A program made the position numbers and the translations under genes. Below are positions 1 to 64,000 of a stretch of 64,000 nt of DNA, one piece after another; position 1 is the stretch's first letter; the number at the start of each line of letters is the position of its first letter. Under the pieces are notes generated by a model. The model ran no database searches, was not told the origin of the DNA, and saw only the letters and a list, made by a program, of their open reading frames with translations. Source of the DNA: Nitrososphaeraceae archaeon (GTDB lineage: Archaea; Thermoproteota; Nitrososphaeria; Nitrososphaerales; Nitrososphaeraceae); the NCBI GenBank assembly GCA_031316115.1, contig JALDRC010000006.1, positions 124,001 through 188,000 of the forward strand. The letters are read 5' to 3'.

Positions 1-843
1 GCAAATTCAAAATGGCTAGATCCCAAAACTGGTCTAGAAATGAAATGTCCAGCACCTTATGAAGATAAGAATTGTCCAACAGCCACTGAAATGATGATTG
101 TTCCAAAAGAAGAGGGAGCATTTGAACCCTTCAGAGAATTTATGATATTCTATGCAGACTTTCAAGAACTATTTGACAGGAATGGAAATCCTATAATGAT
201 GCAGGCTCCTAATTTGGAAGATATTAATGCAGCTAACCTATTCAGGGATCCCAATGCACAAAATTTGCTGAATCTCAATGCACATTCACCTGCTAGTCTT
301 CATGATCATGGAGTGATGTCCATAAATTATAGAAATGAACCTTTGTGGGAAAGAATCAATGCTACATTATTACCCGATACAGATCCTAATCATAATCCCA
401 TAGACTTTGCAAAAGATCCAGCGTATCTTTTAAGCTCTACTGCCCATGGTGATCCATCAACCCACATCTTTAAAGCATATTCAAATGAGCCTATAAAGAT
501 AAGATTACTTGCCCAATCACATGAAGAAATGCATAGTTTTGTACTAAATGGTCTGCATTCTGCAGGAATGGACGAAAAGTTTGTTCCACCATGGTTAGGA
601 TTACAGGCACAGACGATAACTGCAGCTGAACAGTTCAATTTTGACTTTATTGCGCCTACTGCAGTAATGGAAAGAAATGACTATATGTACGGATCCAGTC
701 CAACAAATGACATTTTCAATGGAATGTGGGGTCTGATAAGAATATGGTGTAATCCAAATAGTTTGGAAGCAGATCCGCAGTTTGGTGATGGTAAAGTGGA
801 ACTTGCACCCCTCCCAGGCATAGAGCAAATTGGGATGTGCTAG
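1..843 (+). CDS. MnxG-like multicopper oxidase, N-terminal segment (partial, open at left edge)
   Basis: The frame is open from base 1 through the ATG at 40, so the gene begins outside the window. The protein reads as one or two cupredoxin-like folds of the large MnxG-type multicopper oxidase family. A segment HSPASLHDHG leads into INYRNEP, a HGDPSTHIFKAYSNEP strand follows, then MHSFVLNGLH, then NDYMYG...FNGMWGLIRIW, which corresponds to the family's GDYLYH...GMWGxxRV strand. The usual His-Cys-His copper ligands of that strand are not visible here. INYR(N/S)EP, HGDP and GMWG/GAWG recur in the open reading frame starting at 1253, so both probably belong to one ancestral gene. The frame ends at 843; one base fewer in the GGG at about 833-836 would continue it as GCASDPVNALGD. 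Function as an active oxidase is uncertain. Confidence 0.7.
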   Translation, partial: ANSKWLDPKTGLEMKCPAPYEDKNCPTATEMMIVPKEEGAFEPFREFMIFYADFQELFDRNGNPIMMQAPNLEDINAANLFRDPNAQNLLNLNAHSPASLHDHGVMSINYRNEPLWERINATLLPDTDPNHNPIDFAKDPAYLLSSTAHGDPSTHIFKAYSNEPIKIRLLAQSHEEMHSFVLNGLHSAGMDEKFVPPWLGLQAQTITAAEQFNFDFIAPTAVMERNDYMYGSSPTNDIFNGMWGLIRIWCNPNSLEADPQFGDGKVELAPLPGIEQIGMC

Positions 844-1252
844 TGATCCTGTCAATGCTTTAGGTGATGAGGGAAATAATGATAACGGCAATATCAATGT
901 CGATATGATTGGAAATGATGGGAAATATACAACATTGCTAACCAAGGGAATAATCTGCAGATAGGAAGCAATGCTATTGACTTTGTAAGTAGTACCATTA
1001 ATAGTGATGTAGATTCAGCAACAATAGGAACAGCCCCAGTACCTTTGTTATCGATGAAGATGCTAAGGTACATGGATGAAGATCAACTTTAAAAACAAGA
1101 TAAACAAAAAGATCAAAATAAGCAAAAAAGAACAAACAGCATCACAATAGCCAACTACAACAAGAACAAAATAATAGCAAAGGTAATTCAATAGTGCAAT
1201 ACCAGATACTCGGTGAACCTCTAACTGATGAGAATCTGCGGATAGAGAAGTC
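844..1252 (+). pseudogene. Frameshifted low-complexity linker of the multicopper-oxidase-like gene
   Basis: This stretch reads as protein only if the frame is changed several times. A segment beginning ASDPVNALGDEGNND continues the upstream gene after a one-base shift near 835. A second starts near 935 (NIANQGNNLQIG). A third has a TAA at 1090-1092 followed by a K/Q/D/N-rich tract. A fourth starts near 1135 (QLQQEQNNSKG) and passes into ILGEPLTDE, and the frame of the downstream gene opens near 1232 as ESADREVLIPMDK. The pattern is a disordered N/Q/D/K-rich linker that has taken at least four indels. They may be real decay or sequencing errors in A-rich runs; flanking frames are intact over 0.8 and 2 kb, which argues against uniformly poor sequence. 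Confidence 0.6.
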
Positions 1253-3259
1253 TTGATCCCTATGGATAAGTTACAAGAGTTACTACGAGCTAATCCACAA
1301 TTTCAACCTGAAGTACCACAACGGGAACTACAACAACTAGACCAACAATTTGGACGAATAACCACACTGGAACAACCAGAACCACCAAATGGCATACGAC
1401 CCGTATCAATACAAGAGCTTGTAGACTTGAATATATTACCTGAAATACCTACCTCATGTGAACCAGGTGCAAAACAGAGAGTTTTCGATGTGGTTGCTAT
1501 TCAAAAGGATATAATACTAAATGATGATCAAGATAAGATACCACATGGAATTATCTTTGTATTGAAAGAAGACAAGAGTGCAATCATGTCAGGTGAAAAA
1601 CCGTTAGAACCATTTGTGATACGTGCTAACGTAGGGGATTGTGTTGTTATCAATCTTGAAAATAATTTGCATTCAGAGTCCATGCCTTCTCATGATCATC
1701 CCTTACAACCAGGAGAATGTAACGAACATGTTGTAGTAGCATGTCTAGATCCAAATGCTTGGCCAACTTCCAAAAGAGTATCGCTCCATCCTGACAACCT
1801 AATCTACGATGTTGGTGCATTTGATGGATCAAATCTTGGATTCAATATTGTTGAACAAACTATAGCACCTGGAGACAAGATAACATATACATGGCAAGCA
1901 GCGAGAACGGGTACTAATGTTCTCACAGATTTTGGAGATATTAGAGGTCATAGACATCATGGCGCCTATGGAATGGTAATAATAGAACCAGAAGGGGCAA
2001 AATATCTGGATATCAACAGTGGAGAACCTATAAAATCTGGTGCAGCTGCAGATATAGTATTTCCGCATTCTGATAGGCCAGATTATCGTGAATTTGCCCT
2101 GGCTTTAGGTGATGTACATTACATAGTCACAAAAGATGATCCAGATCTCTGTGTACTTCCACAAGAACCGCCACATCCAGAAGATCCTGGAATTCCAGAA
2201 CCCGTACCACCTGTACCTGAACCACCACATCCAGTAACTACCGTAGGATGTAACCAAGATCCAGTAGACGACCCTGAAGATCAAGGATTTCCAACAATAA
2301 ACTATAGATCCGAACCATTCACACATAGACTAATAGAAGCAGGAGAACAAGCAGGACAGCCAATTAATCCAGAAGATAACGCCACAATAGCGTCTCAAAT
2401 ACTGTCACAAGTGATGAGCTCTAGAGTACATGGTGATCCAGATACACCAATCCTTAAGGTTACGGAAGGAACACCATTGGTATTACGAGTGGCTAATGTT
2501 GGGGACTCTCCAAGAACATTTGCATTCCACGTTGCAGGACACCTATTCACAAGACCTGGTCCTATTACTATAGCAGAATCGGATATTCCAGAAGATGCAA
2601 CATTCCAACCTTTCATAGAAAGAGGAACAGCACAGGCAATGTCAGTAGGAAGATCAATTACATTAGAAGCGGTTGGTGGAGCAGGAGGTTTACAGGATAA
2701 ACCTGGAGACTACGTGTACCAAGATATGAAATTGGCAAAATATGTAGAAGGTGGAGCTTGGGGAATACTTCGAGTGATGCCTGCTGATTTTGATCCAATG
2801 AAGGCAATAAAATATCTGGAAAAGAAAATATCATATTCCAACCAATTATCGAAGACCAGCAAAGATAAGTTAGTAGCAAACCTACATCATGGATTCAACT
2901 TATTAACCGACGAAATCGAAGGAAATGATAAAGACTTTTGCGGATATATCATACCAACGCTGTTAAATCACCTAGATGAAGTAGAAAAATCCTATAAAGA
3001 GTACAATAAACAATATTATGAAGGTCAGAACTACAAAGAAAATAACTACCAAAAAGTTGGTTACGTAAATTATGGAACAACTGATTCAAACACATATGGT
3101 GAAAATGATTACAAATACAACAACAACTACAACTACGACGGCCAGAGTGAATACAATAGTGAATATAACTACGGTGAAAATGATTACAAATACAAACTAA
3201 AGGAGATAGAAATGTTTAAGGAGTTAATAAGGAATATAGCATATACACTCTGTCCTTAA
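1253..3259 (+). CDS. MnxG-like multicopper oxidase, C-terminal segment with Tyr/Asn-rich tail
   Basis: The TTG at 1253 is only a nominal start; coding sense continues upstream through a frameshift. Two cupredoxin-like regions are visible. The first (about residues 100-250) holds MPSHDHP, RVSLHPDNLIYD and LTDFGDIR..RHHGAYGMVIIEP, the last like the family strand that normally carries copper-binding histidines. A P/E/H-rich hinge at about 300-330 follows. The second (about 345-500) holds INYRSEP, HGDPDTPILK, AFHVAGHLF and GDYVYQDM...GGAWGILRV. Canonical His-Cys-His ligands are not evident in the second region. Residues 570-650 form a tyrosine/asparagine-rich disordered tail with two copies of YGENDYKYN/K. 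No secretion signal is visible, which fits a 5'-truncated part. It may be a broken gene or a downstream subunit. Confidence 0.7.
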   Translation: MIPMDKLQELLRANPQFQPEVPQRELQQLDQQFGRITTLEQPEPPNGIRPVSIQELVDLNILPEIPTSCEPGAKQRVFDVVAIQKDIILNDDQDKIPHGIIFVLKEDKSAIMSGEKPLEPFVIRANVGDCVVINLENNLHSESMPSHDHPLQPGECNEHVVVACLDPNAWPTSKRVSLHPDNLIYDVGAFDGSNLGFNIVEQTIAPGDKITYTWQAARTGTNVLTDFGDIRGHRHHGAYGMVIIEPEGAKYLDINSGEPIKSGAAADIVFPHSDRPDYREFALALGDVHYIVTKDDPDLCVLPQEPPHPEDPGIPEPVPPVPEPPHPVTTVGCNQDPVDDPEDQGFPTINYRSEPFTHRLIEAGEQAGQPINPEDNATIASQILSQVMSSRVHGDPDTPILKVTEGTPLVLRVANVGDSPRTFAFHVAGHLFTRPGPITIAESDIPEDATFQPFIERGTAQAMSVGRSITLEAVGGAGGLQDKPGDYVYQDMKLAKYVEGGAWGILRVMPADFDPMKAIKYLEKKISYSNQLSKTSKDKLVANLHHGFNLLTDEIEGNDKDFCGYIIPTLLNHLDEVEKSYKEYNKQYYEGQNYKENNYQKVGYVNYGTTDSNTYGENDYKYNNNYNYDGQSEYNSEYNYGENDYKYKLKEIEMFKELIRNIAYTLCP

Positions 3260-3261
3260 CC

Positions 3262-3273
3262 TTTTTATTTTTT
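3262..3273 (+). terminator. T-rich terminator after the oxidase-like gene
   Basis: A run of T broken by a single A starts two bases after the TAA at 3257-3259. Archaeal transcription commonly terminates at such non-template T tracts without a hairpin. Position and composition are the only evidence. Confidence 0.4.
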
Positions 3274-3726
3274 ATAGTCAGCTCTCTGACAACTCAATAA
3301 AACATTTTTTTGCCAATCATTTCAAAACAAAAGACAAAAGATCTTTTTGAAATCCATAAAACCTAATATATATACTAAATTAAGAAACATAATATTTCTT
3401 ATTTATCAGGATTAAAAATCTTAAGAATTGTATACATCTATTGTAATGTCGTGTATTTTTTTAATTATTATCTTTCAAACAAATTAATTCATGTATTCAA
3501 AGTTTTGATCACTAGGTAAGTTGAATAAGGAATAGTGACGTAATAATACTAGCATTTTTATGCAATATAATATGATGTTCAACCGCTCAGTTTTAATTCA
3601 ATTCCATGGAAGGATAGAAAATAAGATTTAGAAAGAAACCAAGAACCTTGAAGAGGTAATAAAAATAAATGAAAACATTGTAATCTAATCCAATTGTAAG
3701 AACATGCTTTAAAAAAGGTGTGTATA
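3274..3726. other. Intergenic, no feature recognised
   Basis: About 450 bases of AT-rich sequence with no open frame that looks coding. AAAAAAGGTG just before 3727 is a weak ribosome-binding-site candidate for the small gene that follows. Confidence 0.4.
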
Positions 3727-3852
3727 ATGAATGGTCTTACAAATACTCAAGTCGCCATCCTTGTTCTCATTGTATTATTATTGATACTCTATGGCATAAT
3801 GATTAGAAGCATCTTAAATAGATGCATTTATTTGTGCAATAGAGTAAGTTAG
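3727..3852 (+). CDS. Small single-pass membrane protein (41 aa)
   Basis: A short ATG-started frame encodes a protein with one strongly hydrophobic segment, TQVAILVLIVLLLILYGIMI, followed by a basic, cysteine-containing tail (RSILNRCIYLCNRV). It ends three bases before the ATG of the next gene at 3856, and a GGTG motif lies just upstream of its own start, so the two are probably cotranscribed. I do not recognise the family; a small membrane anchor or partner of the downstream protein is only inference. Confidence 0.5.
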   Translation: MNGLTNTQVAILVLIVLLLILYGIMIRSILNRCIYLCNRVS

Positions 3853-3855
3853 CAT

Positions 3856-4218
3856 ATGAGTTTTAAGAAAGAGTTTATAGTATCAAAAATTGAGATTCCT
3901 GAAGATAAAAGTTCTTATGTTTACGTATCAATTTATTCTAAGGGTAATTTTTATCCAAGTAGAAGGCAGCAAGGGTTTCCCGAAAACCAGTTTGGAGTGG
4001 CGGCAATACCTATTACTTCTTTCGATGATTTGAAAAATTTACCCAAAAAGATATCAGATGCTATAGACAGTGCATTTGGTGGTGGTAAAAATAACATATC
4101 AGCAGAATCGACCATATTGAAAATGAATGCTAGAGAATTTAACGAACTCGGGATAAAGACAGGAGATAAGGTTATGGTAGAAATTAAGATATCTGATAGG
4201 AATGATATCCAACCCTAA
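3856..4218 (+). CDS. Hypothetical protein with AbrB-like C-terminal segment (120 aa)
   Basis: A soluble protein of 120 residues without signal or membrane segment. The N-terminal half is beta-rich (SSYVYVSIYSKGNFY) and is followed by a helix around residues 55-75 with a GGG break. The last 30 residues, ILKMNAREFNELGIKTGDKV, resemble the swapped-hairpin strand seen in AbrB/MazE-type and CDC48-N-like domains, where a GI.xGDxV turn precedes the last strand. That is a weak pattern match, so DNA binding is only a possibility. It lies directly behind the small membrane protein at 3727. Confidence 0.6.
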   Translation: MSFKKEFIVSKIEIPEDKSSYVYVSIYSKGNFYPSRRQQGFPENQFGVAAIPITSFDDLKNLPKKISDAIDSAFGGGKNNISAESTILKMNAREFNELGIKTGDKVMVEIKISDRNDIQP

Positions 4219-4668
4219 AAAGTTCAATGATACAAGATAGAGTTACTAATATTATTTAAGTATCTGACAAAACCTTCCTCTGGTAATGATACAAATTTTG
4301 CTACTAGTTTGAACTGATTTCTTATATTATTAAAATAGAGATAATGATATTGGGGAAAATTAACTGAGATAAAAAATAAACTTCATCTAGCCTACAATAC
4401 ATTTTGTTTAATCGGTAAACATATTTTCATATAGAAAAATCATCAGCTCATGAATTATTGCTTTATAGTTATATTCTATTATATACTCTAATGAATAATG
4501 CAGATGAATATTTCAATAAGTTACTAGAAAATTCAAAATAATGTATTAATCCCGGTCGAATGTCAACTTCCTTACCATATATAAAGTCAATAAACTGAGT
4601 TAATAGTCCAATTCCCAAGATTGAGATTGCATTATGACGTCCTTTTCACCCATATTCTCCCTATTTAT
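4219..4668. other. Intergenic, no feature recognised
   Basis: AT-rich sequence between the 3856 gene and the decayed minus-strand gene. No coding frame, repeat or RNA motif stood out. Confidence 0.35.
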
Positions 4669-5100
4669 TTAGTCAAAAGAAAGTTTCTTGGCAAGCAAAT
4701 CTAATACATCTTTTTCTGAATAAATAGTCTGAACAATCATCTTATCAGAATGTATCAACAACTCTTTTTCTTTACATGGATAAAGGAAGAGTAAAATAAT
4801 CTACTTCTATCAATAAAGTATATCCGTATGTGGAATCAATTTTTGCATTATCCAAGCAATATTGTAATACTTTTCCGAATGGATGAAATCTTGATATTTC
4901 ACCAGAATCTAATTGTGTTCAATATTTAGACAATTCTTTTTTTGGTTGACATTTTACTTACCAGATATAACCCTATTGTTATTTTTCCTATTTAGCAGTA
5001 GAAAAATATCTTTTATAAATATCTCTGATGGCATTGTATTCAGTTCCAATAGTAGATTATTAATAGATCTAAAGTCTTGGGTAAATAACAATAAAGAAAT
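4669..5100 (-). pseudogene. Decayed gene of unknown family
   Basis: On the minus strand protein-like text appears in pieces. The C-terminal part reads KEKELLIHSDKMIVQTIYSE and ends SFD at the stop 4669-4671. One frameshift upstream it continues as RFHPFGKVLQYCLDNAKIDS and GYTLLIEVDYF. Further upstream are EYNAIRDIYKRYFSTAK and a TAG. At least two stops and two frame changes separate the pieces, and no intact start is visible. The 68-codon plus-strand frame at 4913-5119 is the antisense shadow of this remnant. Confidence 0.4.
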
Positions 5101-5362
5101 AAAGTGTTTTCTTGATTGATAAAAATAAAAATATTATAGCAAGTTTTCACATATATTTAAAATCTAAGAAGCATTTAACATTTCCTTAAAGATAAGAAAA
5201 TTTTATAGTTTAGATGAAATAAATCTTAAAATTGAGCACTCAATATAATGGAACATTGAATCATATTTCTACTTTATTTATTATTGTAATAGGTCATATT
5301 TGATTTGTTTTATTTAATCTTTTAATAAAAAAAATGACGTGGATATAATTGATTATAGTTCA

Positions 5363-5575
5363 TCATACCATTTCTATAGCTAATTTTTTGTCCAATTCTT
5401 TCATTCGTAATTGATTTTTTGTCTTTATAGCAAAAAATATTGCAGCTCCACCCAATACCAGACTTGCAATTGCAAATGCTGGATTAGCTGTCATCATACC
5501 CATTCCTGTTGCTCCAAATGTTCCACCCAAAAGTCCATAAGTTATGTTTTTTATGAAATTCATATGATATAACAT
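5363..5575 (-). CDS. Small glycine-rich membrane protein (66-70 aa)
   Basis: A two-segment hydrophobic protein: residues 10-30 are glycine-rich (YGLLGGTFGATGMGMM) and residues 32-50 (AFAIASLVLGGAAIFFAI) form a second membrane span, followed by a charged KTKNQLRMKELDKKLAIE tail. The second methionine, MNFIKN at 5563, is the likelier start because the first four residues add nothing conserved-looking. It stands alone between noncoding stretches. No family is recognised. Confidence 0.55.
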   Translation of the reverse strand: MLYHMNFIKNITYGLLGGTFGATGMGMMTANPAFAIASLVLGGAAIFFAIKTKNQLRMKELDKKLAIEMV

Positions 5576-6007
5576 AATTTCTCAATATATAAACTAGTGG
5601 TAATTCAAAATTAATAGTGCTAACTTATCATAATATAAAATGAATATAATTTTATTATAAATAAGACCTTGTCGTTATGAATCCCAGAACATAGTATCTA
5701 TAATCATAGAAAAATTCATTAATTTTAGAATTCAATAAAAGGAGATTGGTCTTACACCATGTTTCCTTGAAATGTTTGCTATATTACACTATTTTGGCAT
5801 AACCGAGATAGGCATTATTATATCTACTAACAGGCATCTTAAACTGATAATTAATGCATATAAAGAAAATCATTGTAAAATAAATTTTGATATCGACCTA
5901 ACGAGGTACAACTCTAATTTATAGGATCTGGAATGTATCTTCTAATTGACAGTAGAATATGCCTAAAAAAATAAAAATATCTAATGAGAATAAGATAATT
6001 TTTGATT
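5576..6007. other. Intergenic with a possible 50-codon ORF at 5772-5924 (+)
   Basis: The plus strand holds an ATG frame at 5772-5924 encoding a 50-residue sequence that reads as plausible protein (HYFGITEIGIIISTNRHLKL). The open frame extends upstream of the ATG without another good start, so it may be the tail of a lost gene. Nothing else stands out. Confidence 0.3.
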
Positions 6008-7408
6008 TTATTTTAGTTCTAATCTGCCAAGTAATAATCTAAGTGTATCCTCTAGTTCTGGATTAAAAAATTTGTATCCTGTTGAGAGTAGTTTTTCTGG
6101 AATTACATATGTATTAGTATATAGCAATTCATCTGACATTTGTCCAAAAATTAGTTTTGTTAGATTTGGATTCAGCGGTATTGATAATTTAGGATTAAGT
6201 ATTTTTTTGAGTATATTTGAGAATTCAAAATATGTAATTGGTTTAGGAGCTACGATATTAACAGCTCCTCGAATTGCTTTATTTGTTATTGAATAAAATA
6301 TACTTTTTATAACGTCTTCTATTGAAATCCAGCTGATATACCGATCTTTATTCCCGCCCAAGGTTATATCTACACCAAATTTAAAAGGTTCAAGCAATTT
6401 TTGTAAAATCCCTCCTTTTGGAGTTAATACTATTCCAAAACGTGTGTTCACTACTCTTATCCCTATCTCACTTGCATGTTTTGTTGCATTTTCCCATTGT
6501 TGACATACTTCAGATAGAAATCCTTTTCCTGGGCTACTTTCTTCTGTTAAGGTTTCTTTAGGTCTATTCCCATAATATCCAATTGCTGATGCGCATATTA
6601 ATAATGAAGGAGGATTTGAGAGCTTCGTTAGAGATTCAGATAAAAGATTTGTACTTTTAATACGACTATCCAATATTTTATTTTTCTTTATATCCGTCCA
6701 TCTTCCAAAGATATTTTCTCCTCCAAGATGAATTATTACATCATATCCTTCTAATTCTTGATGGTTTAATTTATTATGTTCTGGATCCCAGAATATTATG
6801 TTTTTATAAGCTTGAGACTGCGAAGAATATGAGTTATTGGATCTTACAAGACAAGTGATTTTATGTTTTCCTATATTGCTTAGTAATGGGATAAGAGCAG
6901 ATCCTATCAATCCATGTGATCCTGTAATAAGTATTTTTTTTCCTTGTTCCAAACCGATTTTTTCAAAATAAAGATCATTAACTAAAATGCGGTGACGATA
7001 AAGAAATACCTGATTTAGGAAATTTTGAATCTTTTTTTGGAATATCTTAGAGCTTATTTTCCTAAATTTTAGTTCATAATCTATTTTATCTTCTAGAATG
7101 CATTGATCGGATCCCTGGGGTATGAAGGAATGGGTATGAATCCATTTTTTGAATGGACCTTTTATCATCTGATCTTGAAATTGTCTATTAGGAATATAGC
7201 CAAAATGTTTAGCAACCCATTTGAAACTGATTGGTTTTCCAAGATTAATCCTAAAGATAGTTATGGCATCATTTTTTATCCCTCCTTTCTGGCTAACTAT
7301 GTTCATACCACTCCAAGGAGGCATGAGCCTTTCTAAACCACCACTTCGTTCATGATAATCAAAAAGAGTATTAACATTACATGGTATTGTTGATCTTTTT
7401 ATAAACAC
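6008..7408 (-). CDS. SRPBCC domain fused to TIGR01777-type NAD(P)-binding epimerase
   Basis: Two domains are visible. Residues 1-145 look like an SRPBCC/START-type ligand-binding fold (RSTIPCNVNTLFDYHERSGG, then a WIHTHSF strand). From about residue 155 an SDR epimerase of the TIGR01777/SDR39U1 group starts with the nucleotide-binding ITGSHGLIGSAL, continues through HLGGENIFGRW and the active-site region CASAIGYYG (the first tyrosine is the likely catalytic one), and ends with the family's C-terminal DUF1731-like segment containing LLSTGYKF. The same fusion order is known in many bacteria and archaea. The substrate is unknown for the family; sugar nucleotide or cofactor metabolism is usually guessed. 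The start is TTG- or ATG-like at 7408 with no better upstream choice. It is monocistronic. Confidence 0.88.
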   Translation of the reverse strand: MFIKRSTIPCNVNTLFDYHERSGGLERLMPPWSGMNIVSQKGGIKNDAITIFRINLGKPISFKWVAKHFGYIPNRQFQDQMIKGPFKKWIHTHSFIPQGSDQCILEDKIDYELKFRKISSKIFQKKIQNFLNQVFLYRHRILVNDLYFEKIGLEQGKKILITGSHGLIGSALIPLLSNIGKHKITCLVRSNNSYSSQSQAYKNIIFWDPEHNKLNHQELEGYDVIIHLGGENIFGRWTDIKKNKILDSRIKSTNLLSESLTKLSNPPSLLICASAIGYYGNRPKETLTEESSPGKGFLSEVCQQWENATKHASEIGIRVVNTRFGIVLTPKGGILQKLLEPFKFGVDITLGGNKDRYISWISIEDVIKSIFYSITNKAIRGAVNIVAPKPITYFEFSNILKKILNPKLSIPLNPNLTKLIFGQMSDELLYTNTYVIPEKLLSTGYKFFNPELEDTLRLLLGRLELK

Positions 7409-7616
7409 CTTTGGGGAATTATAGCTTGTTATTTTTATTCACAATAGATAAAGAGTGAAGATAATTTATTTTAATTACTGATCCAGATATGAAATTAAGC
7501 ACTATATTTTAAGAATTCTCATTTGTATATCTTCAATATTTTAATAAAAATAATTTTTGATTTAACACATTGTGCACTGAATCGATTTCTATTTATTTAT
7601 TTTTACGTTTAATCTA

Positions 7617-7705
7617 TACCAATTAGCATAACTTCGCTCACAATTATTGTCGTTATTAAACGAGAAAACTATAATGTTTTGTCACCCTTCTTTTGCTAAC
7701 TGGTA
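7617..7705. mobile_element. MITE related to the IS630-type element (89 bp)
   Basis: The segment begins TACCAATTAGCATA and ends TGCTAACTGGTA, 11 of 12 bases matching as terminal inverted repeats, and is flanked on both sides by TA (7615-7616 and 7706-7707). Its first 14 bases equal the left end of the complete IS630-type element at 22938. It has no coding capacity. This is the expected form of a non-autonomous derivative mobilised by that transposase. Confidence 0.75.
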
Positions 7706-7804
7706 TAGCGGCATATTATTACCTACGATAGTATTCTTATTCATAGAAACAAAATATTGGATATCGATATAATCTCCTAATACACATTTAATTTGTTTTT
7801 ATGA

Positions 7805-7990
7805 TTAATGATAATTTACATGTATGAATCCTAGTAATTTGATAACTGAATCTTGATATACAAGTTTTCTACTTTCTTTTCCACGATTCATCTCCTCTAA
7901 TTCTTTAGTCCATGTATCTATAATATCAAACTCATAATATATCTCGCTGTTCAACAAAAAAGTCAATAGTAATCTTTCTAGTTCACATAA
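7805..7990 (-). pseudogene. Remnant of an IS5-like transposase N-terminus
   Basis: The minus strand encodes ELERLLLTFLLNSEIYYEFD, IDTWTKELEEMNRGKESRKL, then VYQDSVIKLLGF, ending at a TAA at 7805-7807. This matches the pattern of the N-terminus of IS5-group transposases (W..EL..MN.GK.G.PF.YP.S), here truncated before any catalytic residue. No inverted repeats were found. It lies just upstream of the decarboxylase gene. Confidence 0.5.
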
Positions 7991-8156
7991 TATGACAACT
8001 ATGATTAGCTAAATATGTTTACAAAATGTGTATATAGCAATGAGTCGTGTTGGAAGCATCTTTAATCTTGCTAATTGTATAAATACTATAGTTTTACTAA
8101 TTCAAAAGATAAATAATAATATATCTTGTAGGATGCATTTTAACGTAGATGTTATA

Positions 8157-9896
8157 ATGGCCAAGTCAGAAAAAACTAATCATCACAAACAAACTGTTGC
8201 TGATTATCTTATTGAAAGTTTAAAAAATTATGGAGTTAGTCATATTTTTGGAGTTCCTGGAGATTATATTCTAGATTTCTTTAATAAATTAGTTCATACA
8301 AATGGAATAAATGTTGTCACAACATGTGATGAACAAGGGGCAGCATTAGCAGCTGATGCATATGCCCGTATTAAGGGAATAGGAGTTGTCTGTGTCACAT
8401 ATTCAGTTGGTGGACTGAAGATTGTTAATGCAGTTGCGCAAGCATTCTCAGAAAAATCTCCATTGGTGATTATTTCTGGAGCTCCAGGAATAAATAAACG
8501 TCATGGAAATAGATTTCTTCCACATCATAAAGTACAGAATTTTGATACTCAACAAAAGATATTTGAACACATAACTATAGATTCGGCCCTTATACAGGAC
8601 CCTTTTTCAGCCACAAGAGAGATAGATAGAGTATTGTCATCGGCAATTTCTTATAAATTGCCAGTATACTTGGAATTACCACAAGATATGGAAGAATTAA
8701 GAATTGTAAATACTGATAACCGTAATTTAGGAAATAATTCATTTTCTACCCCTTACATATCCTCAGATATTGGACAAAAACTCTTTAATGGAACTGATGA
8801 TGAAGAATTGAAAGAAGCATTATCCGAAAGTTTAGAGATGATAAAATCTTCAAAAAAACCTGTCATAATAGCAGGAGTTGAATTACATCGTTTTGGTCTT
8901 CAAGACAAACTATTACAACTTGTTGAAAAAACCAAGATACCGGTAGTTTCAACACTTTTGAGTAAATCTGTAGTAAATGAAAGTAATACGCATTATTTAG
9001 GAGTATATTCGGGCAATATGAGTAAAGAACATGTACAAAGATATGTAGAATCAAGTGATTGCGTGATTATGATTGGAGTTTTCTTAACAAATGTTACCTT
9101 TGGTATTACAGATAATCCTATAGATAAATCTAGATGTATTTATATTGCAAAGGATAACATATCAATAAAATTTCATAATTATAAAAATATTCGATTTGAG
9201 GACTTTCTTGATGGATTAATACAAAATATAGAAAATAATAATTTGCAAAATTCTCAGATATATTCTGAGAATGCTAGGTATGATTTTTCACCTTCAAACA
9301 CTGATAATCATATTACTTCCAAGTCGTCAACTAAAATAACTGTGAAAAGATTGTTTGAGATCCTTGACACATCCCTATCAGAGAATAATATTGTCATAGC
9401 AGATGTTGGGGATTCGTTATTTGGATCAATTGATCTAACCAGTCCAAATTCTACAAGTTTTCTTTCACCTGCTTTTTACCTTTCCATGGGTTTTGCTGTT
9501 CCTGCAAGTATTGGAGCTCAACTTGCTAATTCCAACTTCCGTTCTATTGTTTTAGTTGGAGATGGTGCCTTCCAAATGACTGGCATGGAAGTGTCTACAA
9601 TAGCCAAGTTAAATCTTAATCCAATAATAATTATACTAAATAATTTTGGGTATAGAACAGAACGTGCAATTCTTGATGGTCCATTCAATGATCTTCAAAT
9701 GTGGAATTATAGTAAAATACCAAGTGTGTTGGGGAAAGGAAAGGGATTTGTAGTTGAAACAGAAGAACAATTTATACACTTTCTAACTGTTGCAAAAAAT
9801 ACTACTAATGATTTTTGTCTGCTAGATGTTCATCTAGATCCTAGTGATGCATCATCTGCTCTCAAAAGACTTTCTAAGGGGTTGAAAAAAAAGTAG
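8157..9896 (+). CDS. Thiamine-diphosphate-dependent pyruvate/indolepyruvate decarboxylase
   Basis: A 579-residue 2-oxoacid decarboxylase of the PDC/IPDC type, which splits CO2 from pyruvate, indolepyruvate or a related acid to give an aldehyde. Counting from the ATG at 8157, the catalytic glutamate is E59 in CDEQGAALAADAYAR, the diagnostic paired histidines are H123-H124 in RFLPHHK, and the ThDP/Mg motif runs from GDG at 468 to NN at 495-496. The HH pair separates PDC/IPDC from acetolactate synthase and other relatives. An in-frame start exists at 8028, but the extra 43 residues are hydrophobic and unlike the family, whose members begin close to TVADYLIESL. Length fits the family. No neighbour shows which acid is used. 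Confidence 0.88.
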   Translation: MAKSEKTNHHKQTVADYLIESLKNYGVSHIFGVPGDYILDFFNKLVHTNGINVVTTCDEQGAALAADAYARIKGIGVVCVTYSVGGLKIVNAVAQAFSEKSPLVIISGAPGINKRHGNRFLPHHKVQNFDTQQKIFEHITIDSALIQDPFSATREIDRVLSSAISYKLPVYLELPQDMEELRIVNTDNRNLGNNSFSTPYISSDIGQKLFNGTDDEELKEALSESLEMIKSSKKPVIIAGVELHRFGLQDKLLQLVEKTKIPVVSTLLSKSVVNESNTHYLGVYSGNMSKEHVQRYVESSDCVIMIGVFLTNVTFGITDNPIDKSRCIYIAKDNISIKFHNYKNIRFEDFLDGLIQNIENNNLQNSQIYSENARYDFSPSNTDNHITSKSSTKITVKRLFEILDTSLSENNIVIADVGDSLFGSIDLTSPNSTSFLSPAFYLSMGFAVPASIGAQLANSNFRSIVLVGDGAFQMTGMEVSTIAKLNLNPIIIILNNFGYRTERAILDGPFNDLQMWNYSKIPSVLGKGKGFVVETEEQFIHFLTVAKNTTNDFCLLDVHLDPSDASSALKRLSKGLKKK

Positions 9897-10365
9897 GTCG
9901 ATAACATCATTATATTTGTCTAGTGATTAATTTTAAAGTTTTTATGGGATTTTTTATTTATAGTCAAAATACAGTTGAGTTTGAGTTTAGAATTTGGATG
10001 CGCATGAGAGTTCTAAAGAATCAGGTAATATTTTAGAAATAATTATATGTATTTAAAATCATATTCAAATTGTCTATGTTAATCAAATTGTTAGCTATTT
10101 TAAGAGAGGATAATTTAGTTTCGATTCAATAAATCCTAAATTGGACAAAGTACAGAACAGATCATTTTGGCGCATCTTTATTCCTTATCTAAAGAACCCT
10201 TTTAAATAAATAGGTAATTAAAGGAGCGAATCTGTCTAAAAGGTACCGACAGAAGGTTTTGATGATTACTATTATTGTAATTAAAGTGACTCTAGCCTAT
10301 TTGATGTTTAATTTTTAATTTGATATAGAAGTGAAGTTTATCCTAAATTAAGTTAACCCAACCAT
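9897..10365. other. Intergenic, no clear feature
   Basis: AT-rich. A strong AAGGAG motif at about 10219-10226 precedes a short frame (SKRYRQKVLMITIIVIKVTL, ending 10316) that has no ATG near it. I cannot support a gene. Confidence 0.3.
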
Positions 10366-10584
10366 TTATTCCCAAGGATTTCCTTTGGGTTCTATATTAT
10401 AATTCCATTTTGTACGCAATATATTTATCATACCTAGATTTGGTTGCTTTGGTTCTTCTGGATGAGTTCCTGAATTATGTATCCAGTATTGTTCTTGAGT
10501 ATTAAATTTTTTTGTACAGTAATAACATTTGAATGTTAATTTTCTTATTCCTTGAAGATTTCTATTATTATTTTTTTTACTCAT
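10366..10584 (-). CDS. C2H2 zinc-finger microprotein (72 aa)
   Basis: A basic start (MSKKNNNRN) leads into one zinc finger: CYYCTKKFNTQEQYWIHNSGTH gives C-x2-C-x12-H-x4-H with the conserved aromatic/hydrophobic core (F, W). The tail is polar and ends PKGNPWE. Single-finger C2H2 microproteins are frequent in archaea, including thaumarchaea, and are assumed to bind DNA or protein. It is flanked by noncoding DNA and is probably its own transcription unit. Confidence 0.75.
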   Translation of the reverse strand: MSKKNNNRNLQGIRKLTFKCYYCTKKFNTQEQYWIHNSGTHPEEPKQPNLGMINILRTKWNYNIEPKGNPWE

Positions 10585-11174
10585 ATCCGATCTGATCTCT
10601 ATAATTACTACATAAATAATCTTTTTAGAGGTTATTTTATGTTTTTAGTGTATTTAATTAGTAATATAGCTATTAAACTATTCTACTAAATTTACGATGC
10701 ATTTTCTATTATCTAGAATTATAGTATATTCTATTATCAATATTTATAATACTTTTTTATTTGACATGTTTTGACAATTTTAGTAAATTAAAAAAGCGAT
10801 TATACTATGATATTAGAATCTTTTTCTAATTGAATTTTCATTTTATAAGGTTGCTAAAAATATTCATAATCACAATGTTCACAGTATTAATAACTTTTAT
10901 TATGATGAGTATTCCATTTATTACAAATATTCAGATTCTCTTAAACAAGAAGATGAGAACCATTTAATACTAAGTTTTGGGAGGTATGTTAATTTAAGGT
11001 AGGTAATGTTTACCCTCTTTAACCAAAAACCATTGTTATTTACTTTAGTGCGATAATACACAGATCCAGATACCTATATCTAGTCAGATACATGAAATAA
11101 ATTACAACCTTCTTTCCACACCGTAGAAAGATAATCCTGTTTGAATAGGAGATAGTATTTCTTTTCTACAATTT
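10585..11174. other. Intergenic with a possible 38-aa membrane peptide at 10851-10967 (+)
   Basis: A TTG-started frame at 10851, preceded by ATAAGG, encodes a 38-residue peptide with one hydrophobic stretch (IITMFTVLITFIMMSIPFI) and a basic end (NKKMRTI). It could be a real small membrane protein, but no homologue is recognised. The rest of the stretch shows nothing. Confidence 0.3.
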
Positions 11175-12320
11175 CTATTTCATTTGATATATTTCAGTTT
11201 CTGGATGAAATGCCACCCATTCAAACCAAAAACCCGGATCCACGGAAATTCGCTGTAATGCTTTATTCTCAAGTAGTCCATTGATAAATTCCCCCTCAAA
11301 ATTTAGTTGACTTCCTGTTACATTATCAATTAATGTATTATTTGTTGCATTATAGAATAAATCTACGACTATTTTTTTACTTTCTCCATCAACATCATCA
11401 TTAACAACACGTTCAAATGCTCTAACCATGAATGGTTCTAATGATACTAAAGCAATATTTTTATTCTCTCCGAGGATGTCATTTATTACTTTTTTCTCTT
11501 CTATGTCTTGTAGTTTATATGCCTTATACTGATTTTCATTTTCAAATCCTATTATAATTTCTTTTAATCCTAATCTTTTATCATCCTTGGCTACAGGAAA
11601 CAAAATTAAATCATTGGTATAATAATCTCCATATGGATCTGCTCCATAAGGTCTAACTGATCCTGTATCTCTTGATAAAACCTTACTTCCAGGATATAAT
11701 TTCTTCCATTCTTTCCAGTATGCAATATCAAAAGGAATTTTTTTTAACTTTGTACCTGCATATTCTCCAACTATTCCTTCACCTAATCCTTGACTCCATA
11801 AAGAATTACTCTTTCTATCATACATTACCAAATTAGAGTTATATAGCTTCCCTGAAGTTCCAAATTCTACTGTACTGCCATCACTTAAAGTACGACTGAA
11901 TACTTGATTTGTAAAGCACAAGGGACAATATGTAATTGCTATCGGATTATCTCCTACTACATCGTTTACAATTTCATGCCATACAAGAATCTGTAATGGA
12001 TATGCTCTCATATCTCCATTTATATTCAAGCCAAGAACAAATTCTGAATCTTCTAAAATTTTATCAGCTTCTTGAACTGATTGAAATTTTGGATTATCTA
12101 TTGATGGTATTCCATCTTGAGGAGGGCCGCCGCTAACAATTTTATCTAATGGAACTGTATGTTTTGTTTCTTGACCCAAAGATAATTTAAATACACTTTT
12201 TTCTTCGTCTACAGAAAGAAGAATAAGAATAATTACTAGAAAAGAAACACTTAAGGAAATTAACAAGATGGAGTTTAATTTTAATTTGTTGTTGTAATTA
12301 TTATTGTTCATAATGCACAT
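11175..12320 (-). CDS. DUF3179 domain protein, membrane-anchored and extracytoplasmic
   Basis: An N-terminal hydrophobic anchor (about residues 14-35) is followed by a long DUF3179 domain. Its hallmarks are RAYPLQILVWHEIVND, TYCPLCFTNQVF with the CPLC pair, SGKLYNSNLVMYDRKSNSLW and RPYGADPYGDYY. The family occurs in halophiles, thaumarchaea and bacteria; its function is unknown, though the conserved Cys pair and His suggest metal or redox chemistry outside the membrane. The 223-codon membrane protein gene lies 15 bases upstream on the same strand, so the two form an operon. Confidence 0.85.
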   Translation of the reverse strand: MCIMNNNNYNNKLKLNSILLISLSVSFLVIILILLSVDEEKSVFKLSLGQETKHTVPLDKIVSGGPPQDGIPSIDNPKFQSVQEADKILEDSEFVLGLNINGDMRAYPLQILVWHEIVNDVVGDNPIAITYCPLCFTNQVFSRTLSDGSTVEFGTSGKLYNSNLVMYDRKSNSLWSQGLGEGIVGEYAGTKLKKIPFDIAYWKEWKKLYPGSKVLSRDTGSVRPYGADPYGDYYTNDLILFPVAKDDKRLGLKEIIIGFENENQYKAYKLQDIEEKKVINDILGENKNIALVSLEPFMVRAFERVVNDDVDGESKKIVVDLFYNATNNTLIDNVTGSQLNFEGEFINGLLENKALQRISVDPGFWFEWVAFHPETEIYQMK

Positions 12321-12335
12321 CTATCCCCATTTAAG

Positions 12336-12944
12336 TTATCTAGACTCTCCTTGTCTTTTTGTATTTTCAAAAAGAAGTTTATTATTTTTTAAATTTTTAA
12401 CATCCTTATACAATTTTACAATAGATATAGTAGCTATTATAGAGATGAGTATTAAACCAACATATGACAAAATACTTGCATATTTGATCATAAATACTGA
12501 TGCACCAGTTCCAAAAGCCATTGGCAAATAAGAGAGTATGAAAAGCCAACTACCACAGCATCCTAATGGAACCAAAGAGAAAAATGAGAAAAAGGAACTT
12601 AATGCTGCACCTAATCCATTTCCCGTACTTGGTAAACCTAGAAAACCTTTCTTAGTTTTAATGTGACATCTATTATTGATAACTTTTTTCCTATATGATA
12701 TTACAAATCCCTGAATTCCAGTTCCAATAGCTAGTCCAATAATAATAGGCAAGTTAACCTGAAAAGCAGATGATATTGATACTGGTACTGGCAAATTAGG
12801 TGAAGTAAAAAGTACTATTAATAAATAGGAAGTAATAGTTATTGAACTGATAATAGCTCCTTGTAATATTGATTTTTTTATTGTATTGTTATTTAATAGA
12901 GCCATTAATTTTTGAAATGGATATATACTATCATTATTAACCAT
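12336..12944 (-). CDS. Polytopic membrane protein, upstream partner of the DUF3179 gene
   Basis: About five hydrophobic segments are visible, with a basic loop (SYRKKVINNRCHIKTKKG) and a conspicuous LVPLGCCGSWLF motif at the start of the fourth. The ATG at 12944 (MVNNDS) is preferred to the TTG at 13007, which would add 21 residues before a better start. The stop lies 15 bases from the DUF3179 start, so cotranscription is likely. The family is not recognised; paired cysteines in the membrane next to a CPLC-containing secreted protein could mean a shared thiol or copper function, which is inference. Confidence 0.7.
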   Translation of the reverse strand: MVNNDSIYPFQKLMALLNNNTIKKSILQGAIISSITITSYLLIVLFTSPNLPVPVSISSAFQVNLPIIIGLAIGTGIQGFVISYRKKVINNRCHIKTKKGFLGLPSTGNGLGAALSSFFSFFSLVPLGCCGSWLFILSYLPMAFGTGASVFMIKYASILSYVGLILISIIATISIVKLYKDVKNLKNNKLLFENTKRQGESR

Positions 12945-13169
12945 GATTTCTAATTCATTATAAAATAACAAAGATCTATTATTTAACAAAATATTCCAAT
13001 AGTTCAAAAATGTCTTTAACAGTTTAATTTTTAAATTTAATAAAAAAAATGAATAGGACTAATCTTTATTGTTTATTATTGGATTTTTTTAAACAAATTT
13101 TACCATTTTTATTCAAAGAAGACATAATCTATTTCTTGGGTTTATTTATCTGTTTTATATCTAAATTTA

Positions 13170-13829
13170 TTATAACGAATTACTTTTTATCAAAAGTTTT
13201 CCTAATGTTGTTATTCTAGCGGAGATTTTATTTCTATCCCCTTTTTCAACATCTACTAAACCCAGTTCTGCGAGACCTCTGGCTTCCTTTGAACCTTGTA
13301 CATGGTAACTTAATAGGGGTTTACCAAATCCAGAAATTTTTTCCAACTGGTCAAAACTTTCAATAGTGCCTCCAGCACTCTCTATTGCTGCTAAAATCTT
13401 TTTCTTTGCTTCAGAAATAATTTCAGTATAACTAAGTTTCAAAACAGGCATCATTAAAGGTATGGTATGAGTGTGATCCATACCAAATGCCTTTATACCA
13501 TGAATAAAAGCTGTAGAAAGTGCGGCACATCCTAACAATTTATCTCCACAACTGACATTCATCAAAACATCCTCAAATTCCTTTTTATGTAACTGTAATA
13601 TCTCATTAATTCTATCCATTGTATCTTTTATTACATTCTCCTGAGTGACTATCGCTATTGTTATTTCAAGACCTAGTATACTTTTAATTCTTCTCGAAAA
13701 TTCCTCTGCTTTATTTTTATCTTTATAAAAACAAAGTAAAACCAGTTTATGAATTGGAAAACTTTTGATACCATATGCTATTGCGTCTTGGCCCTCACTA
13801 CCAAATGTCGCAATCTGTAAAGTTTTCAT
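13170..13829 (-). CDS. CARF-HTH transcriptional regulator (Csa3/DUF6293-like)
   Basis: Residues 1-140 form a Rossmann-like CARF fold: an initial strand (LQIATFGSEG), a second region KLVLLCFYKD, and the conserved VNVSCGDKLLGCAAL-type motif (here MNVSCGDKLLGCAALSTA), the usual ligand-loop signature. Residues 145-215 are a winged helix (ISEAKKKILAAIESAGGTIE, then LLSYHVQG..EARGLAELGLVD). CARF proteins sense cyclic oligoadenylates or related nucleotides and often regulate CRISPR or other stress genes. No CRISPR array or cas gene is in the window, so this is an orphan here. It is transcribed alone. Confidence 0.75.
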   Translation of the reverse strand: MKTLQIATFGSEGQDAIAYGIKSFPIHKLVLLCFYKDKNKAEEFSRRIKSILGLEITIAIVTQENVIKDTMDRINEILQLHKKEFEDVLMNVSCGDKLLGCAALSTAFIHGIKAFGMDHTHTIPLMMPVLKLSYTEIISEAKKKILAAIESAGGTIESFDQLEKISGFGKPLLSYHVQGSKEARGLAELGLVDVEKGDRNKISARITTLGKLLIKSNSL

Positions 13830-13992
13830 TTGTCAGAATTTTACTAGTTTCTTTCTTTATAAAGAATATCTTTAACAATTCTATTTTAGTTTGAATGTTA
13901 AATTATCAATATAAATATTAGTTTTGAAAAATGTTTTAGAGGTTATTTTATCTAATGTAAAATAGTCAATTTATTTATCTCGTTAATCGGTA

Positions 13993-14151
13993 TTATAATT
14001 TGTTTTCATAATGCTTGTTGCGATCCTTATTTTTTCTATTATTTGCAACATCTTTCAATATCTTCTTTATTTTTATTCTCTCTCTATATTTTTTGAATAT
14101 TTTCATGAGTATAGGATAAAGAATCATGCCCAAGATCATACCTAATGTCAT
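13993..14151 (-). CDS. Small basic membrane-associated protein (52 aa)
   Basis: ATG frame with a short hydrophobic N-terminus (MTLGMILGMILYPILMKIF) and a strongly basic remainder (KKYRERIKIKKILKDVANNR). It begins 24 bases after the end of the broken membrane-anchored regulator on the same strand and may have been its partner. No family is recognised. The clean charge pattern is the only support for its being real. Confidence 0.4.
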   Translation of the reverse strand: MTLGMILGMILYPILMKIFKKYRERIKIKKILKDVANNRKNKDRNKHYENKL

Positions 14152-14175
14152 ATCGATTATTGATATCAAGCGATA

Positions 14176-14760
14176 TTATTGTAAATTTTGAAATAGATAA
14201 ATAGATCCCTCCTCTTTTCTATTGGGTATATTTATTGAAACAAACACTATTCTTATTGCGTACAAGAATTGTAGAGTAAACAATAATCCTAATAAAAATA
14301 CTACTCGGTAATCAAAAATATTAATTCTCTCAGAAACACCCAAGCTGTATATAATTTACTACAATAACATAAGAAGTAAAAACTATAGGAGCTAAACACG
14401 GGATATAATAATAAACAGATAATTCCAAATACAAGAGTAGTTTAAAATTCCATCCAATAACTGTAAAATAAGATAATACCAGTTGTGTCTTGTATCATAG
14501 ATATAAACACTTTTTTAGTTTTGGAAAAAGATGGAGATTTGGATATTCAGCTTCCTCCAATTCTGTTATATATCTATTCTATTAGTTGTCTTTGGATCAC
14601 CAGGTATTGTTCTCCTTTTTCTGTTACCTCATATGGTATACTAATATTATTATATTCAAGTATATTTCTTTTTAATACAAGTGAAATATATCCATTTAAT
14701 TGCGTGTGAGATGGAAAAGCGTTGTGCAGTATTGTAATAGCAGTTTGTTTATCTAAACTT
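14176..14760 (-). pseudogene. Broken membrane-anchored winged-helix regulator
   Basis: Reading the minus strand from 14760, a winged-helix domain appears (KQTAITILHNAFPSHTQLNG, LVLKRNILEY, YEVTEKGEQYLVIQRQLIE), which is the common thaumarchaeal small-regulator pattern with its TEKG wing. It is followed by a TAG, another frame (ITELEEAEYPNLHLFPKLKK), a TGA, and two or three membrane segments (LVLSYFTVIGWNFKLLLYLE and RVVFLLGLLFTLQFLYAI), ending at the stop 14176-14178. One more frameshift lies near 14350. The 5' end is lost where an IS6-like remnant starts at 14770. A membrane-tethered regulator is the likely ancestor. Confidence 0.55.
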
Positions 14761-14769
14761 TGGTTTTTT

Positions 14770-15499
14770 GATGCTGTTAAGTTTAAAGAACTTTAGCTGT
14801 GAATGTTCTATTTCTAATCTATGGTGATTAGATTATTTGAAAGAAACATAACATCAACATGCATAGTAATGTATTCTTTGTATTTGTACTTTCTTGGTCT
14901 CAGTTTAATAAACAGGTCTGAAACATTGGAACTGTTCAAGGATCAGAATAGAAGTTATGTTGCAATCTGGGATTGGAGTCAACTTTTTGGTTCATTACAG
15001 ATTGTCTGGAGAAAAAGTGTATCAGCATTCATCATAAATGAAACTATAATTCAGATTGGTAATCAGCATTTTTGGTTATGGATCTGTATTGAACCAGTTC
15101 AGTGATCTGTGCTTGGAATCTATATTTCTGATGAAACATTTTTGTAGCAAGGAATAAGAATTTTTGTATCCAAATATGAAAAACATGTTGTATACACAGA
15201 TGGTGGTAGATGATATCCACAAACATGTAACTTTTTAGATATAAAACATCTATTGCATTCACCTTTAGAGAAAAGTTTGATTGAAAGAGTTGTGCAGTAT
15301 TTGAAAGAGAGAACACAATTTTTATGATCATTATCCTTGTATCAAAAATGGAAGTATAGAATGTGTTTAACAACATGTATACAATTGGATTAAATTATTC
15401 ATTTATCTGGACAATACAAGAATCGGAAACACAACACTATCCAGAATAGGAGGTAAATTAGTCTTTAGTAAACACAGTCCAAATAATTTTCTATTCTGA
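14770..15499 (+). pseudogene. Decayed IS6-family element and transposase
   Basis: The left end GATGCTGTTAAGTT resembles the terminal repeat of the intact copy at 61074-61798. The transposase reads from 14821 with YSLYLYFLGLSL, FIINETIIQIGNQHFWLWIC, then a stop at 15103-15105, then SVLGIYISDE, KHVVYTDGGR, HLLHSPLEKSLIERVVQYLK and NWIKLFIYL. Several stops and frame changes interrupt it, and the first catalytic Asp is now Asn (INET in place of IDET). It is clearly inactive. It abuts the lost 5' end of the regulator at 14176-14760. Confidence 0.7.
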
Positions 15500-15634
15500 T
15501 GAATAAAATCACTAATTATTAATTCTTGATCAATTAACCATCACAATGTATAAATGGATCTATGCAAGAACAAATTAAATTGTCTATATAACAAAAAGAT
15601 GTAAAATCATTAAATAGTTTGGAATAAATTTTAA

Positions 15635-15814
15635 ATTACGTCAATCAAGATTAAAGAAATAAGCTCGATATCTCTGAATGTGGTTAATGGGTATTCATCA
15701 TCACATAGGGAAATAACAGATGTCATAGAAACAGCAGTAAATCATTTAACAGAACACCATCCTGGATCAAAGGTTGCTATAAAGCATTCAATAGAAATAA
15801 AAAGAATAGAATAA
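15635..15814 (+). pseudogene. Short coding remnant without a start codon
   Basis: An open frame of 59 codons reads as good protein (ITSIKIKEISSISLNVVNGY, then EITDVIETAVNHLTEHHPGS and VAIKHSIEIKRIE), in a beta-alpha-beta-like order, but no ATG, GTG or TTG precedes the protein-like part. It may be the 3' end of a lost gene, or a small gene with an unusual start. Family not recognised. Confidence 0.3.
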
Positions 15815-16039
15815 AATCATGGATAAGGTAATTACTATAACATAAAGATAGCATTGTTCAAACAATATTCTAGTTATTTTCATTCCATCTGTTTTAACGA
15901 TAGGATTATTACTTGTACACATGGTTCAAAGAATTTTTCATGCCGCAAGTTGAATCCAAACAAATCTTGATATAAAAAATAGATAAAAAATAACAAATTG
16001 ATATATATTATAAAAATATATTCAGTCTGAACATTATCG

Positions 16040-17776
16040 TTGCTTCAAACCCTTTATTCAAAAATACAAACTAGATGGTTTGAATTTTCAAAATCTATTC
16101 TTTATTATCCTATTCTGTTTTTGATAGGTTCATTTGTATTATTTATTGTAACTTCAAAAATAGATCCACTAATCCCAAGAGATTTTGAATTATCCTTATT
16201 TAATCCTATAATCTTCACAGGGAGCCCTGATGCAGCGCGAAGTATATTGTCAGCCATTGCCACAGGATGGACTACTATTTTAGGTGTGGCATTTTCCGTT
16301 ACACTTATTACTCTACAGCTTTCATCTTCAAAATACATATCACGTCTTGTGACTGAATTTCAAAATGATAAAATTAACCAGCTTACTTTAGGATGGTTTA
16401 TTTTAGTATCATCGTATTCTTTACTAGTTCTAAAGACTGTTAGAACTGATGAAGCTGATGGAATATATATTCCTATACTTGGAACAAATATCTCATTAAT
16501 TATTGCTATCATAGGGTTGTTAATATTTGTTGTGTATATACATAACATAAGCAATTATCTTAGACCAAATATTTTAATCTCAAATCTCATTGATAGCATT
16601 GTATCATCATTAAGAAAATATGAAAATAGGAAAACAGATAAAAAAATTATTTTTAACACACAACCATTTACTAATAAGATTGTTACTATAAAATCTACTA
16701 AAACAGGAATAATAACTTACATCAATTGGGAAAAAATACAAGAAAGTTTAACTAAATACCAAACTGATAAAGATTTATGGATGGAATGGTATAGAAGTAT
16801 TGGCGACTGGTCAGGTAAAGGAGAATATATAGCCGTAGTATATGAATATGTAAAAGAAAATACAAATTATATTCCAAAAAGAAGTCAATTTATAGATCCC
16901 AACATAATCAATAAAAATAATAACCAGAGAGATAACAAAAAAAATAATACCATTAATAACGATAACACTAAAATAAATACTAATGATCAGTATGCTAATA
17001 ATGATTCATCTATCAACGAACAAATTGTAAGCTCTATACGGGTTACAAAAGATAGTAACCTATCAGAAGATCCGATTCTAGGAATAAAATTGCTAGGAGA
17101 AATGGCTCTTAAATCCAATAACTTGAGGGATTACGATGTAGTCAATTCTGTCATCACAGGTCTCTTTCGTATTCTAACCTATGTATATTCAAGTGAAGAA
17201 AAGTTGGGTTTACCATTCACTGTATCTTCAAAGGACATGCCGGCTAAAAAAATAAGAAAAATTAGGTCGATAACAAGAAAACCAAAAGATCATAACAACA
17301 CTACAACAGATAATGAAAGTGGATATAGGGAGGAAGAATATGGAAAAGAAGAAAATTACCAAAATAAAAAGAAAAAACAAAATGAAAGAATTATTATCAT
17401 AAATCCAAGAGAATTAAAAATTCAAGATGTTATCCTTACCACATTAACAAACATAAGTAATGGTATAATTAACCTGACAAATACTTCATCTAATGAATTT
17501 ATCTGCAAACAATATATATCTACAAGTAATTATTTATTAGAAAATAACAAAGTTAATGAATTTCATCTAATTACAGAATGGTATTCAAATCGTCTCTTGT
17601 TAATAAGAAGAGAATTTTCAGATTCTATACTATTGTTGCCAATTTTGAATTTGTTATCAAAGTTTAAAAAAGATATAAGTTTCAATTATCCCTTTGCTAG
17701 TAAAACATTCTCCGTTTTCATGGATGATTTTCTAGTCTTTAAAGATGATATTGTTGATAGAAGAGATATTAAATAA
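16040..17776 (+). CDS. DUF2254 family membrane protein
   Basis: The start is a TTG at 16040. Four hydrophobic segments occupy the first 180 residues (about 20-42, 75-100, 112-130 and 145-165). Between them lies the family signature SILSAIATGWTTILGVAFSV, which leads on into TLQLSSSKYISRL. A large soluble C-terminal part follows; it contains a low-complexity N/K-rich loop at about residues 290-335, unusual for the family and probably disordered, and a second K/E-rich insert around 415-455. DUF2254 proteins are uncharacterised inner-membrane proteins. It is monocistronic. Confidence 0.85.
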   Translation: MLQTLYSKIQTRWFEFSKSILYYPILFLIGSFVLFIVTSKIDPLIPRDFELSLFNPIIFTGSPDAARSILSAIATGWTTILGVAFSVTLITLQLSSSKYISRLVTEFQNDKINQLTLGWFILVSSYSLLVLKTVRTDEADGIYIPILGTNISLIIAIIGLLIFVVYIHNISNYLRPNILISNLIDSIVSSLRKYENRKTDKKIIFNTQPFTNKIVTIKSTKTGIITYINWEKIQESLTKYQTDKDLWMEWYRSIGDWSGKGEYIAVVYEYVKENTNYIPKRSQFIDPNIINKNNNQRDNKKNNTINNDNTKINTNDQYANNDSSINEQIVSSIRVTKDSNLSEDPILGIKLLGEMALKSNNLRDYDVVNSVITGLFRILTYVYSSEEKLGLPFTVSSKDMPAKKIRKIRSITRKPKDHNNTTTDNESGYREEEYGKEENYQNKKKKQNERIIIINPRELKIQDVILTTLTNISNGIINLTNTSSNEFICKQYISTSNYLLENNKVNEFHLITEWYSNRLLLIRREFSDSILLLPILNLLSKFKKDISFNYPFASKTFSVFMDDFLVFKDDIVDRRDIK

Positions 17777-17929
17777 CTCTGATTTTTGAAAACAATATAG
17801 AAGACAAGATATAACATGTAGATACATTTTTTGGGAACGTGTTTCCCATTTTCATATAGATACGATTATTTTCTTTCATTATCAAAATTTATCATCTTCT
17901 TCTCTATCTCTTCCTTTTCTTTTTCATGA

Positions 17930-19130
17930 TGCAAATTCCATTTTGAAATGAATTCATAATTTTAGATATCCCAATCAAAAAGGTATATTCTGTTCTGGTT
18001 ATAATCAGTGAATTCACCTTTTTTTGCTGCGTCTACTTCCTGCTAGTTTTGGAAATCATTTAACCAAATATACTCCTTCTTTCATTAGTGTCTTGTGAAA
18101 CGATTCGATGTGTCCGTTCTGTTATGGTACGTTGTGGTGGATATGTTCCAGTTTCAATTCTAGTACTGATATGGATTTTAGAAATGCTTTGCTTGTAAAC
18201 TGTGATCTGTTATATGTTCCGATAATCAAGTTTTCAGGTACTAGATTCTTGTGTGTTACAAGAGCGTTTTTGTCACAATTATTGCGTTTGCCTTGACTGC
18301 AGACAGATCAAAACTGGAACCAATCCATTCTCTTGTAAATACATCAAATACTTTAAAGAGGTAACCCCATCCGTCAATACCACAATGTATGTAGGTAAGA
18401 TCTTCTTCCCAAACCTGATTTGGTCTATTTGCTTTTATATTGGTATTTTTATACGAAGGAACTCCTGCTTACTGTTAGATGTTGTAATGTAATCCATTTT
18501 TCTAAATATTCTCGGTATCCTCTTTCTGGTGATGGGTATACCAACTATTCTTATCAGTATCGCAGCCATTCTTCTGGTAAAATAAATTCTCCTTGTCATG
18601 GAAATTTGTTGAATCTCTTCTTCTATTGTTGATATTGAGGGTATTACTGCAGTAACTGCAGTTACTGCAGCAGTAATCTTGTTTCGACGATCTTTACCGT
18701 AGTATATATTTTTACTACATACAACATATCTCAGTGCCTTACAAATGCTAATCCTTCTTGTGGTGTTATTTTTGTTTACTATTCTCCTTACTACTGCTAA
18801 ACTTTCCTTCCTGTTTCTAACGTTTTTTTAAATGCATCTATTGCCATTGTCTGTTCAACAGTAATACTCTTGAGACTTTCATTTTCTGTTTCCAGATCCT
18901 TGTTGATTTTATCTTTACTAGAACCTGACAACACCATCCTCACTCCAATTAATTTCTGTTTCCAATTGTAATACATAATTGGATTTAGATTGTACTTTCT
19001 CCATAGTTCTGCTAATGTGATGTTTATAGCAATGGATTCCATGACAACCCTTTTGATGTCCTGTGCTGTCGATCTTCTACTGTTAGCATTAGTGTGGTTG
19101 GTATTTTTTTAACACTTTCATATCTATGAA
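17930..19130 (-). pseudogene. Decayed IS3-like element (OrfA plus integrase-core OrfB)
   Basis: On the minus strand 18797-19042 encodes an OrfA-like HTH (NITLAELWRKYNLNPIMYYN, WKQKLIG) with a coiled coil after it (ETENESLKSITVEQTMAIDA). Coding sense extends upstream past a frameshift (NANSRRSTAQDIKRVV). Downstream on the same strand the integrase core survives in fragments, including IIGTYNRSQFTSKAFLKSIS and a catalytic-Glu region QNGHIESFHKTLMKEGVYLV at about 18060-18120. Many stops break OrfB. Terminal repeats were not identified. The plus-strand frames at 18108-18632 are antisense shadows. Confidence 0.6.
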
Positions 19131-19434
19131 CTCCTCTATTAACATTGATAGGAGTAAAAAACCCCCCATAACAATGCATTCTCATTTTTAAGGGTTACAG
19201 ACCGATTTCCGATACTTGTATTTTGGTCATATTCTATAAATAAAATCGATATAGCTCTGTCAACTTGATGAGGTTATAAAGGATCGATATATTGGATATC
19301 ATAATCAACGTTTACCTATTTTCTTATATAATGTCAAATCAAAAAAGGAAATTCATTTTTTATGAACAGATTTTATAGAATTCTCCTGAAAAAAAAATAG
19401 AAATAAATAAAATGAGTGAACATAAGGTGTTTTA
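19131..19434. other. Intergenic upstream of the RTX-repeat gene
   Basis: No coding frame is seen. A C6 run at 19162-19167 is unusual for this AT-rich DNA. The region should hold the promoter of the 19435 gene. Confidence 0.3.
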
Positions 19435-19992
19435 TTGACTAAAATTTTGCTCTATACCATAATAGTTTTGTATTCAATTGTGTATTTATTATTCATAATT
19501 TCAATTAACCAAGATATAACTGCACAGGAGGTTCCTAAATCCGCTCAAATTCCAAAGCCCCAGATTTCCGTCGAAATAATAGGAACTCCAAATGATGACA
19601 AAATCAAAGGCGGAAATGGCGATGATGAAATTGATGGAAAAGAAGGAGATGATACGTTAGATGGAGGAAGAGGAGATGATGAATTAGATGGAGATGAGGG
19701 AAATGACTTACTTAAGGGAAAGAGAGGAGATGATGAATTAGATGGAGATGAGGGAAATGACTATCTAAAAGGATACCAGGGAAACGATGTATTATCAGGT
19801 GGTGAAGGAAATGATACTCTGGACGGAGGTAGCGGAGTAGATGAACTAGAAGGAGGCCCTGGGGCTGATCTGTTTATATGCGATGCTGAAGATATATTAG
19901 TAGACTTTAATCCTCAGGAAAATGACACATTATCTGAATCATGTAAAGCTGCCAGATTGTCTTCTATCAATGATACTTCTATTTCCGGATAG
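19435..19992 (+). CDS. Secreted RTX-type calcium-binding repeat protein (185 aa)
   Basis: TTG start; an N-terminal hydrophobic segment (LLYTIIVLYSIVYLLFIISI) is a signal or anchor. Residues about 50-145 hold around nine nonapeptide repeats of the GGxGxDxLxG type (GGNGDDEIDG, GGEGNDTLDG, GGSGVDELEG) that build a Ca2+-binding parallel beta roll. The C-terminus (ADLFICDAEDILVDFNPQEN) resembles the end of the second RTX protein at 37992 (DEFHCGRDFDVILDYNPFEG), each with two cysteines. Two repeat blocks around 19670 and 19730 are near-identical in DNA, pointing to recent internal duplication. A surface or matrix role is inferred; there is no type I exporter nearby. Confidence 0.85.
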   Translation: MTKILLYTIIVLYSIVYLLFIISINQDITAQEVPKSAQIPKPQISVEIIGTPNDDKIKGGNGDDEIDGKEGDDTLDGGRGDDELDGDEGNDLLKGKRGDDELDGDEGNDYLKGYQGNDVLSGGEGNDTLDGGSGVDELEGGPGADLFICDAEDILVDFNPQENDTLSESCKAARLSSINDTSISG

Positions 19993-20306
19993 TTGAGGAA
20001 ATGATCAGTTGTTATTTTAATTATTAAATTTAAATTTTCAGCTCGAACAAATAAACTATATCATAGTTTTTCTAATCATTTTTTAAATTAAATATGCGAA
20101 GCTGTTCTGTTAAAAAAAAAAGAAAATTTTTTAGATTAGACTAAATAGATATATTTCGAAATTATCCACAGAACATCATTATGAATCATTGTAGAATGCT
20201 TGTACTTTATTGTTTATCTTAACCGAGCCTGCTAATCCTATACCAAGAATCAAAATAACAATCTGTGTTAAATTTGTTACTAACTATTTATGATATTATT
20301 ATTACT
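19993..20306. other. Intergenic between convergent genes
   Basis: The RTX gene and the LamG-phosphoesterase gene converge here. AT-rich with A and T runs that could terminate both; nothing else seen. Confidence 0.3.
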
Positions 20307-22163
20307 TTAGTTATCAATCTTTGAAATTGTAAATTGATCTAGTATACTATTTTTGTAATCAACATAATTGGATTTACTTAACTTATTTTCATTTGCATAT
20401 AGAGTTCCGTTTAATGTTTTTCCAGTAATTTCTATATTCAGAAACCCAAAATGTTTGTCATCCTGTTTTGCTACAAAAGATTCTTGTTCCTTAATTTTAT
20501 AGAGAGATTTTCCTCCTATTCCTACTATGAAATAAATTGCTCCTTCATAATCTCCAGTATACATAGTTTGATTTCTATCTGTTATTATAGGATTAGAACT
20601 ATCTGTCCAAATATTATATTTTAATGGAAAAGTTCTCTGATAGTTGTGATTCTCACTACTAAATACTAGATCTACGTCATAGTGGTCAAAAAGGGGATGA
20701 AAAAGATCTCTAAGAACAGGATCAGAAGGATGATATGAAGGAGAAGTGTACAGAGGTCTAGATTCTACAACAAATATCCAATCAATGTTTGGATTTGTAG
20801 AAGCATTTTTCAAATCTTGATCAATGAATCGATATTGATCAGAATTAGAATCATAATCAATTTGCGGATCTATAACCGTGAAATGTACGTTATATTTATC
20901 AAAAGAATAGTATGTTTTTGTTAAATTAAAAGGTTCGAGATATTGATTAATTAAACCTTTTTTTCCATGATTAGTATCATTATATTCATGATCGCCGAAT
21001 GATATCTTCATCTTTGATTTAAATGGTTTAATTATATCAAACCAACAATCTGCGGATTTATCATAACTGAGGTCTCCGGCTGCAATAACAATTTCAGGAT
21101 CTATCTTTTTAATTTTTGTTGCTGTTTTTTTTGTATCTTCTTCACATCCCCAATCAGCAGCAATAGCGATATTAAAAGAAGAGTTTTGTTCTATTGTTGA
21201 AGATTGGTTATTACTGGTAGAGGGAATTGATTTAAAAAAATTAGTATAGTCTGTATTTCCTATATTAAACAGATAAGGAGAGGAGTTGAAAGATTCTGAT
21301 TTTTCATTTGTCTTATTGGTGATGGATTGCTTTTTTGCTCCAGTTGTTGTAAGAATTCCAGATGATTTTGGTTTATCAAAAATCAATGATGCATTATTAG
21401 TTCTATTGTATAATCCATTTTTATCAAAATTGAGATATGCTACAAGTCCATCTGAATTAAAAGTATTATTACTATAAATTTGTGAAATTTCTGCTGGTGT
21501 TAATCCCCTATTCCATATTCTGATTTCATCTATATCACCAGTAAAAAATTTACTTTTATCTCCGGAATTCGCTCCTATCCTTATTGGTTGTTTTCCTTTA
21601 GTGTCAGGTATTACATTATCTGACTGTTTAGTTGTTGCTATTTTTGTTTTGCCATCTATATCTAATCTTAATACATGACCATCATATGAAAACAGAACAT
21701 AATGCCATTTACCATCGTCATATCGTTCACTAGACGCTACTATGAAATCCTTTCCAGATTTGGTCTCAAATCCTCCGGAAATTGTTCCATCACTAGAAAT
21801 CCAAATCCCATAATTCATATTTTTCCCTTTCTCATCTATATTAAATCCTCCTTTGTTTACTAATTGAGCTTGATTTTCAATGTCTGATAGATTAGTTCTA
21901 ATCCATGCAGATATAGCAAATTTTTCCAATGAAAGAGTATCATTATGAGAAATATCCTCGAAATGCTTTCCATCTAGTATCAAAAAGGGTTCAAAACTAT
22001 AACTAACATTCATAAAGTTAGATGAAATATTTTCTTTCGCATCAGTTTTGGGGGCAGTACTACTATTGGAAAATGACTCTTGAGCAAATACACTTTGATA
22101 AAAATTTAATGATAAACCTGACAATATCACAAAAAGACAACAGACCCAAAAAACGTATTTCAT
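20307..22163 (-). CDS. Secreted LamG-domain calcineurin-like phosphoesterase with altered metal ligands
   Basis: The start at 22163 (MKYVFWVCCLFVILSG) opens a typical signal peptide ending near VFAQES; a start at 22202 would only add 13 residues before it. Residues about 40-240 form a LamG/concanavalin-like jellyroll (FAISAWIRTN, GKWHYVLFSYDG, IDEIRIWNRGLTPAEI). Residues about 320-610 are a calcineurin-like phosphoesterase: IAADWGCE, AGDLSY, then GDHEY where the family has GNHE, VVESRPLYTS where it has HRPLYTS, and SSENHNYQRTFP where it has GHxHxYxRTxP. Three metal ligands (N to D, H to S, H to E) thus appear replaced, so catalysis is doubtful. Probably an envelope protein that binds polysaccharide or phosphoester ligands. 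Confidence 0.85.
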   Translation of the reverse strand: MKYVFWVCCLFVILSGLSLNFYQSVFAQESFSNSSTAPKTDAKENISSNFMNVSYSFEPFLILDGKHFEDISHNDTLSLEKFAISAWIRTNLSDIENQAQLVNKGGFNIDEKGKNMNYGIWISSDGTISGGFETKSGKDFIVASSERYDDGKWHYVLFSYDGHVLRLDIDGKTKIATTKQSDNVIPDTKGKQPIRIGANSGDKSKFFTGDIDEIRIWNRGLTPAEISQIYSNNTFNSDGLVAYLNFDKNGLYNRTNNASLIFDKPKSSGILTTTGAKKQSITNKTNEKSESFNSSPYLFNIGNTDYTNFFKSIPSTSNNQSSTIEQNSSFNIAIAADWGCEEDTKKTATKIKKIDPEIVIAAGDLSYDKSADCWFDIIKPFKSKMKISFGDHEYNDTNHGKKGLINQYLEPFNLTKTYYSFDKYNVHFTVIDPQIDYDSNSDQYRFIDQDLKNASTNPNIDWIFVVESRPLYTSPSYHPSDPVLRDLFHPLFDHYDVDLVFSSENHNYQRTFPLKYNIWTDSSNPIITDRNQTMYTGDYEGAIYFIVGIGGKSLYKIKEQESFVAKQDDKHFGFLNIEITGKTLNGTLYANENKLSKSNYVDYKNSILDQFTISKIDN

Positions 22164-22937
22164 TATGTATCCCTGATTAATGTGGTTTACAAATTCGATC
22201 AAGTAAAATATATAAAAATATTATATGGACCAAATGAACGATAGCTAATATGCAATAATTATTTTCATTACTTTTTTTACTTGTTGTTAATATATTGAAA
22301 TACGGAATTTTACTCAATTGACTAGGTATACTATCGTTATATAAAAACTATGTGGTGCACCTATATAAATAGGATGGTAGATATATATAGACAACCTAAC
22401 AATAAAACATGGAAATATAGGATTTATATGTTATGTTATGTTAGAAACAATTAGTTTTTTTTTATTTTTTTCTAACTCTTATATAATTGGAGCAAGTTAT
22501 TCATTTATCTAAAAGTCAAAAATTAGAAAGAAATTTCTTAGATATAGAAGAGGAATAAATTCAATCTAAATATAACATTGGAGGATTATTTGTAATGTAG
22601 ATTTTAATAAACTGGATAATTTTTTTAGTGAGGACATAATCATATAGTTTAATAGTTTAGTAATATTAAATAATGATTTGATATGGTTTCAGATTTTCTA
22701 CTTTTTTTTATTTTTTAATAATTTGTAAATGGCTAGATTGATGATAGTAATTATTTTAAGAACAATTTGGAGGATTATTTATTCTTTGGATACCCTATGG
22801 TCCAAAACAAGATCAACTCGTTGTATGATCATTTTCACATTTCCTTTACAACCATTCAATATCCAATTGGAATAATTGATAGATACAAGTGAAATGAGAA
22901 CTGGAGAGAAATCTCTTTAGAAGCTTAATAGTAACTA
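22164..22937. other. Intergenic, flanking the IS630-type insertion
   Basis: No coding frame is convincing. A short phrase TTGGAGGATTATTT occurs at about 22578 and 22768, perhaps a relic of a duplication. The stretch includes the upstream region of the phosphoesterase gene. Confidence 0.3.
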
Positions 22938-23037
22938 TACCAATTAGCATATATTTTCTAATCATGTTTTATTATAATCCTATCTGATATAGAGTAAAAG
23001 CTATCTACCTTCACGTTTATTCAGTAATATCATAACT

Positions 23038-23550
23038 GTGTATTCAAAAAATGAATTGATTAAATTATACAAGAAGGAAACTAATCCCAAGGTAAAGGAA
23101 AGACTACTTTTTGTAATAAAAGTAAAATATGATAATATCATTCCTGCTTATGCTTGTGATGAATTACATAGAAGTAGACCTTGGGGATTATATTGGTGGG
23201 ATAGATTCTCAACAGAAGGAGTAGCGGGATTAAAAAATAAGCCAAAAAGTGGTAGAAATCCAGACATACCTAAAGAGATATTACATGAAATAAAAAATGA
23301 ATTAGCATCCATCAAACAGGGTTGGACTACAAAACAGGTAAAAGATCTGATAATAACAAGAAGTGGAATAAAATATCATTTTACTCATATATACAGACTC
23401 ATGCACAAGTGGGGATTCAAACAAAAAGTACCGAGAAAAGTACATGTAAACACAGCATCAAAAGAGGAAAAAGAAGATTTTAAAAAACAGCCAGAAAGAT
23501 ATTGGATACTATCCAACAACAAAAAGAAGAAGAAGAAGGTTTCACAGTAG
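23038..23550 (+). CDS. IS630-type transposase, N-terminal frame
   Basis: GTG start. The 170 residues contain the DNA-binding part: an HTH region (AYACDELHRSRPWGLYWWDR), the family motif GVAGLKNKPKSGRNPDI, and a second HTH around WTTKQVKDLIITRSGIKYHF with THIYRLMHKWGFKQ. The frame ends in a lysine run just after the overlap with the catalytic frame, which lies in the -1 frame. It overlaps that frame by about 49 bases and must be joined to it by frameshifting to make a full transposase. Confidence 0.85.
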   Translation: MYSKNELIKLYKKETNPKVKERLLFVIKVKYDNIIPAYACDELHRSRPWGLYWWDRFSTEGVAGLKNKPKSGRNPDIPKEILHEIKNELASIKQGWTTKQVKDLIITRSGIKYHFTHIYRLMHKWGFKQKVPRKVHVNTASKEEKEDFKKQPERYWILSNNKKKKKKVSQ

Positions 23551-24053
23551 TATCTACAGATGAATCATTCTTCTTCTATGATTCCCTTGTAAGAAAGGTA
23601 TGGATAAGAGAAGATGAAAGACCAGTTGTAAAAATCACAGGATCACATCAGGAATCAGTCTTGTTTGGTGCTACAAGTTTGGAAGGAAAACAATTGTTCA
23701 GACAATATAACTGGTTTGATGAAAATACATTTTTAGATTATCTAAAACAGATACATAGAAAGTTTCCAAAATGTTACCTGTTCCTTGATAAGGCAAAACC
23801 ACACTACAGATCAAAAAAGGTATTGGAATATTTTGATAAATACAAAAAAGATTTGATTCCGATATATCAACCAACAGCATCTCCAGAGTTTATGGTACTG
23901 GAAGAAATATGGCATATAGCCAAGAACTATCTGCTTGTTCGTCAGTACTATTCATCATTTACAGATTTTAAGAATAGATTATGTAAATATTTTAGAACAA
24001 AAAGATTCAATCTGGATATGAGAAATTATCTGCTTGCTAAAATTGACAATTAG
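23502..24053 (+). CDS. IS630-type transposase, catalytic frame
   Basis: Nominal TTG start at 23502 inside the upstream frame. The DDE catalytic residues can be seen: Asp in STDESFF, Asp in YLFLDKAKPH (usually DNAxxH), and Glu in SPEFMVLEEIWHIAK (usually LNPIExxW). The RQYYSSFTDFKNRL segment and a short C-terminus follow, as in the family. The triad looks intact, so the element could be active if the two frames are joined, probably by a -1 shift on CAAAAAG at about 23517-23523. Confidence 0.85.
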   Translation: MDTIQQQKEEEEGFTVVSTDESFFFYDSLVRKVWIREDERPVVKITGSHQESVLFGATSLEGKQLFRQYNWFDENTFLDYLKQIHRKFPKCYLFLDKAKPHYRSKKVLEYFDKYKKDLIPIYQPTASPEFMVLEEIWHIAKNYLLVRQYYSSFTDFKNRLCKYFRTKRFNLDMRNYLLAKIDN

Positions 24054-24149
24054 AAAACATAAGCTAGTTGGTATAGGTTAGTTTAATCTATTACCTATTT
24101 GTTTTGTTACAGACTTGATGAATTTATCATGTTATTTTATAGGTAATAA

Positions 24150-24344
24150 ATGAACATATTGTCATGTTTCTTCAAATATTTCTCTATTACTCCTACCACA
24201 ACTTCTCCAAAGGTAAATCCTAAAGATTTTACTACAGGATGAGATGTAGATGATATTATAACTCAAAAGAATACTGAATCTTCAAATGAAGACATATTAA
24301 GATTATTACAAAAAAACCATCTAAAAGTTTACAAACATTTTTAG
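24150..24344 (+). pseudogene. Short ORF with one in-frame stop
   Basis: An ATG frame of 64 codons is interrupted once by TGA at 24240-24242. The flanks read as protein (SITPTTTSPKVNPKDFTTG before it, DVDDIITQKNTESSNEDILR after it). It lies just after the IS630-type element. It could be a small broken gene; I do not recognise it. Confidence 0.25.
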
Positions 24345-24594
24345 TAAATAAAGAATCTGGAGAAAAATAAATCAAGTTTGAAAAAGAAAGAAAATTTATT
24401 ATGTATTATGTTACCTAGTTAACTACCGTATTCTTATGACAATTCAAAGTCTTTTATCCCCAAATAAAACAAAATAACTATAATACCTTACCAATTATTT
24501 AATATATTCTGATAATTTTTGAGTTATTTATCGATATCATACCTATAAAACTATGAAAAAATTATTTATTACTTTGCAAAGTTTCTCTATATAA

Positions 24595-25797
24595 TTGGCA
24601 AACTATGATTTTGTTATATTAACAACATTACTTGGTATTATTTCTATTGTATTCTTGTCTTGGATATATTTTCTTGTAAACACAATCAAATCCCTTACAC
24701 AAACACCAAAATTACACTCTTGCCTACCCTTTAAAAGCTTCATTCCTCCCAAGGTTAGCGTAATTGTTCCTGCACGAAATGAAGAAAAATACATAGAAAA
24801 ATGTCTTCAAACTTTGATTGAGCAAGATTATTCTAATTATGAGATCATCGTAATTAATGACTCTTCTTCAGATAGAACAAGTATGATAATTAAGAATTAT
24901 AGTACTAGAGATTCCAAAGTTGTGTATATTAATGCAGAACCAAAACCATTTGGATGGATAGGTAAGAATTGGGCGTGTTATCAAGGATATCTTAAATCTA
25001 AAGGAGATTTTTTTCTTTTTACAGATGCCGATACTATTCATTCAACAACTTCTATCTCATTAGCTGTAAATCATTTTTTAGCTTCTAAAGTTGATGCTCT
25101 TACTGCAATGCCAAAAATATTGGCAACAGATTTTTGGACAAAGATTACGCTACCTATACTCTGGACTCTTTCTGTGGCAAATTATTCTCCTTTAAAAGCA
25201 AATAATCCCAATAGCAAGGTAGGATATTTCTTTGGAAGCTTTTTTCTAATAAGCAGAAAAACATATGAAATAGTTGGAACTCATAAAGCAGTAAAGGCTG
25301 AAATTGTAGAAGATGGAGCATTAGGGAGAAAAGTAAAAGAGCAAGGTTTTAAACTCAAAGTAGTCGATGGCAAGAATCATATCCAGGCTAGATGGGCAAG
25401 AAATCCATCGACACTGTGGCATGGTCTTAGAAGATTAATAATTTCTATATACAAAAGAGAAAAAATAAAGGCATGTCTGATGGTCATTGCTACATTTCTT
25501 TTGCTCTTACTACCTTTAGTTGTACTGACATATTCAATCGGCATCTCGATGCTATATCAAATAAACATAACTTATTATATGACCATTCTGAACAATGTTA
25601 TTCTATCTTTATCCATAATATCAATATTATTGTTGATAGCAACAAGTATCTTACATTTAAAATATTTAATATATCAAAATATTTTATATTCAGTAGGATT
25701 TCCATTAGCAGGCAGTTTTGTATTTGTGTCATTTCTTATTTCTCTTCTTAATTCTGGAAGGAAAGGATCTGTTGACTGGAAAGATCGAAAATATTAA
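24595..25797 (+). CDS. Family 2 glycosyltransferase with C-terminal membrane segments
   Basis: A membrane-bound GT-A glycosyltransferase. One N-terminal membrane segment (ILTTLLGIISIVFLSWIYFL) precedes the GT2 domain: VSVIVPARNEEKYIEKCL, then INDSSSDRT, the metal-binding FLFTDADTIHS (DxD), and the acceptor/catalytic region VEDGALGRKVKEQG. RWARNPSTLWHGLRR resembles the QxxRW-like ending of processive GT2 enzymes and of carotenoid or lipid glycosyltransferases (CruC/CrtQ-like). Three membrane spans follow. The start is TTG at 24595. It probably glycosylates a lipid or carotenoid; the substrate is inference. Monocistronic. Confidence 0.87.
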   Translation: MANYDFVILTTLLGIISIVFLSWIYFLVNTIKSLTQTPKLHSCLPFKSFIPPKVSVIVPARNEEKYIEKCLQTLIEQDYSNYEIIVINDSSSDRTSMIIKNYSTRDSKVVYINAEPKPFGWIGKNWACYQGYLKSKGDFFLFTDADTIHSTTSISLAVNHFLASKVDALTAMPKILATDFWTKITLPILWTLSVANYSPLKANNPNSKVGYFFGSFFLISRKTYEIVGTHKAVKAEIVEDGALGRKVKEQGFKLKVVDGKNHIQARWARNPSTLWHGLRRLIISIYKREKIKACLMVIATFLLLLLPLVVLTYSIGISMLYQINITYYMTILNNVILSLSIISILLLIATSILHLKYLIYQNILYSVGFPLAGSFVFVSFLISLLNSGRKGSVDWKDRKY

Positions 25798-26741
25798 TTA
25801 AATGAAAAAAATAATAGTAAAATCGATAATTTTTTACTTTATGCTCAGATAGATATCAAAATCTAAAATAACATGTCAAGTATGAAATCACAGTACTATG
25901 ATGGATGGTTTATTTATCATATAAAAATAACAGTTTGGCTAAAATAAAAAATACAAAAATATGTATTTTTATAAGATTCTATAAAAAACTTCAAATTATT
26001 TTGCATACACATCATGAATTTTACTTACCATCAAAGTCAAACTAACATTTCAGACAGACAAGTTATTAATGTATTTTGTAATGTGTTTTCTTTTATTTTT
26101 TAGTTAGTTTACAAAATTGATAGAAAATAGGATATACTAGCAAATTTAAAAATAAAATATGAGTAGTATCTAATTTGACTAGTCTTAGTCCTCCCTTTCT
26201 CTAAGGTTAAAAAATGAAAATATGAAAAAGTCTTGATAAATAACATATATCATTCAGATCTGTAACGAAGGATTTTGATTAGGTTTTCCTAAGTATAAAA
26301 GTAATCAAAACACAATTCTTTACTTACCATTACCATTTCAGAAGATAGAAATATGATTATTGTGGCTCCAATATTCATTAATCTCGTTTATAATTATAAC
26401 AATCAATCTATATCTACATACGCTGATTTTAATTGGTAGTCTAAAGTTTGTAAAAGTGTTGATGCAAACATTATCTTTATTCAATTGTAAACAGGTTATG
26501 AAAATGATCATCGATAATTTGAAAGATTTAAAAAAATGATAACTATTATGGAAATACCTAAAAAAGATTCTAGGACTATTTCCTGAATATAATTGGATAC
26601 AATCCCTTATGTAAATATAATGCTCCACAATCAACCAAGTATTTAATAAATTGAATAAATTATGCATATATCTTCTTTTGATTAACTGAGTAGATTTTTC
26701 ACTAAAACCTTTTTAATATCTAAAATAATCTTATTTTCAAT
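25798..26741. other. Long intergenic stretch with a possible coding relic near 26340-26600
   Basis: On the plus strand 26345-26590 reads in one frame as protein-like text (MIIVAPIFINLVYNYNNQSI, ANIIFIQL, KKMITIMEIPKKDSRTIS) with at least three stops, so a decayed gene is possible. The 109-codon minus-strand frame at 26338-26667 has the low-complexity look of a shadow. The remainder shows no feature. Confidence 0.3.
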
Positions 26742-27701
26742 ATGTTAATCAAACTAACAAATAAAAATTATATTTTTTATTCAATATTCTTGATTGCCGT
26801 ACTTTTGTCAAGTATAGCACTGATGCCGTCATCATTAGCATATACCGCAGAAATATCAGAAAAAAAAATACTTTCACCCATTTCTGAAGTCTCTACTCGC
26901 ATGACTGAGGTTAACATCCCTAACTTGGTTACTAATACACTTTCCAAATTTGGTTCAGGTTGTCCACCTGAAATTGCTATTTACATACATGGATTTAACA
27001 AATCTACAAGTGATGTTAGGGAAGAATTTGATAGATTACAGACATCGTTAATTTCTAATAACTATAGAATACCTCTTGTTGGATTTAGCTGGGATTCAAA
27101 AACAGATTGGAACGTAGCTAAAAACAATGCAGGGGAAAATGGATTATACCTTGCACAATTTATAATGACTTTCAAAAACAAATGCCCAAAGTCGGATATT
27201 AACTTAATAGCACATTCATTAGGAGCATCTGTTGTTGGAAGTGCATTGGTTATTCTTGATGCTAGTTCTAGTTGGAAGGGTAAAATAAAATCAGTCCATT
27301 TATTGGGAGCAACTATTAACAACCAGTTAATTGGGAAAAATACATTATTAGGAAATGCAACCGAGAACGTAGTTAAAAAATTTTACAATTATTACAATCC
27401 CCAGGATGAAGGATTAAAGCTTCACAAATCTACAGAGAGTTATCAACCCTTGGGTTTGGTTGGGGCACTCCCTAAGACATCCCATCCGAATTATAAAGAC
27501 ATAAACGTAGTATATGAAATCCCTCCTATTTTTGATGCCGATGGAGACGGCAATGCTAAAGAGTGCTATGAAGATGTTAAACCATCTCGTTTGTGGGGAA
27601 ACAATAATTGTGGATATATTGGTTTTAGAAATTCGCTGACTGACGCGCTATCGGATGATGGAGCGGTAGATGTAATTGTGAGAGAATTGAATAAGAACTG
27701 A
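26742..27701 (+). CDS. Secreted alpha/beta hydrolase (lipase/DUF900-like)
   Basis: A signal peptide (YSIFLIAVLLSSIALMPSSLA) is followed by an alpha/beta hydrolase fold. The oxyanion region is IAIYIHGFNKST, the nucleophile elbow is LIAHSLGASVV (Ser in the HSLGAS form), and SHPNYKD may supply the histidine. Near the C-terminus DADGDGNAKECYED looks like an EF-hand-type calcium loop (DxDxDG), and two cysteines follow. The protein probably acts outside the cell as an esterase or lipase; the substrate is unknown. Length (319) fits. It is monocistronic with a run of A and T after the stop. Confidence 0.82.
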   Translation: MLIKLTNKNYIFYSIFLIAVLLSSIALMPSSLAYTAEISEKKILSPISEVSTRMTEVNIPNLVTNTLSKFGSGCPPEIAIYIHGFNKSTSDVREEFDRLQTSLISNNYRIPLVGFSWDSKTDWNVAKNNAGENGLYLAQFIMTFKNKCPKSDINLIAHSLGASVVGSALVILDASSSWKGKIKSVHLLGATINNQLIGKNTLLGNATENVVKKFYNYYNPQDEGLKLHKSTESYQPLGLVGALPKTSHPNYKDINVVYEIPPIFDADGDGNAKECYEDVKPSRLWGNNNCGYIGFRNSLTDALSDDGAVDVIVRELNKN

Positions 27702-27917
27702 AAAAAAAAAATAAAAAAATGAAGTAAAAATAATAATTAAATTTTTTTTATATTTAATAGTTCTTTGCTATATAAAAAGTCGTGGTCCCTTATTTTTTCA
27801 AGAAAACAAATGATTGACTAAAGTTACTTAACTTTCTATACCATTTACCAATGATTAAAAAAATTTTTATTTAATAATTTTGGATAACTTCGATTTCATC
27901 TTGAATTCACAAAATTT

Positions 27918-28562
27918 TCAATCTAATGATGATCTTTTGTTACTAGTAGGATATGGATACTCCATATGACGAGCAGTTGCACGTCCGATATCAATTCCAA
28001 AAAAGTGTGTCACTAGTCGAAGAGCCAAATCTATACCAGCTGAAACACCAGCTGATGTAAAAATTGGTTCTGTTAATGTAAATCGTACATTTTTTAGAAT
28101 ATTTGCTTTTGGCGCTGATTTTTGAAGAAAATCAAAGGCTTGCCAATGAGTAGTTGCATCTCGTCCATCTAATAATCCAGCTTTGCCCAGAAGAGAAGAA
28201 CCTGTACATACTGAGGCGATCAATCTATCACTGGTGTTTTCAGGAAATTGATTGGATATCCAATTTAGTAAGATGATATTTTTTGATTCTTTACGTGTAC
28301 CCCATCCCCCAGGTACTATCAGTAAATCTAAATCGGGACAATCATCAAATGATACATCTGGAGTTAAACGTAGACCTCCAATAGCAACAATTTGTTTTTT
28401 AGTTTCAGATATTAAATATACCTTGAATGGGGATGATTGCTCTCGTCTTTTTTCTTCGTTTAAACGAGTAACAGCAAATACTTCAAAAGGTCCAGCGACA
28501 TCTAAAACTTCTACGTCATCAAAAATAAGAATTCCAACTTTTAATGGGAATTTTTTATTCAA
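27918..28562 (-). CDS. DJ-1/PfpI family protein (isonitrile hydratase-like)
   Basis: TTG start. The protein opens with VGILIFDDVEVLDVAGPFEVF, the DJ-1/PfpI strand and glutamate, has LLIVPGGWGTR, and carries the nucleophilic cysteine in SVCTGSSLLGKAGLLDGRDA, followed by TTHW. The end (TSAGVSAGIDLALRLV, then GRATARHMEYP) matches the subgroup close to isonitrile hydratase and the N-domain of GlxA/FtrA regulators, but no AraC HTH is fused here. Reaction could be isonitrile hydration or another Cys-dependent step; not determined by sequence alone. Confidence 0.87.
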   Translation of the reverse strand: MNKKFPLKVGILIFDDVEVLDVAGPFEVFAVTRLNEEKRREQSSPFKVYLISETKKQIVAIGGLRLTPDVSFDDCPDLDLLIVPGGWGTRKESKNIILLNWISNQFPENTSDRLIASVCTGSSLLGKAGLLDGRDATTHWQAFDFLQKSAPKANILKNVRFTLTEPIFTSAGVSAGIDLALRLVTHFFGIDIGRATARHMEYPYPTSNKRSSLD

Positions 28563-28995
28563 TGTTTATCATTAAATAAAATATGATTTTTAATATTTCC
28601 TTCACAACTTAAAAATTGATGACAATGAATAAACATACTAGATGAAGGCTATATGATTTTGAATATATAATTATTTGATATTAGCATGATAAATCTAAAT
28701 GATAGAAATGATATATTACTTCGATTGAGATATTTTTAAAGTTTATAAATTTATAAATCTAGTAATTTGACACTATCCTACATGGAAATATATATAATAA
28801 ATCCAAAACTAGATTTCAATTGTGTTATTAATAAATACTAATCAGAAGAGAACAAGTAGTTACCAATATTTCAAACCAAAGCTATTTTCCGGATATAGTA
28901 TAATTGCAACAAACAATTTATGAAAATATTATCTCATTACAATGAATCTGTAAAATGAGATAAGAAAAATAATATTATTATGTATAGAAATATGT
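28563..28995. other. Intergenic, no feature recognised
   Basis: About 430 bases of AT-rich sequence between two minus-strand genes. It contains the promoter of the DJ-1 gene; no other signal seen. Confidence 0.3.
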
Positions 28996-30078
28996 TTATG
29001 GTTTTACCTCATAGATGATGTTAAATGGTGTTTGGGTTGCACGTCTGAATTTTGTAAATCCTGCCGCCTCCACTATTTCCTTTATTCTTTTCTCACCTGC
29101 TTGTGCACCTAACGCAGGACCGTTGTCTGCCAAAGAATTTGGAACACATACAAGAGTGGATGCCGCATAAAATGTTCTTCCAATTAATGTGAGATTGTCT
29201 TCTACTTTATCATTGGCCAGAGGTTCCACTATCATACAAGTACCATCTGGTTTTAGTGACTGCTTCGCAAATCTCATAGCTCCTATAGGATCTCCCATAT
29301 CATGCAAACAATCGAAAAAAGTAATAAGATCATAATCATTACCTATGGATTTATCATTGGCGGATACTGCAATAAATTCTATATTTTCTAATACTCCTTC
29401 CTTTTTAGATTCATCTTTAGCTTTTTCAATAGAAGGACCATGATTATCAAAACCATAGAATTGAGAATTGGGATATGCTTTAGCCATAATAATTGTCGAG
29501 ATTCCATATCCACATCCGATATCTGCAACTTTTGCACCTTGTTTTAGTTTTTCTTCAACTTTATCAAGTGATGGAATCCATGAACTTACAAGATTTCCGA
29601 CATAACTAGGTTTAAAAAATCTGGCAGTACCTTCGAAGAGATCATGATGATGTTCACCCCATCTAAATCCCTTTCCACTTTTGAACATCTCTACAAATTT
29701 TTCTTCGTCTTTAAACAAAGATCGCAATGATTGATACGCACCATGTATGTACACTGGGCTATTCTCATCTGCCAATGCCATTGCTTGTTCTGGTGGAAGA
29801 GTATATTTTCCATCTTCAGGATTATAAGTTACATATCCTCCTGCTGCTTGATTTGCAAGCCATTCTCTGACATAACGTTCATGTGTGTTAGTCTTTTTTG
29901 CTAGCTCTTCAGATGTAATAGGATGTCCTGCTTCTGCCATTGCCTTGTATAATCCGAGTCGCTCTCCAAGAATTATAAGCATCGAACTATAAGACCCGGC
30001 AATATCTACAATAGCTTTTTGCATAAACTCTTGTAATTTTTGTTCATCTATTGTTTTTCCAGTATTTTCTGCTTGCAT
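28996..30078 (-). CDS. Winged-helix / class I SAM-dependent methyltransferase, copy 1
   Basis: The N-terminal 100 residues form a winged-helix dimerisation domain (GERLGLYKAMAEAGHPITSE, LAKKTNTHERYVREWLANQA), followed by a Rossmann methyltransferase with motif I VADIGCGYGISTIIMAKAYP, the acidic strand end FYGFDNHG, and LITFFDCLHDMGDP. This architecture matches the Rv2258c-like group; small-molecule methylation is expected, with no known substrate. A close paralogue with the same order is at 52653-53750. The ATG at 30078 is well placed. No operon partner. Confidence 0.87.
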   Translation of the reverse strand: MQAENTGKTIDEQKLQEFMQKAIVDIAGSYSSMLIILGERLGLYKAMAEAGHPITSEELAKKTNTHERYVREWLANQAAGGYVTYNPEDGKYTLPPEQAMALADENSPVYIHGAYQSLRSLFKDEEKFVEMFKSGKGFRWGEHHHDLFEGTARFFKPSYVGNLVSSWIPSLDKVEEKLKQGAKVADIGCGYGISTIIMAKAYPNSQFYGFDNHGPSIEKAKDESKKEGVLENIEFIAVSANDKSIGNDYDLITFFDCLHDMGDPIGAMRFAKQSLKPDGTCMIVEPLANDKVEDNLTLIGRTFYAASTLVCVPNSLADNGPALGAQAGEKRIKEIVEAAGFTKFRRATQTPFNIIYEVKP

Positions 30079-30380
30079 TTTGTAATTAAATAAAGTATTA
30101 TAGAATATTTAATCTTTTAATTCATTTAAAAACACGTTTGATCATTCTATATAATTGTTGAATTTAATTGATATTTCCGCATTTCCTTGAATTAAATTGA
30201 GGTTTTGTATACTTTATACTGGTCACATCATTGAATATGAGTCAAATTAAAGTTCAAATAAAGAAAATAAACCGCTTGATCTTTTTGTTAAAAATATTAA
30301 ATTTTATTTTACCTTAGTAAAATAGGATTTTGGTCTAACTTAATATTAAGCTCATTTGATCATAGAAATGGAAGGGTAAA
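30079..30380. other. Intergenic, no feature recognised
   Basis: About 300 bases holding the promoter region of the methyltransferase gene; nothing else seen. Confidence 0.3.
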
Positions 30381-30578
30381 TTACATATGTTTTAATTCTA
30401 TTCCTCTTGCTTTTAACACTTCACAGACATTTATTGGGATTCTGATTGTACTTTTATCTACTCCGTCAAAACATACATCTAAATCATATATGAGTATTCC
30501 AAAAGCTTTACTCATTTCGTCTTCGGTGGAAAAAGATACAGTACAACGAACATCTTTTATATCATCCTGTTGATGCAA
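30381..30578 (-). CDS. Small soluble hypothetical protein (65 aa)
   Basis: A compact acidic protein without signal or membrane segment: a strand (VRCTVSFSTEDEMSKAFG), a second strand around ILIYDLDVCFDG, and a final helix (VCEVLKARGIELKH). The balanced composition and clear alpha/beta pattern support a real gene. Family not recognised; it stands alone between noncoding stretches. Confidence 0.55.
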   Translation of the reverse strand: MHQQDDIKDVRCTVSFSTEDEMSKAFGILIYDLDVCFDGVDKSTIRIPINVCEVLKARGIELKHM

Positions 30579-31001
30579 AATTGTTCCAATAATAATATGC
30601 TTTTGTTCTAATTAAGAGATTTTATTATATTTTCAAGTATTTTCTATAATAATGTATTTTATCTAAATTTGTAATATTCAAATCTCCGGGAATCTCTTTA
30701 TTTTTGAATATATATTTATCGAATTTTAGAACACTATAAATCGTTAGCGATAGAAATCCCATAAATGAAGGTTTGAGAATATTGTTATAAATTATTTATT
30801 ACATATATCTATGTTTGACTAGAAGAAAAGAGTTAAAATGCAGATTTTGATTTTTTTCAAGATTATTCTATCGATGAAATTTATTAGAATTAATGAGTAG
30901 TTCTAATTCAATTTTTTATGGGTATATCATTTAATACTATAATGTATTTATAGCAAATAAGGGAATTTATAAATAAGAATTATGACGAAATATTATAGTA
31001 C
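30579..31001. other. Intergenic between divergent genes
   Basis: Divergent promoters for the 30381 (minus) and 31002 (plus) genes should lie here. No specific motif was assigned. Confidence 0.3.
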
Positions 31002-31961
31002 ATGAGTTACAATTTAGTATTATATGGAATTTTAGTTTTAACCTTTTCTATGTTAATGTCTTCTGAAAATGTTCATAGTGAAAGTAATGTTACAGAATAT
31101 AAATTTTTGTTCAAATTTGGCGGGAATGATAGTGGAAAAGGCCAATTATCTTCGCCACACAGTATATATATTGATAAATCAGGAAACGTTTATGTTACTG
31201 ATACAGGTAACGATCAGATTAAGAAATATGATCTAGATGGAAAATTTATTTTAGGTTGGGGAAAAGAAGGTAATAACTCTGGTGACTTTGATAAATTACA
31301 TGATGTAGCTGTAGATCCTTCTGGAAAATATGTTTATACACTTGAATTAAAAAATCACAGAGTACAAAAATTTGATGATAAGGGTAATTTTATTTTAAAA
31401 TGGGGATTTGAAAATACTGGTGGAAAAGGTGCTGAAAGAACACCTCATCAGTTGGCTGTTGATTATAATGGATCTGTCTATTTAACTGACAAGAATTCTC
31501 ATCAGATCTTAAAATTTGATGATAAGGGTAATTTTATAAAATCTTTTGGTTCTGAAGGTACAGGGAAAGGACAGTTTAATGAACCGCATGGAATTGTTTT
31601 TGATACCAACAACACTATGTTTATCACAGATATGAAAAATTCCAGGATTCAGGTTTTTGATAAAAATTTTACGTTCTTAAAACAATGGGGTTCATTTGGG
31701 AATGAATCTGGTCAATTCTCTGCCACTGCACCTGGTATAGCTCTTTACGAAAAAGATGGTTTAGTTTTTGTAATGGATAAAACTTATACAAATTTTCAAG
31801 TATTTGATAAGGATGGCAAATTCATAAGCAAATTTGGAGCGAAGGGTAAGAAAGATGGAAATTTTAATAGGCCCGAGGATATTGCGATAGATCCATCAGG
31901 AAGAGTTTTTGTTTCTGATACCGGTAATTCACGAATACAAGTATTTGAGCATGTAAAATAG
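31002..31961 (+). CDS. Secreted NHL-repeat beta-propeller protein
   Basis: A signal peptide (NLVLYGILVLTFSMLMSSEN) is followed by six NHL repeats of about 45-50 residues. Each has the G.FxxPxxIxxDxxGxVYVxDxxNxRIQxF form, for example SPHSIYIDKSGNVYVTDTGN at the first blade and RPEDIAIDPSGRVFVSDTGN at the last. Such six-bladed propellers bind proteins or act as lyases; no catalytic residues can be assigned. The last repeat closes the ring at the C-terminus, so the protein looks complete. An extracellular binding role is likely. Confidence 0.87.
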   Translation: MSYNLVLYGILVLTFSMLMSSENVHSESNVTEYKFLFKFGGNDSGKGQLSSPHSIYIDKSGNVYVTDTGNDQIKKYDLDGKFILGWGKEGNNSGDFDKLHDVAVDPSGKYVYTLELKNHRVQKFDDKGNFILKWGFENTGGKGAERTPHQLAVDYNGSVYLTDKNSHQILKFDDKGNFIKSFGSEGTGKGQFNEPHGIVFDTNNTMFITDMKNSRIQVFDKNFTFLKQWGSFGNESGQFSATAPGIALYEKDGLVFVMDKTYTNFQVFDKDGKFISKFGAKGKKDGNFNRPEDIAIDPSGRVFVSDTGNSRIQVFEHVK

Positions 31962-32639
31962 TAATTATTACTGCTTTAAATTTTCAAATACTTCAATAGA
32001 TAGTATTCTATTGTTTATGATTTATAGGATTAGTTAATAACTAATACAATCTCATGAGTTAAAACAATAGATAGCAAATTGCAGTATCAGTAAAATTGAT
32101 CTTTTCCTATATGTATAGATCATGGTGCAAATATTTATAGGAACAATTCTCAAACATGAAAGGAATATTTATTGATATTGCTTTATTTTTTTATTTTAAA
32201 ATGGATTGTTATATTCAAAGAGGACCTAAATAATATATTTAGATAGATAATTTTGAGTTTAATTTTTCCTAAAACTTTTAAACTTTAAATTATTAAGATT
32301 GTTTTATTTTGGAAGTGAGTAAAAAGATATCCAATTATCTTTTATAGATTCTTAATTTAAGATTATATTTACCTCTTTGTACGAAAAATAATCGTTACTA
32401 GCTATACTATCTATATAAATAGATACAATGAATTATATCCAATTATAAAAATAGAGTAGATTACCTCACTTTAATCTACATTGATATACTGATTTAAACT
32501 TTCTATTCTGTCTTTAAAATAGCGGTAGGTTAACTCATTCGATCAAACTTTTTTCCGATGAATAATGTATATATATAGTAATTTAATCGCAATATACAGT
32601 AGAATTTATCACACCATATTCCGTGGTTTGTATAGATAT
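31962..32639. other. Intergenic, no feature recognised
   Basis: AT-rich sequence between the NHL gene and an IS6 remnant. No coding frame or repeat stood out. Confidence 0.3.
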
Positions 32640-32965
32640 GATTTTTTCAGTATTAAAATACAAGAGGTCTATAAAATTTTCTGTAACTAGCTTGTTTCTT
32701 CTCAAATATTGATTCTAAGCATAGAAAATTGAATTGCTTCAATACAAAACCCTGACCAAAATTTTTCACATCAATCTGTATAACTGTTTCATCTATGAAA
32801 AAATGTACTTTTTTGTAAATTTGAGGATCCAGATTATTATGTATAATTACAACATAAACATAATAACTTCTCTTTTCCTCATACAATTAACGCTTTAGCT
32901 GTATTGTGTAAACTAAACCCAAGAAAAAATAGGTATGAGAATACATTTTTATAAAATAAGTTCTT
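32640..32965 (-). pseudogene. IS6-family transposase remnant (N-terminal half)
   Basis: The minus strand retains HFFIDETVIQIDVKNFGQGF and FNFLCLESIFEKKQASYRKF, aligning with VIDETVIQIGNQHFWLWIC and the following CLESIF-like stretch of the copy at 61145-61744. A region upstream resembles the YLFFLGLSLHN part with stops. The catalytic C-terminal half is gone. No terminal repeats were seen. Confidence 0.6.
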
Positions 32966-33110
32966 TTTTTATCTAATTTTATACATTTATTAAACATTAT
33001 ATTCTCAGAATACCTCTTTCCAAATTAATAGATCTGTTTAATCGTTATTATCTATCAATATCATAGGGGTTACAAAATAAATATATGTTCATGATGGAGG
33101 TAAATTAATT

Positions 33111-33833
33111 TCAATCCAAATTTAAAATTCGTTTCACCAGATTTGGATATTTTTCTGGTTGTTGATAAACTTGATATAACTTGTTGTAAAGATCTCTAGT
33201 GTTGAATTTTTGCCCAAACAACTCACAGGCTTTTTTGTAATCAAATTCATTCATAATCCAATTTATTTTCGTTGGTATTTTGTACTCATTATGAGGATTA
33301 AGAAAATTCAGAAATAAATCTTTGTTTTCCTTGTATTCATGTAATTCTTTTTTCGTGACTTTGTATACATTATACAATCTATTTATTTCTTCTTCCAGTT
33401 TTTGTCGCTCCCCTAATTTATCCTCCATCAAATAAAAAAGATCTTCGATTTTTATCCCGATACTTTTTTCATAAGTCAAAAGTGATGATAGACGATGAAA
33501 GAAATTTTCGAGATCGAGATCAAATCTAAAACTTTCTGTATTCATATGGTCTAACATTTGGATCACAAATTCACATTTAATATTATACCTTTTCAGCCAT
33601 AGCAGGAAATGAATAGCTTCGAAAATTTTAGATAAAGATAGACCATTATTTTTTATAGTTTGCGATAATAATCGTAACTCTTCAAATTCTTTTCTTTCCG
33701 ATTTTAAAGATTCAAGAACATTCGAGATACTTCCTAGTGAAATTCCTGACTCCCTAGAAATTTCCCTGTGAGAAAATCCATTGAGATAAGACGTGATTAT
33801 TTCTAGTTTTAATTGAGGAGGTATCGGACGCAT
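33111..33833 (-). CDS. HTH DNA-binding protein with coiled coil
   Basis: Residues 5-45 are a homeodomain-like HTH of the resolvase/transposase type (PPQLKLEIITSYLNGFSHRE followed by ISRESGISLGSISNVLESL). The middle is helical and leucine/lysine-rich, with a probable coiled coil at about 135-180 (ERQKLEEEINRLYNVYKVTK). The C-terminus (FDYKKACELFGQKFNTRDLY) is unfamiliar. There are no catalytic transposase residues. The promoter side carries ten 11-bp tandem repeats (33964-34073), about 130 bases before the ATG, which makes autoregulation or a structural DNA-binding role plausible. Confidence 0.7.
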   Translation of the reverse strand: MRPIPPQLKLEIITSYLNGFSHREISRESGISLGSISNVLESLKSERKEFEELRLLSQTIKNNGLSLSKIFEAIHFLLWLKRYNIKCEFVIQMLDHMNTESFRFDLDLENFFHRLSSLLTYEKSIGIKIEDLFYLMEDKLGERQKLEEEINRLYNVYKVTKKELHEYKENKDLFLNFLNPHNEYKIPTKINWIMNEFDYKKACELFGQKFNTRDLYNKLYQVYQQPEKYPNLVKRILNLD

Positions 33834-33963
33834 AGTGGCTGTATAGAAAAATTATTTTTAAATGATCTCATGATTTTCTTAGCAAGATATATTATTATTT
33901 TAAAAATATATTTTACTTAATATTGCGAAAATTTATCAGGTTTTGAAAAGTATAGGGATTGGA

Positions 33964-34073
33964 TTTGAACAGTATTTGAACAGTATTTGAACAGTATTTG
34001 AACAGTATTTGAACAGTATTTGAACAGTATTTGAACAGTATTTGAACAGTATTTGAACAGTATTTGAACAGTA
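33964..34073. repeat. Ten perfect 11-bp tandem repeats (iteron-like)
   Basis: The unit TTTGAACAGTA occurs ten times head to tail without a mismatch, 110 bases in total. One unit is close to one DNA helical turn, so every copy presents the same face. The array lies between the 3' end of the radical SAM gene and the start of the HTH/coiled-coil gene, both on the minus strand. Confidence 0.97.
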
Positions 34074-34211
34074 TTAAGTTAAATATTCATCTCCTGATTT
34101 TGAAAAAAAAGAAAAATAATCTCTACAATGTTATATTTTGATTTTCATACCTTGTTCATCTGTATTTTCTTGCCTTAAAAGAGAGATATCTAATTCTTAT
34201 TAATTATCTTA

Positions 34212-35585
34212 TTATGGAAAGCACATTTTTTCATATGATAATGGTTTAAAGTTAAGATTCAAGTCATTCGCATATCTGTATGCCGTTTTTAATTCATTTT
34301 CGGTAGGGGACCTTGAAATTTCCTTATAACTTTCTTTAAAGTGAGGTGACAAAGGGTCACATAGATTGTCTGGATGATATTGATCCATGATATTAAGCTG
34401 AATGTCTGGCATATTTTTTGCAATCCAATCTAGGATTGGTTTTGTACAACACTCTAAATGGTTAGGCATTATTAGATGACGGACTATGAAATCTTCTCCC
34501 CATTCATGTATATGTTTTAGGTTGGTAGTTACAGTTTCCCAGTACCAGGGAGTTCGAGAAAGTTCCAAGGCACATTTGCCAGGTCCGAATTTCAAGTCTG
34601 GTAGCCAAGCGTCCATAATGGTACGTAGAATATTAGTTGTCTCAGTACTCATAAAGAAGTTTGAATTCCAAATTTGAGGGCTATTGAACATTGAATTTTT
34701 ATAAAATGCATTTGCTGTGTTTTGCGAAAATGAATCGTTGAAATATTTATCAGACTTTATGGATTCAATATAATTAATGTTCTTCTTAATGTTAGTGCTA
34801 TTTATCCAGGTTATTTCAAATGAGTCAAGGATGTTTATTGCCTGTGTAATAGTATGAAGATGGATGGTTGGATCCCCTCCAACCCAGTTGATATTATGGC
34901 ACCCTTCCATTCTAAGTTGCCAAACCATAAGCGCTAAATTATATGGGGTAATGGGTATCCCATTTTCCTTGTCTGTGCTTATATCACCATTTTGACAAAA
35001 TGAACATCTCATATTACAGCTTGTAAAGAAAATTGTACCTGATCCATTAGTTCCCCTGAAAATAATTTCTTCGCCGCGGTGATGAAAATAACTGCCTACT
35101 CTGGATGTTGATTCTAGCTGACAAGTACCCACTTTTTTCTTCTTTAATCTAGAATTAGAAATTTTTTTTTCAAGGTTTTCTTTCTGATCGAGTGATCTAT
35201 CTATCCTACAATTCCAGCGGCAAAAGTTGCAGTGTGTTAGCATTCTTTTAACGAGCTCAACATTCAAATCTAAAAGGGATGTTTTTCTTTGGTGGATTAT
35301 TTCAGGTTTGAGATCAGTGTTACCGGATTTTATCAATTTCCATTTTTCTAAGAAATCTTCCGTTAGGTTTGTTAGCTCTTCCCAAAGATCTTGTTCATTT
35401 ACATTAGTTAAGTTAGGAAATTTACAAGGTATTGATCTACAAATTAGGTATTTAGCAGGCATATGGTTTAAGGATACCGCTAAATACCAAGGCAGGCTGT
35501 TTCCTCTGTTCTCTGTTAGCAGTTTCCATATGTACAACGATTCAAACTTTCTAAAATTATTGTTATTCTGAAATGGAGATATCAT
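34212..35585 (-). CDS. Radical SAM protein of the PflX type (COG1313)
   Basis: A 457-residue iron-sulfur enzyme. An N-terminal cysteine set (THCNFCRWNCRIDR, then VGTCQLES) comes first. Then RGEEIIFRGTNGSGTIFFTS leads into the radical SAM cluster motif CNMRCSFC (Cx3Cx2C) and QNGDIST, and then INWVGGDPTIHLHTI. The order H.GEE...GSGTIFF..CN..C.xCQN matches COG1313/PflX proteins, related to pyruvate formate-lyase activating enzyme. The later PDLKFGPGKCALELS and NHLECCTKPILDWI parts belong to the same family. Length is longer than usual because of a Ser/Asn-rich insert at about 265-305. Target unknown. Confidence 0.85.
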   Translation of the reverse strand: MISPFQNNNNFRKFESLYIWKLLTENRGNSLPWYLAVSLNHMPAKYLICRSIPCKFPNLTNVNEQDLWEELTNLTEDFLEKWKLIKSGNTDLKPEIIHQRKTSLLDLNVELVKRMLTHCNFCRWNCRIDRSLDQKENLEKKISNSRLKKKKVGTCQLESTSRVGSYFHHRGEEIIFRGTNGSGTIFFTSCNMRCSFCQNGDISTDKENGIPITPYNLALMVWQLRMEGCHNINWVGGDPTIHLHTITQAINILDSFEITWINSTNIKKNINYIESIKSDKYFNDSFSQNTANAFYKNSMFNSPQIWNSNFFMSTETTNILRTIMDAWLPDLKFGPGKCALELSRTPWYWETVTTNLKHIHEWGEDFIVRHLIMPNHLECCTKPILDWIAKNMPDIQLNIMDQYHPDNLCDPLSPHFKESYKEISRSPTENELKTAYRYANDLNLNFKPLSYEKMCFP

Positions 35586-36100
35586 AATACATATTATAAT
35601 ATCGTTATAGCAATATATTTGACAAGATTTATTTAATTTGAGTTAAAACTGATCTTAATTTCTTGAAGATATTTTATGTTGATAATACGATTAATACTCA
35701 ATAAATATAATGAGAAATTCCTAACATGTACTTGATTGTTGTAGGATTATATTTTGACTTTGTATTTTTATTATCGATAAATTTAATCCAATAATAAAAA
35801 ATACTTAGAATCAGGAACATAGAAATAGGCTTCATATATATCATTAAAAATTCGATTCTAGATTTGCATAATTAAAATATGTAATATGGTTGACTATATC
35901 TGTACATTCAATTACTTGATCCAAGAAAATCATTTAATATTCTTATTAGGAAGCGGTATTAACTAGGTTTAAACGCTATGAACCAGATCTTTATTACTAG
36001 GGCATTTTTCCATTTATCGTAAAGATATATAAATTAGTGATAATCAGTAAAAATTTGCAAAAATAAATTAAATATTTTAATTTTTTTCATACTATCCATA
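35586..36100. other. Intergenic, no feature recognised
   Basis: About 500 bases of AT-rich DNA between two minus-strand genes; holds the promoter of the radical SAM gene. Confidence 0.3.
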
Positions 36101-37411
36101 TTAATCTTGATCTTCGTCTTCTTCATCTGTGGCTTCATTTACTGTAATAGATACAGTAGCTTCATTAGAGTCAGTATCGCCGTCATTTGCGATAAATTTG
36201 AAAGAGTCTTTACCAGAAAAATCATCATCAGGAGTATAAGTAACTGTATTGGTGGATGGATCAATAGTACCCAATTTACCATCGGACGGGTCATCTACTA
36301 TTGTAAATGCTAGTTTATCTCCATCTGCATCATTTGCATTTAATTTTATATCTATCTGTTGATTTTGTGATGTAGTAACAGAAACATCTTGTGCTGTAGG
36401 TTGTACATTAGGTGCCTCCTGAGCTTCTACTTCTTCATCGGGGGCTTCTTCAGTCTGTATATCGTCAGACGGTTGTTCTTCTCCTACAATAGGCTCCTCT
36501 GTTATGGTAGTTTCATTAACGGTAGGAACCAATGGTTGTTCTTCTCCTACAATAGGCTCCTCTGTTATGGTAGTTTCATTAACGGTAGGAACCAATGGTT
36601 GTTCTTCTCCTACAATAGGCTCCTCTGTTATGGTAGTTTCATTAACGGTAGGAACAGATGACTCCATTATATCTTTAGTTTGATTGATAAAATCAAGAAC
36701 TTGTGTATCAGGAGTTTCAGCTGCTGAAATTTCATCGTCTTGTTCTACTTCAAAATCGTCTTCAGTTGCATTTAATAGTGCTTGAAGGTCTTCGGTTGCA
36801 TTTACCGTCGCAATTGTTTGGTTTTCAGATTCGGGAGCTAATTCTTGTGCTTGTAATATTAGTTCAAGATCTTGTAATATTTGTTCAGGATCTTTATTCT
36901 TAAATTTAATGTTTGATTCAAAATCAAAATCAGATACATCTTCTTCATCTTTTATAATTGTCCAGTTTTTTACGATTTCTTCAACTACATTTGAAATCGG
37001 ATCACCGGCCGATCGTTTTGTGGCCAATAAATTAGATCGGTTTTGCTCAAAATCGAAATCATCACTTAAAAAATCATTAATTTCGTCTTGTGTCAATAAT
37101 GGAAGTGGATCTTTGTCCAATGAGTCGTCTTCTCCTTGCCCATCATCATCAAATTCAAATCCACCAATAGAAAGAGATCCTAATCGTTCTGACGTTGATG
37201 GTGGTACAAAGGGAGCTGCATTACCAGCAAAGGATCTATCACTTTGAGCCACAACAGATGAATATGTTAAATCAGGTACAATGAGTAGGAAAATAGTTAG
37301 AAGTAATACATTCAAAAGAAAAATTTTTGATCTCACTTTTTTGTTAAAAAATAAACTTACTTCAATATAAACAATTCCTACCTTCTCCATAACAACAAAC
37401 CAGTGAATCAA
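36101..37411 (-). CDS. Secreted acidic protein with VNETTITEEP repeats and a cadherin/Ig-like domain
   Basis: A hydrophobic signal segment (IFLLNVLLLTIFLLIVPDLT) follows about 28 N-terminal residues; MEKVG at residue 8 may be the true start. The long middle (residues 60-340) is highly acidic and disordered and includes three tandem copies of a 21-residue unit with VPTVNETTITEEPIVGEEQP. The C-terminal 85 residues form a tandem-type cadherin/Ig domain (IDIKLNANDADGDKLAFTIV, VTYTPDDDFSGKDSFKFIAN), which normally binds Ca2+ at DADGD. The tail is poly-acidic. It is probably a cell-surface adhesin or spacer protein. Confidence 0.8.
   Translation of the reverse strand: MIHWFVVMEKVGIVYIEVSLFFNKKVRSKIFLLNVLLLTIFLLIVPDLTYSSVVAQSDRSFAGNAAPFVPPSTSERLGSLSIGGFEFDDDGQGEDDSLDKDPLPLLTQDEINDFLSDDFDFEQNRSNLLATKRSAGDPISNVVEEIVKNWTIIKDEEDVSDFDFESNIKFKNKDPEQILQDLELILQAQELAPESENQTIATVNATEDLQALLNATEDDFEVEQDDEISAAETPDTQVLDFINQTKDIMESSVPTVNETTITEEPIVGEEQPLVPTVNETTITEEPIVGEEQPLVPTVNETTITEEPIVGEEQPSDDIQTEEAPDEEVEAQEAPNVQPTAQDVSVTTSQNQQIDIKLNANDADGDKLAFTIVDDPSDGKLGTIDPSTNTVTYTPDDDFSGKDSFKFIANDGDTDSNEATVSITVNEATDEEDEDQD
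36471..36655. repeat. Three tandem 63-bp coding repeats
   Basis: Units start at 36471, 36534 and 36597. The first two are 63 bases, the third 59 bases before it diverges, and they look identical over nearly their full length. They encode 21-residue repeats in the secreted acidic protein. The perfect DNA identity suggests recent expansion. Confidence 0.93.
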
Positions 37412-37991
37412 ACATCTTTCACGATATTAATATAGTTGTTATCTAGTAATGGATTGGAATACGTATGTCCTATACAGGTTTTAAAGTAAATTCTTAAAAT
37501 CATTTTCCGTTGGATGAAAATCCAATATCAATCATTAATAATTACAGTAATTTAAAATAAGAATTTAAAGCGTCAATTGGACTTTAAGGATTCATAGCTG
37601 TTTTTTAAATCAAACGATATCAGTTTGTTAATTGGCATTTAATTGTAAAAGATTGAGTGAGCTTTGAGTTTGCGAGTGGAATGGTTTACTAGTTTCACCC
37701 TGATAAAACGTTTTATCATTTGTCTCAAAGATATTTGACAGTGAAAACATGTTTTATTTGTTCAAGATTATACTAAAAGAGGATCATTGCTTATCTAATA
37801 AACTAAACAAATACTATTTTGTTGAAATTTTTACTAAATGAATAGATAAAATCAATGATTTATAAAAAGAAAGATATAACTTTTTGTTGATGTTATCAGC
37901 TTTATGATTATGATCTATAGCCAAATACAATGCAGTTTATTATGATTTTTTCTCATTTTAATAAATAAAGACAAAAAGATTGTTTTAGTGC
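37412..37991. other. Intergenic, no clear feature
   Basis: About 580 bases. A palindrome-like stretch TGATAAAACGTTTTATCA at about 37699-37716 is a perfect 18-base inverted repeat and could be an operator or terminator for the 36101 gene; nothing else stood out. Confidence 0.4.
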
Positions 37992-38702
37992 TTAAAAGAC
38001 TTCACAGTTGCTTGATTTTGTATCGCCTTCAAATGGATTATAATCCAAAATCACATCAAAGTCTCTGCCACAATGGAATTCATCCTTCCCAAATCCGCCT
38101 ATAAATACATCCTTTCCGCTTTTCCCCCATAAAACATCATTTCCAGAGCCACCAATTAAGAGATCACGACCAGAGCCTCCATCTAACCAATCATTTCCAG
38201 AATTTCCTTCAATTCTATCATCTCCTTTTTCTCCATAAATGGTATCATGTCCTCTATTTCCTTGAATAATATCATCACCGCTATAGCCAAGAATTTTATC
38301 ATTTCCAGAGTTTCCTTGAATTAGATCATCTCCTGTATTGCCATCAATGTAATCATTGCCAGCATTACCTTCTATCCTATCGCTTCCAGAATTACCAAAA
38401 ATCTTATCATTTCCGTTATGGCCTTCAATTCTATCTTTTCCTTGCCCGCCATCAATATAATCTGAAGAGCCTTTTGCTTTTATTCGATCGTTGCCCTCAG
38501 CTCCAAGTATTATATCTTTAAGATTTGAACCTCCCAATTTATCCCTCTCATCGGTTCCAATTATCACGTAAGCGTAATTTTGCGCATCTAGTATAGTTTC
38601 ATCTGCAAACACCGAATCAAAATCATTATAATTGTATACAATTAGCATCGAGGTTAGAGAAATAATGCTAATCCATAAAAATAATCCTAGATTAACCTTC
38701 AT
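37992..38702 (-). CDS. Secreted RTX-type calcium-binding repeat protein (236 aa)
   Basis: A signal peptide (FLWISIISLTSMLIVYNYND) is followed at about residue 50 by some fifteen GGxGxDxIxG-type nonapeptides (GNSGNDKILG, GNTGDDLIQG, GGSGNDVLWG) that form a Ca2+-bound beta roll. The C-terminal FHCGRDFDVILDYNPFEGDT with two cysteines resembles the end of the RTX protein at 19435. The ATG at 38702 directly precedes the signal. Many repeats start with GN rather than GG, so calcium affinity may vary. No dedicated exporter is nearby; Sec export is expected. Confidence 0.87.
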   Translation of the reverse strand: MKVNLGLFLWISIISLTSMLIVYNYNDFDSVFADETILDAQNYAYVIIGTDERDKLGGSNLKDIILGAEGNDRIKAKGSSDYIDGGQGKDRIEGHNGNDKIFGNSGSDRIEGNAGNDYIDGNTGDDLIQGNSGNDKILGYSGDDIIQGNRGHDTIYGEKGDDRIEGNSGNDWLDGGSGRDLLIGGSGNDVLWGKSGKDVFIGGFGKDEFHCGRDFDVILDYNPFEGDTKSSNCEVF

Positions 38703-39618
38703 TGAACTAGTAATAAGAATAATTTCTAAAATATAAAGATATTTTAAAATAAAAAAGTTTTAAGCATAACACACATATACTCAGTATAGAGGAATCGAAC
38801 ATTGATAAAATAATTATGTCAATATTACTCGATTCTAAATCTTGTAATATACGTTACTTAATATCTTTTGATGTAGACAATTTATTAAATATTAGTAACA
38901 GTGCTTTGGTATTTTGGCTAAAAAAATCTGATGTCAACACTAGTATTTAGAATAGTTGCCTAGACTTACAATTTATCTGATTGTTAAGGATATATCAGTG
39001 TTTGACATATATTGCTAGTTTACAAGTCTACATCAATACAGAAAAATGATTTTAGTATTATAATACAATCAATACAATATTATTCTACAGGAAGTAATGG
39101 ACCTAATCTTACTGAATAAATAATATTTCTTATAGTTCTATGGATCTGCTTCACAAGAATTAGATAATCTATCGAATATTAGATTCATAAAATTATCCCA
39201 GATTTAACTTCTTAGTAAGTATTTTTTATATCCTTATAATAGACATAACAACATAGGTTACATATTAGTGTCAATATTATATGTTTGTGAACCTCACTAA
39301 GTAATTATGCAGATACATAACATTTTGAAATTCTTCATAATGATAGATTTTCTTTTATAAGAGTGTGCTTCTAGTTGATATCTTTTCTGAAATAAAAAAA
39401 CTGACGTTAATCGTGACATAAGAGAAAAAGTATTTGATATCAAGTCAATGTGTACCCAACAAAATTGCTAAGGATTTTGGCAACTATTGATCATAGAATG
39501 AGATATTTTGAACATCATAAATTTCTTATCTCCTTAATAAATATTATAGAAAAACCTATCAAAAGAAATAATATTTTGTATAATTGATTATATAAATAAT
39601 ATTAATATCAATTAACAT
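38703..39618. other. Long intergenic stretch with a possible 44-codon ORF at 38816-38950 (+)
   Basis: The ATG frame 38816-38950 encodes a short mixed sequence (MSILLDSKSCNIRYLISFDV) of uncertain value. Otherwise AT-rich with no recognised feature. Confidence 0.25.
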
Positions 39619-39918
39619 TTATATGTTATGAGATAATTTTCTTTTTACTTCATAATATGACTCAATGTACTTTTCCATATAATTGGAAACGAAATATAAT
39701 ATTCCATATTTGTCTCCTATTTTAGTGATCAGATTATTTTTTTCTAAAATTTGAATATGATGTTTAATTGTCTTATAATCTAATTCCAGATATTCGGAAA
39801 TTTGATTAATATTTAAAGGGTTTTTAATAAGAAGATCTAGAATTTTAATACGATTTTCACCACCTCTGGTCCCTGCAAAAACAAACCATAACAATCGTAT
39901 TATTTCTTGGTCATGCAT
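39619..39918 (-). CDS. ArsR-like winged-helix regulator (99 aa)
   Basis: A compact regulator: FAGTRGGENRIKILDLLIKN, then INQISEYLELDYKTIKHHIQ, ILEKNNLITKIG as recognition helix and wing, and a C-terminal dimer helix (YIESYYEVKRKLS). The GTRGGxNRxxIL pattern is typical of small archaeal ArsR-type regulators. No metal-binding cysteines are present, so it is not a classic metal sensor. It lies downstream of the membrane and thiol-redox genes on the same strand, 164 bases from the nearest, and may regulate them. Confidence 0.82.
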   Translation of the reverse strand: MHDQEIIRLLWFVFAGTRGGENRIKILDLLIKNPLNINQISEYLELDYKTIKHHIQILEKNNLITKIGDKYGILYFVSNYMEKYIESYYEVKRKLSHNI

Positions 39919-40082
39919 TAAACATCATCAAGTTAACTATTTCATCAGATAAATTATCTTGATATACTATAAATTTTGTTATAAATCAGGATTCTTGTAG
40001 TTATCATGGTTAGATACAAAAAAATTCTAATATTATATCCAAACTGATTTTTGTAAATATATGTATCTCATTTTTAATTGAT

Positions 40083-40364
40083 TTAAAGGGTAATCTTTAA
40101 TAGACTAGCAACTCCTGCAAGTTCAGCTATGTGAATAAATAGGAAATATGGCAATAATCCTTCGGCATATAATGGTGCCATTGCAAAATACGCATATACA
40201 ACTATCAAATTTTGTACAACAAGCATACTAGCAAAAAACATTAATCCTATGGTAAATGTAGCCCTAACCTTTGAGTATATTTTTGCGTACAAGTATAACA
40301 AAATACCTGAAATAATGATTGTACCTATACTTACAATAGCATTTATCTCCATTAAATTTTCCAT
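40083..40364 (-). CDS. Small three-span membrane protein (93 aa)
   Basis: Three hydrophobic segments are visible: AIVSIGTIIISGILLYLYAK, then FTIGLMFFASMLVVQNLIVV, and a C-terminal LPYFLFIHIAELAGVASLLK. It carries no cysteine motif. The gene sits between the thioredoxin gene (102 bases upstream) and the ArsR-like gene, all on the minus strand. This kind of small membrane protein is often found next to ArsR-like genes in thaumarchaea, as I recall, but the function is unknown. Confidence 0.65.
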   Translation of the reverse strand: MENLMEINAIVSIGTIIISGILLYLYAKIYSKVRATFTIGLMFFASMLVVQNLIVVYAYFAMAPLYAEGLLPYFLFIHIAELAGVASLLKITL

Positions 40365-40466
40365 AGTTATATAATCACTTTCATCTTCATTTTCCTTTGA
40401 TTTTCTTTTTCCCGTCCATGTTTATTTCTTTATTTTTATCTTATTCATTTTTATTTGCATTTTCAT

Positions 40467-41642
40467 TTATCCGAATGTAAATGTATAAATCTGAAATCCT
40501 TTTCCTTGTGCATCAATCTTTATTGTATGCTGTCCGTAATCTTTGTTTGTTACCAAATTATATAACCTCTGTCCATCAACCATAAATGTTCCATCACTAG
40601 AAGAATCTTTGCTTTGGTCATCATTTATTAAAATACCATCTTGTGTTACTGTAAAATTTCCAGTCCCACCAGCAACTATATTCACGGCTCTTGAATCATA
40701 TTTTAATACAATACTTCCGTTATCACCTTGCAATTCCATATGATCAGGATTATTTTTCCATTTCCCTTCTAGATAAATCAAATTAGGTTGAATTCTAGCA
40801 TCATCCGCAAGAGTATAGGAGACAATCTGGTTGGGTGTAAAACCTTCCAAGTTGCCTAAGCCAGATCTTGCAAAGTCATATCCAAAGTATAACTCTGGAC
40901 TGTTTATCTTGGAAAACTCAACATCTTTGTAATCTAGTTTTGATTCGGTATTAGTTTTATTCTGTAGGTCACCAAAACTAATATTTTTCAAGTCCAAGTG
41001 TGCAGCTCTTTCAGTTAAAAGAGATTGAATCACTTTTTCTGTTTCGTTATAAGATCCTTCTCCTATGTGATCATATCTAATATATCCTTCATCGTCAATC
41101 AAGTATTTTCGAGGCCAGTATCTATTATCATATTCGTTCCATGTTCCTTTATCATTGTCTTGCAACACTGGATATTTTATCCCAAATTTTTCAACAGCAG
41201 ATTTTACATTCTCTGTATTTTTCTCAAAATCAAATTCAGGTGTATGTATTCCTACTATTACCAACCCCTTATCAGCGTATTTATCAAACCATTCATTGAG
41301 ATGAGGTATAGTTCTTATACAATTTATGCAACTATATGTCCAAAAATCAACCAATATGACTTTGTCTTGCAGATCCTTAATTGATATTGGATCTGTATTG
41401 ATATATTCAGAAATCTGGGCAAAATCTTTTGCTTTTTTGAATTGAGATTTATCAATATTTACAAATGTGCCATTCTCATTTTTTTGTCCTATTATAGGTA
41501 TGAATTCACCAGATGTAGATGTGGTACCAGATGTTATACCAGATCCTTGTGTGTTAAAATATATTGCAAATCCGGCTATTAACGCTACTACTGCAATTGC
41601 AGTGACAATTGCGCTTATATTATCCTTATTCATTGATATCAC
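40467..41642 (-). CDS. Secreted/anchored thioredoxin-fold protein with DipZ-type C-terminal domain
   Basis: An N-terminal membrane anchor (ISAIVTAIAVVALIAGFAIY) precedes a TlpA/AhpC-like thioredoxin domain, residues about 75-215: VILVDFWTYSCINCIRTIPH with the active-site pair in SCINC, and later YPVLQDNDKGTWNEYDNRYW. The C-terminal 150 residues (PELYFGYDFARSGLGN, then LYNLVTNKDYGQHTIKID) match the carbohydrate-binding-like extension found after the thioredoxin domain in mycobacterial DipZ. The start overlaps the stop of the ccdA gene by four bases (ATGA), so they are translationally coupled. Role: extracytoplasmic thiol-disulfide exchange fed by CcdA. Confidence 0.88.
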   Translation of the reverse strand: MISMNKDNISAIVTAIAVVALIAGFAIYFNTQGSGITSGTTSTSGEFIPIIGQKNENGTFVNIDKSQFKKAKDFAQISEYINTDPISIKDLQDKVILVDFWTYSCINCIRTIPHLNEWFDKYADKGLVIVGIHTPEFDFEKNTENVKSAVEKFGIKYPVLQDNDKGTWNEYDNRYWPRKYLIDDEGYIRYDHIGEGSYNETEKVIQSLLTERAAHLDLKNISFGDLQNKTNTESKLDYKDVEFSKINSPELYFGYDFARSGLGNLEGFTPNQIVSYTLADDARIQPNLIYLEGKWKNNPDHMELQGDNGSIVLKYDSRAVNIVAGGTGNFTVTQDGILINDDQSKDSSSDGTFMVDGQRLYNLVTNKDYGQHTIKIDAQGKGFQIYTFTFG

Positions 41643-42457
41643 AAACCTCTTTCTAAATTGATTATCTCATTTGCAAGTGGAAAATTGCCTAGAATATTTA
41701 ATTGATTTGTGAATATAAGGATTCCAAGAATTATTAATAACGAACCCATTACAGGATTGAAATACTTTAGATATTTGAACATCTTTTTTATCAATCCAGT
41801 AGCTCGAGAGAAGAAAGCCGCAGTTATTAAAAAAGGAATTCCGAGACCTAATGAATATGCCAATAATAGGTTATAGGCTTCTCCGGGGGCTGTAGCAGCC
41901 AAAGTAAAGGTGCTCCCCAAGATTGGCCCAACACATGGAGTCCATCCAGCAGCAAAAGCAATTCCAAATACGAATGAAGTAATGTAACTGGTTTTAAATT
42001 TAGGGATTTTAGTTAATTTTTTTTCAAAGTTCAAGTTAACGATCTTGGTTGAAAGTATTAAGAATCCTCCAAATGATATTATAACTATCCCTCCAACCAT
42101 TTGAAGTGTATTTTGAAAACCAATACCTACATTTACCAGAATACTATTGAGAGCGACACCTAAAACCGAGAAAACTAAAGAGAATCCCAGTACAAAATAT
42201 ACAGTATTTAAAAATATACCTAATTTGACAGATTTTTGTATAGTTAATGATTTTTTATTGTTGTTATTATAAGTAGAGGTTGGATTTTGGAAATTTTCGC
42301 TATCCACTAATTTCTTTCTATTGTTTAACGTACTAATTTCATGAAGCGTTGTTCCAGATAAATATGAGATAAAAGCAGGCAGGATAGGTAATATACATGG
42401 TGAGAAAAACGATCCCATCCCAGCAAGAGCTGAAACAATTATACTGATTTCTGCCAT
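41639..42457 (-). CDS. ccdA: CcdA/DsbD-type membrane thiol-redox transporter
   Basis: A six-span membrane protein of the CcdA family, which passes electrons from cytoplasmic thioredoxin across the membrane. The first segment holds the conserved FFSPCILPILPAFISYLSGT with the first redox cysteine; the second is in AAGWTPCVGPILGSTFTLAA with the TPC motif. The long basic loop at residues 45-75 is species-specific. The gene is first of an operon with the thioredoxin-fold gene, which it overlaps by four bases. Together they equal a split version of fused bacterial DipZ. Confidence 0.9.
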   Translation of the reverse strand: MAEISIIVSALAGMGSFFSPCILPILPAFISYLSGTTLHEISTLNNRKKLVDSENFQNPTSTYNNNNKKSLTIQKSVKLGIFLNTVYFVLGFSLVFSVLGVALNSILVNVGIGFQNTLQMVGGIVIISFGGFLILSTKIVNLNFEKKLTKIPKFKTSYITSFVFGIAFAAGWTPCVGPILGSTFTLAATAPGEAYNLLLAYSLGLGIPFLITAAFFSRATGLIKKMFKYLKYFNPVMGSLLIILGILIFTNQLNILGNFPLANEIINLERGL

Positions 42458-43695
42458 AGTAATTTTATATTTTTATTGATAAAAAAGGATATTCCCAGAT
42501 CATTCCCAAATTCTACCCAATTTGGATCTTAAATATGTGAAAATGAAATGATTGCATAGATTCAAGCTTTCATGGTTTACTTTCTTGTTTGATGCATACA
42601 GAAATTTTACACTAGAAGGTATAAAAGATAGCAAATAAGTAAAGAATATTACAATCGTTTATTGTAGATCTGGATTTATTATTATGTGGCTACAGAATAA
42701 ATCTTAAAGTAAGTGAAATGAAAATACAAAGATGTTAATTGATAATTAATTAGAATATGTTCAATATTAAAAAATTAAATACAAGGTGTAGAATGGATTT
42801 TAAAGTACAACCATGAAATACAAGAGACATAGTGTTCTAGTATTTTAGTAGTATCCAAAAATACAAGGAAATCTTATATTTCGAAGAAACTTTTTTAAAA
42901 AAGTTATTTATGATAAAAATCCAAAAATGAAAAAAATAATTTACGATTAAAAATTTTATTTTATCAGATTATTGATTTTGCTTTTCATAAATACTAAAGA
43001 AATAATATCCAGAGAATATTAATCACTCAAACATCTATTTTCTATTTTTGGATGATATCAAGTATAGTAAACAGTTGAAAGACATGGATTGTATTTAGAA
43101 CCATTAAGTTATACTTCTCGGATATTCATTTTATAATTAATTAAAAATCCATTAGTCAAATAATAAAGAGAAATACAGATAACTATAGATAACTAAAAAT
43201 TATAGAATCCATTTATCTATATCATATCAAAATCACAAGCACAATCCTTTTCAAAGTAGCAGGCGAGGTAGTAACAACCTAACAGGTCTTAATCACAATA
43301 ACCAACATATCCTTATGTGATACAGAGAAATAATGAAGATATTCTGAATAATTTTTTTATATTTATTCATACTAATTTACATTATTATTGGATTTCATTA
43401 ACTTGACCAATGTAGTGACATCTATTACTATTTTATTTATTATTTGATTAATCATTTATTCTTCTCTTCCTTAATAATAAAAGATGATCTAATCAAATCT
43501 TTTCCAATTCTTAGAATACTCTTATTGTCAATATTTTAAAAGAGAATAGCCTTTGGACAAAATGATCTGTTATATTTATCTATTTCGATCTTCTTATCAC
43601 AAAAATGCTTGATGTGTTATGCAAGTAAGAGATTAAATACCTACTAAGTAATGAATTACTACTTACCTTAAATAGATTGAGTTGTATATTATAAT
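42458..43695. other. Longest empty stretch (1.2 kb) between divergent genes
   Basis: No open frame over 60 codons on either strand reads as protein, and no tRNA-like or repeat pattern was recognised. It separates the ccdA operon (minus) from the pirin gene (plus) and must hold both promoters. Decayed sequence or a noncoding RNA cannot be excluded. Confidence 0.35.
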
Positions 43696-44664
43696 ATGTC
43701 AAAAAGAAATAATCAAAAAATAATAAAAGATATGAAACAAAAACAAAAAGAGGATACAATAGCTTTACATAATTCAACTTACAAAAACAAAGATGTACGT
43801 TCAATCTTAAAAATAATTAAGAGTAAAACAACCCAAGACGGAGAAGGTGTAACATTGAATAGATCCTTTCCAAATAGTTACATAACAGATTTTGATCCCT
43901 TTCTGCTATTAGATGAAATAGGACCAATAGATATAAGACCAGGAGATCAAAAAGGATTTCCAGATCATCCCCATAGAGGATTTGAAACTGTTACATATTT
44001 GTTAGAAGGAAAATTTGAACATAAAGATTCTCAAGGTCATTCTGGAACTATTAGTGCTGGAGATGTTCAATGGATGACTGCTGGTTCTGGCGTTATTCAT
44101 TCAGAGATGCCCGAAAAAGAATTCAGTAAAAATGGAGGTAAATTGCATGGATTTCAATTATGGATCAACCTTCCTAAGAAAAACAAAATGATAAAACCAA
44201 GATATCAAGAAATATCCAGCTCAAAAATTCCAAATGGAACGACTAAAAATGGTAATGTTAGTGTTAAAGTCATAGCAGGTGAATCCTTAGGTGAAAAAGC
44301 AGTAATTGATACCATAACTCCTATTATGTATTTACATTTTAAATTAGAACATGGCAATAGAATAATACAGCAAGTTCCAGAAGAATACAATGTGTTTGCT
44401 TATGTTATAAAAGGTAAAGGACTATTTGAACAAAATAATAGTAGTAACAAAATAATTGAAAGAGGAAATTTGGTAATATTTGATAAAGATGGCGAAGAAG
44501 TATATATCCAAGCTGCTAAAGAGTCAAAAGATCCACTTGAATTATTACTAATTGGTGGTATTCCTCTAAACGAGCCAATATCAAGATACGGTCCATTTGT
44601 GATGAATACTCAACAAGAGATTTATCAAGCCATAGAAGATTATAGAAATGGGAGGTTAGGATAA
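43696..44664 (+). CDS. Pirin family protein
   Basis: A bicupin of the pirin family. The N-terminal cupin shows NRSFPNSYITDFDPFLLLDE, then DHPHRGFETVTYLLEGKFEH and HSGTISAGDVQWMTAGSGVI with HSEMPE; the histidines in DHPHRG, the H in HKDSQGHSG and the Glu in HSEMPE form the metal site. The second cupin has YNVFAYVIKGKGLFE and ends RYGPFVMNTQQEI, as in the family. A lysine-rich N-terminal extension of about 30 residues is extra; the ATG at residue 13 (MKQKQ) is an alternative start. Some pirins are quercetinases or stress proteins. Confidence 0.9.
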   Translation: MSKRNNQKIIKDMKQKQKEDTIALHNSTYKNKDVRSILKIIKSKTTQDGEGVTLNRSFPNSYITDFDPFLLLDEIGPIDIRPGDQKGFPDHPHRGFETVTYLLEGKFEHKDSQGHSGTISAGDVQWMTAGSGVIHSEMPEKEFSKNGGKLHGFQLWINLPKKNKMIKPRYQEISSSKIPNGTTKNGNVSVKVIAGESLGEKAVIDTITPIMYLHFKLEHGNRIIQQVPEEYNVFAYVIKGKGLFEQNNSSNKIIERGNLVIFDKDGEEVYIQAAKESKDPLELLLIGGIPLNEPISRYGPFVMNTQQEIYQAIEDYRNGRLG

Positions 44665-44670
44665 AAATTT

Positions 44671-44685
44671 CTTTTCATTTTTTTA
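44671..44685 (+). terminator. T-rich tract after the pirin gene
   Basis: Two runs of four and seven T within 15 bases lie just after the stop at 44662-44664, suitable for archaeal termination. Composition and position only. Confidence 0.35.
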
Positions 44686-44789
44686 TCATCAACCAAATAA
44701 CGAAAAATTCTAGAATAGTTTAATTAAATCCTAAAATAACAAAGGATTGTTTAAATTGTTCATACTTTATTATCTAAATTTAAGATCAT

Positions 44790-45440
44790 AATTATCCGCT
44801 CTTAATAATCATAATTATTATTTGCTATTATATAACTATACTTTGAAATAAAAAATTGTATCCAATAATATACATGAAATAGATTGAATTCCTTTTGCAT
44901 GCTTGGATAGTAATGATCAAATGATTCAATGCTATCCTTCAAATACTGAATTAATTCTTCCAGTATATTTTTCTCTACTAAAGAATGTAGATAATGTTTC
45001 AATTCCCTCATTTTACTAACTTGATTATACCACGTACCATCATCTGTATATATAGCATTTAAGTTTCCTTTACATTTTAACTAATGATCTATTGAAATTT
45101 TTGGGCAAAAAAGTATGTTTCGTTCATGCGATATAGATTCCAATCATAGAACTATTATTGAACAAATACAGAAACATATTCAAAAACATCTATTTCATAT
45201 CTGAATAATTGTTTATTATAATATGAAAACAGATAGCCGTAATCCTTTGTAAAAATGAGATGAATCAAACCTTAGTATTCAATTCCATAATTACATGTAA
45301 CTTCTTTTCTCAGCTCTAGATATTGTTAATGCTTTGGATGTGTTACCTAAGCTAAATCCGAGATAAAGAGAATATACTACAATATAGTTATATTTTTTAT
45401 TTCAAATATGAGATTTATATATTTGGTAGAAAGTCTTATT
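44790..45440 (-). pseudogene. Decayed IS6-family transposase
   Basis: The clearest part, 44802-45011, reads RELKHYLHSLVEKNILEELI, QYLKDSIESFDHYYPSMQKE and FHVYYWIQFFISKYS, matching the C-terminus of the copy at 61145. Upstream on the same strand fragments of the TDDGTWYNQ region, CFIYDWNLYRMNE and YLSLYLGF-like stretches follow with several stops to about 45400. No terminal repeats or catalytic core survive intact. Confidence 0.6.
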
Positions 45441-45884
45441 TTATAGCTTTTACTGCTAAAATCAATTGAGGTATTTAGATTATCTACTTTAATAGATCCA
45501 ACACTGCAAGTTTATTTCTCCAATTAATCCCGAATAGATAAAATGCAAGGAAACGTCTTTTACTTAATTTATTTTCTGAATCTTATTATTATTTGGTAGA
45601 AATAAGGTTTAAGATCTGGGTAGCAGGAAGTTGAATTTTCGATATAATAGTATTTTACTACATTGTATTTAGCTTTGATTATCAGAAACTTAAATTATAT
45701 GAAATATGTATAATATTTCAAAATCTAAATGAATATTTAAGGATGTGGTAGTACCAATAGCTTATTAAAAATAGGACTCTAATATTATGTTGTAATAGAT
45801 AATATTAAACTTTATTAAAAATTGTTATTTGTTATATATGTATCCAAAAACAGATTTGAACAAAAGAAATGAGATATATCTTAT
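45441..45884. other. Intergenic, no feature recognised
   Basis: AT-rich, between the IS6 remnant and a small membrane protein gene. Confidence 0.3.
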
Positions 45885-46262
45885 TTATCTCTTAATTTTT
45901 GTGATTTTAAACAAGATTAAAATACTAAGAATAATAAAAGCAATTTGAAATACTTGTATTGTTATTCCTTCATTACTAATAGATCCTCCCCTACCTGTTA
46001 TTGGATTATCAGGAATTCTGGTAATTACCCATATTAGTACAAAAATTACTGTTCCAGCTATACCTATAGAATACCAGACTTTGCCCCACTGTTTTATAAT
46101 AGGAACTATCCAAAATATTTGCGCTATTCCTCCAACTAAAAATAATATGCCTGCATTAATATTGCCATCAATAGCATTTGGGACTTTAAGAATATGTAAT
46201 ATCCCGGCAATCAAAGTAGTTAAGGCAGTTGTATAAATTAAAATCTTAAATTTTTTTTCCAT
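45885..46262 (-). CDS. Four-span membrane protein (125 aa)
   Basis: Four hydrophobic segments are clear: ILIYTTALTTLIAGILHILK, then AGILFLVGGIAQIFWIVPII, WYSIGIAGTVIFVLIWVITR, and the last VFQIAFIILSILILFKITK. A short loop DNPITGRGGSI separates the last two. The pattern resembles small uncharacterised archaeal membrane proteins found beside secreted genes. It is divergent from the dienelactone hydrolase gene, 169 bases away. Function unknown. Confidence 0.65.
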   Translation of the reverse strand: MEKKFKILIYTTALTTLIAGILHILKVPNAIDGNINAGILFLVGGIAQIFWIVPIIKQWGKVWYSIGIAGTVIFVLIWVITRIPDNPITGRGGSISNEGITIQVFQIAFIILSILILFKITKIKR

Positions 46263-46431
46263 TCCAAATATTAGAATATTACGAACGATGGAGTTTAAAT
46301 TTTACGCCAGAAAGATGTGTCTAAAATATTGAATTTAATATCCACTATTTTAACTAAAAGTTATTATTGCTTTGTGAGTTGTGTATAATTATCGTTAAAG
46401 TATTAAATAGTACATTCTAATTAATATATTA

Positions 46432-47331
46432 ATGAACAAATCTTATACTCCATTAGTTTTTGTCATTTTAATTATCCTTGCAGGTTCAATAAGTGGTCCA
46501 TCTCCTAATTTCATTTCTTTAGCAGAAGGTCAGCAAAATTCATCTGGAATTGATAGTTCAAAAAATGTTACCGATCTGATGAATTTAAATAATAAAAATT
46601 CTGCAGTTAAAATAGAAAATAAAACTATTACTTATTTTGAGAATTCAACTGGTTATCTTGTATATCCTACCTCAGAAGCAGATACTTCAATTGAAAATAA
46701 CAATACCTCGAAAAATTCTTTTCCCGCAGTAGTCATGATTCATGAAAATAAAGGATTGAATGATAACATAAAAAATATGGCAAATCTGCTTGCTAAAGAA
46801 GGGTATGTTGTATTAGGAGTAGATTTATTTAATGGTGAAGTTACTACAGATAAAAACCGGTCCTCAGAACTTACCAAAGCGGTAAGAGACAATCCAACAG
46901 TGGCAATAGCAAATCTTAAATCAGCCATAGAATATCTTAAATCATTACCAAACGTTAATCCAGATAAAATTGCTTCATTGGGTTGGTGTTTTGGAGGACA
47001 ACAATCCTTACAATTATCATTAAATAGTGAAGAACATCCGTTATCTGCTACCATAATATATTATGGTAGATTGGTAACAGATCAGGAAATACTCTCAAAA
47101 ATAAATTGGCCCATACTAGGAATATTTGGAGATAAAGATAAATCTATTTCGGTAGATTCTGTCAAACAATTTGAAGATGCATTAAATAAAAATGCAATAC
47201 CCAATGAAATTTATCTGTATCAAGGAGTTGGACACGCATTTGCTAATCCATCCGGAGATAATTATGCACCAAAAGAAACTAAAGATGCATGGGAAAAGAC
47301 TGTATCTTTTCTGAAAAAATACTTGGGTTAA
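46432..47331 (+). CDS. Secreted dienelactone hydrolase family protein
   Basis: The signal peptide (YTPLVFVILIILAGSISGPS) is followed by a linker and a DLH-type alpha/beta hydrolase. AVVMIHENKGLNDNIKNMAN carries the conserved Glu, the nucleophile is Cys in SLGWCFGGQQSLQL, the acid is Asp in IFGDKDKSIS, and the histidine is in YQGVGHAFANP. The Cys-Asp-His triad, here complete, identifies the dienelactone hydrolase group; substrates range from dienelactones to general esters. Export is unusual for the family but common in thaumarchaea. Monocistronic. Confidence 0.87.
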   Translation: MNKSYTPLVFVILIILAGSISGPSPNFISLAEGQQNSSGIDSSKNVTDLMNLNNKNSAVKIENKTITYFENSTGYLVYPTSEADTSIENNNTSKNSFPAVVMIHENKGLNDNIKNMANLLAKEGYVVLGVDLFNGEVTTDKNRSSELTKAVRDNPTVAIANLKSAIEYLKSLPNVNPDKIASLGWCFGGQQSLQLSLNSEEHPLSATIIYYGRLVTDQEILSKINWPILGIFGDKDKSISVDSVKQFEDALNKNAIPNEIYLYQGVGHAFANPSGDNYAPKETKDAWEKTVSFLKKYLG

Positions 47332-47450
47332 AAATACTACTCCTATCTTATTTGGATTAAATCTTAACTCGCTATTTGTTTATTTTACTACGTACATATA
47401 GAATTTGCTGTAATATATTGGCTAATATATAATTGAGTAACTGATCCTAT

Positions 47451-47522
47451 TATCGGTATTAACATAGAATAATTTTTATTTGAACACTCATGAAATCTTG
47501 CCAGTCCTGAGTAATACCGATA
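47451..47522. repeat. Inverted repeat with 11-bp perfect arms, 50-bp loop
   Basis: TATCGGTATTA at 47451-47461 is exactly complementary to TAATACCGATA at 47512-47522. A similar right-hand motif (GGAGTAATATCGATAG at about 48369-48384) occurs upstream of the decayed paralogue at 48436. The arms end 73 bases before the 47595 gene, so it may be regulatory or a small MITE-like element. Confidence 0.6.
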
Positions 47523-47594
47523 GCGATTTTGATATAAAAATCCTATTATTGTTTTATTAAAATCGAATTTAAATATTATAAAATTTATTGCTAA

Positions 47595-48125
47595 TTGATG
47601 AAAGATAATAATATAACTTTAATGCTATTGCCGTCAACACTCTTAGTTGTTGCTTCTATAATTTCATCTGTGGTTTATGCACAGGAAAATATGAGAGATT
47701 CAGATTTGCCTAAATTCCTTGCAATACAACATGCAGAATCAGGTTCAGTTTCCAAAGTTAATGCAACAACTAATTTCTTGGAATTACATGATGTTTCTGA
47801 TGTCATCTTGTTCTCAGATAGACCTGACAGGATTGTGAAGACAGAAAGTACTCAAGAGTTTTTAGATAGATGGTATAATGCAGATACAGAAAATAATAGT
47901 TTATTTTTAGATCCACCTAATGCGGCTTTAGTTATAGATGACCAAGAAGGACAAGATGCAGTAGTTGTTGAATTGTTTGAACCTGCATACGACTATGATG
48001 CTAATATATTGGTGTATAATTTTAATTATCTGAATAATACTACTGATAAATTGCCAAGTGAGTTTGGAAAGACGACTCTTTTAATAGATAAATTTAACTT
48101 TGGGCCAAATCCAGGTGACGGTTAA
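47595..48125 (+). CDS. Secreted FSDRPDR-family protein (intact copy)
   Basis: The signal peptide (LMLLPSTLLVVASIISSVVY, then AQEN) is followed by a single domain with FLAIQHAESGSVSKVN, the diagnostic VILFSDRPDRIVKTES, then FLDRWYN, a VIDDQEGQDAVVVELFEPAY strand and PSEFGKTTLLID near the end. Three decayed relatives in this window (48436-48642, 55761-56301, 58558-59010) share these blocks. I do not recognise a functional assignment; the family looks specific to these archaea, and extracellular location is the only firm inference. Confidence 0.75.
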   Translation: MMKDNNITLMLLPSTLLVVASIISSVVYAQENMRDSDLPKFLAIQHAESGSVSKVNATTNFLELHDVSDVILFSDRPDRIVKTESTQEFLDRWYNADTENNSLFLDPPNAALVIDDQEGQDAVVVELFEPAYDYDANILVYNFNYLNNTTDKLPSEFGKTTLLIDKFNFGPNPGDG

Positions 48126-48435
48126 TACATAGTTTCAACTTTATTTCTGTTTTAACCTTGAAACGATTTGTAAATTTTTCCAATGCTGAGTCTACACTAT
48201 AATAAATCTAAATAACATAGTTTTCAATAGAGTTCAAACCAGATATGTTTATTTATTCATACCTTTAATTTTCAAATCAATAATAATACTAATTTATGAA
48301 ATCATTAGAATAATGAATTTTTATTCCTAATAACATGAGATGAACCATAAGAAACTACTGTCCCTTTGGGAGTAATATCGATAGATGTACTAAAAGTAGA
48401 ACGTACTTATTTTTTTATTGAATTACGATTTAAAC
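48126..48435. other. Intergenic before a decayed paralogue
   Basis: About 310 bases without coding sense; contains the AGTAATATCGATAG motif noted with the inverted repeat at 47451. Confidence 0.3.
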
Positions 48436-48642
48436 ATGATTTTATTTATTTACAAGTAATGTAAATTAATAACTTTTTTAACAATATTTTTTTCAACAAT
48501 ATCTATTCTTGTTTCTATTTCAATATACGTAATAGTTTAGGCACTAGAAAATACTATAAATTTAGAACAGGCTAAATTCCTGACAATACAACCTACACAA
48601 TCTGATTCAATATCAGACATTATTACACCCAAAAATTTTTAA
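48436..48642 (+). pseudogene. FSDRPDR-family relic, N-terminal part only
   Basis: One frame carries a decayed signal segment (TIFFSTISILVSISIYVIV) with two stops (48457 and about 48538), then LEQAKFLTIQPTQSDSISDI and a stop at 48640-48642. The block after the signal equals SEQTKFFAIHNAQSSSISAI of the copy at 55761. The diagnostic FSDRPDR part is lost. Confidence 0.55.
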
Positions 48643-48678
48643 TTATAGTTAATAAGGGGTGATATTAATTGGTTATAT

Positions 48679-49264
48679 GTGCCTTTAATAGATTTTACTG
48701 ATATCCCTATTTGGCTACAAGTTTTTTCTTATCTATATTTTATAACCGGAATAATATTAACAATTTATGTTTCATACGATATATTCAAAAACAAAATAGG
48801 CAGAAAATGACTATTATGAATGTATTGTGGCCTGTCACAGTATTTTATTTGGTACCTATCGGAATTTGGGCTTTTTCCATTTGGGTCGTAGTTATTCTAG
48901 TAGATCAAGTTCAGATCAAAAACATCTTATGAAATCACATGAATATAAAAATGGAAAGTCAAATAGAAAATTCTGGGAAAGGATTTTTGTTTCTGCTACT
49001 CATTGTGGTGCAGGATGTACGATTGGAGATGTGTTAAGTACCTGGATTATCTTTATTGGAAGCATACTTCTCTTCGGTTCTGTCTTGATAACTGCATTTA
49101 TCCTTGACTTTACTTTTGCATGGCTTTTAGGTATTATTTTTCAATATTTTGCAATAGTGTATGGTTATCCTATCTATATATACAACAAAAAAGAATTATT
49201 ATTAGTTAGTAATAAAATAAAAAATAGATGGATTAGATTTGTATTCCAGTATTACATTTACTGA
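48679..49264 (+). pseudogene. Frameshifted DUF4396 membrane protein gene
   Basis: Three frames join to give a DUF4396 protein. From 48679: FTDIPIWLQVFSYLYFITGI to KNKIGRK and a TGA. Then MNVLWPVTVFYLVPIGIWAF. Then, one shift later, FHLGRSYSS and the diagnostic SATHCGAGCTIGDVLSTWII, FAWLLGIIFQYFAIVYGYPI and the end at 49264. HC.aGCtxGD and the FQYxAI block are family hallmarks (a CcdA-/copper-tolerance-like membrane family of unknown role). Two indels separate the pieces; each sits where a one-base change restores the frame. Confidence 0.7.
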
Positions 49265-49270
49265 TTAAAA

Positions 49271-49825
49271 TTATGCTTCAGTATCACAAGCATCTCCTAT
49301 TCCATTACCATCGCTGTCTAATTGATCTGGATTGGCTACAAAAGGACAGTTATCATTTTCATCGAGTATTCCGTCTCCGTCACTATCTATGGATTGTGGT
49401 TCTTCTTGGTTGTTATAATTAAAGTTAACACAGATATTTACTAGATTTTTGTCAATGTTTAATCCACCAAATAAGCCATTTCCTTGACCATTTTCTCTAA
49501 TTAGTTGTGCTTCTGGTGCTGCTGTTGCATCTTCTGCCAATACTGGTGGTGGACGTTTATTAACATCTACGCCATTGATATTGACGTTGCTATTGACACA
49601 TTTGATAGACTGGACACTTGCACCTTTATACTCTTTGTCATGGTCTTTTCCAAATGGATCATCATGACCATTGTAGTATTTGTTATACGGATCTTTGCCA
49701 TAGTGGTCTTGGTATTCTCTTTCTTCTGTAATAGCAAATGATGATTGGAGAGTCATTGATATTGTTCCTGCTACCATTATTGCTCCTAATAGGAACATAG
49801 AAACTATTTTGGTTTTAGTATTCAT
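49271..49825 (-). CDS. Secreted [14 protein letters not shown] protein with thrombospondin-3-like calcium repeats
   Basis: Signal peptide [20 protein letters not shown] (ending near SSFA). A charged Y/D/H/G-rich region (about residues 35-68) leads to the family core: [20 protein letters not shown], then [18 protein letters not shown], whose two cysteines probably pair. The C-terminal 45 residues hold thrombospondin type 3-like calcium loops ([32 protein letters not shown]). It is one of three paralogues (50131, 51092) with almost identical upstream regions. Surface Ca2+ binding is inferred from the DxDGDG loops. Confidence 0.8.
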
Positions 49826-49846
49826 TGTACCATTAAATTCAAATTT

Positions 49847-49885
49847 AGTATATCTGGAGTGCTAACAAGCATTAGATACTGTTTG
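49847..49885 (-). promoter_or_regulatory. TATA box and CAAAC-N10-GTTTG-like operator of the 49271 gene
   Basis: The box CAGATATACT (minus strand, 49847-49856) is centred about 26 bases before the ATG at 49825, the distance expected for a leaderless archaeal transcript. Ten bases upstream lies an imperfect inverted repeat CAAAC-N10-GCTTG on the minus strand (49866-49885), with one arm changed from the perfect form of its paralogues. Confidence 0.6.
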
Positions 49886-50130
49886 ACTATAATGTAGTAG
49901 TATAATGTTGTTAGGAATTTCAGAATATTAGATAGTTAGTATTGATTGTTTTATAAACTAAGAATATAAGATATGTGTACCTTATTTCAGCAAAGAGAAT
50001 ACAACTCGCAATTCAATTTAATTATTATACATATAAGGGATCATATTTCTATTATCCTTTTACGTCTAATCGATTAATTATTTATCAAGATACTTAAAAA
50101 GAAAAATGAGATAATGATTCTATCTATATA

Positions 50131-50844
50131 TTATGCTGGCTCGACAATTATTCCCAAATCTTCCAAGCATTGTAGTATATTGTCTATGGTTGGACGAGGT
50201 AATGATTCACTACCTAGTGCTGTGCTTAAAAGTTGCCATTTCTCTACAGATGATATTTGTGTTGATGTCTCTAGAAAGTTACAAAGATCTTCAAGTGTAT
50301 TGATTTGTGCATCTACTTGTAAACTGTTAAGAATAGCGTCAACAGTCATCAAAAATCTATTGATAACTTGTTCATCTAAACTTGAAAAACAATCTTCACA
50401 ATCTTGATTTACAACTGGTGGTACTTCTGCTGCTACTAGGATATTCTTATTTACACAAATATTTGCTATATTGTTTTTGATATCCTTCGGTTTCTGTTTA
50501 CCATTGGCAAAACCTTGACTTTGTTGTTGACCTGTTCCATCATTTTCTTCGTCAGCAGCCATTGTATTACCAGTCATATCTCCTGTAGTTGGACTAGATT
50601 TATCTACTCCATTTATGATAATATTATTACATTTTACTTTTTGAATATTTAGATCTGTTGCTTGTTTCTTGTCATAGCCATTTCCATAAGAATTTTCATA
50701 TCCTGTATATTCTTGTTGTGGAACATAGGTATATTGCGATTGTGCAAAAGATGTTGCTGGAATCATTGTTGATATAGTTCCTGCAACTAATATTGCACCT
50801 ACCAAGAGCATTGAGAATATTTTTGTTTTATTACTACTATTCAT
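50131..50844 (-). CDS. Secreted paralogue with NIIINGVDKS core (237 aa)
   Basis: The start is placed at 50844 (MNSSNKTKIFSMLLVGAILV), not at 50886, because the promoter block ends there as in the two paralogues. After the signal (ending near TSFAQS) a Y/G-rich stretch precedes KVKCNNIIINGVDKSSPTTG and IANICVNKNILVAAEVPPVV, the same Cys framework as the neighbours. It then adds a unique helical C-terminus (EQVINRFLMTVDAILNSLQV, CNFLETSTQISSVEKWQLLS) with a pair in NQDCEDC and a cysteine near the end (ILQCLEDLG). No calcium loops. Family not otherwise recognised. Confidence 0.75.
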   Translation of the reverse strand: MNSSNKTKIFSMLLVGAILVAGTISTMIPATSFAQSQYTYVPQQEYTGYENSYGNGYDKKQATDLNIQKVKCNNIIINGVDKSSPTTGDMTGNTMAADEENDGTGQQQSQGFANGKQKPKDIKNNIANICVNKNILVAAEVPPVVNQDCEDCFSSLDEQVINRFLMTVDAILNSLQVDAQINTLEDLCNFLETSTQISSVEKWQLLSTALGSESLPRPTIDNILQCLEDLGIIVEPA

Positions 50845-50864
50845 TGTTCTATTAGATAGTATAT

Positions 50865-50903
50865 AGTATATCTGACGTACGAACAAACATTAGATATTGT
50901 TTG
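50865..50903 (-). promoter_or_regulatory. TATA box and CAAAC-N10-GTTTG operator of the 50131 gene
   Basis: CAGATATACT at 50865-50874 (minus strand) is centred about 25 bases before the ATG at 50844. The inverted repeat CAAAC-N10-GTTTG occupies 50884-50903, exact in both arms, at the same distance as in the paralogues. Confidence 0.65.
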
Positions 50904-51091
50904 AATATAATGTTGTAGTATAATTTTATTATGAATTTTAGAATATTAGATAATTAGGAAGGTTGTTTTATGAGATAAAAATAGTAAAAATTATTATGTT
51001 ACTACAATAGATTAAATATTATATAAACAAAGGGTTTGATTTGTATGTATTATTTTGTTAAGGTATAGTAATAAAAAATAAAGTTTAGGGA

Positions 51092-51463
51092 TTAGGCTTG
51101 GCCTCCGCCACTGTCGTCTTCGTCGTCTTCTTGTTCGTTAAAGTTGAAGTTAACACAGATATTTACTAGATTTTTGTCAATGTTTAATCCGTCAAATAAT
51201 CCATTTCTTTGACCATTCTGTATTTGTTGTTGTCCTTGTTCTTGCTGTTCCGCTGCTCCTACTTCTTCCAAGTCTGTTGTTTGGTGACGTTTAATCACGT
51301 CTATTCCATTGATATTGACGTTGCTATTGACACATTTGATTGTCTGGATGTCTGCTCCTGGTGCTGCAAATGACTTTGGAATATTAGTAACTGATATTGT
51401 TCCTACAACTAAGATTGCTGCTAATAGGAACATAGAACCAATTTTGGTTTTATTGTTATTCAT
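51092..51463 (-). CDS. Secreted [14 protein letters not shown] protein, short paralogue (123 aa)
   Basis: Signal peptide KIGSMFLLAAILVVGTISVT (ending near KSFAAPG), then the shared core [20 protein letters not shown], a Q/E/G-rich linker with QQEQGQQQIQNGQRNG, and [20 protein letters not shown]. It ends in an acidic EDDEDDSGGGQA tail in place of the calcium loops of the 49271 protein. The core is nearly identical to that gene. It is the minimal form of the triplet, upstream of the other two on the same strand but with its own promoter. Confidence 0.8.
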   Translation of the reverse strand: MNNNKTKIGSMFLLAAILVVGTISVTNIPKSFAAPGADIQTIKCVNSNVNINGIDVIKRHQTTDLEEVGAAEQQEQGQQQIQNGQRNGLFDGLNIDKNLVNICVNFNFNEQEDDEDDSGGGQA

Positions 51464-51483
51464 TGTTTTTTAAATTCAAATTT

Positions 51484-51522
51484 AGTATATCTGGGGTACG
51501 GACAAACATTAGAGATTGTTTG
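51484..51522 (-). promoter_or_regulatory. TATA box and CAAAC-N10-GTTTG operator of the 51092 gene
   Basis: CAGATATACT at 51484-51493 (minus strand) is centred about 25 bases before the ATG at 51463; the perfect inverted repeat CAAAC-N10-GTTTG lies at 51503-51522. Similarity to the other two promoters continues for about 60 bases further upstream. Confidence 0.65.
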
Positions 51523-51914
51523 AATATAAAGTAGTAGTATAATGTTTTTAGGAATTGGAGAATATAAGATAATTAGTATTGATTATTTTATAATAAAAAT
51601 TAATAATACGTAATGTAACAGATCATAAATAAATATTTGAAAGTAATATATATACTTCTTTTTTCAATAGATAAGAACATAATTGTATTTGTTCGAAGGT
51701 TTTCATTCAGAAGTTATCCATCAGAATAGATATCCACTAGACAAAAACCTTCTTACACATGACGTAATGATCTAATAACTTAATTCTATATTTAGTTTAT
51801 TAAGAGACACAGTAGTCAATAAAATAGTAGAATATATTAATTAATTTTAATATAGACATTTACACATATCTATTATAATTAAAATGTTAGTTACCAAAAA
51901 TAAAAATAAAAAAA
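51523..51914. other. Upstream region of the secreted triplet, otherwise empty
   Basis: The first 60 bases continue the paralogous promoter block (TAGTAGTATAATG and following). The remaining part shows no coding frame or repeat. Confidence 0.35.
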
Positions 51915-52223
51915 TTATTTTAGGTCAAAAACTTGACCGCTGAATTTTCCATCAATGCCATCTAGAGAGCGTATATATAACGACAAGCCAACCAAGTTAT
52001 TTAAGTATTCCAATTTCCCAGTTGAATCAGTTTCATAAATTTTAATTCCTCTGAAAATCATTTCTCCTTTTTCATTTGACTGCCCTATTACAAATCCTTT
52101 GTAAGTTGCTTTTTCTCCATCTTTTGTAGTAATTACTCCTGTACTTTCAATAATTTCTGAATATTTCTCTTTAGTGGTTTCAGCGAATACTTTTTCCTGA
52201 ACTTTACCTACTCCTGCTAACAT
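51915..52223 (-). CDS. Small beta-barrel-like protein, GKLEYLNNLVG family (102 aa)
   Basis: The protein is strand-rich: GVITTKDGEKATYKGFVIGQ, then MIFRGIKIYETDSTGKLEYL and NNLVGLSLYIRSLDG. The block TKDGE.xT..G...G and SxGKLxxLNNxVG also occur in the 135-residue protein at 56579, so the two are related, both like small lipocalin/allene-oxide-cyclase-type barrels. That fold is inference from the pattern. The ATG at 52223 is preceded by no signal peptide; the N-terminus may be truncated relative to the relative. Confidence 0.6.
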   Translation of the reverse strand: MLAGVGKVQEKVFAETTKEKYSEIIESTGVITTKDGEKATYKGFVIGQSNEKGEMIFRGIKIYETDSTGKLEYLNNLVGLSLYIRSLDGIDGKFSGQVFDLK

Positions 52224-52652
52224 ACCTTCTGCTACATATAATCCCTTAGATAATTTAGGCGAGACGCTTTGATTATTTATTAATTTAGATTGTCTCTAAT
52301 TATAGATGATTAAAAAAAGGAGTAATTCGTATTTCAAATTAAAAATAGAAATCACTTCTGAAAGTGGGATTGTCAGTAAGGATTGAACGAAAATAGTAAA
52401 AGCAGAAAATCCTAGATCTGCTCTGTGAATTGTTATTTTAAAAATAGCCTTGATTTTTTCATCTGTAACAAATTGTTCAAATGTTATTTTTAATTTATAT
52501 ATTGCAAATAATATGATTAATTCTTCCGAACCTGTTGAAGATTCGCGTAATAAACAATATTGATATGAATCTTCTAAAATTGATTGTTATTCAATTCATT
52601 TTTGTAAATATATTAAAATAAATCTCTCATATTGAGATCGTAATAAATAATA
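52224..52652. other. Intergenic between divergent genes
   Basis: No feature recognised; promoters of the 51915 and 52653 genes are expected here. Confidence 0.3.
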
Positions 52653-53750
52653 ATGAATGATGAAACAAAAAAGAATTTGGATGAAACCAAACTAAATTCA
52701 TTTATGGATAAGATATTTAATGATTTGAGTGGAAGCTATGCTACTTTACTTTGTATAATAGGAGATCGATTGGACCTTTTTAAAAAACTTGAAAAATATG
52801 GTCCCACAACAAGTCAAGTTTTTGCAAAAAAATCTAATATAAATGAAAGATATGCAAAAGAATGGCTTTATGGTTTGACATGTGCAAAGTATTTAGAATA
52901 TAATCCTGATGATCATACTTTTACCCTTCCACAAGAACATGCGCAGTTACTGACAAAAGAAGGAGGACCTGTGTTTGTAGCAGGAATGTATCAAAGTATG
53001 TTTGCAGAAGTTAAGAATTTAGAAAAACTTTTAGATGTTTTTGAAAATGGAAAAGGAATTTCAATTGAAGACTACGATAAAAACGAATTTGAAGGAATGG
53101 AGAGAATGACTTCAAGTTGGTTTGAAAATCTCTTGGTACAGGAATGGATATCTTCAATTCCAGGATTAAATAATAAGCTAAAAAAAGGAATTAAAGTTGC
53201 AGACATCGGATGTGGACGTGGTAAAGCCATTATCAAGTTAGCGAAAACATTTCCTAATTCAAAGTTTTATGGTTATGATATTCATAAAGAATCAATAGAG
53301 GGTGCAAAACTCAATGCAAAACGAGAAGGATTATTCGATAATGATAATGTTTTTTTCAAGATATTAGATATAACCAAAGAAGGTTTACCAGAAAATGAAT
53401 ATGATCTTATTACTACATTTGATGTAATACATGATATGGCTCAACCTTATAACGCTCTTGAAATAATAAGAAAATCACTCAAGGATGATGGAACTTATCT
53501 ACTTTTAGAAATTAATACAAAGGATAAACTTGAAGATAATATTGGTCCGTTTGGTACTTTATTTTATGGGTGGAGCATTATGTATTGTATGACTGTTTCT
53601 CTTGGAGATGGTGGAGAAGGTCTGGGTACTGCGGGTTTACCCGAATCAAAAGTAAAAGAATATTGTACTCGTGCTGGTTTCAAATACATAAAAAAAATAG
53701 ATTTAGATAATCCATTCAATTCATTATATGAAATAAAAAAAGGCAATTAA
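52653..53750 (+). CDS. Winged-helix / class I SAM-dependent methyltransferase, copy 2
   Basis: Same architecture as the 28996-30078 protein: winged-helix N-domain (GDRLDLFKKLEKYGPTTSQV, SNINERYAKEWLYGLTCAKY), then motif I KVADIGCGRGKAIIKLAKTF, FYGYDIHKESIEGAKLNAKR and LITTFDVIHDMAQPY, and a glycine-rich stretch (SLGDGGEGLGTAGLPE) where copy 1 has PNSLADNGPALGAQ. The two copies are clearly paralogous but diverged, so substrates may differ. No operon partner. Methyl acceptor unknown. Confidence 0.87.
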   Translation: MNDETKKNLDETKLNSFMDKIFNDLSGSYATLLCIIGDRLDLFKKLEKYGPTTSQVFAKKSNINERYAKEWLYGLTCAKYLEYNPDDHTFTLPQEHAQLLTKEGGPVFVAGMYQSMFAEVKNLEKLLDVFENGKGISIEDYDKNEFEGMERMTSSWFENLLVQEWISSIPGLNNKLKKGIKVADIGCGRGKAIIKLAKTFPNSKFYGYDIHKESIEGAKLNAKREGLFDNDNVFFKILDITKEGLPENEYDLITTFDVIHDMAQPYNALEIIRKSLKDDGTYLLLEINTKDKLEDNIGPFGTLFYGWSIMYCMTVSLGDGGEGLGTAGLPESKVKEYCTRAGFKYIKKIDLDNPFNSLYEIKKGN

Positions 53751-54153
53751 CATATTTGACAAAATTATTTTATAAAGCATAGATAATTACAATAAAATTA
53801 TCAATTCTCAAATTCAGTTGAGGATATTTATGATGATGAAAATTTCAACTTTATCATATCATATTTAAAAACTTATTTTAGCCTATAATATCGACAACTA
53901 AAGTAAATGAAATATTTAAAATATATAAAAAAATCTAAAAGGCGACATCTAAAATAAAACAAATGACTTATTTTTAAGCTCACTTATAATATCCTCCAAG
54001 AATTATAGAAAATCTCTTGTTCTTGTACTATTATTAAATATGATAATTATTAATGGTAGGCTATTTTGGATATCCAAATCAATATAATAAAATTAGATTT
54101 ATTGGAAAAATAGAATAAAAGTTTTTAAATAAAATAGCAATTAATGAAGACAC
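53751..54153. other. Intergenic, no feature recognised
   Basis: About 400 bases of AT-rich DNA upstream of the DUF1264 gene. Confidence 0.3.
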
Positions 54154-54747
54154 ATGATTAAGAAAATTAATCTAGCAATGATTATAACAATATCCTTGTT
54201 ATTTCTTGGAATAACAGGAATTTCGAATATAATCGGACAAACAGACACAAACAACAACACGAAATTACTTTATAACCCAGATTTAAACCCAAGACAAGTA
54301 GAATATCCTGCAATACTAGGTTTCAATGATCTCCATATAGAAGCTATTAAGCATATTAATCCAAATATGACTTCATCTAATGTCGATGAAGATGTAACGG
54401 ACAGAATAGTGCATCATCACTGTAAGGTATATGACGACATGTCTGCTGCTTGTCTATTATTTCCAACAGGAATGAATGATCAAGATAAACCATATGGAAT
54501 AGAATACGTAATAACTTCAGAACAATATAAAGAACTTCCTGAAGAGGAAAAGAAATATTGGCATTATCATCTAACTGAACTACCAAAAGTCAATGCTACA
54601 TTACCTGATTTAACATCAGAAGAAGCCCTAACATTAAAACCCATATTAGATGAAACATATGGTAAAGTTGTTTATTTCTGGCAATATGGAGATAAATATC
54701 CAATTGGTGAACCACAAGTAGTAATAATACAAGACATTACAGGATAA
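54154..54747 (+). CDS. Secreted DUF1264 (OBAP-like) protein
   Basis: Signal peptide IISLLFLGITGISNII-like (residues 10-28). The mature part matches DUF1264, known from plant oil-body-associated proteins and from fungi and bacteria: VHHHCKVYDDMSAACLLFPT, YGIEYVITSEQYKELPEEEK, KYWHYHLTELP, and the final YGKVVYFWQYGDKYPIGEPQ. The histidines in VHHHC and WHYH are the family's invariant residues and may bind metal. Role unknown. Here it is exported, unlike in plants. Monocistronic and followed by a T-rich tract. Confidence 0.85.
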   Translation: MIKKINLAMIITISLLFLGITGISNIIGQTDTNNNTKLLYNPDLNPRQVEYPAILGFNDLHIEAIKHINPNMTSSNVDEDVTDRIVHHHCKVYDDMSAACLLFPTGMNDQDKPYGIEYVITSEQYKELPEEEKKYWHYHLTELPKVNATLPDLTSEEALTLKPILDETYGKVVYFWQYGDKYPIGEPQVVIIQDITG

Positions 54748-54749
54748 TC

Positions 54750-54770
54750 ATTATTTATTTTTTATTTTTT
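54750..54770 (+). terminator. T-rich tract after the DUF1264 gene
   Basis: Three T runs within 21 bases, directly after the TAA; a typical archaeal terminator composition. Confidence 0.4.
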
Positions 54771-55270
54771 ATCAAAGATTAAAGGCTGATCAACAATTTT
54801 TCACGTAAACCTTTGTCCATTTCTAAATACAAAATCATTTCTAATATACTAACGAAAATAAAAATTGCTTTGAGAAAATGAATAATTATATTTATCTAGG
54901 ACACTCCTAATAGAATTCCATCCCTATTGATTGATTATAGATTGATCAATGCTTGATTACACCTCAATAAAAGGTAATTGAACCAAGAAAACTATATCAT
55001 CTATAAACAGGGAAGAATACCATAGTCACGAAAATACGAGTAAAATATATTTTTAGAAATAAATATGTCGGATTTTATTTTATATAGATTTAATCTGTAT
55101 AGATAAAGTTAATTATTTTTATTATAAAAATTTGAAAAAATACCTATTAAACCTAATATATTAGAATTGTCAGTAAATATACCTATTTTATTTTAATTAA
55201 TTATTTGTTAAAAATAGGCTTAAATTTAAATAAATAATATATTATGTAAAAAATTACTCAAAATATTAAT
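54771..55270. other. Intergenic, no feature recognised
   Basis: About 500 bases of AT-rich DNA upstream of the 55271 gene. Confidence 0.3.
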
Positions 55271-55684
55271 TTGAATACAATAATACTATTCTTAACTTTA
55301 TCTATTTTATTTCTGACAATATTCAATAATCCAAATCAAAAGGTATTTGGAGTGATTACTGATGTGCGAATTGTAACTCCAATTATACAAAACCTTCTAA
55401 CAGTAGTATCATTTCTTTTAGGAACGGCGTCATTTATTTTAGGACTTTATATACAAAATTTTACTAAATTAACAGAAATAATGAATAAATATTTTAAGAT
55501 ACTAATCTTTGCACTTGTGTTTCCATCAATTTTTATTATTATATATGGAATTATTCTTGCAGGAATTAACATTGCGCCCGGAGATATTCACTATCTCATA
55601 ATTTTGTCTATTCTGTTTGTTCCTGCTTCTATAATATTATTTTTAGTAAGTAAACTACATACTATGATTCAAGATCCAAAATGA
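55271..55684 (+). CDS. Four-span membrane protein (137 aa)
   Basis: TTG start. Four hydrophobic stretches: IILFLTLSILFLTIFNN, then LTVVSFLLGTASFILGLYIQ, ILIFALVFPSIFIIIYGIIL and YLIILSILFVPASIILFLVS. The first could be a signal peptide, as NNPNQKVFG then resembles a cleavage region. It has no conserved charged motif. It lies 76 bases before the decayed FSDRPDR-family gene. Family not recognised. Confidence 0.6.
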   Translation: MNTIILFLTLSILFLTIFNNPNQKVFGVITDVRIVTPIIQNLLTVVSFLLGTASFILGLYIQNFTKLTEIMNKYFKILIFALVFPSIFIIIYGIILAGINIAPGDIHYLIILSILFVPASIILFLVSKLHTMIQDPK

Positions 55685-55760
55685 AAATTATAATATTTTT
55701 AGGGTAAAGCTACAAAACGTAGAGAATCTGATTAAAGAGAATCGATTCTATAATATCAAT

Positions 55761-56301
55761 TTGAGAAATCCTATATTAATTTTATTTGTAGTAACAGTAG
55801 TAACCATTACTTTGTATCTGGCTACAAATATGATTGATCCAACATAAACACAAGAAAATACATCTGATTCAGAACAAACTAAATTCTTTGCAATTCATAA
55901 TGCACAATCTAGTTCAATATCAGCAATTAATGAAACTGCTTATTATTGAGCTAAATGATGGATCATATAAAACTATTTTGTTCTCTGATAGACCTGACAG
56001 AATATCCAAGTCTGAGAGATCAGCTGATTTTAAAAGTAATTAGACAATTGGTAAAAATAGTTTTGCAATGAGTGCACACAATGCAGAGTTGGTAGTAGAT
56101 GAACAAGAACAAGATATTACATTATTAGAATTGTTCAATCCAGTATATGAAATAGAAAAAAAGACATTAAAATATCATATAACTCCATATAATATAACAT
56201 CTATAGAATTGCCAGTTGAGCTTGGAGAATCTACTTTAATTATAGATGCTACACCAGGAGATTATATCTTTGATGGTAATGTTTTCAGAAAGTTAGGTTA
56301 A
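55761..56301 (+). pseudogene. FSDRPDR-family paralogue, decayed
   Basis: A signal segment (NPILILFVVTVVTITLYLAT) reads from the TTG at 55761, then a TAA, SEQTKFFAIHNAQSSSISAI, a frameshift near 55945, IIELNDGSYKTILFSDRPDR, a TAG at 56041-56043, and a well-preserved C-terminal part (AELVVDEQEQDITLLELFNP, then LPVELGESTLIID) to the stop at 56301. It aligns over its full length with the intact 47595 protein. Two stops and one shift disable it. Confidence 0.7.
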
Positions 56302-56578
56302 TAAAATTACTTTATTACACCATTAATAACCGTTAGTGCTATAATCATAAAGGGTACAATTAACATTTGATTTTCATTTTTAGAAACTTATTAAATATTG
56401 ACAATATATTAAATTATGAAAAATTATTAAAAGAATGGAGTAATTGCAATAGGAATGCGAAAATGATCTAATACTATAGTAAATAAATTAATATTAAAAA
56501 AAATTACCTTATCTCTAAAACAGAAAATGTTTGAACTTTCATATTTTAACAACTATAGTAAAATGTAGAAAAATAAGA

Positions 56579-56986
56579 TTATTTCCACTCCCAAACTTTT
56601 ACAACACCATTACCTGACTCATCTTCCTCTGCTTCAAATATTCCTACCATATTGTTTAGGAAAGCAAGTTTACCATTTGAAGATGTCTTATAAAAAAATG
56701 AGCCATTAAAACTAGTATCTTTTGATTCTCCCTTCAATCTTGCTATACCATATCCACTAAAAGTAACAGTTTCTCTACCATCCTTGGTAGTTGCGATATG
56801 TTGACCTTCACCATATGCTACATCCGTGCCTACTGAAACAGTCCAAAAAGTTCCGATCAATGTAATTTCAATATCTTTGAATTTTCCCTCTTCTGTAAAA
56901 TTATATTCTATTTTGGTTTCTTCTGTATTTAATACTCTGGAATTTGTAATTCTATATTTGCCCTCATAAATCAAATCGCCTAACAT
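56579..56986 (-). CDS. Beta-barrel-like protein, GKLAFLNNMVG family (135 aa)
   Basis: A strand-rich soluble protein: LIYEGKYRITNSRVLN, IEITLIGTFWTVSVGTDVAY, GEGQHIATTKDGRETVTFSG, YGIARLKGESKD, GSFFYKTSSNGKLAFLNNMV, and the C-terminal VKVWEWK. The alternating pattern suggests a small lipocalin-like barrel. The 102-residue protein at 51915 shares the TKDG and GKLxxLNNxVG blocks. Function unknown. The ATG at 56986 overlaps the doubtful upstream ORF by 23 bases. Confidence 0.65.
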   Translation of the reverse strand: MLGDLIYEGKYRITNSRVLNTEETKIEYNFTEEGKFKDIEITLIGTFWTVSVGTDVAYGEGQHIATTKDGRETVTFSGYGIARLKGESKDTSFNGSFFYKTSSNGKLAFLNNMVGIFEAEEDESGNGVVKVWEWK

Positions 56987-57194
56987 AACAACTTATACAT
57001 AATTCTTTTTTTATATTTGTATCAGATTGAAATATATAAAGAGGTATTTTGTGTGTTAGACTGTTAATGAGTAAATTGTCGTCATTTCTAATTTTAGGTA
57101 ATGTATTTTCATTGGTGTTATTAAGTAATGATATAACATATTGACAGGTATCAATAGCTTTGAGTTCTATTTTGCCTTTATAACACTCTATCAT
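56964..57194 (-). CDS. Doubtful small ORF (76 aa)
   Basis: A short ATG frame overlapping the start of the 56579 gene. The sequence is polar with cysteines (MIECYKGKIELKAIDTCQYV at the start, ELCISCYVRRF at the end). It may be a small gene coupled to the barrel protein or a chance frame. No family, signal or membrane segment supports it. Confidence 0.25.
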   Translation of the reverse strand: MIECYKGKIELKAIDTCQYVISLLNNTNENTLPKIRNDDNLLINSLTHKIPLYIFQSDTNIKKELCISCYVRRFDL

Positions 57195-57423
57195 CAGTAC
57201 TTTTACCTTTTTCTTGATAAACTAATTATGATAACATAAAAAACAATTAACAATTTTCAAGATCAAAGGCTCTATAAATAAAAGAATAATTGTGATAAAA
57301 AAGTGGTAATGATAACATAGTATTTTTTTTATAAATGGATTTGGAAACTAAATTTGCTCTATACAGACATATAGTGGAATAGCACAAGATTTATGAACAT
57401 TATCATATATACATCTATCCGAC

Positions 57424-58410
57424 TTGACTAATCTAAAAATTTGGTCAATTTTAATCATTACTTGGGTTATCATAGCTTCTACTTATATAGCTATCAAAAT
57501 TTCTATTGATACTATACCACCGATCTTTATGTCTGGAATTAGGTATATCTTGTCAGGATTATTATTATTTTTTGTTTATAAATTATATTCAGGTAACTTG
57601 TTTAAGAATAAAACTAAATTTAATGAGAAACAATCAGAATCCAGCCGTGACAAACATGGATTGCTTGAAATCATCAATAAAAAACAATGGAAGGCAGCCA
57701 TAATAGTTGGGATACTTTTGATCGTTTGTGGACAGGGTTTATTAGCATATGGTGAACAATATTTAACTTCGAATATTACTGCATTATTGTTCTCTACTGT
57801 TCCAATATGGATAATTCTAATTAGTAAATTTCATTATAAGGAAAAATTAAATAAATATACTGTTTTAGGAATAATATTAGGATCTACAGGTCTTGCTGTT
57901 CTAATATATCCATCACTTGAACAGATCTTTTTTGAAGATCCGAACACCAAGAACGATAATCAAAATAACTTTTTAGGAATAATTATTTTATTGATTGCAG
58001 CTATAAGTTGGGCTTTTGGGTCTATATATTCTAATAACGCAAATTTGCCAGATAATGTTTTAGTTTCAACAGGCATGTTTTTACTTACTGGTGGTATATT
58101 TTTACTATTTACAAGTATTGCAATTGGAGAATTTAATAATATCAACTTTTATGAATTTTCTATTTCCTCTATTTCATCTGTTCTATATCTTATTATCGTA
58201 GGATCTATGGGATGGGTTGGTTTCTATTGGATTCTAAGAAATTCAACGGCTACTCTGGCAAATACCTTTGCATACGTCAGTCCTGTCATCGCAGTATTAT
58301 TAGGTTGGTTAATATTAAATGAAAGTATTGATTTGAGGATAATTATTGCGACGGTAGTAATAATAATAGGAGTGGTATTTTTGGTCAATAAACATAAAAT
58401 AAAAAAATAA
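57424..58410 (+). CDS. EamA/DMT-superfamily transporter
   Basis: TTG start. Ten hydrophobic segments in two EamA-type halves of about 145 residues, joined by a charged loop (EDPNTKNDNQNN). The first half has ASTYIAIKISIDTIPPIFMS and RYILSGLLLFF, with GLLAYGEQYLTSNITALLFS as the family signature; the second repeats it as AISWAFGSIYSNNANLPDNV and NSTATLANTFAYVSPVIAVL. A large charged loop in the first half (about residues 58-85) is unusual. The family exports metabolites such as amino acids or nucleotide precursors; the substrate cannot be read from sequence. Monocistronic. Confidence 0.88.
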   Translation: MTNLKIWSILIITWVIIASTYIAIKISIDTIPPIFMSGIRYILSGLLLFFVYKLYSGNLFKNKTKFNEKQSESSRDKHGLLEIINKKQWKAAIIVGILLIVCGQGLLAYGEQYLTSNITALLFSTVPIWIILISKFHYKEKLNKYTVLGIILGSTGLAVLIYPSLEQIFFEDPNTKNDNQNNFLGIIILLIAAISWAFGSIYSNNANLPDNVLVSTGMFLLTGGIFLLFTSIAIGEFNNINFYEFSISSISSVLYLIIVGSMGWVGFYWILRNSTATLANTFAYVSPVIAVLLGWLILNESIDLRIIIATVVIIIGVVFLVNKHKIKK

Positions 58411-58557
58411 AAAAAAGGATTTAATATAGCAGTATAACCATCAATGATAAACTTAAATTACATTATTAGTTTATTATTATAATTATCTATCCAAATATTA
58501 AAATTATAATTTAAATATTATAAATTTATTTTCAATGAGAAAAAAAATAATTTAACA

Positions 58558-59010
58558 ACAATGATTTCAATATTATCCATTCTTATTGTTATATGACCAA
58601 CAATTTTAGTTTATGGGCATTAATAAAATAAAACATATTTGGACATATCAATGCTTTTAAATTCTACATACTAATTCTAATTGTATTTTACACATCAATG
58701 TAACTGCTTGGGGTTCATTTAAATGATATTTCCAATAAAACAATGTTTTTTCAGAACAGTTCGTTGAGAATTATAGAATCTTGTATTGAATCTAATTTCA
58801 TGATTTACTTTACAAAACAAATTTGTTTTGTAGCTTATGTCTCTAGTATTGTTTTAGTAAGATGAAATAGAACAAGATTTAACTATAATAGAATTTTTCA
58901 ATACTATGATTGATTTAGATTTAAAGACATCACGCTATGAGATGACTCCAGATGATAAAATGGTTATTGAATTACCAAATGAGTTTGGATAATCAATACT
59001 GATTAACCTA
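58558..59010 (+). pseudogene. FSDRPDR-family relic, heavily decayed
   Basis: A signal-like segment (MISILSILIVI, TGA, TILVYGH) at 58561-58625 and, about 240 bases later, DEIEQDLTIIEFFNTMIDLD, then TSRYEMTPDDKMVIELPNEF at 58861-58990 survive. The second block aligns with the C-terminal EQEQDITLLELFNPVYEIE part of the 55761 copy. The central FSDRPDR region is unrecognisable. Stops and shifts are frequent. Confidence 0.5.
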
Positions 59011-59113
59011 ACTTCTTACATTTCCAACATTGGAAAATTAATTATTTTCAACAAGTAAAAAATACTTAAAAGTATGAATAATTTGTGTTATACCTCGTGT
59101 TAGTCATTATTCT

Positions 59114-59296
59114 ATGACAATAGAGGATATATGTAATTTTTCAATCCCATTACAAACATAATTCAGATTAGAATGCATAACAGAGGTGGTCCTTTGTTTG
59201 TTGATAACTAAAGAATTAGGAATCTCTTCAAATGAACTCCATGATATGTTAATACTTTAACAAGCTAATACTTAATTTTGGCAATTTGTAGAGTAG
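59114..59296 (+). pseudogene. Decayed short gene with in-frame stops
   Basis: One frame reads MTIEDICNFSIPLQT, TAA, FRLECITEVVLCLLITKELG, ISSNELHDMLIL, TAA, then degrades and ends with TAG at 59294-59296. The amphipathic text looks like protein, with stops made by single substitutions. Family not recognised. Confidence 0.35.
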
Positions 59297-59469
59297 TTAT
59301 TGGTATAATCTAGAAGTATATTAATCCTATAAACTACTGGCCAGTCGGAATTGAATCCTCTATGTAGGTGAATTATATTAACATTAATTTGGATTTTTTT
59401 ATTATCAGAAACTTGATTTTATAGGTTCTTTAGAATTTCAGATGATTAATCTTTTAGAAATTTTTAATC

Positions 59470-59859
59470 TTATATATTACAGCAATTATCTTTATTTTCA
59501 CATCTACAATCCAATGGTTCTTTCAAGCAAATTGGACATATTACAGTACCACAACCAATACATGTATTATTTTTTAGATTACATCCCCAATGTTTGCATT
59601 CTTTCATAATTTTTTTATAAATATATAATATTAATTTCCCTTGAATATCTGTTGTTATATCCGTTAAAGAATAACATTTTTTACAGGAAGTATTCAAGTG
59701 CTCTATTAGGAAATAATTCAATTCTGGATATTCTTTAATGGTTAACAATCCAAAATATATATGCATAAGACATCCGATATATTGTAAATCAGGTATTGAT
59801 AAAACATTCTGCACTGAAGCAGAAACAAGAATATGAATAGAAAAATAATGGAAAGACAT
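59470..59859 (-). CDS. Cysteine-rich putative zinc-ribbon protein (129 aa)
   Basis: The C-terminal half carries ten cysteines: TSCKKCYSLTDITTD, then KECKHWGCNLKNNTCIGCGT and VICPICLKEPLDCRCENKDN with CC near the end. The spacing (CxxC, CxGCG, CPIC, CRC) suggests one or two zinc ribbons or a Fe-S/Zn scaffold. The N-terminal 40 residues look weak, and MHIYFGLLTIKEYPEL (residue 32, about 59766) may be the true start. No family was recognised. It is transcribed towards the left end, alone. Confidence 0.6.
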   Translation of the reverse strand: MSFHYFSIHILVSASVQNVLSIPDLQYIGCLMHIYFGLLTIKEYPELNYFLIEHLNTSCKKCYSLTDITTDIQGKLILYIYKKIMKECKHWGCNLKNNTCIGCGTVICPICLKEPLDCRCENKDNCCNI

Positions 59860-59889
59860 GGAAGTTACAATTCAACTATGCTAACTCAA

Positions 59890-60470
59890 GCACTTAAAAA
59901 GTTCATATCTTGAATGCCATAAACCTAATGTTTATTCAGACTTAGTTTTTATTAGGTCATAAATTTCAAGACACTAAATCTCCTTATTTCAAACCAGACA
60001 TTCAAACTTTGCTATGAGATACGACAGAATGTAAGAGTTATAAAACTGCCATAAACTAAATGACAATAAATGAGGAAAATAGACTAACAATACAGATACA
60101 GGAACTAAAGCAAAAAGACTTTCAGAATAATTATCGAATTGATAAAAAGATAAATGAGAAAGATCAGTAGGTTGTCAATGTTAAAGATATGAATAAATTA
60201 CGATAGATTGTTGATATTTTTCACACAATACAAAAGGACTATAAAACAATGATTAGGGAACATTCCATAAAAATTTTGGATGTATACAGACAAATACAAG
60301 AGTCATGTAAAAATAGATCAGAGAACAGGAACTTTACAACTAAGATGATTTATTCAATGTAAGAGATCATAGCTATGACCAGACGAACCAAAAACTAAAT
60401 GATGAGAAATTTAATCAAATACGTAATTACCAAACAAATGATTAGAAAACACGGAGAAATAGAAAGATAA
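59890..60470 (+). pseudogene. Decayed tyrosine recombinase (integrase), C-terminal part
   Basis: The C-terminal catalytic region of an archaeal tyrosine recombinase is recognisable: LTQALKKF at about 59890, a frameshift, LECHKPNVYSD, another shift, then FLLGHKFQDTKSPYFKPDIQ at about 59955-60015, whose GH and Tyr are the LLGH and catalytic-Tyr positions of the family. The same frame continues to TINEENRLTIQIQELKQKDF (60060 on), the usual TINEENRL linker and coiled coil, with at least six in-frame stops before 60470. The N-terminal half and an attachment site were not found. Confidence 0.65.
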
Positions 60471-60598
60471 CTCCAGAAACAGAAAATAATAATTAATTAT
60501 TATGGAGGACTTATTCCCACCTTTGTGGTGTTACTTTCCATGTTCCATTAGTCTTATTTTGAATAATTATAAATAAAACAAAAAATATTGTTATTGCA

Positions 60599-60862
60599 AT
60601 GAATAAGACTAGACTAACTGGAATAATGTTATCAACGTTATTAGTGGGATCGTCCATTTTGTTTGTATCATTGGTTTCTGAAAATAAAGCGGAAGCAAGT
60701 ATTCTGAAAGATAATGAAGAAAAAAGTGCACCTTGTCAGCCTCCATGTATAGACGAAGCAAAAAAACACCTAGACGAAGCAAAGAAATCTCTTGATGCAG
60801 GAGATACAGAAGGGGCTAAAACACATATAGATAAGGCAAAAGAATCATTAGGTGGATCCTAA
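60599..60862 (+). CDS. Small secreted helical protein, SmbP-like (87 aa)
   Basis: The signal peptide (TGIMLSTLLVGSSILFVSLV, then SENKAEA) is followed by a 55-residue mature protein. It has a pair CQPPC and then two helical repeats HLDEAKKSLDAGDTEGAKTH and IDKAKESLGGS. The repeat H-x2-EA-x7-G-D/x is reminiscent of SmbP, the small periplasmic metal-binding protein of Nitrosomonas, but has only two histidines here, so metal binding is possible and unproved. Monocistronic; start well placed. Confidence 0.65.
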   Translation: MNKTRLTGIMLSTLLVGSSILFVSLVSENKAEASILKDNEEKSAPCQPPCIDEAKKHLDEAKKSLDAGDTEGAKTHIDKAKESLGGS

Positions 60863-61065
60863 AAAATAATAAGCTAAAATAATTTTTCAACTAAAATAAA
60901 CTTTTATTTGTTATTTACATAATCATTTACAAAATAAAATAAAATAAAAAAGATGTAAGAGTATTTTTTATTCTGTTTCTGAAATGCAATCTCTTTTTTT
61001 TTGATTTATTCCAATCATGTATCGTAGACACATCATTAAACCGCATAATAGCTTAGCTTTTGTCA

Positions 61066-61073
61066 AAAAAAAG
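61066..61073. repeat. Left 8-bp target duplication of the IS6 element
   Basis: AAAAAAAG, repeated exactly at 61799-61806 on the other side of the element. The match length equals the 8 bp made by IS6-family transposition. Confidence 0.85.
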
Positions 61074-61798
61074 GGCTCTGTTAAGATAAAATAATATTCA
61101 CCTCCTTTTCTAACTCAAAATGATTATTATTTGCTATGGTATCATTATGCTATAGAGATAAAGAATTGTATCCAGTTATGTACATGAAATAGATTGCATT
61201 CTTTTTCTTTGATAAAGGAATAATAGTCATCAAATGATTCGATTCTATCCTTCAAATACTGGTTTACTCTTTCCATCAAACTTTTCTGAATTGGTGAATG
61301 TAGATAGTGTTTCAATCCAATTACATTACATGCTTGATTATACCAGGTACCACCATCTGTATAGACAGTATGTTTTCCATATCTGGATACAAGAGATCTG
61401 ATAAAATTCTCTGCCACAAACATGTTTCTCTCTTCAGAAATATAGATTCCAAGCACTGAAGAGTTAATTGGTTCAATACAAATCCATAACCAAAAATGCT
61501 GGTTACCAATCTGAATAACTGTTTCATCTATAACAAAAGCAGTTACTCTTTTTCTTTTGTAGATCCGGGAGGAACCAAATCTTTGTATCCAATTCCAAAC
61601 AGAAACATAACTTCTTTTATCATCTCTAAATATAGTCAATGCTTTAGATGTATTCCGCAAACTCAAACCAAGAAAGTACAGATAAAGAGAATACATTACA
61701 ATATAGTTAGATGTTCTAGTTCTTTCAAATTTGATTTGATTCATATGATAAATAGAATGTTCTTAGCTATAGCTGTTTCTGCTTAGATTAACAGTGCC
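61074..61798 (-). mobile_element. Intact IS6-family insertion sequence (725 bp)
   Basis: The left end GGCTCTGTTAAGAT and the right end, read inward GGCACTGTTAATCT, are inverted repeats (12 of 14) of the IS6 type (compare GGCACTGTTGCAAA of IS26). Both flanks carry AAAAAAAG. It holds one transposase gene. It appears to be the youngest insertion in the window, with three older relatives at 14770, 32640 and 44790. Confidence 0.92.
61145..61744 (-). CDS. IS6-family transposase (199 aa)
   Basis: The DDE transposase is complete: the first Asp is D73 in VIDETVIQIGNQHFWLWIC, the second is D130 in TVYTDGGTWY, the Glu is E168 in KSLMERVNQYLKDRIESF with the lysine seven residues later. An N-terminal zone (SLYLYFLGLSLRNTSKALTI) takes the place of the HTH. 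It is slightly short for the family but has no stop or shift. The ATG at 61744 is 54 bases inside the right terminal repeat. Probably active. Confidence 0.88.
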   Translation of the reverse strand: MNQIKFERTRTSNYIVMYSLYLYFLGLSLRNTSKALTIFRDDKRSYVSVWNWIQRFGSSRIYKRKRVTAFVIDETVIQIGNQHFWLWICIEPINSSVLGIYISEERNMFVAENFIRSLVSRYGKHTVYTDGGTWYNQACNVIGLKHYLHSPIQKSLMERVNQYLKDRIESFDDYYSFIKEKECNLFHVHNWIQFFISIA

Positions 61799-61806
61799 AA
61801 AAAAAG
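61799..61806. repeat. Right 8-bp target duplication of the IS6 element
   Basis: AAAAAAAG, identical to 61066-61073. Confidence 0.85.
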
Positions 61807-61913
61807 AATTAACTCTAAATTTGTTTATTTTTATTCTAATTCTCCAATCAGATTATATGTAAAGAAAATTGAATTAAACATAAAATACTAGATAATGTAT
61901 ATACAATTAAGAC

Positions 61914-62360
61914 ATGAAAGTAAGCCTACTTTCTATAGTTGCAGGTCTAGTAATTTTTATAACCGTTACTCCGTCCTTAAACAACATCTTAGCTTTTGCA
62001 CAGCAGAACATGACAGAGTTTGTCTCATCAATTCCATATTACCTCTTTCCAGCAGAGATCGAAGATATAGAAGAAGAAATCTTAAAAATTCCTCATGATG
62101 CATTCACTTTACAAAATATTATTGCAAACCAAGGCGAAAATATAACTATTAAATTCTACAACACTGAAGCAGAGGAGGCACATTCTTTTACTTTAGATTC
62201 TCCATATAATATCAATGCAGATCTAAAAGGAAATGAGAACACAACTATTAATTTTGTTGCTGATAAACCAGGAATTTACACCTACTACTGTATATATCAT
62301 CTTCCAACTATGACAGGAAAATTGGTAGTACTTCCACAATCACAAGAAGCAAAACAATAA
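61914..62360 (+). CDS. Secreted cupredoxin (type 1 copper protein, 148 aa)
   Basis: The signal peptide (LLSIVAGLVIFITVTPSLNN, ending near ILAFAQ) is followed by a single cupredoxin domain at about residues 60-140. The blue-copper ligands can be read: His in EEAHSFTLD, Cys and His in YTYYCIYHLPTM, and Met in the same motif, giving H, C, H, M as in plastocyanin and sulfocyanin-like proteins. It is probably an extracellular electron carrier, of the kind abundant in ammonia-oxidising archaea. The intact IS6 element sits 115 bases upstream and could affect expression. Confidence 0.88.
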   Translation: MKVSLLSIVAGLVIFITVTPSLNNILAFAQQNMTEFVSSIPYYLFPAEIEDIEEEILKIPHDAFTLQNIIANQGENITIKFYNTEAEEAHSFTLDSPYNINADLKGNENTTINFVADKPGIYTYYCIYHLPTMTGKLVVLPQSQEAKQ

Positions 62361-62414
62361 AATTATCATCTCATTTTTTTTATAAATAAAAATAAATAAC
62401 TAGTTAAGAGTATC

Positions 62415-63110
62415 ATTTTTGTTGGTTTAGTTGTTCTTCATCTTAGTTCTGTTCATTCATTTTGTTGTAAGCGTGTATTGGTGTATCGCTATCAAATATC
62501 ATCATTTCAATACAATCATTAAATGTTAAATTTACAAACTATTAATAACTATATTAGTTGTTACACATCTTTATTTTTAATAGGTATTTTATTCAGTTTT
62601 TACTTAGCTTAGGTTTTGCTATAATTAATTTCACTATCTTCTTGAAGTGATATATAAAACACTTCATGCTATTCAATTAGATTGTGTCCTTTTAGTTATT
62701 CCCTTTCATAAAACGGTTATTTTTTTTACATGAATATCTACTCCAATTGTTAACCTATCTCTGGAACTTTTCTATTTAGCCAATTATCGCTAAACCAGTT
62801 TTATAACCAATAAACAAATTATTCAGAGCTTCCTAGTTTTACTGCAATCGTCGAGAATCTTTATTCTAACAATCGTTATTACTTCTTTCTGTAATGCGTA
62901 AGGATATTTCTCAGGGTCTTTATACCTAAGTTCTTCTCTTGGAAATCCATGGTTTCAGGTATCTTTTCTGTTAGATACTGTTTACGATAACTCTTCTGAT
63001 CGATTATTCCAACAATTAAAAATTTCAGAAATCTCTTTTCTTCTTTTCCTTAATCGATCCATTTATTTTACTATCTTTGCCTTGTGTCTGCATAACCATC
63101 TTAAAACCTG
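62415..63110 (-). pseudogene. Decayed gene, several frame breaks
   Basis: On the minus strand, coding-like blocks in order are REELRYKDPEKYPYALQKEV (about 62940), ITIVRIKILDDCSKTRKL and a TGA, NWFSDNWLNRKVPEIG (about 62790), VDIHVKKITVL, and near the end NLTFNDCIEMMIFDSDTPIH (about 62500). Stops and frameshifts separate them, but the order and strand are consistent with one ancestral gene. Family not recognised. Confidence 0.4.
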
Positions 63111-63191
63111 AAAGAATATGAATATACATGCTAATATGTGACGACATCTATATTTTATCGAATATAAGCATGTAAATAGATATAAAGTAAT

Positions 63192-63383
63192 ATGTCAATT
63201 ACCAAACAACAGGTAATGTATAAAGACAAAAAGGATGGTAGTAAAACTACCATCAGAATCCCTAAGGAATTAATGAGCGAGTTGAAGCATTTAGCAATAG
63301 ACGACAATAAGACCCTTGGAGAGATTATTACAGAAGGATTAACAGAATACTTACAAGAGCGGAAAAACAGAAATAAGATTTGA
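63192..63383 (+). CDS. Ribbon-helix-helix DNA-binding protein (63 aa)
   Basis: The pattern GSKTTIRIPKELMSELKHLA gives the beta strand and first helix, and DNKTLGEIITEGLTEYLQER the second helix of a CopG/Arc-type RHH repressor. Such proteins dimerise and bind DNA through the strand (TTIRIP). Many are antitoxins or plasmid copy regulators. No toxin gene lies next to it. Three related hairpins (63613-63924) lie downstream and could include its targets. The ATG at 63192 is the first in frame. Confidence 0.8.
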   Translation: MSITKQQVMYKDKKDGSKTTIRIPKELMSELKHLAIDDNKTLGEIITEGLTEYLQERKNRNKI

Positions 63384-63612
63384 CTTTAATTGAATTATTA
63401 TAAGCAATAAATCCCAAAAATAAATCACAGTATCTTACTGTTGAATAAAGAAGGGAACTGGTAAGACAACTCCCCGGAGAGCAGAGCTATTAGCATTTCC
63501 TGTCTAATCAGTTGGTTCAAATCTACTTTCAGGTTTTAATTATCCATATCTGAACTATAATTGCTTAATAACATAATTCCCATATTATAATACCATAAAG
63601 ATGGAAAACATC

Positions 63613-63670
63613 CTAGAGAGCAAGATAATAGTAGTCAGATTAGTCCTTATTCAATTATCTTACTTTCTAG
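63613..63670. repeat. Long imperfect hairpin 1
   Basis: CTAGAGAGCAAGATAATAG pairs with CAATTATCTTACTTTCTAG, about 16 of 18 bases, around a 21-base loop. Followed by TTTTCACTAACTTTTATC, which recurs almost unchanged after hairpin 3. Confidence 0.7.
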
Positions 63671-63758
63671 TTTTCACTAACTTTTATCTACAATAGATAA
63701 ATTCAATGATGTCTATACTTTTATACAAAAAAAGTAATGCGCCAATCTACCATGGATG

Positions 63759-63801
63759 GTAGGAAGTAGAATTCAACATTATCGACGTTCTACTATCCTA
63801 C
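63759..63801. repeat. Imperfect hairpin 2
   Basis: GTAGGAAGTAGAA (from 63759) pairs with TTCTACTATCCTAC (to 63801) with a one-base bulge. The 3' arm resembles the TACTATCTTA arm of hairpin 3. Confidence 0.6.
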
Positions 63802-63870
63802 TTTGCTATTTCATTCAACTTATAAATATTATATTTACCATAATAGGGTACAACTGAGACACTACAATCT

Positions 63871-63924
63871 GAAGAGTAAGATAGTAACAAAGATATCGAT
63901 CCAAATTCTACTATCTTATTCTTC
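63871..63924. repeat. Long imperfect hairpin 3
   Basis: GAAGAGTAAGATAGTA pairs with TACTATCTTATTCTTC with one mismatch. It is followed by AGTTTTCCCTAACTTTTATC, one base different from the tail after hairpin 1. With hairpins 1 and 2 it makes a small family at the right edge. Confidence 0.7.
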
Positions 63925-64000
63925 AGTTTTCCCTAACTTTTATCAAGTGCCAAATATTACTATTAGTACAAAATAATACAAAGTGTATAAGATCATGGGA

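Follow-up and report, generated by a model that had tools for sequence, protein, structure and literature searches.

Direct repeats beside the gene of their own binding protein are known from several plasmid systems. In parC of plasmid R1, 11-bp direct repeats around a promoter are bound cooperatively by the autoregulator ParR, a ribbon-helix-helix protein with the actin-like partner ParM. In the conjugative plasmid R388, the stbDRs lie around the promoter of the operon stbABC as two sets of five repeats at an 11-bp pitch (9 bp + 2 bp); StbA, the DNA-binding protein of this system, has a function in plasmid stability and does not depend on its NTPase partner for its action (PMC3098194). KfrA of the IncU plasmid RA3, found on IncP plasmids as well, is a monocistronically encoded, fast-diverging protein that consists of an N-terminal HTH followed by a long alpha-helical oligomerising tail (PMC7783346). 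Its operator OK, located at its own promoter on this bacterial plasmid, is built of iterated 9-nt repeats, five of them around the -35 and -10 elements and partly in opposite orientation, and repression depends on the number and the orientation of the repeats (PMC7783346).

Here, we describe an array of direct repeats next to an HTH gene of an archaeon. The window, that is, the whole stretch of 64,000 nucleotides that was analysed (G000:C17:124001-188000), comes from a genome of 3.16 Mb. The named relatives found belong to the Nitrososphaeraceae/Nitrososphaerales, which places the genome among these soil-type ammonia-oxidising archaea (AOA). Like KfrA, the protein appears to have an HTH followed by a helical/coiled-coil tail, as modelled for its relative L104, the model of the window protein itself being of low confidence beyond the HTH. 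Like KfrA-OK, the locus has an iterated direct-repeat candidate operator at its own promoter, known here from sequence alone. Unlike KfrA, the system is archaeal, has many paralogues and an 11-bp pitch, and its boxes are upstream of a TATA-like element; KfrA_N was not among the Pfam matches up to E = 1. The 11-bp pitch of direct repeats is shared with StbA/stbDRs, but no sequence relation was seen and no stbB-like partner lies beside the HTH gene. Unlike ParR/parC, the locus has neither a ribbon-helix-helix protein nor a ParM partner. Judged by its anatomy, the system resembles KfrA-OK and StbA-stbDRs but is a member of neither, because no homology was detected, no plasmid context was seen and a partner gene is missing.

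Results

The array and its surroundings

The features of the locus are the following.
33111..33833, minus strand: HTH plus coiled-coil protein of 240 aa, an ORF of an unnamed family and the proposed array binder
33857..33862, minus strand: putative core promoter, TTTAAA resembling a TATA box at -29 relative to the start codon (basis: pattern only)
33941..33947, minus strand: degenerate unit TTCAAAA (forward strand TTTTGAA) in 11-bp phase (basis: sequence and phase scan)
33963..34075, minus strand: perfect 11-bp array of 10.3 units (basis: TRF; core and pitch recur at congeneric homologues)
34212..35585, minus strand: radical SAM protein, the upstream neighbour, which runs towards the array and is outside the system

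The array lies between the 3′ end of the radical SAM gene and the HTH gene's start. TRF gave a period of 11 and 10.3 copies of ATTTGAACAGT with 100% matches and a score of 226, and lag-11 matches reached 66/66 (z = 15.3 against a Markov-shuffled null). In the register ATTTGAACAGT, ten full units occupy 33963-34072 and are followed by 3 bases. The ten perfect units placed at 33964-34073 by the initial annotation are this array read one register further on and were confirmed by TRF; the distance of about 130 bases to the HTH gene agrees with the start codon at 33833 on the minus strand. Read along the HTH gene's coding strand, the unit is ACTGTTCAAAT, with the core (G)TTCAAAT. The degenerate unit at 33941-33947 is on the gene-proximal side, exactly 22 bp past the last perfect core, and since it is still in phase, the perfect part is probably younger than the array as a whole. 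Further towards the gene follows the TTTAAA, a putative core promoter that would give a leaderless or short-leader transcript. The idea that all units are on one helical face has to be corrected, because 11 bp exceed one turn: at 10.5 bp per turn each unit rotates by ~17 degrees and ten units wind through ~150 degrees, so that a single face does not strictly carry them all.

In its exact sequence the unit is private to this species: two tandem units had no match elsewhere in 84,980 genomes, in IMG/VR or in 60 relatives. The search for the unit elsewhere in the own genome, proposed earlier, returned one other match with 3 mismatches and no exact second copy. The recent expansion that had been read from the perfect identity is therefore supported, for the exact unit only.

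The radical SAM neighbour was rejected as a partner, because its orthologues in relatives have no adjoining array and HTH gene. The window has other repeats as well. A perfect 63-bp tandem repeat of 2.9 copies at 36471-36655, encoding in-frame 21-aa repeats of recent expansion, lies within the gene of a protein that is predicted to be secreted and has an Ig/cadherin-like domain. At 37992-38702, an RTX-type calcium-binding nonapeptide repeat protein is encoded (Pfam HemolysinCabind, 10 stretches), and the 27-bp-period repeat at 19621-19763 is similar to it.

The protein and its family

The 33111 protein had only sub-threshold HTH matches in Pfam, NCBIfam and PHROGs, and no family of these collections names the HTH-coiled-coil homologues. 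In PADLOC, similarity was limited to weak HTH matches with CRISPR regulators, and membership in a defence system was rejected. The AF2 model has HTH helices at 6-17, 22-29 and 33-46 with a pLDDT of 78-89; residues 91-200 have a pLDDT of 34-50 except for one block, and only the HTH is modelled with confidence. In the AF2 model of the relative L104 (pLDDT 82), a three-helix HTH (7-47) is followed by helices up to residue 126 and by a long helical hairpin (130-202). Because the C-terminal model of the 33111 protein is poor, we infer its coiled-coil contact from the model of L104. Foldseek found no structural relative below E = 0.001 in PDB or BFVD, the weak matches being mostly generic HTH proteins. 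Neither the family nor its arrays are described in the literature searched, which covered few subscription journals.

Profile searches revealed up to 14 family matches per genome in the Nitrososphaeraceae; a further family of this order, whose genomes measure 1.4-1.6 Mb, has a few. A quick ML tree of 56 members has two groups (support 96). The window protein falls in clade 1, where it forms one clade with the C19 paralogue of its own genome and the proteins of G002 and G001 (support 98). It matches the A1 family profile and has phased ATTTGAC/ATTTGAA boxes upstream.

Arrays at homologous genes

Absence of repeats beside homologues is what the initial annotation had named as evidence against its reading; the homologues carry phased arrays of a TTCAAAT-type core. 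The nearest ones, the paralogue G000:C19:140377, G002:C297 and G001:C120, are 28-31% identical to the 33111 protein, and all three are preceded by degenerate 11-bp-period arrays (lag-11 z = 6.6, 4.4 and 7.4, respectively, against the Markov null). The core TTCAAAT and its orientation are as in the window and the linkers are variable; in gene orientation the arrays read CTTTCAAATAC CTTTCAAATCA ... TTTTCAAATAC CTTTCAAATAG CTTTCAAATGG and similar.

Arrays with an 11-bp period are present in 23 of 30 scorable members of clade 1 and absent or weak in seven; clade 2 is without that geometry. Outside the own genus, the clade-1 core is GTCA(N)AT on the coding strand at an exact 11-bp pitch. Runs of at least three GTC at pitch 11 occur in 24 of 31 non-congeneric clade-1 members versus 0.33% of shuffles and usually end 50-110 bp before the start codon. 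GTCA was found in clade 1 at 161 sites spread over 30 regions; of the 121 tabulated spacings between neighbours, 112 (93%) are multiples of 11. The non-homogenised arrays have the consensus GTCANATNNNN. Their first three unit positions were used for selecting the units, whereas A4 (64/76), A6 (57/76) and T7 (53/76) were not and are conserved nevertheless; the linker positions 8, 9 and 11 barely rise above background. Conserved core positions next to such linkers require selection on core and pitch and would not result from slippage alone.

In clade 2 the word is inverted and its geometry differs. TGAC occurs 3.47 times per member versus 0.31 in shuffled sequence (85-90 bp upstream of the start region, n = 32), often within ATTTGAC, the reverse complement of GTCAAAT, and at least three TGAC boxes are found in 25/32 members versus 0/217 control genes. 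Neighbouring boxes are 12 bp (36 times) or 9 bp (29 times) apart, and the two distances together make 21 bp, or two helical turns. Two loci of the order's smaller-genome family have TTGAAC, the core of the window unit, every 20-21 bp before a family homologue, eight times in a row at L274:1208-1351 and five times at L275:1312-1393. In G048 (L024), GTTCA boxes are 12 and 23 bp apart. With one word family in three geometries of nearly whole turns at one protein family, binding of the word by the family's proteins would be the simplest account.

The arrays are specific to family genes. In 324 kb of the own genome only two period-11 arrays were found, both before its two family members, and none was found in 400 kb from three relatives, DNA that was chosen regardless of the family. 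None of 187 other genes of the own genome has such an array upstream, and a whole-genome search for a TTCAAAT triple at pitch 11 with up to 2 mismatches retrieved only those two family genes. Non-family matches near the relatives' loci are not an independent control, as these loci were chosen around family genes.

Turnover of the arrays

Perfect arrays with unrelated linkers are found in other genomes: GTCAAACCCTG x8 (G006), GTCAAGTTACG (G017), GTCAAATAGCC (G065), GTCATTCTGTC (G069) and GTCAATCCATC (G070). Such perfect arrays arose several times, and their turnover is fast. A syntenic slot of Nitrosocosmicus-like genomes (L119, L145, L118, L124, L126, L130, L134) holds a hypervariable HTH/array pair. 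The genes on either side, one of them iron-dependent alcohol dehydrogenase-like and the other an ORF with no Pfam match, are 62-96% identical, the HTH proteins only 31-58%, and from array to array the unit, the copy number or both change. The occupants do not form a single clade (AU p = 1.3e-5) and, therefore, different family members apparently replaced each other at the slot.

A 12-bp-pitch array of GTCATTTCAACC, the sole such pitch seen at the slot, lies beside a frameshifted family gene in L243 (G081:C8); G081 is a draft genome and the frameshift may be an error. In three Nitrosocosmicus-like genomes, an operon for an Mrp/NuoM-like antiporter has orphan GTCAAATAGC(C/G) arrays at its 3′ end, without an HTH gene beside them, with ~18 copies at L205:2856-3036, ~4 at L204:2923-2960 and ~8 at L206:2702-2783. 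Their unit equals that in the array of the G065 family gene. G009 has approximately nine diverged, mostly decaying copies of an array together with the 5′ part of a family gene (L122, L132, L210-L212, L218, L220-L222).

Discussion

The array is probably, with a chance of roughly three in four, a helically phased, cooperative, autogenous operator of the adjacent HTH gene. HTH monomers or dimers would each read one core, which is TTCAAAT here and GTCAAAT/ATTTGAC in relatives. The fixed 11-bp pitch would stack the proteins at intervals of roughly one turn, bringing their helical/coiled-coil tails within reach of each other, and ten proteins on the array would follow a gentle superhelix. This cooperative nucleoprotein array, just upstream of the HTH gene's promoter, would set the expression of that gene. 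From the sequence comparisons we infer the 33111 protein as the binder, cooperative binding and the regulation of its own gene. Simple promoter occlusion is disfavoured, since the boxes are upstream of the TATA-like element. Function would constrain core and pitch only; the 4-bp linkers would be free of constraint, and the array could therefore be homogenised periodically by slippage or unequal crossing-over, most recently in this species. The core is common to paralogues, and a different paralogue could therefore be the binder of the window array. Against an autogenous operator speak the seven clade-1 members with absent or weak arrays and, in some relatives, the orphan arrays without an adjacent family gene, which indicate that an array can occur or survive at a distance from the gene.

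The exchange at the syntenic slot invites a more dynamic interpretation, in which the HTH/array pairs of AOA are fast-evolving, exchangeable self-recognition cassettes with protein and array changing together, so that each species has its own pair at the slot. We consider this rather unlikely; if true, the pairs would be less like plain autoregulation than like an arms race of the centromere/binding-protein or drive type.

The initial annotation offered two likenesses, a cooperative operator and an iteron or centromere with its binding protein as on plasmids. The former has gained strong comparative support from the phased same-core arrays at homologues, but the latter has not: at the homologues examined there is no conserved NTPase or replication partner, no relative was found in PLSDB, and there are several paralogues per genome. 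An iteron origin is not favoured by the adjacent protein either, which has no Rep domain above cut-off and only HTH-type similarity. A plasmid partition module of the ParR/parC, StbA/stbDR or TubR/tubC type requires a partner NTPase or a conserved partition operon, and neither was found here; neighbours are unconserved between loci except at two syntenic slots, and the one slot examined for partners has metabolic or unassigned genes. For a centromere-like or nucleoid-anchoring site in a wider sense, at which the protein positions or organises DNA and autoregulation is secondary, one could invoke the anatomy of repeats and DNA-binding/helical protein, which matches StbA-stbDRs (PMC3098194) and KfrA-OK (PMC7783346), and the orphan arrays such as the ~18 copies at the antiporter operon end in G017. 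Besides the missing partner, however, each of the many paralogues in a genome has its own array near its own promoter, and the sister clade keeps few boxes only, at the promoter. Anchoring as the main function is thus improbable.

The non-monophyletic slot occupants with their different units, as well as the dispersed decaying copies in G009, would also be expected from a mobile or selfish cassette, in which HTH gene and array would move or be exchanged together, the array serving mainly as a substrate for recombination or transposition. This is quite improbable: the protein has no transposase or integrase domain at family cut-offs, terminal repeats or target duplications were not demonstrated, no relatives were found in IMG/VR or PLSDB, and protein binding explains the conservation of pitch and core. 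A viral or plasmid origin was rejected on the same database searches.

A neutral minisatellite that is upstream of the gene by chance has in its favour that slippage typically yields perfect units and a turnover of copy number and that the unit is private to the species, but it is already contradicted by the arrays kept beside homologues, which retain core and pitch despite divergence, and by the restriction of period-11 arrays to family genes in the 324 kb, and is very unlikely. Similarly hard to credit is an RNA-level element, a structured or attenuating transcript leader, for although the array is upstream of the gene and transcription from a distal promoter is conceivable, its structure is no better than that of shuffles (z = +0.95), no Rfam family matches, a TATA-like element lies between array and start, and the spacing follows the DNA helix.

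A cooperative, autogenous operator would be of interest since transcription control in AOA is little characterised. Here, an unannotated family with up to 14 copies per genome is linked to a predicted DNA word, and this predicted word comes in three geometries that are phased with the helix, at 11 bp, 9+12 bp and 20-21 bp. The family may also serve as a natural series for studying the joint change of a DNA-binding protein and the repeated operator of its own gene.
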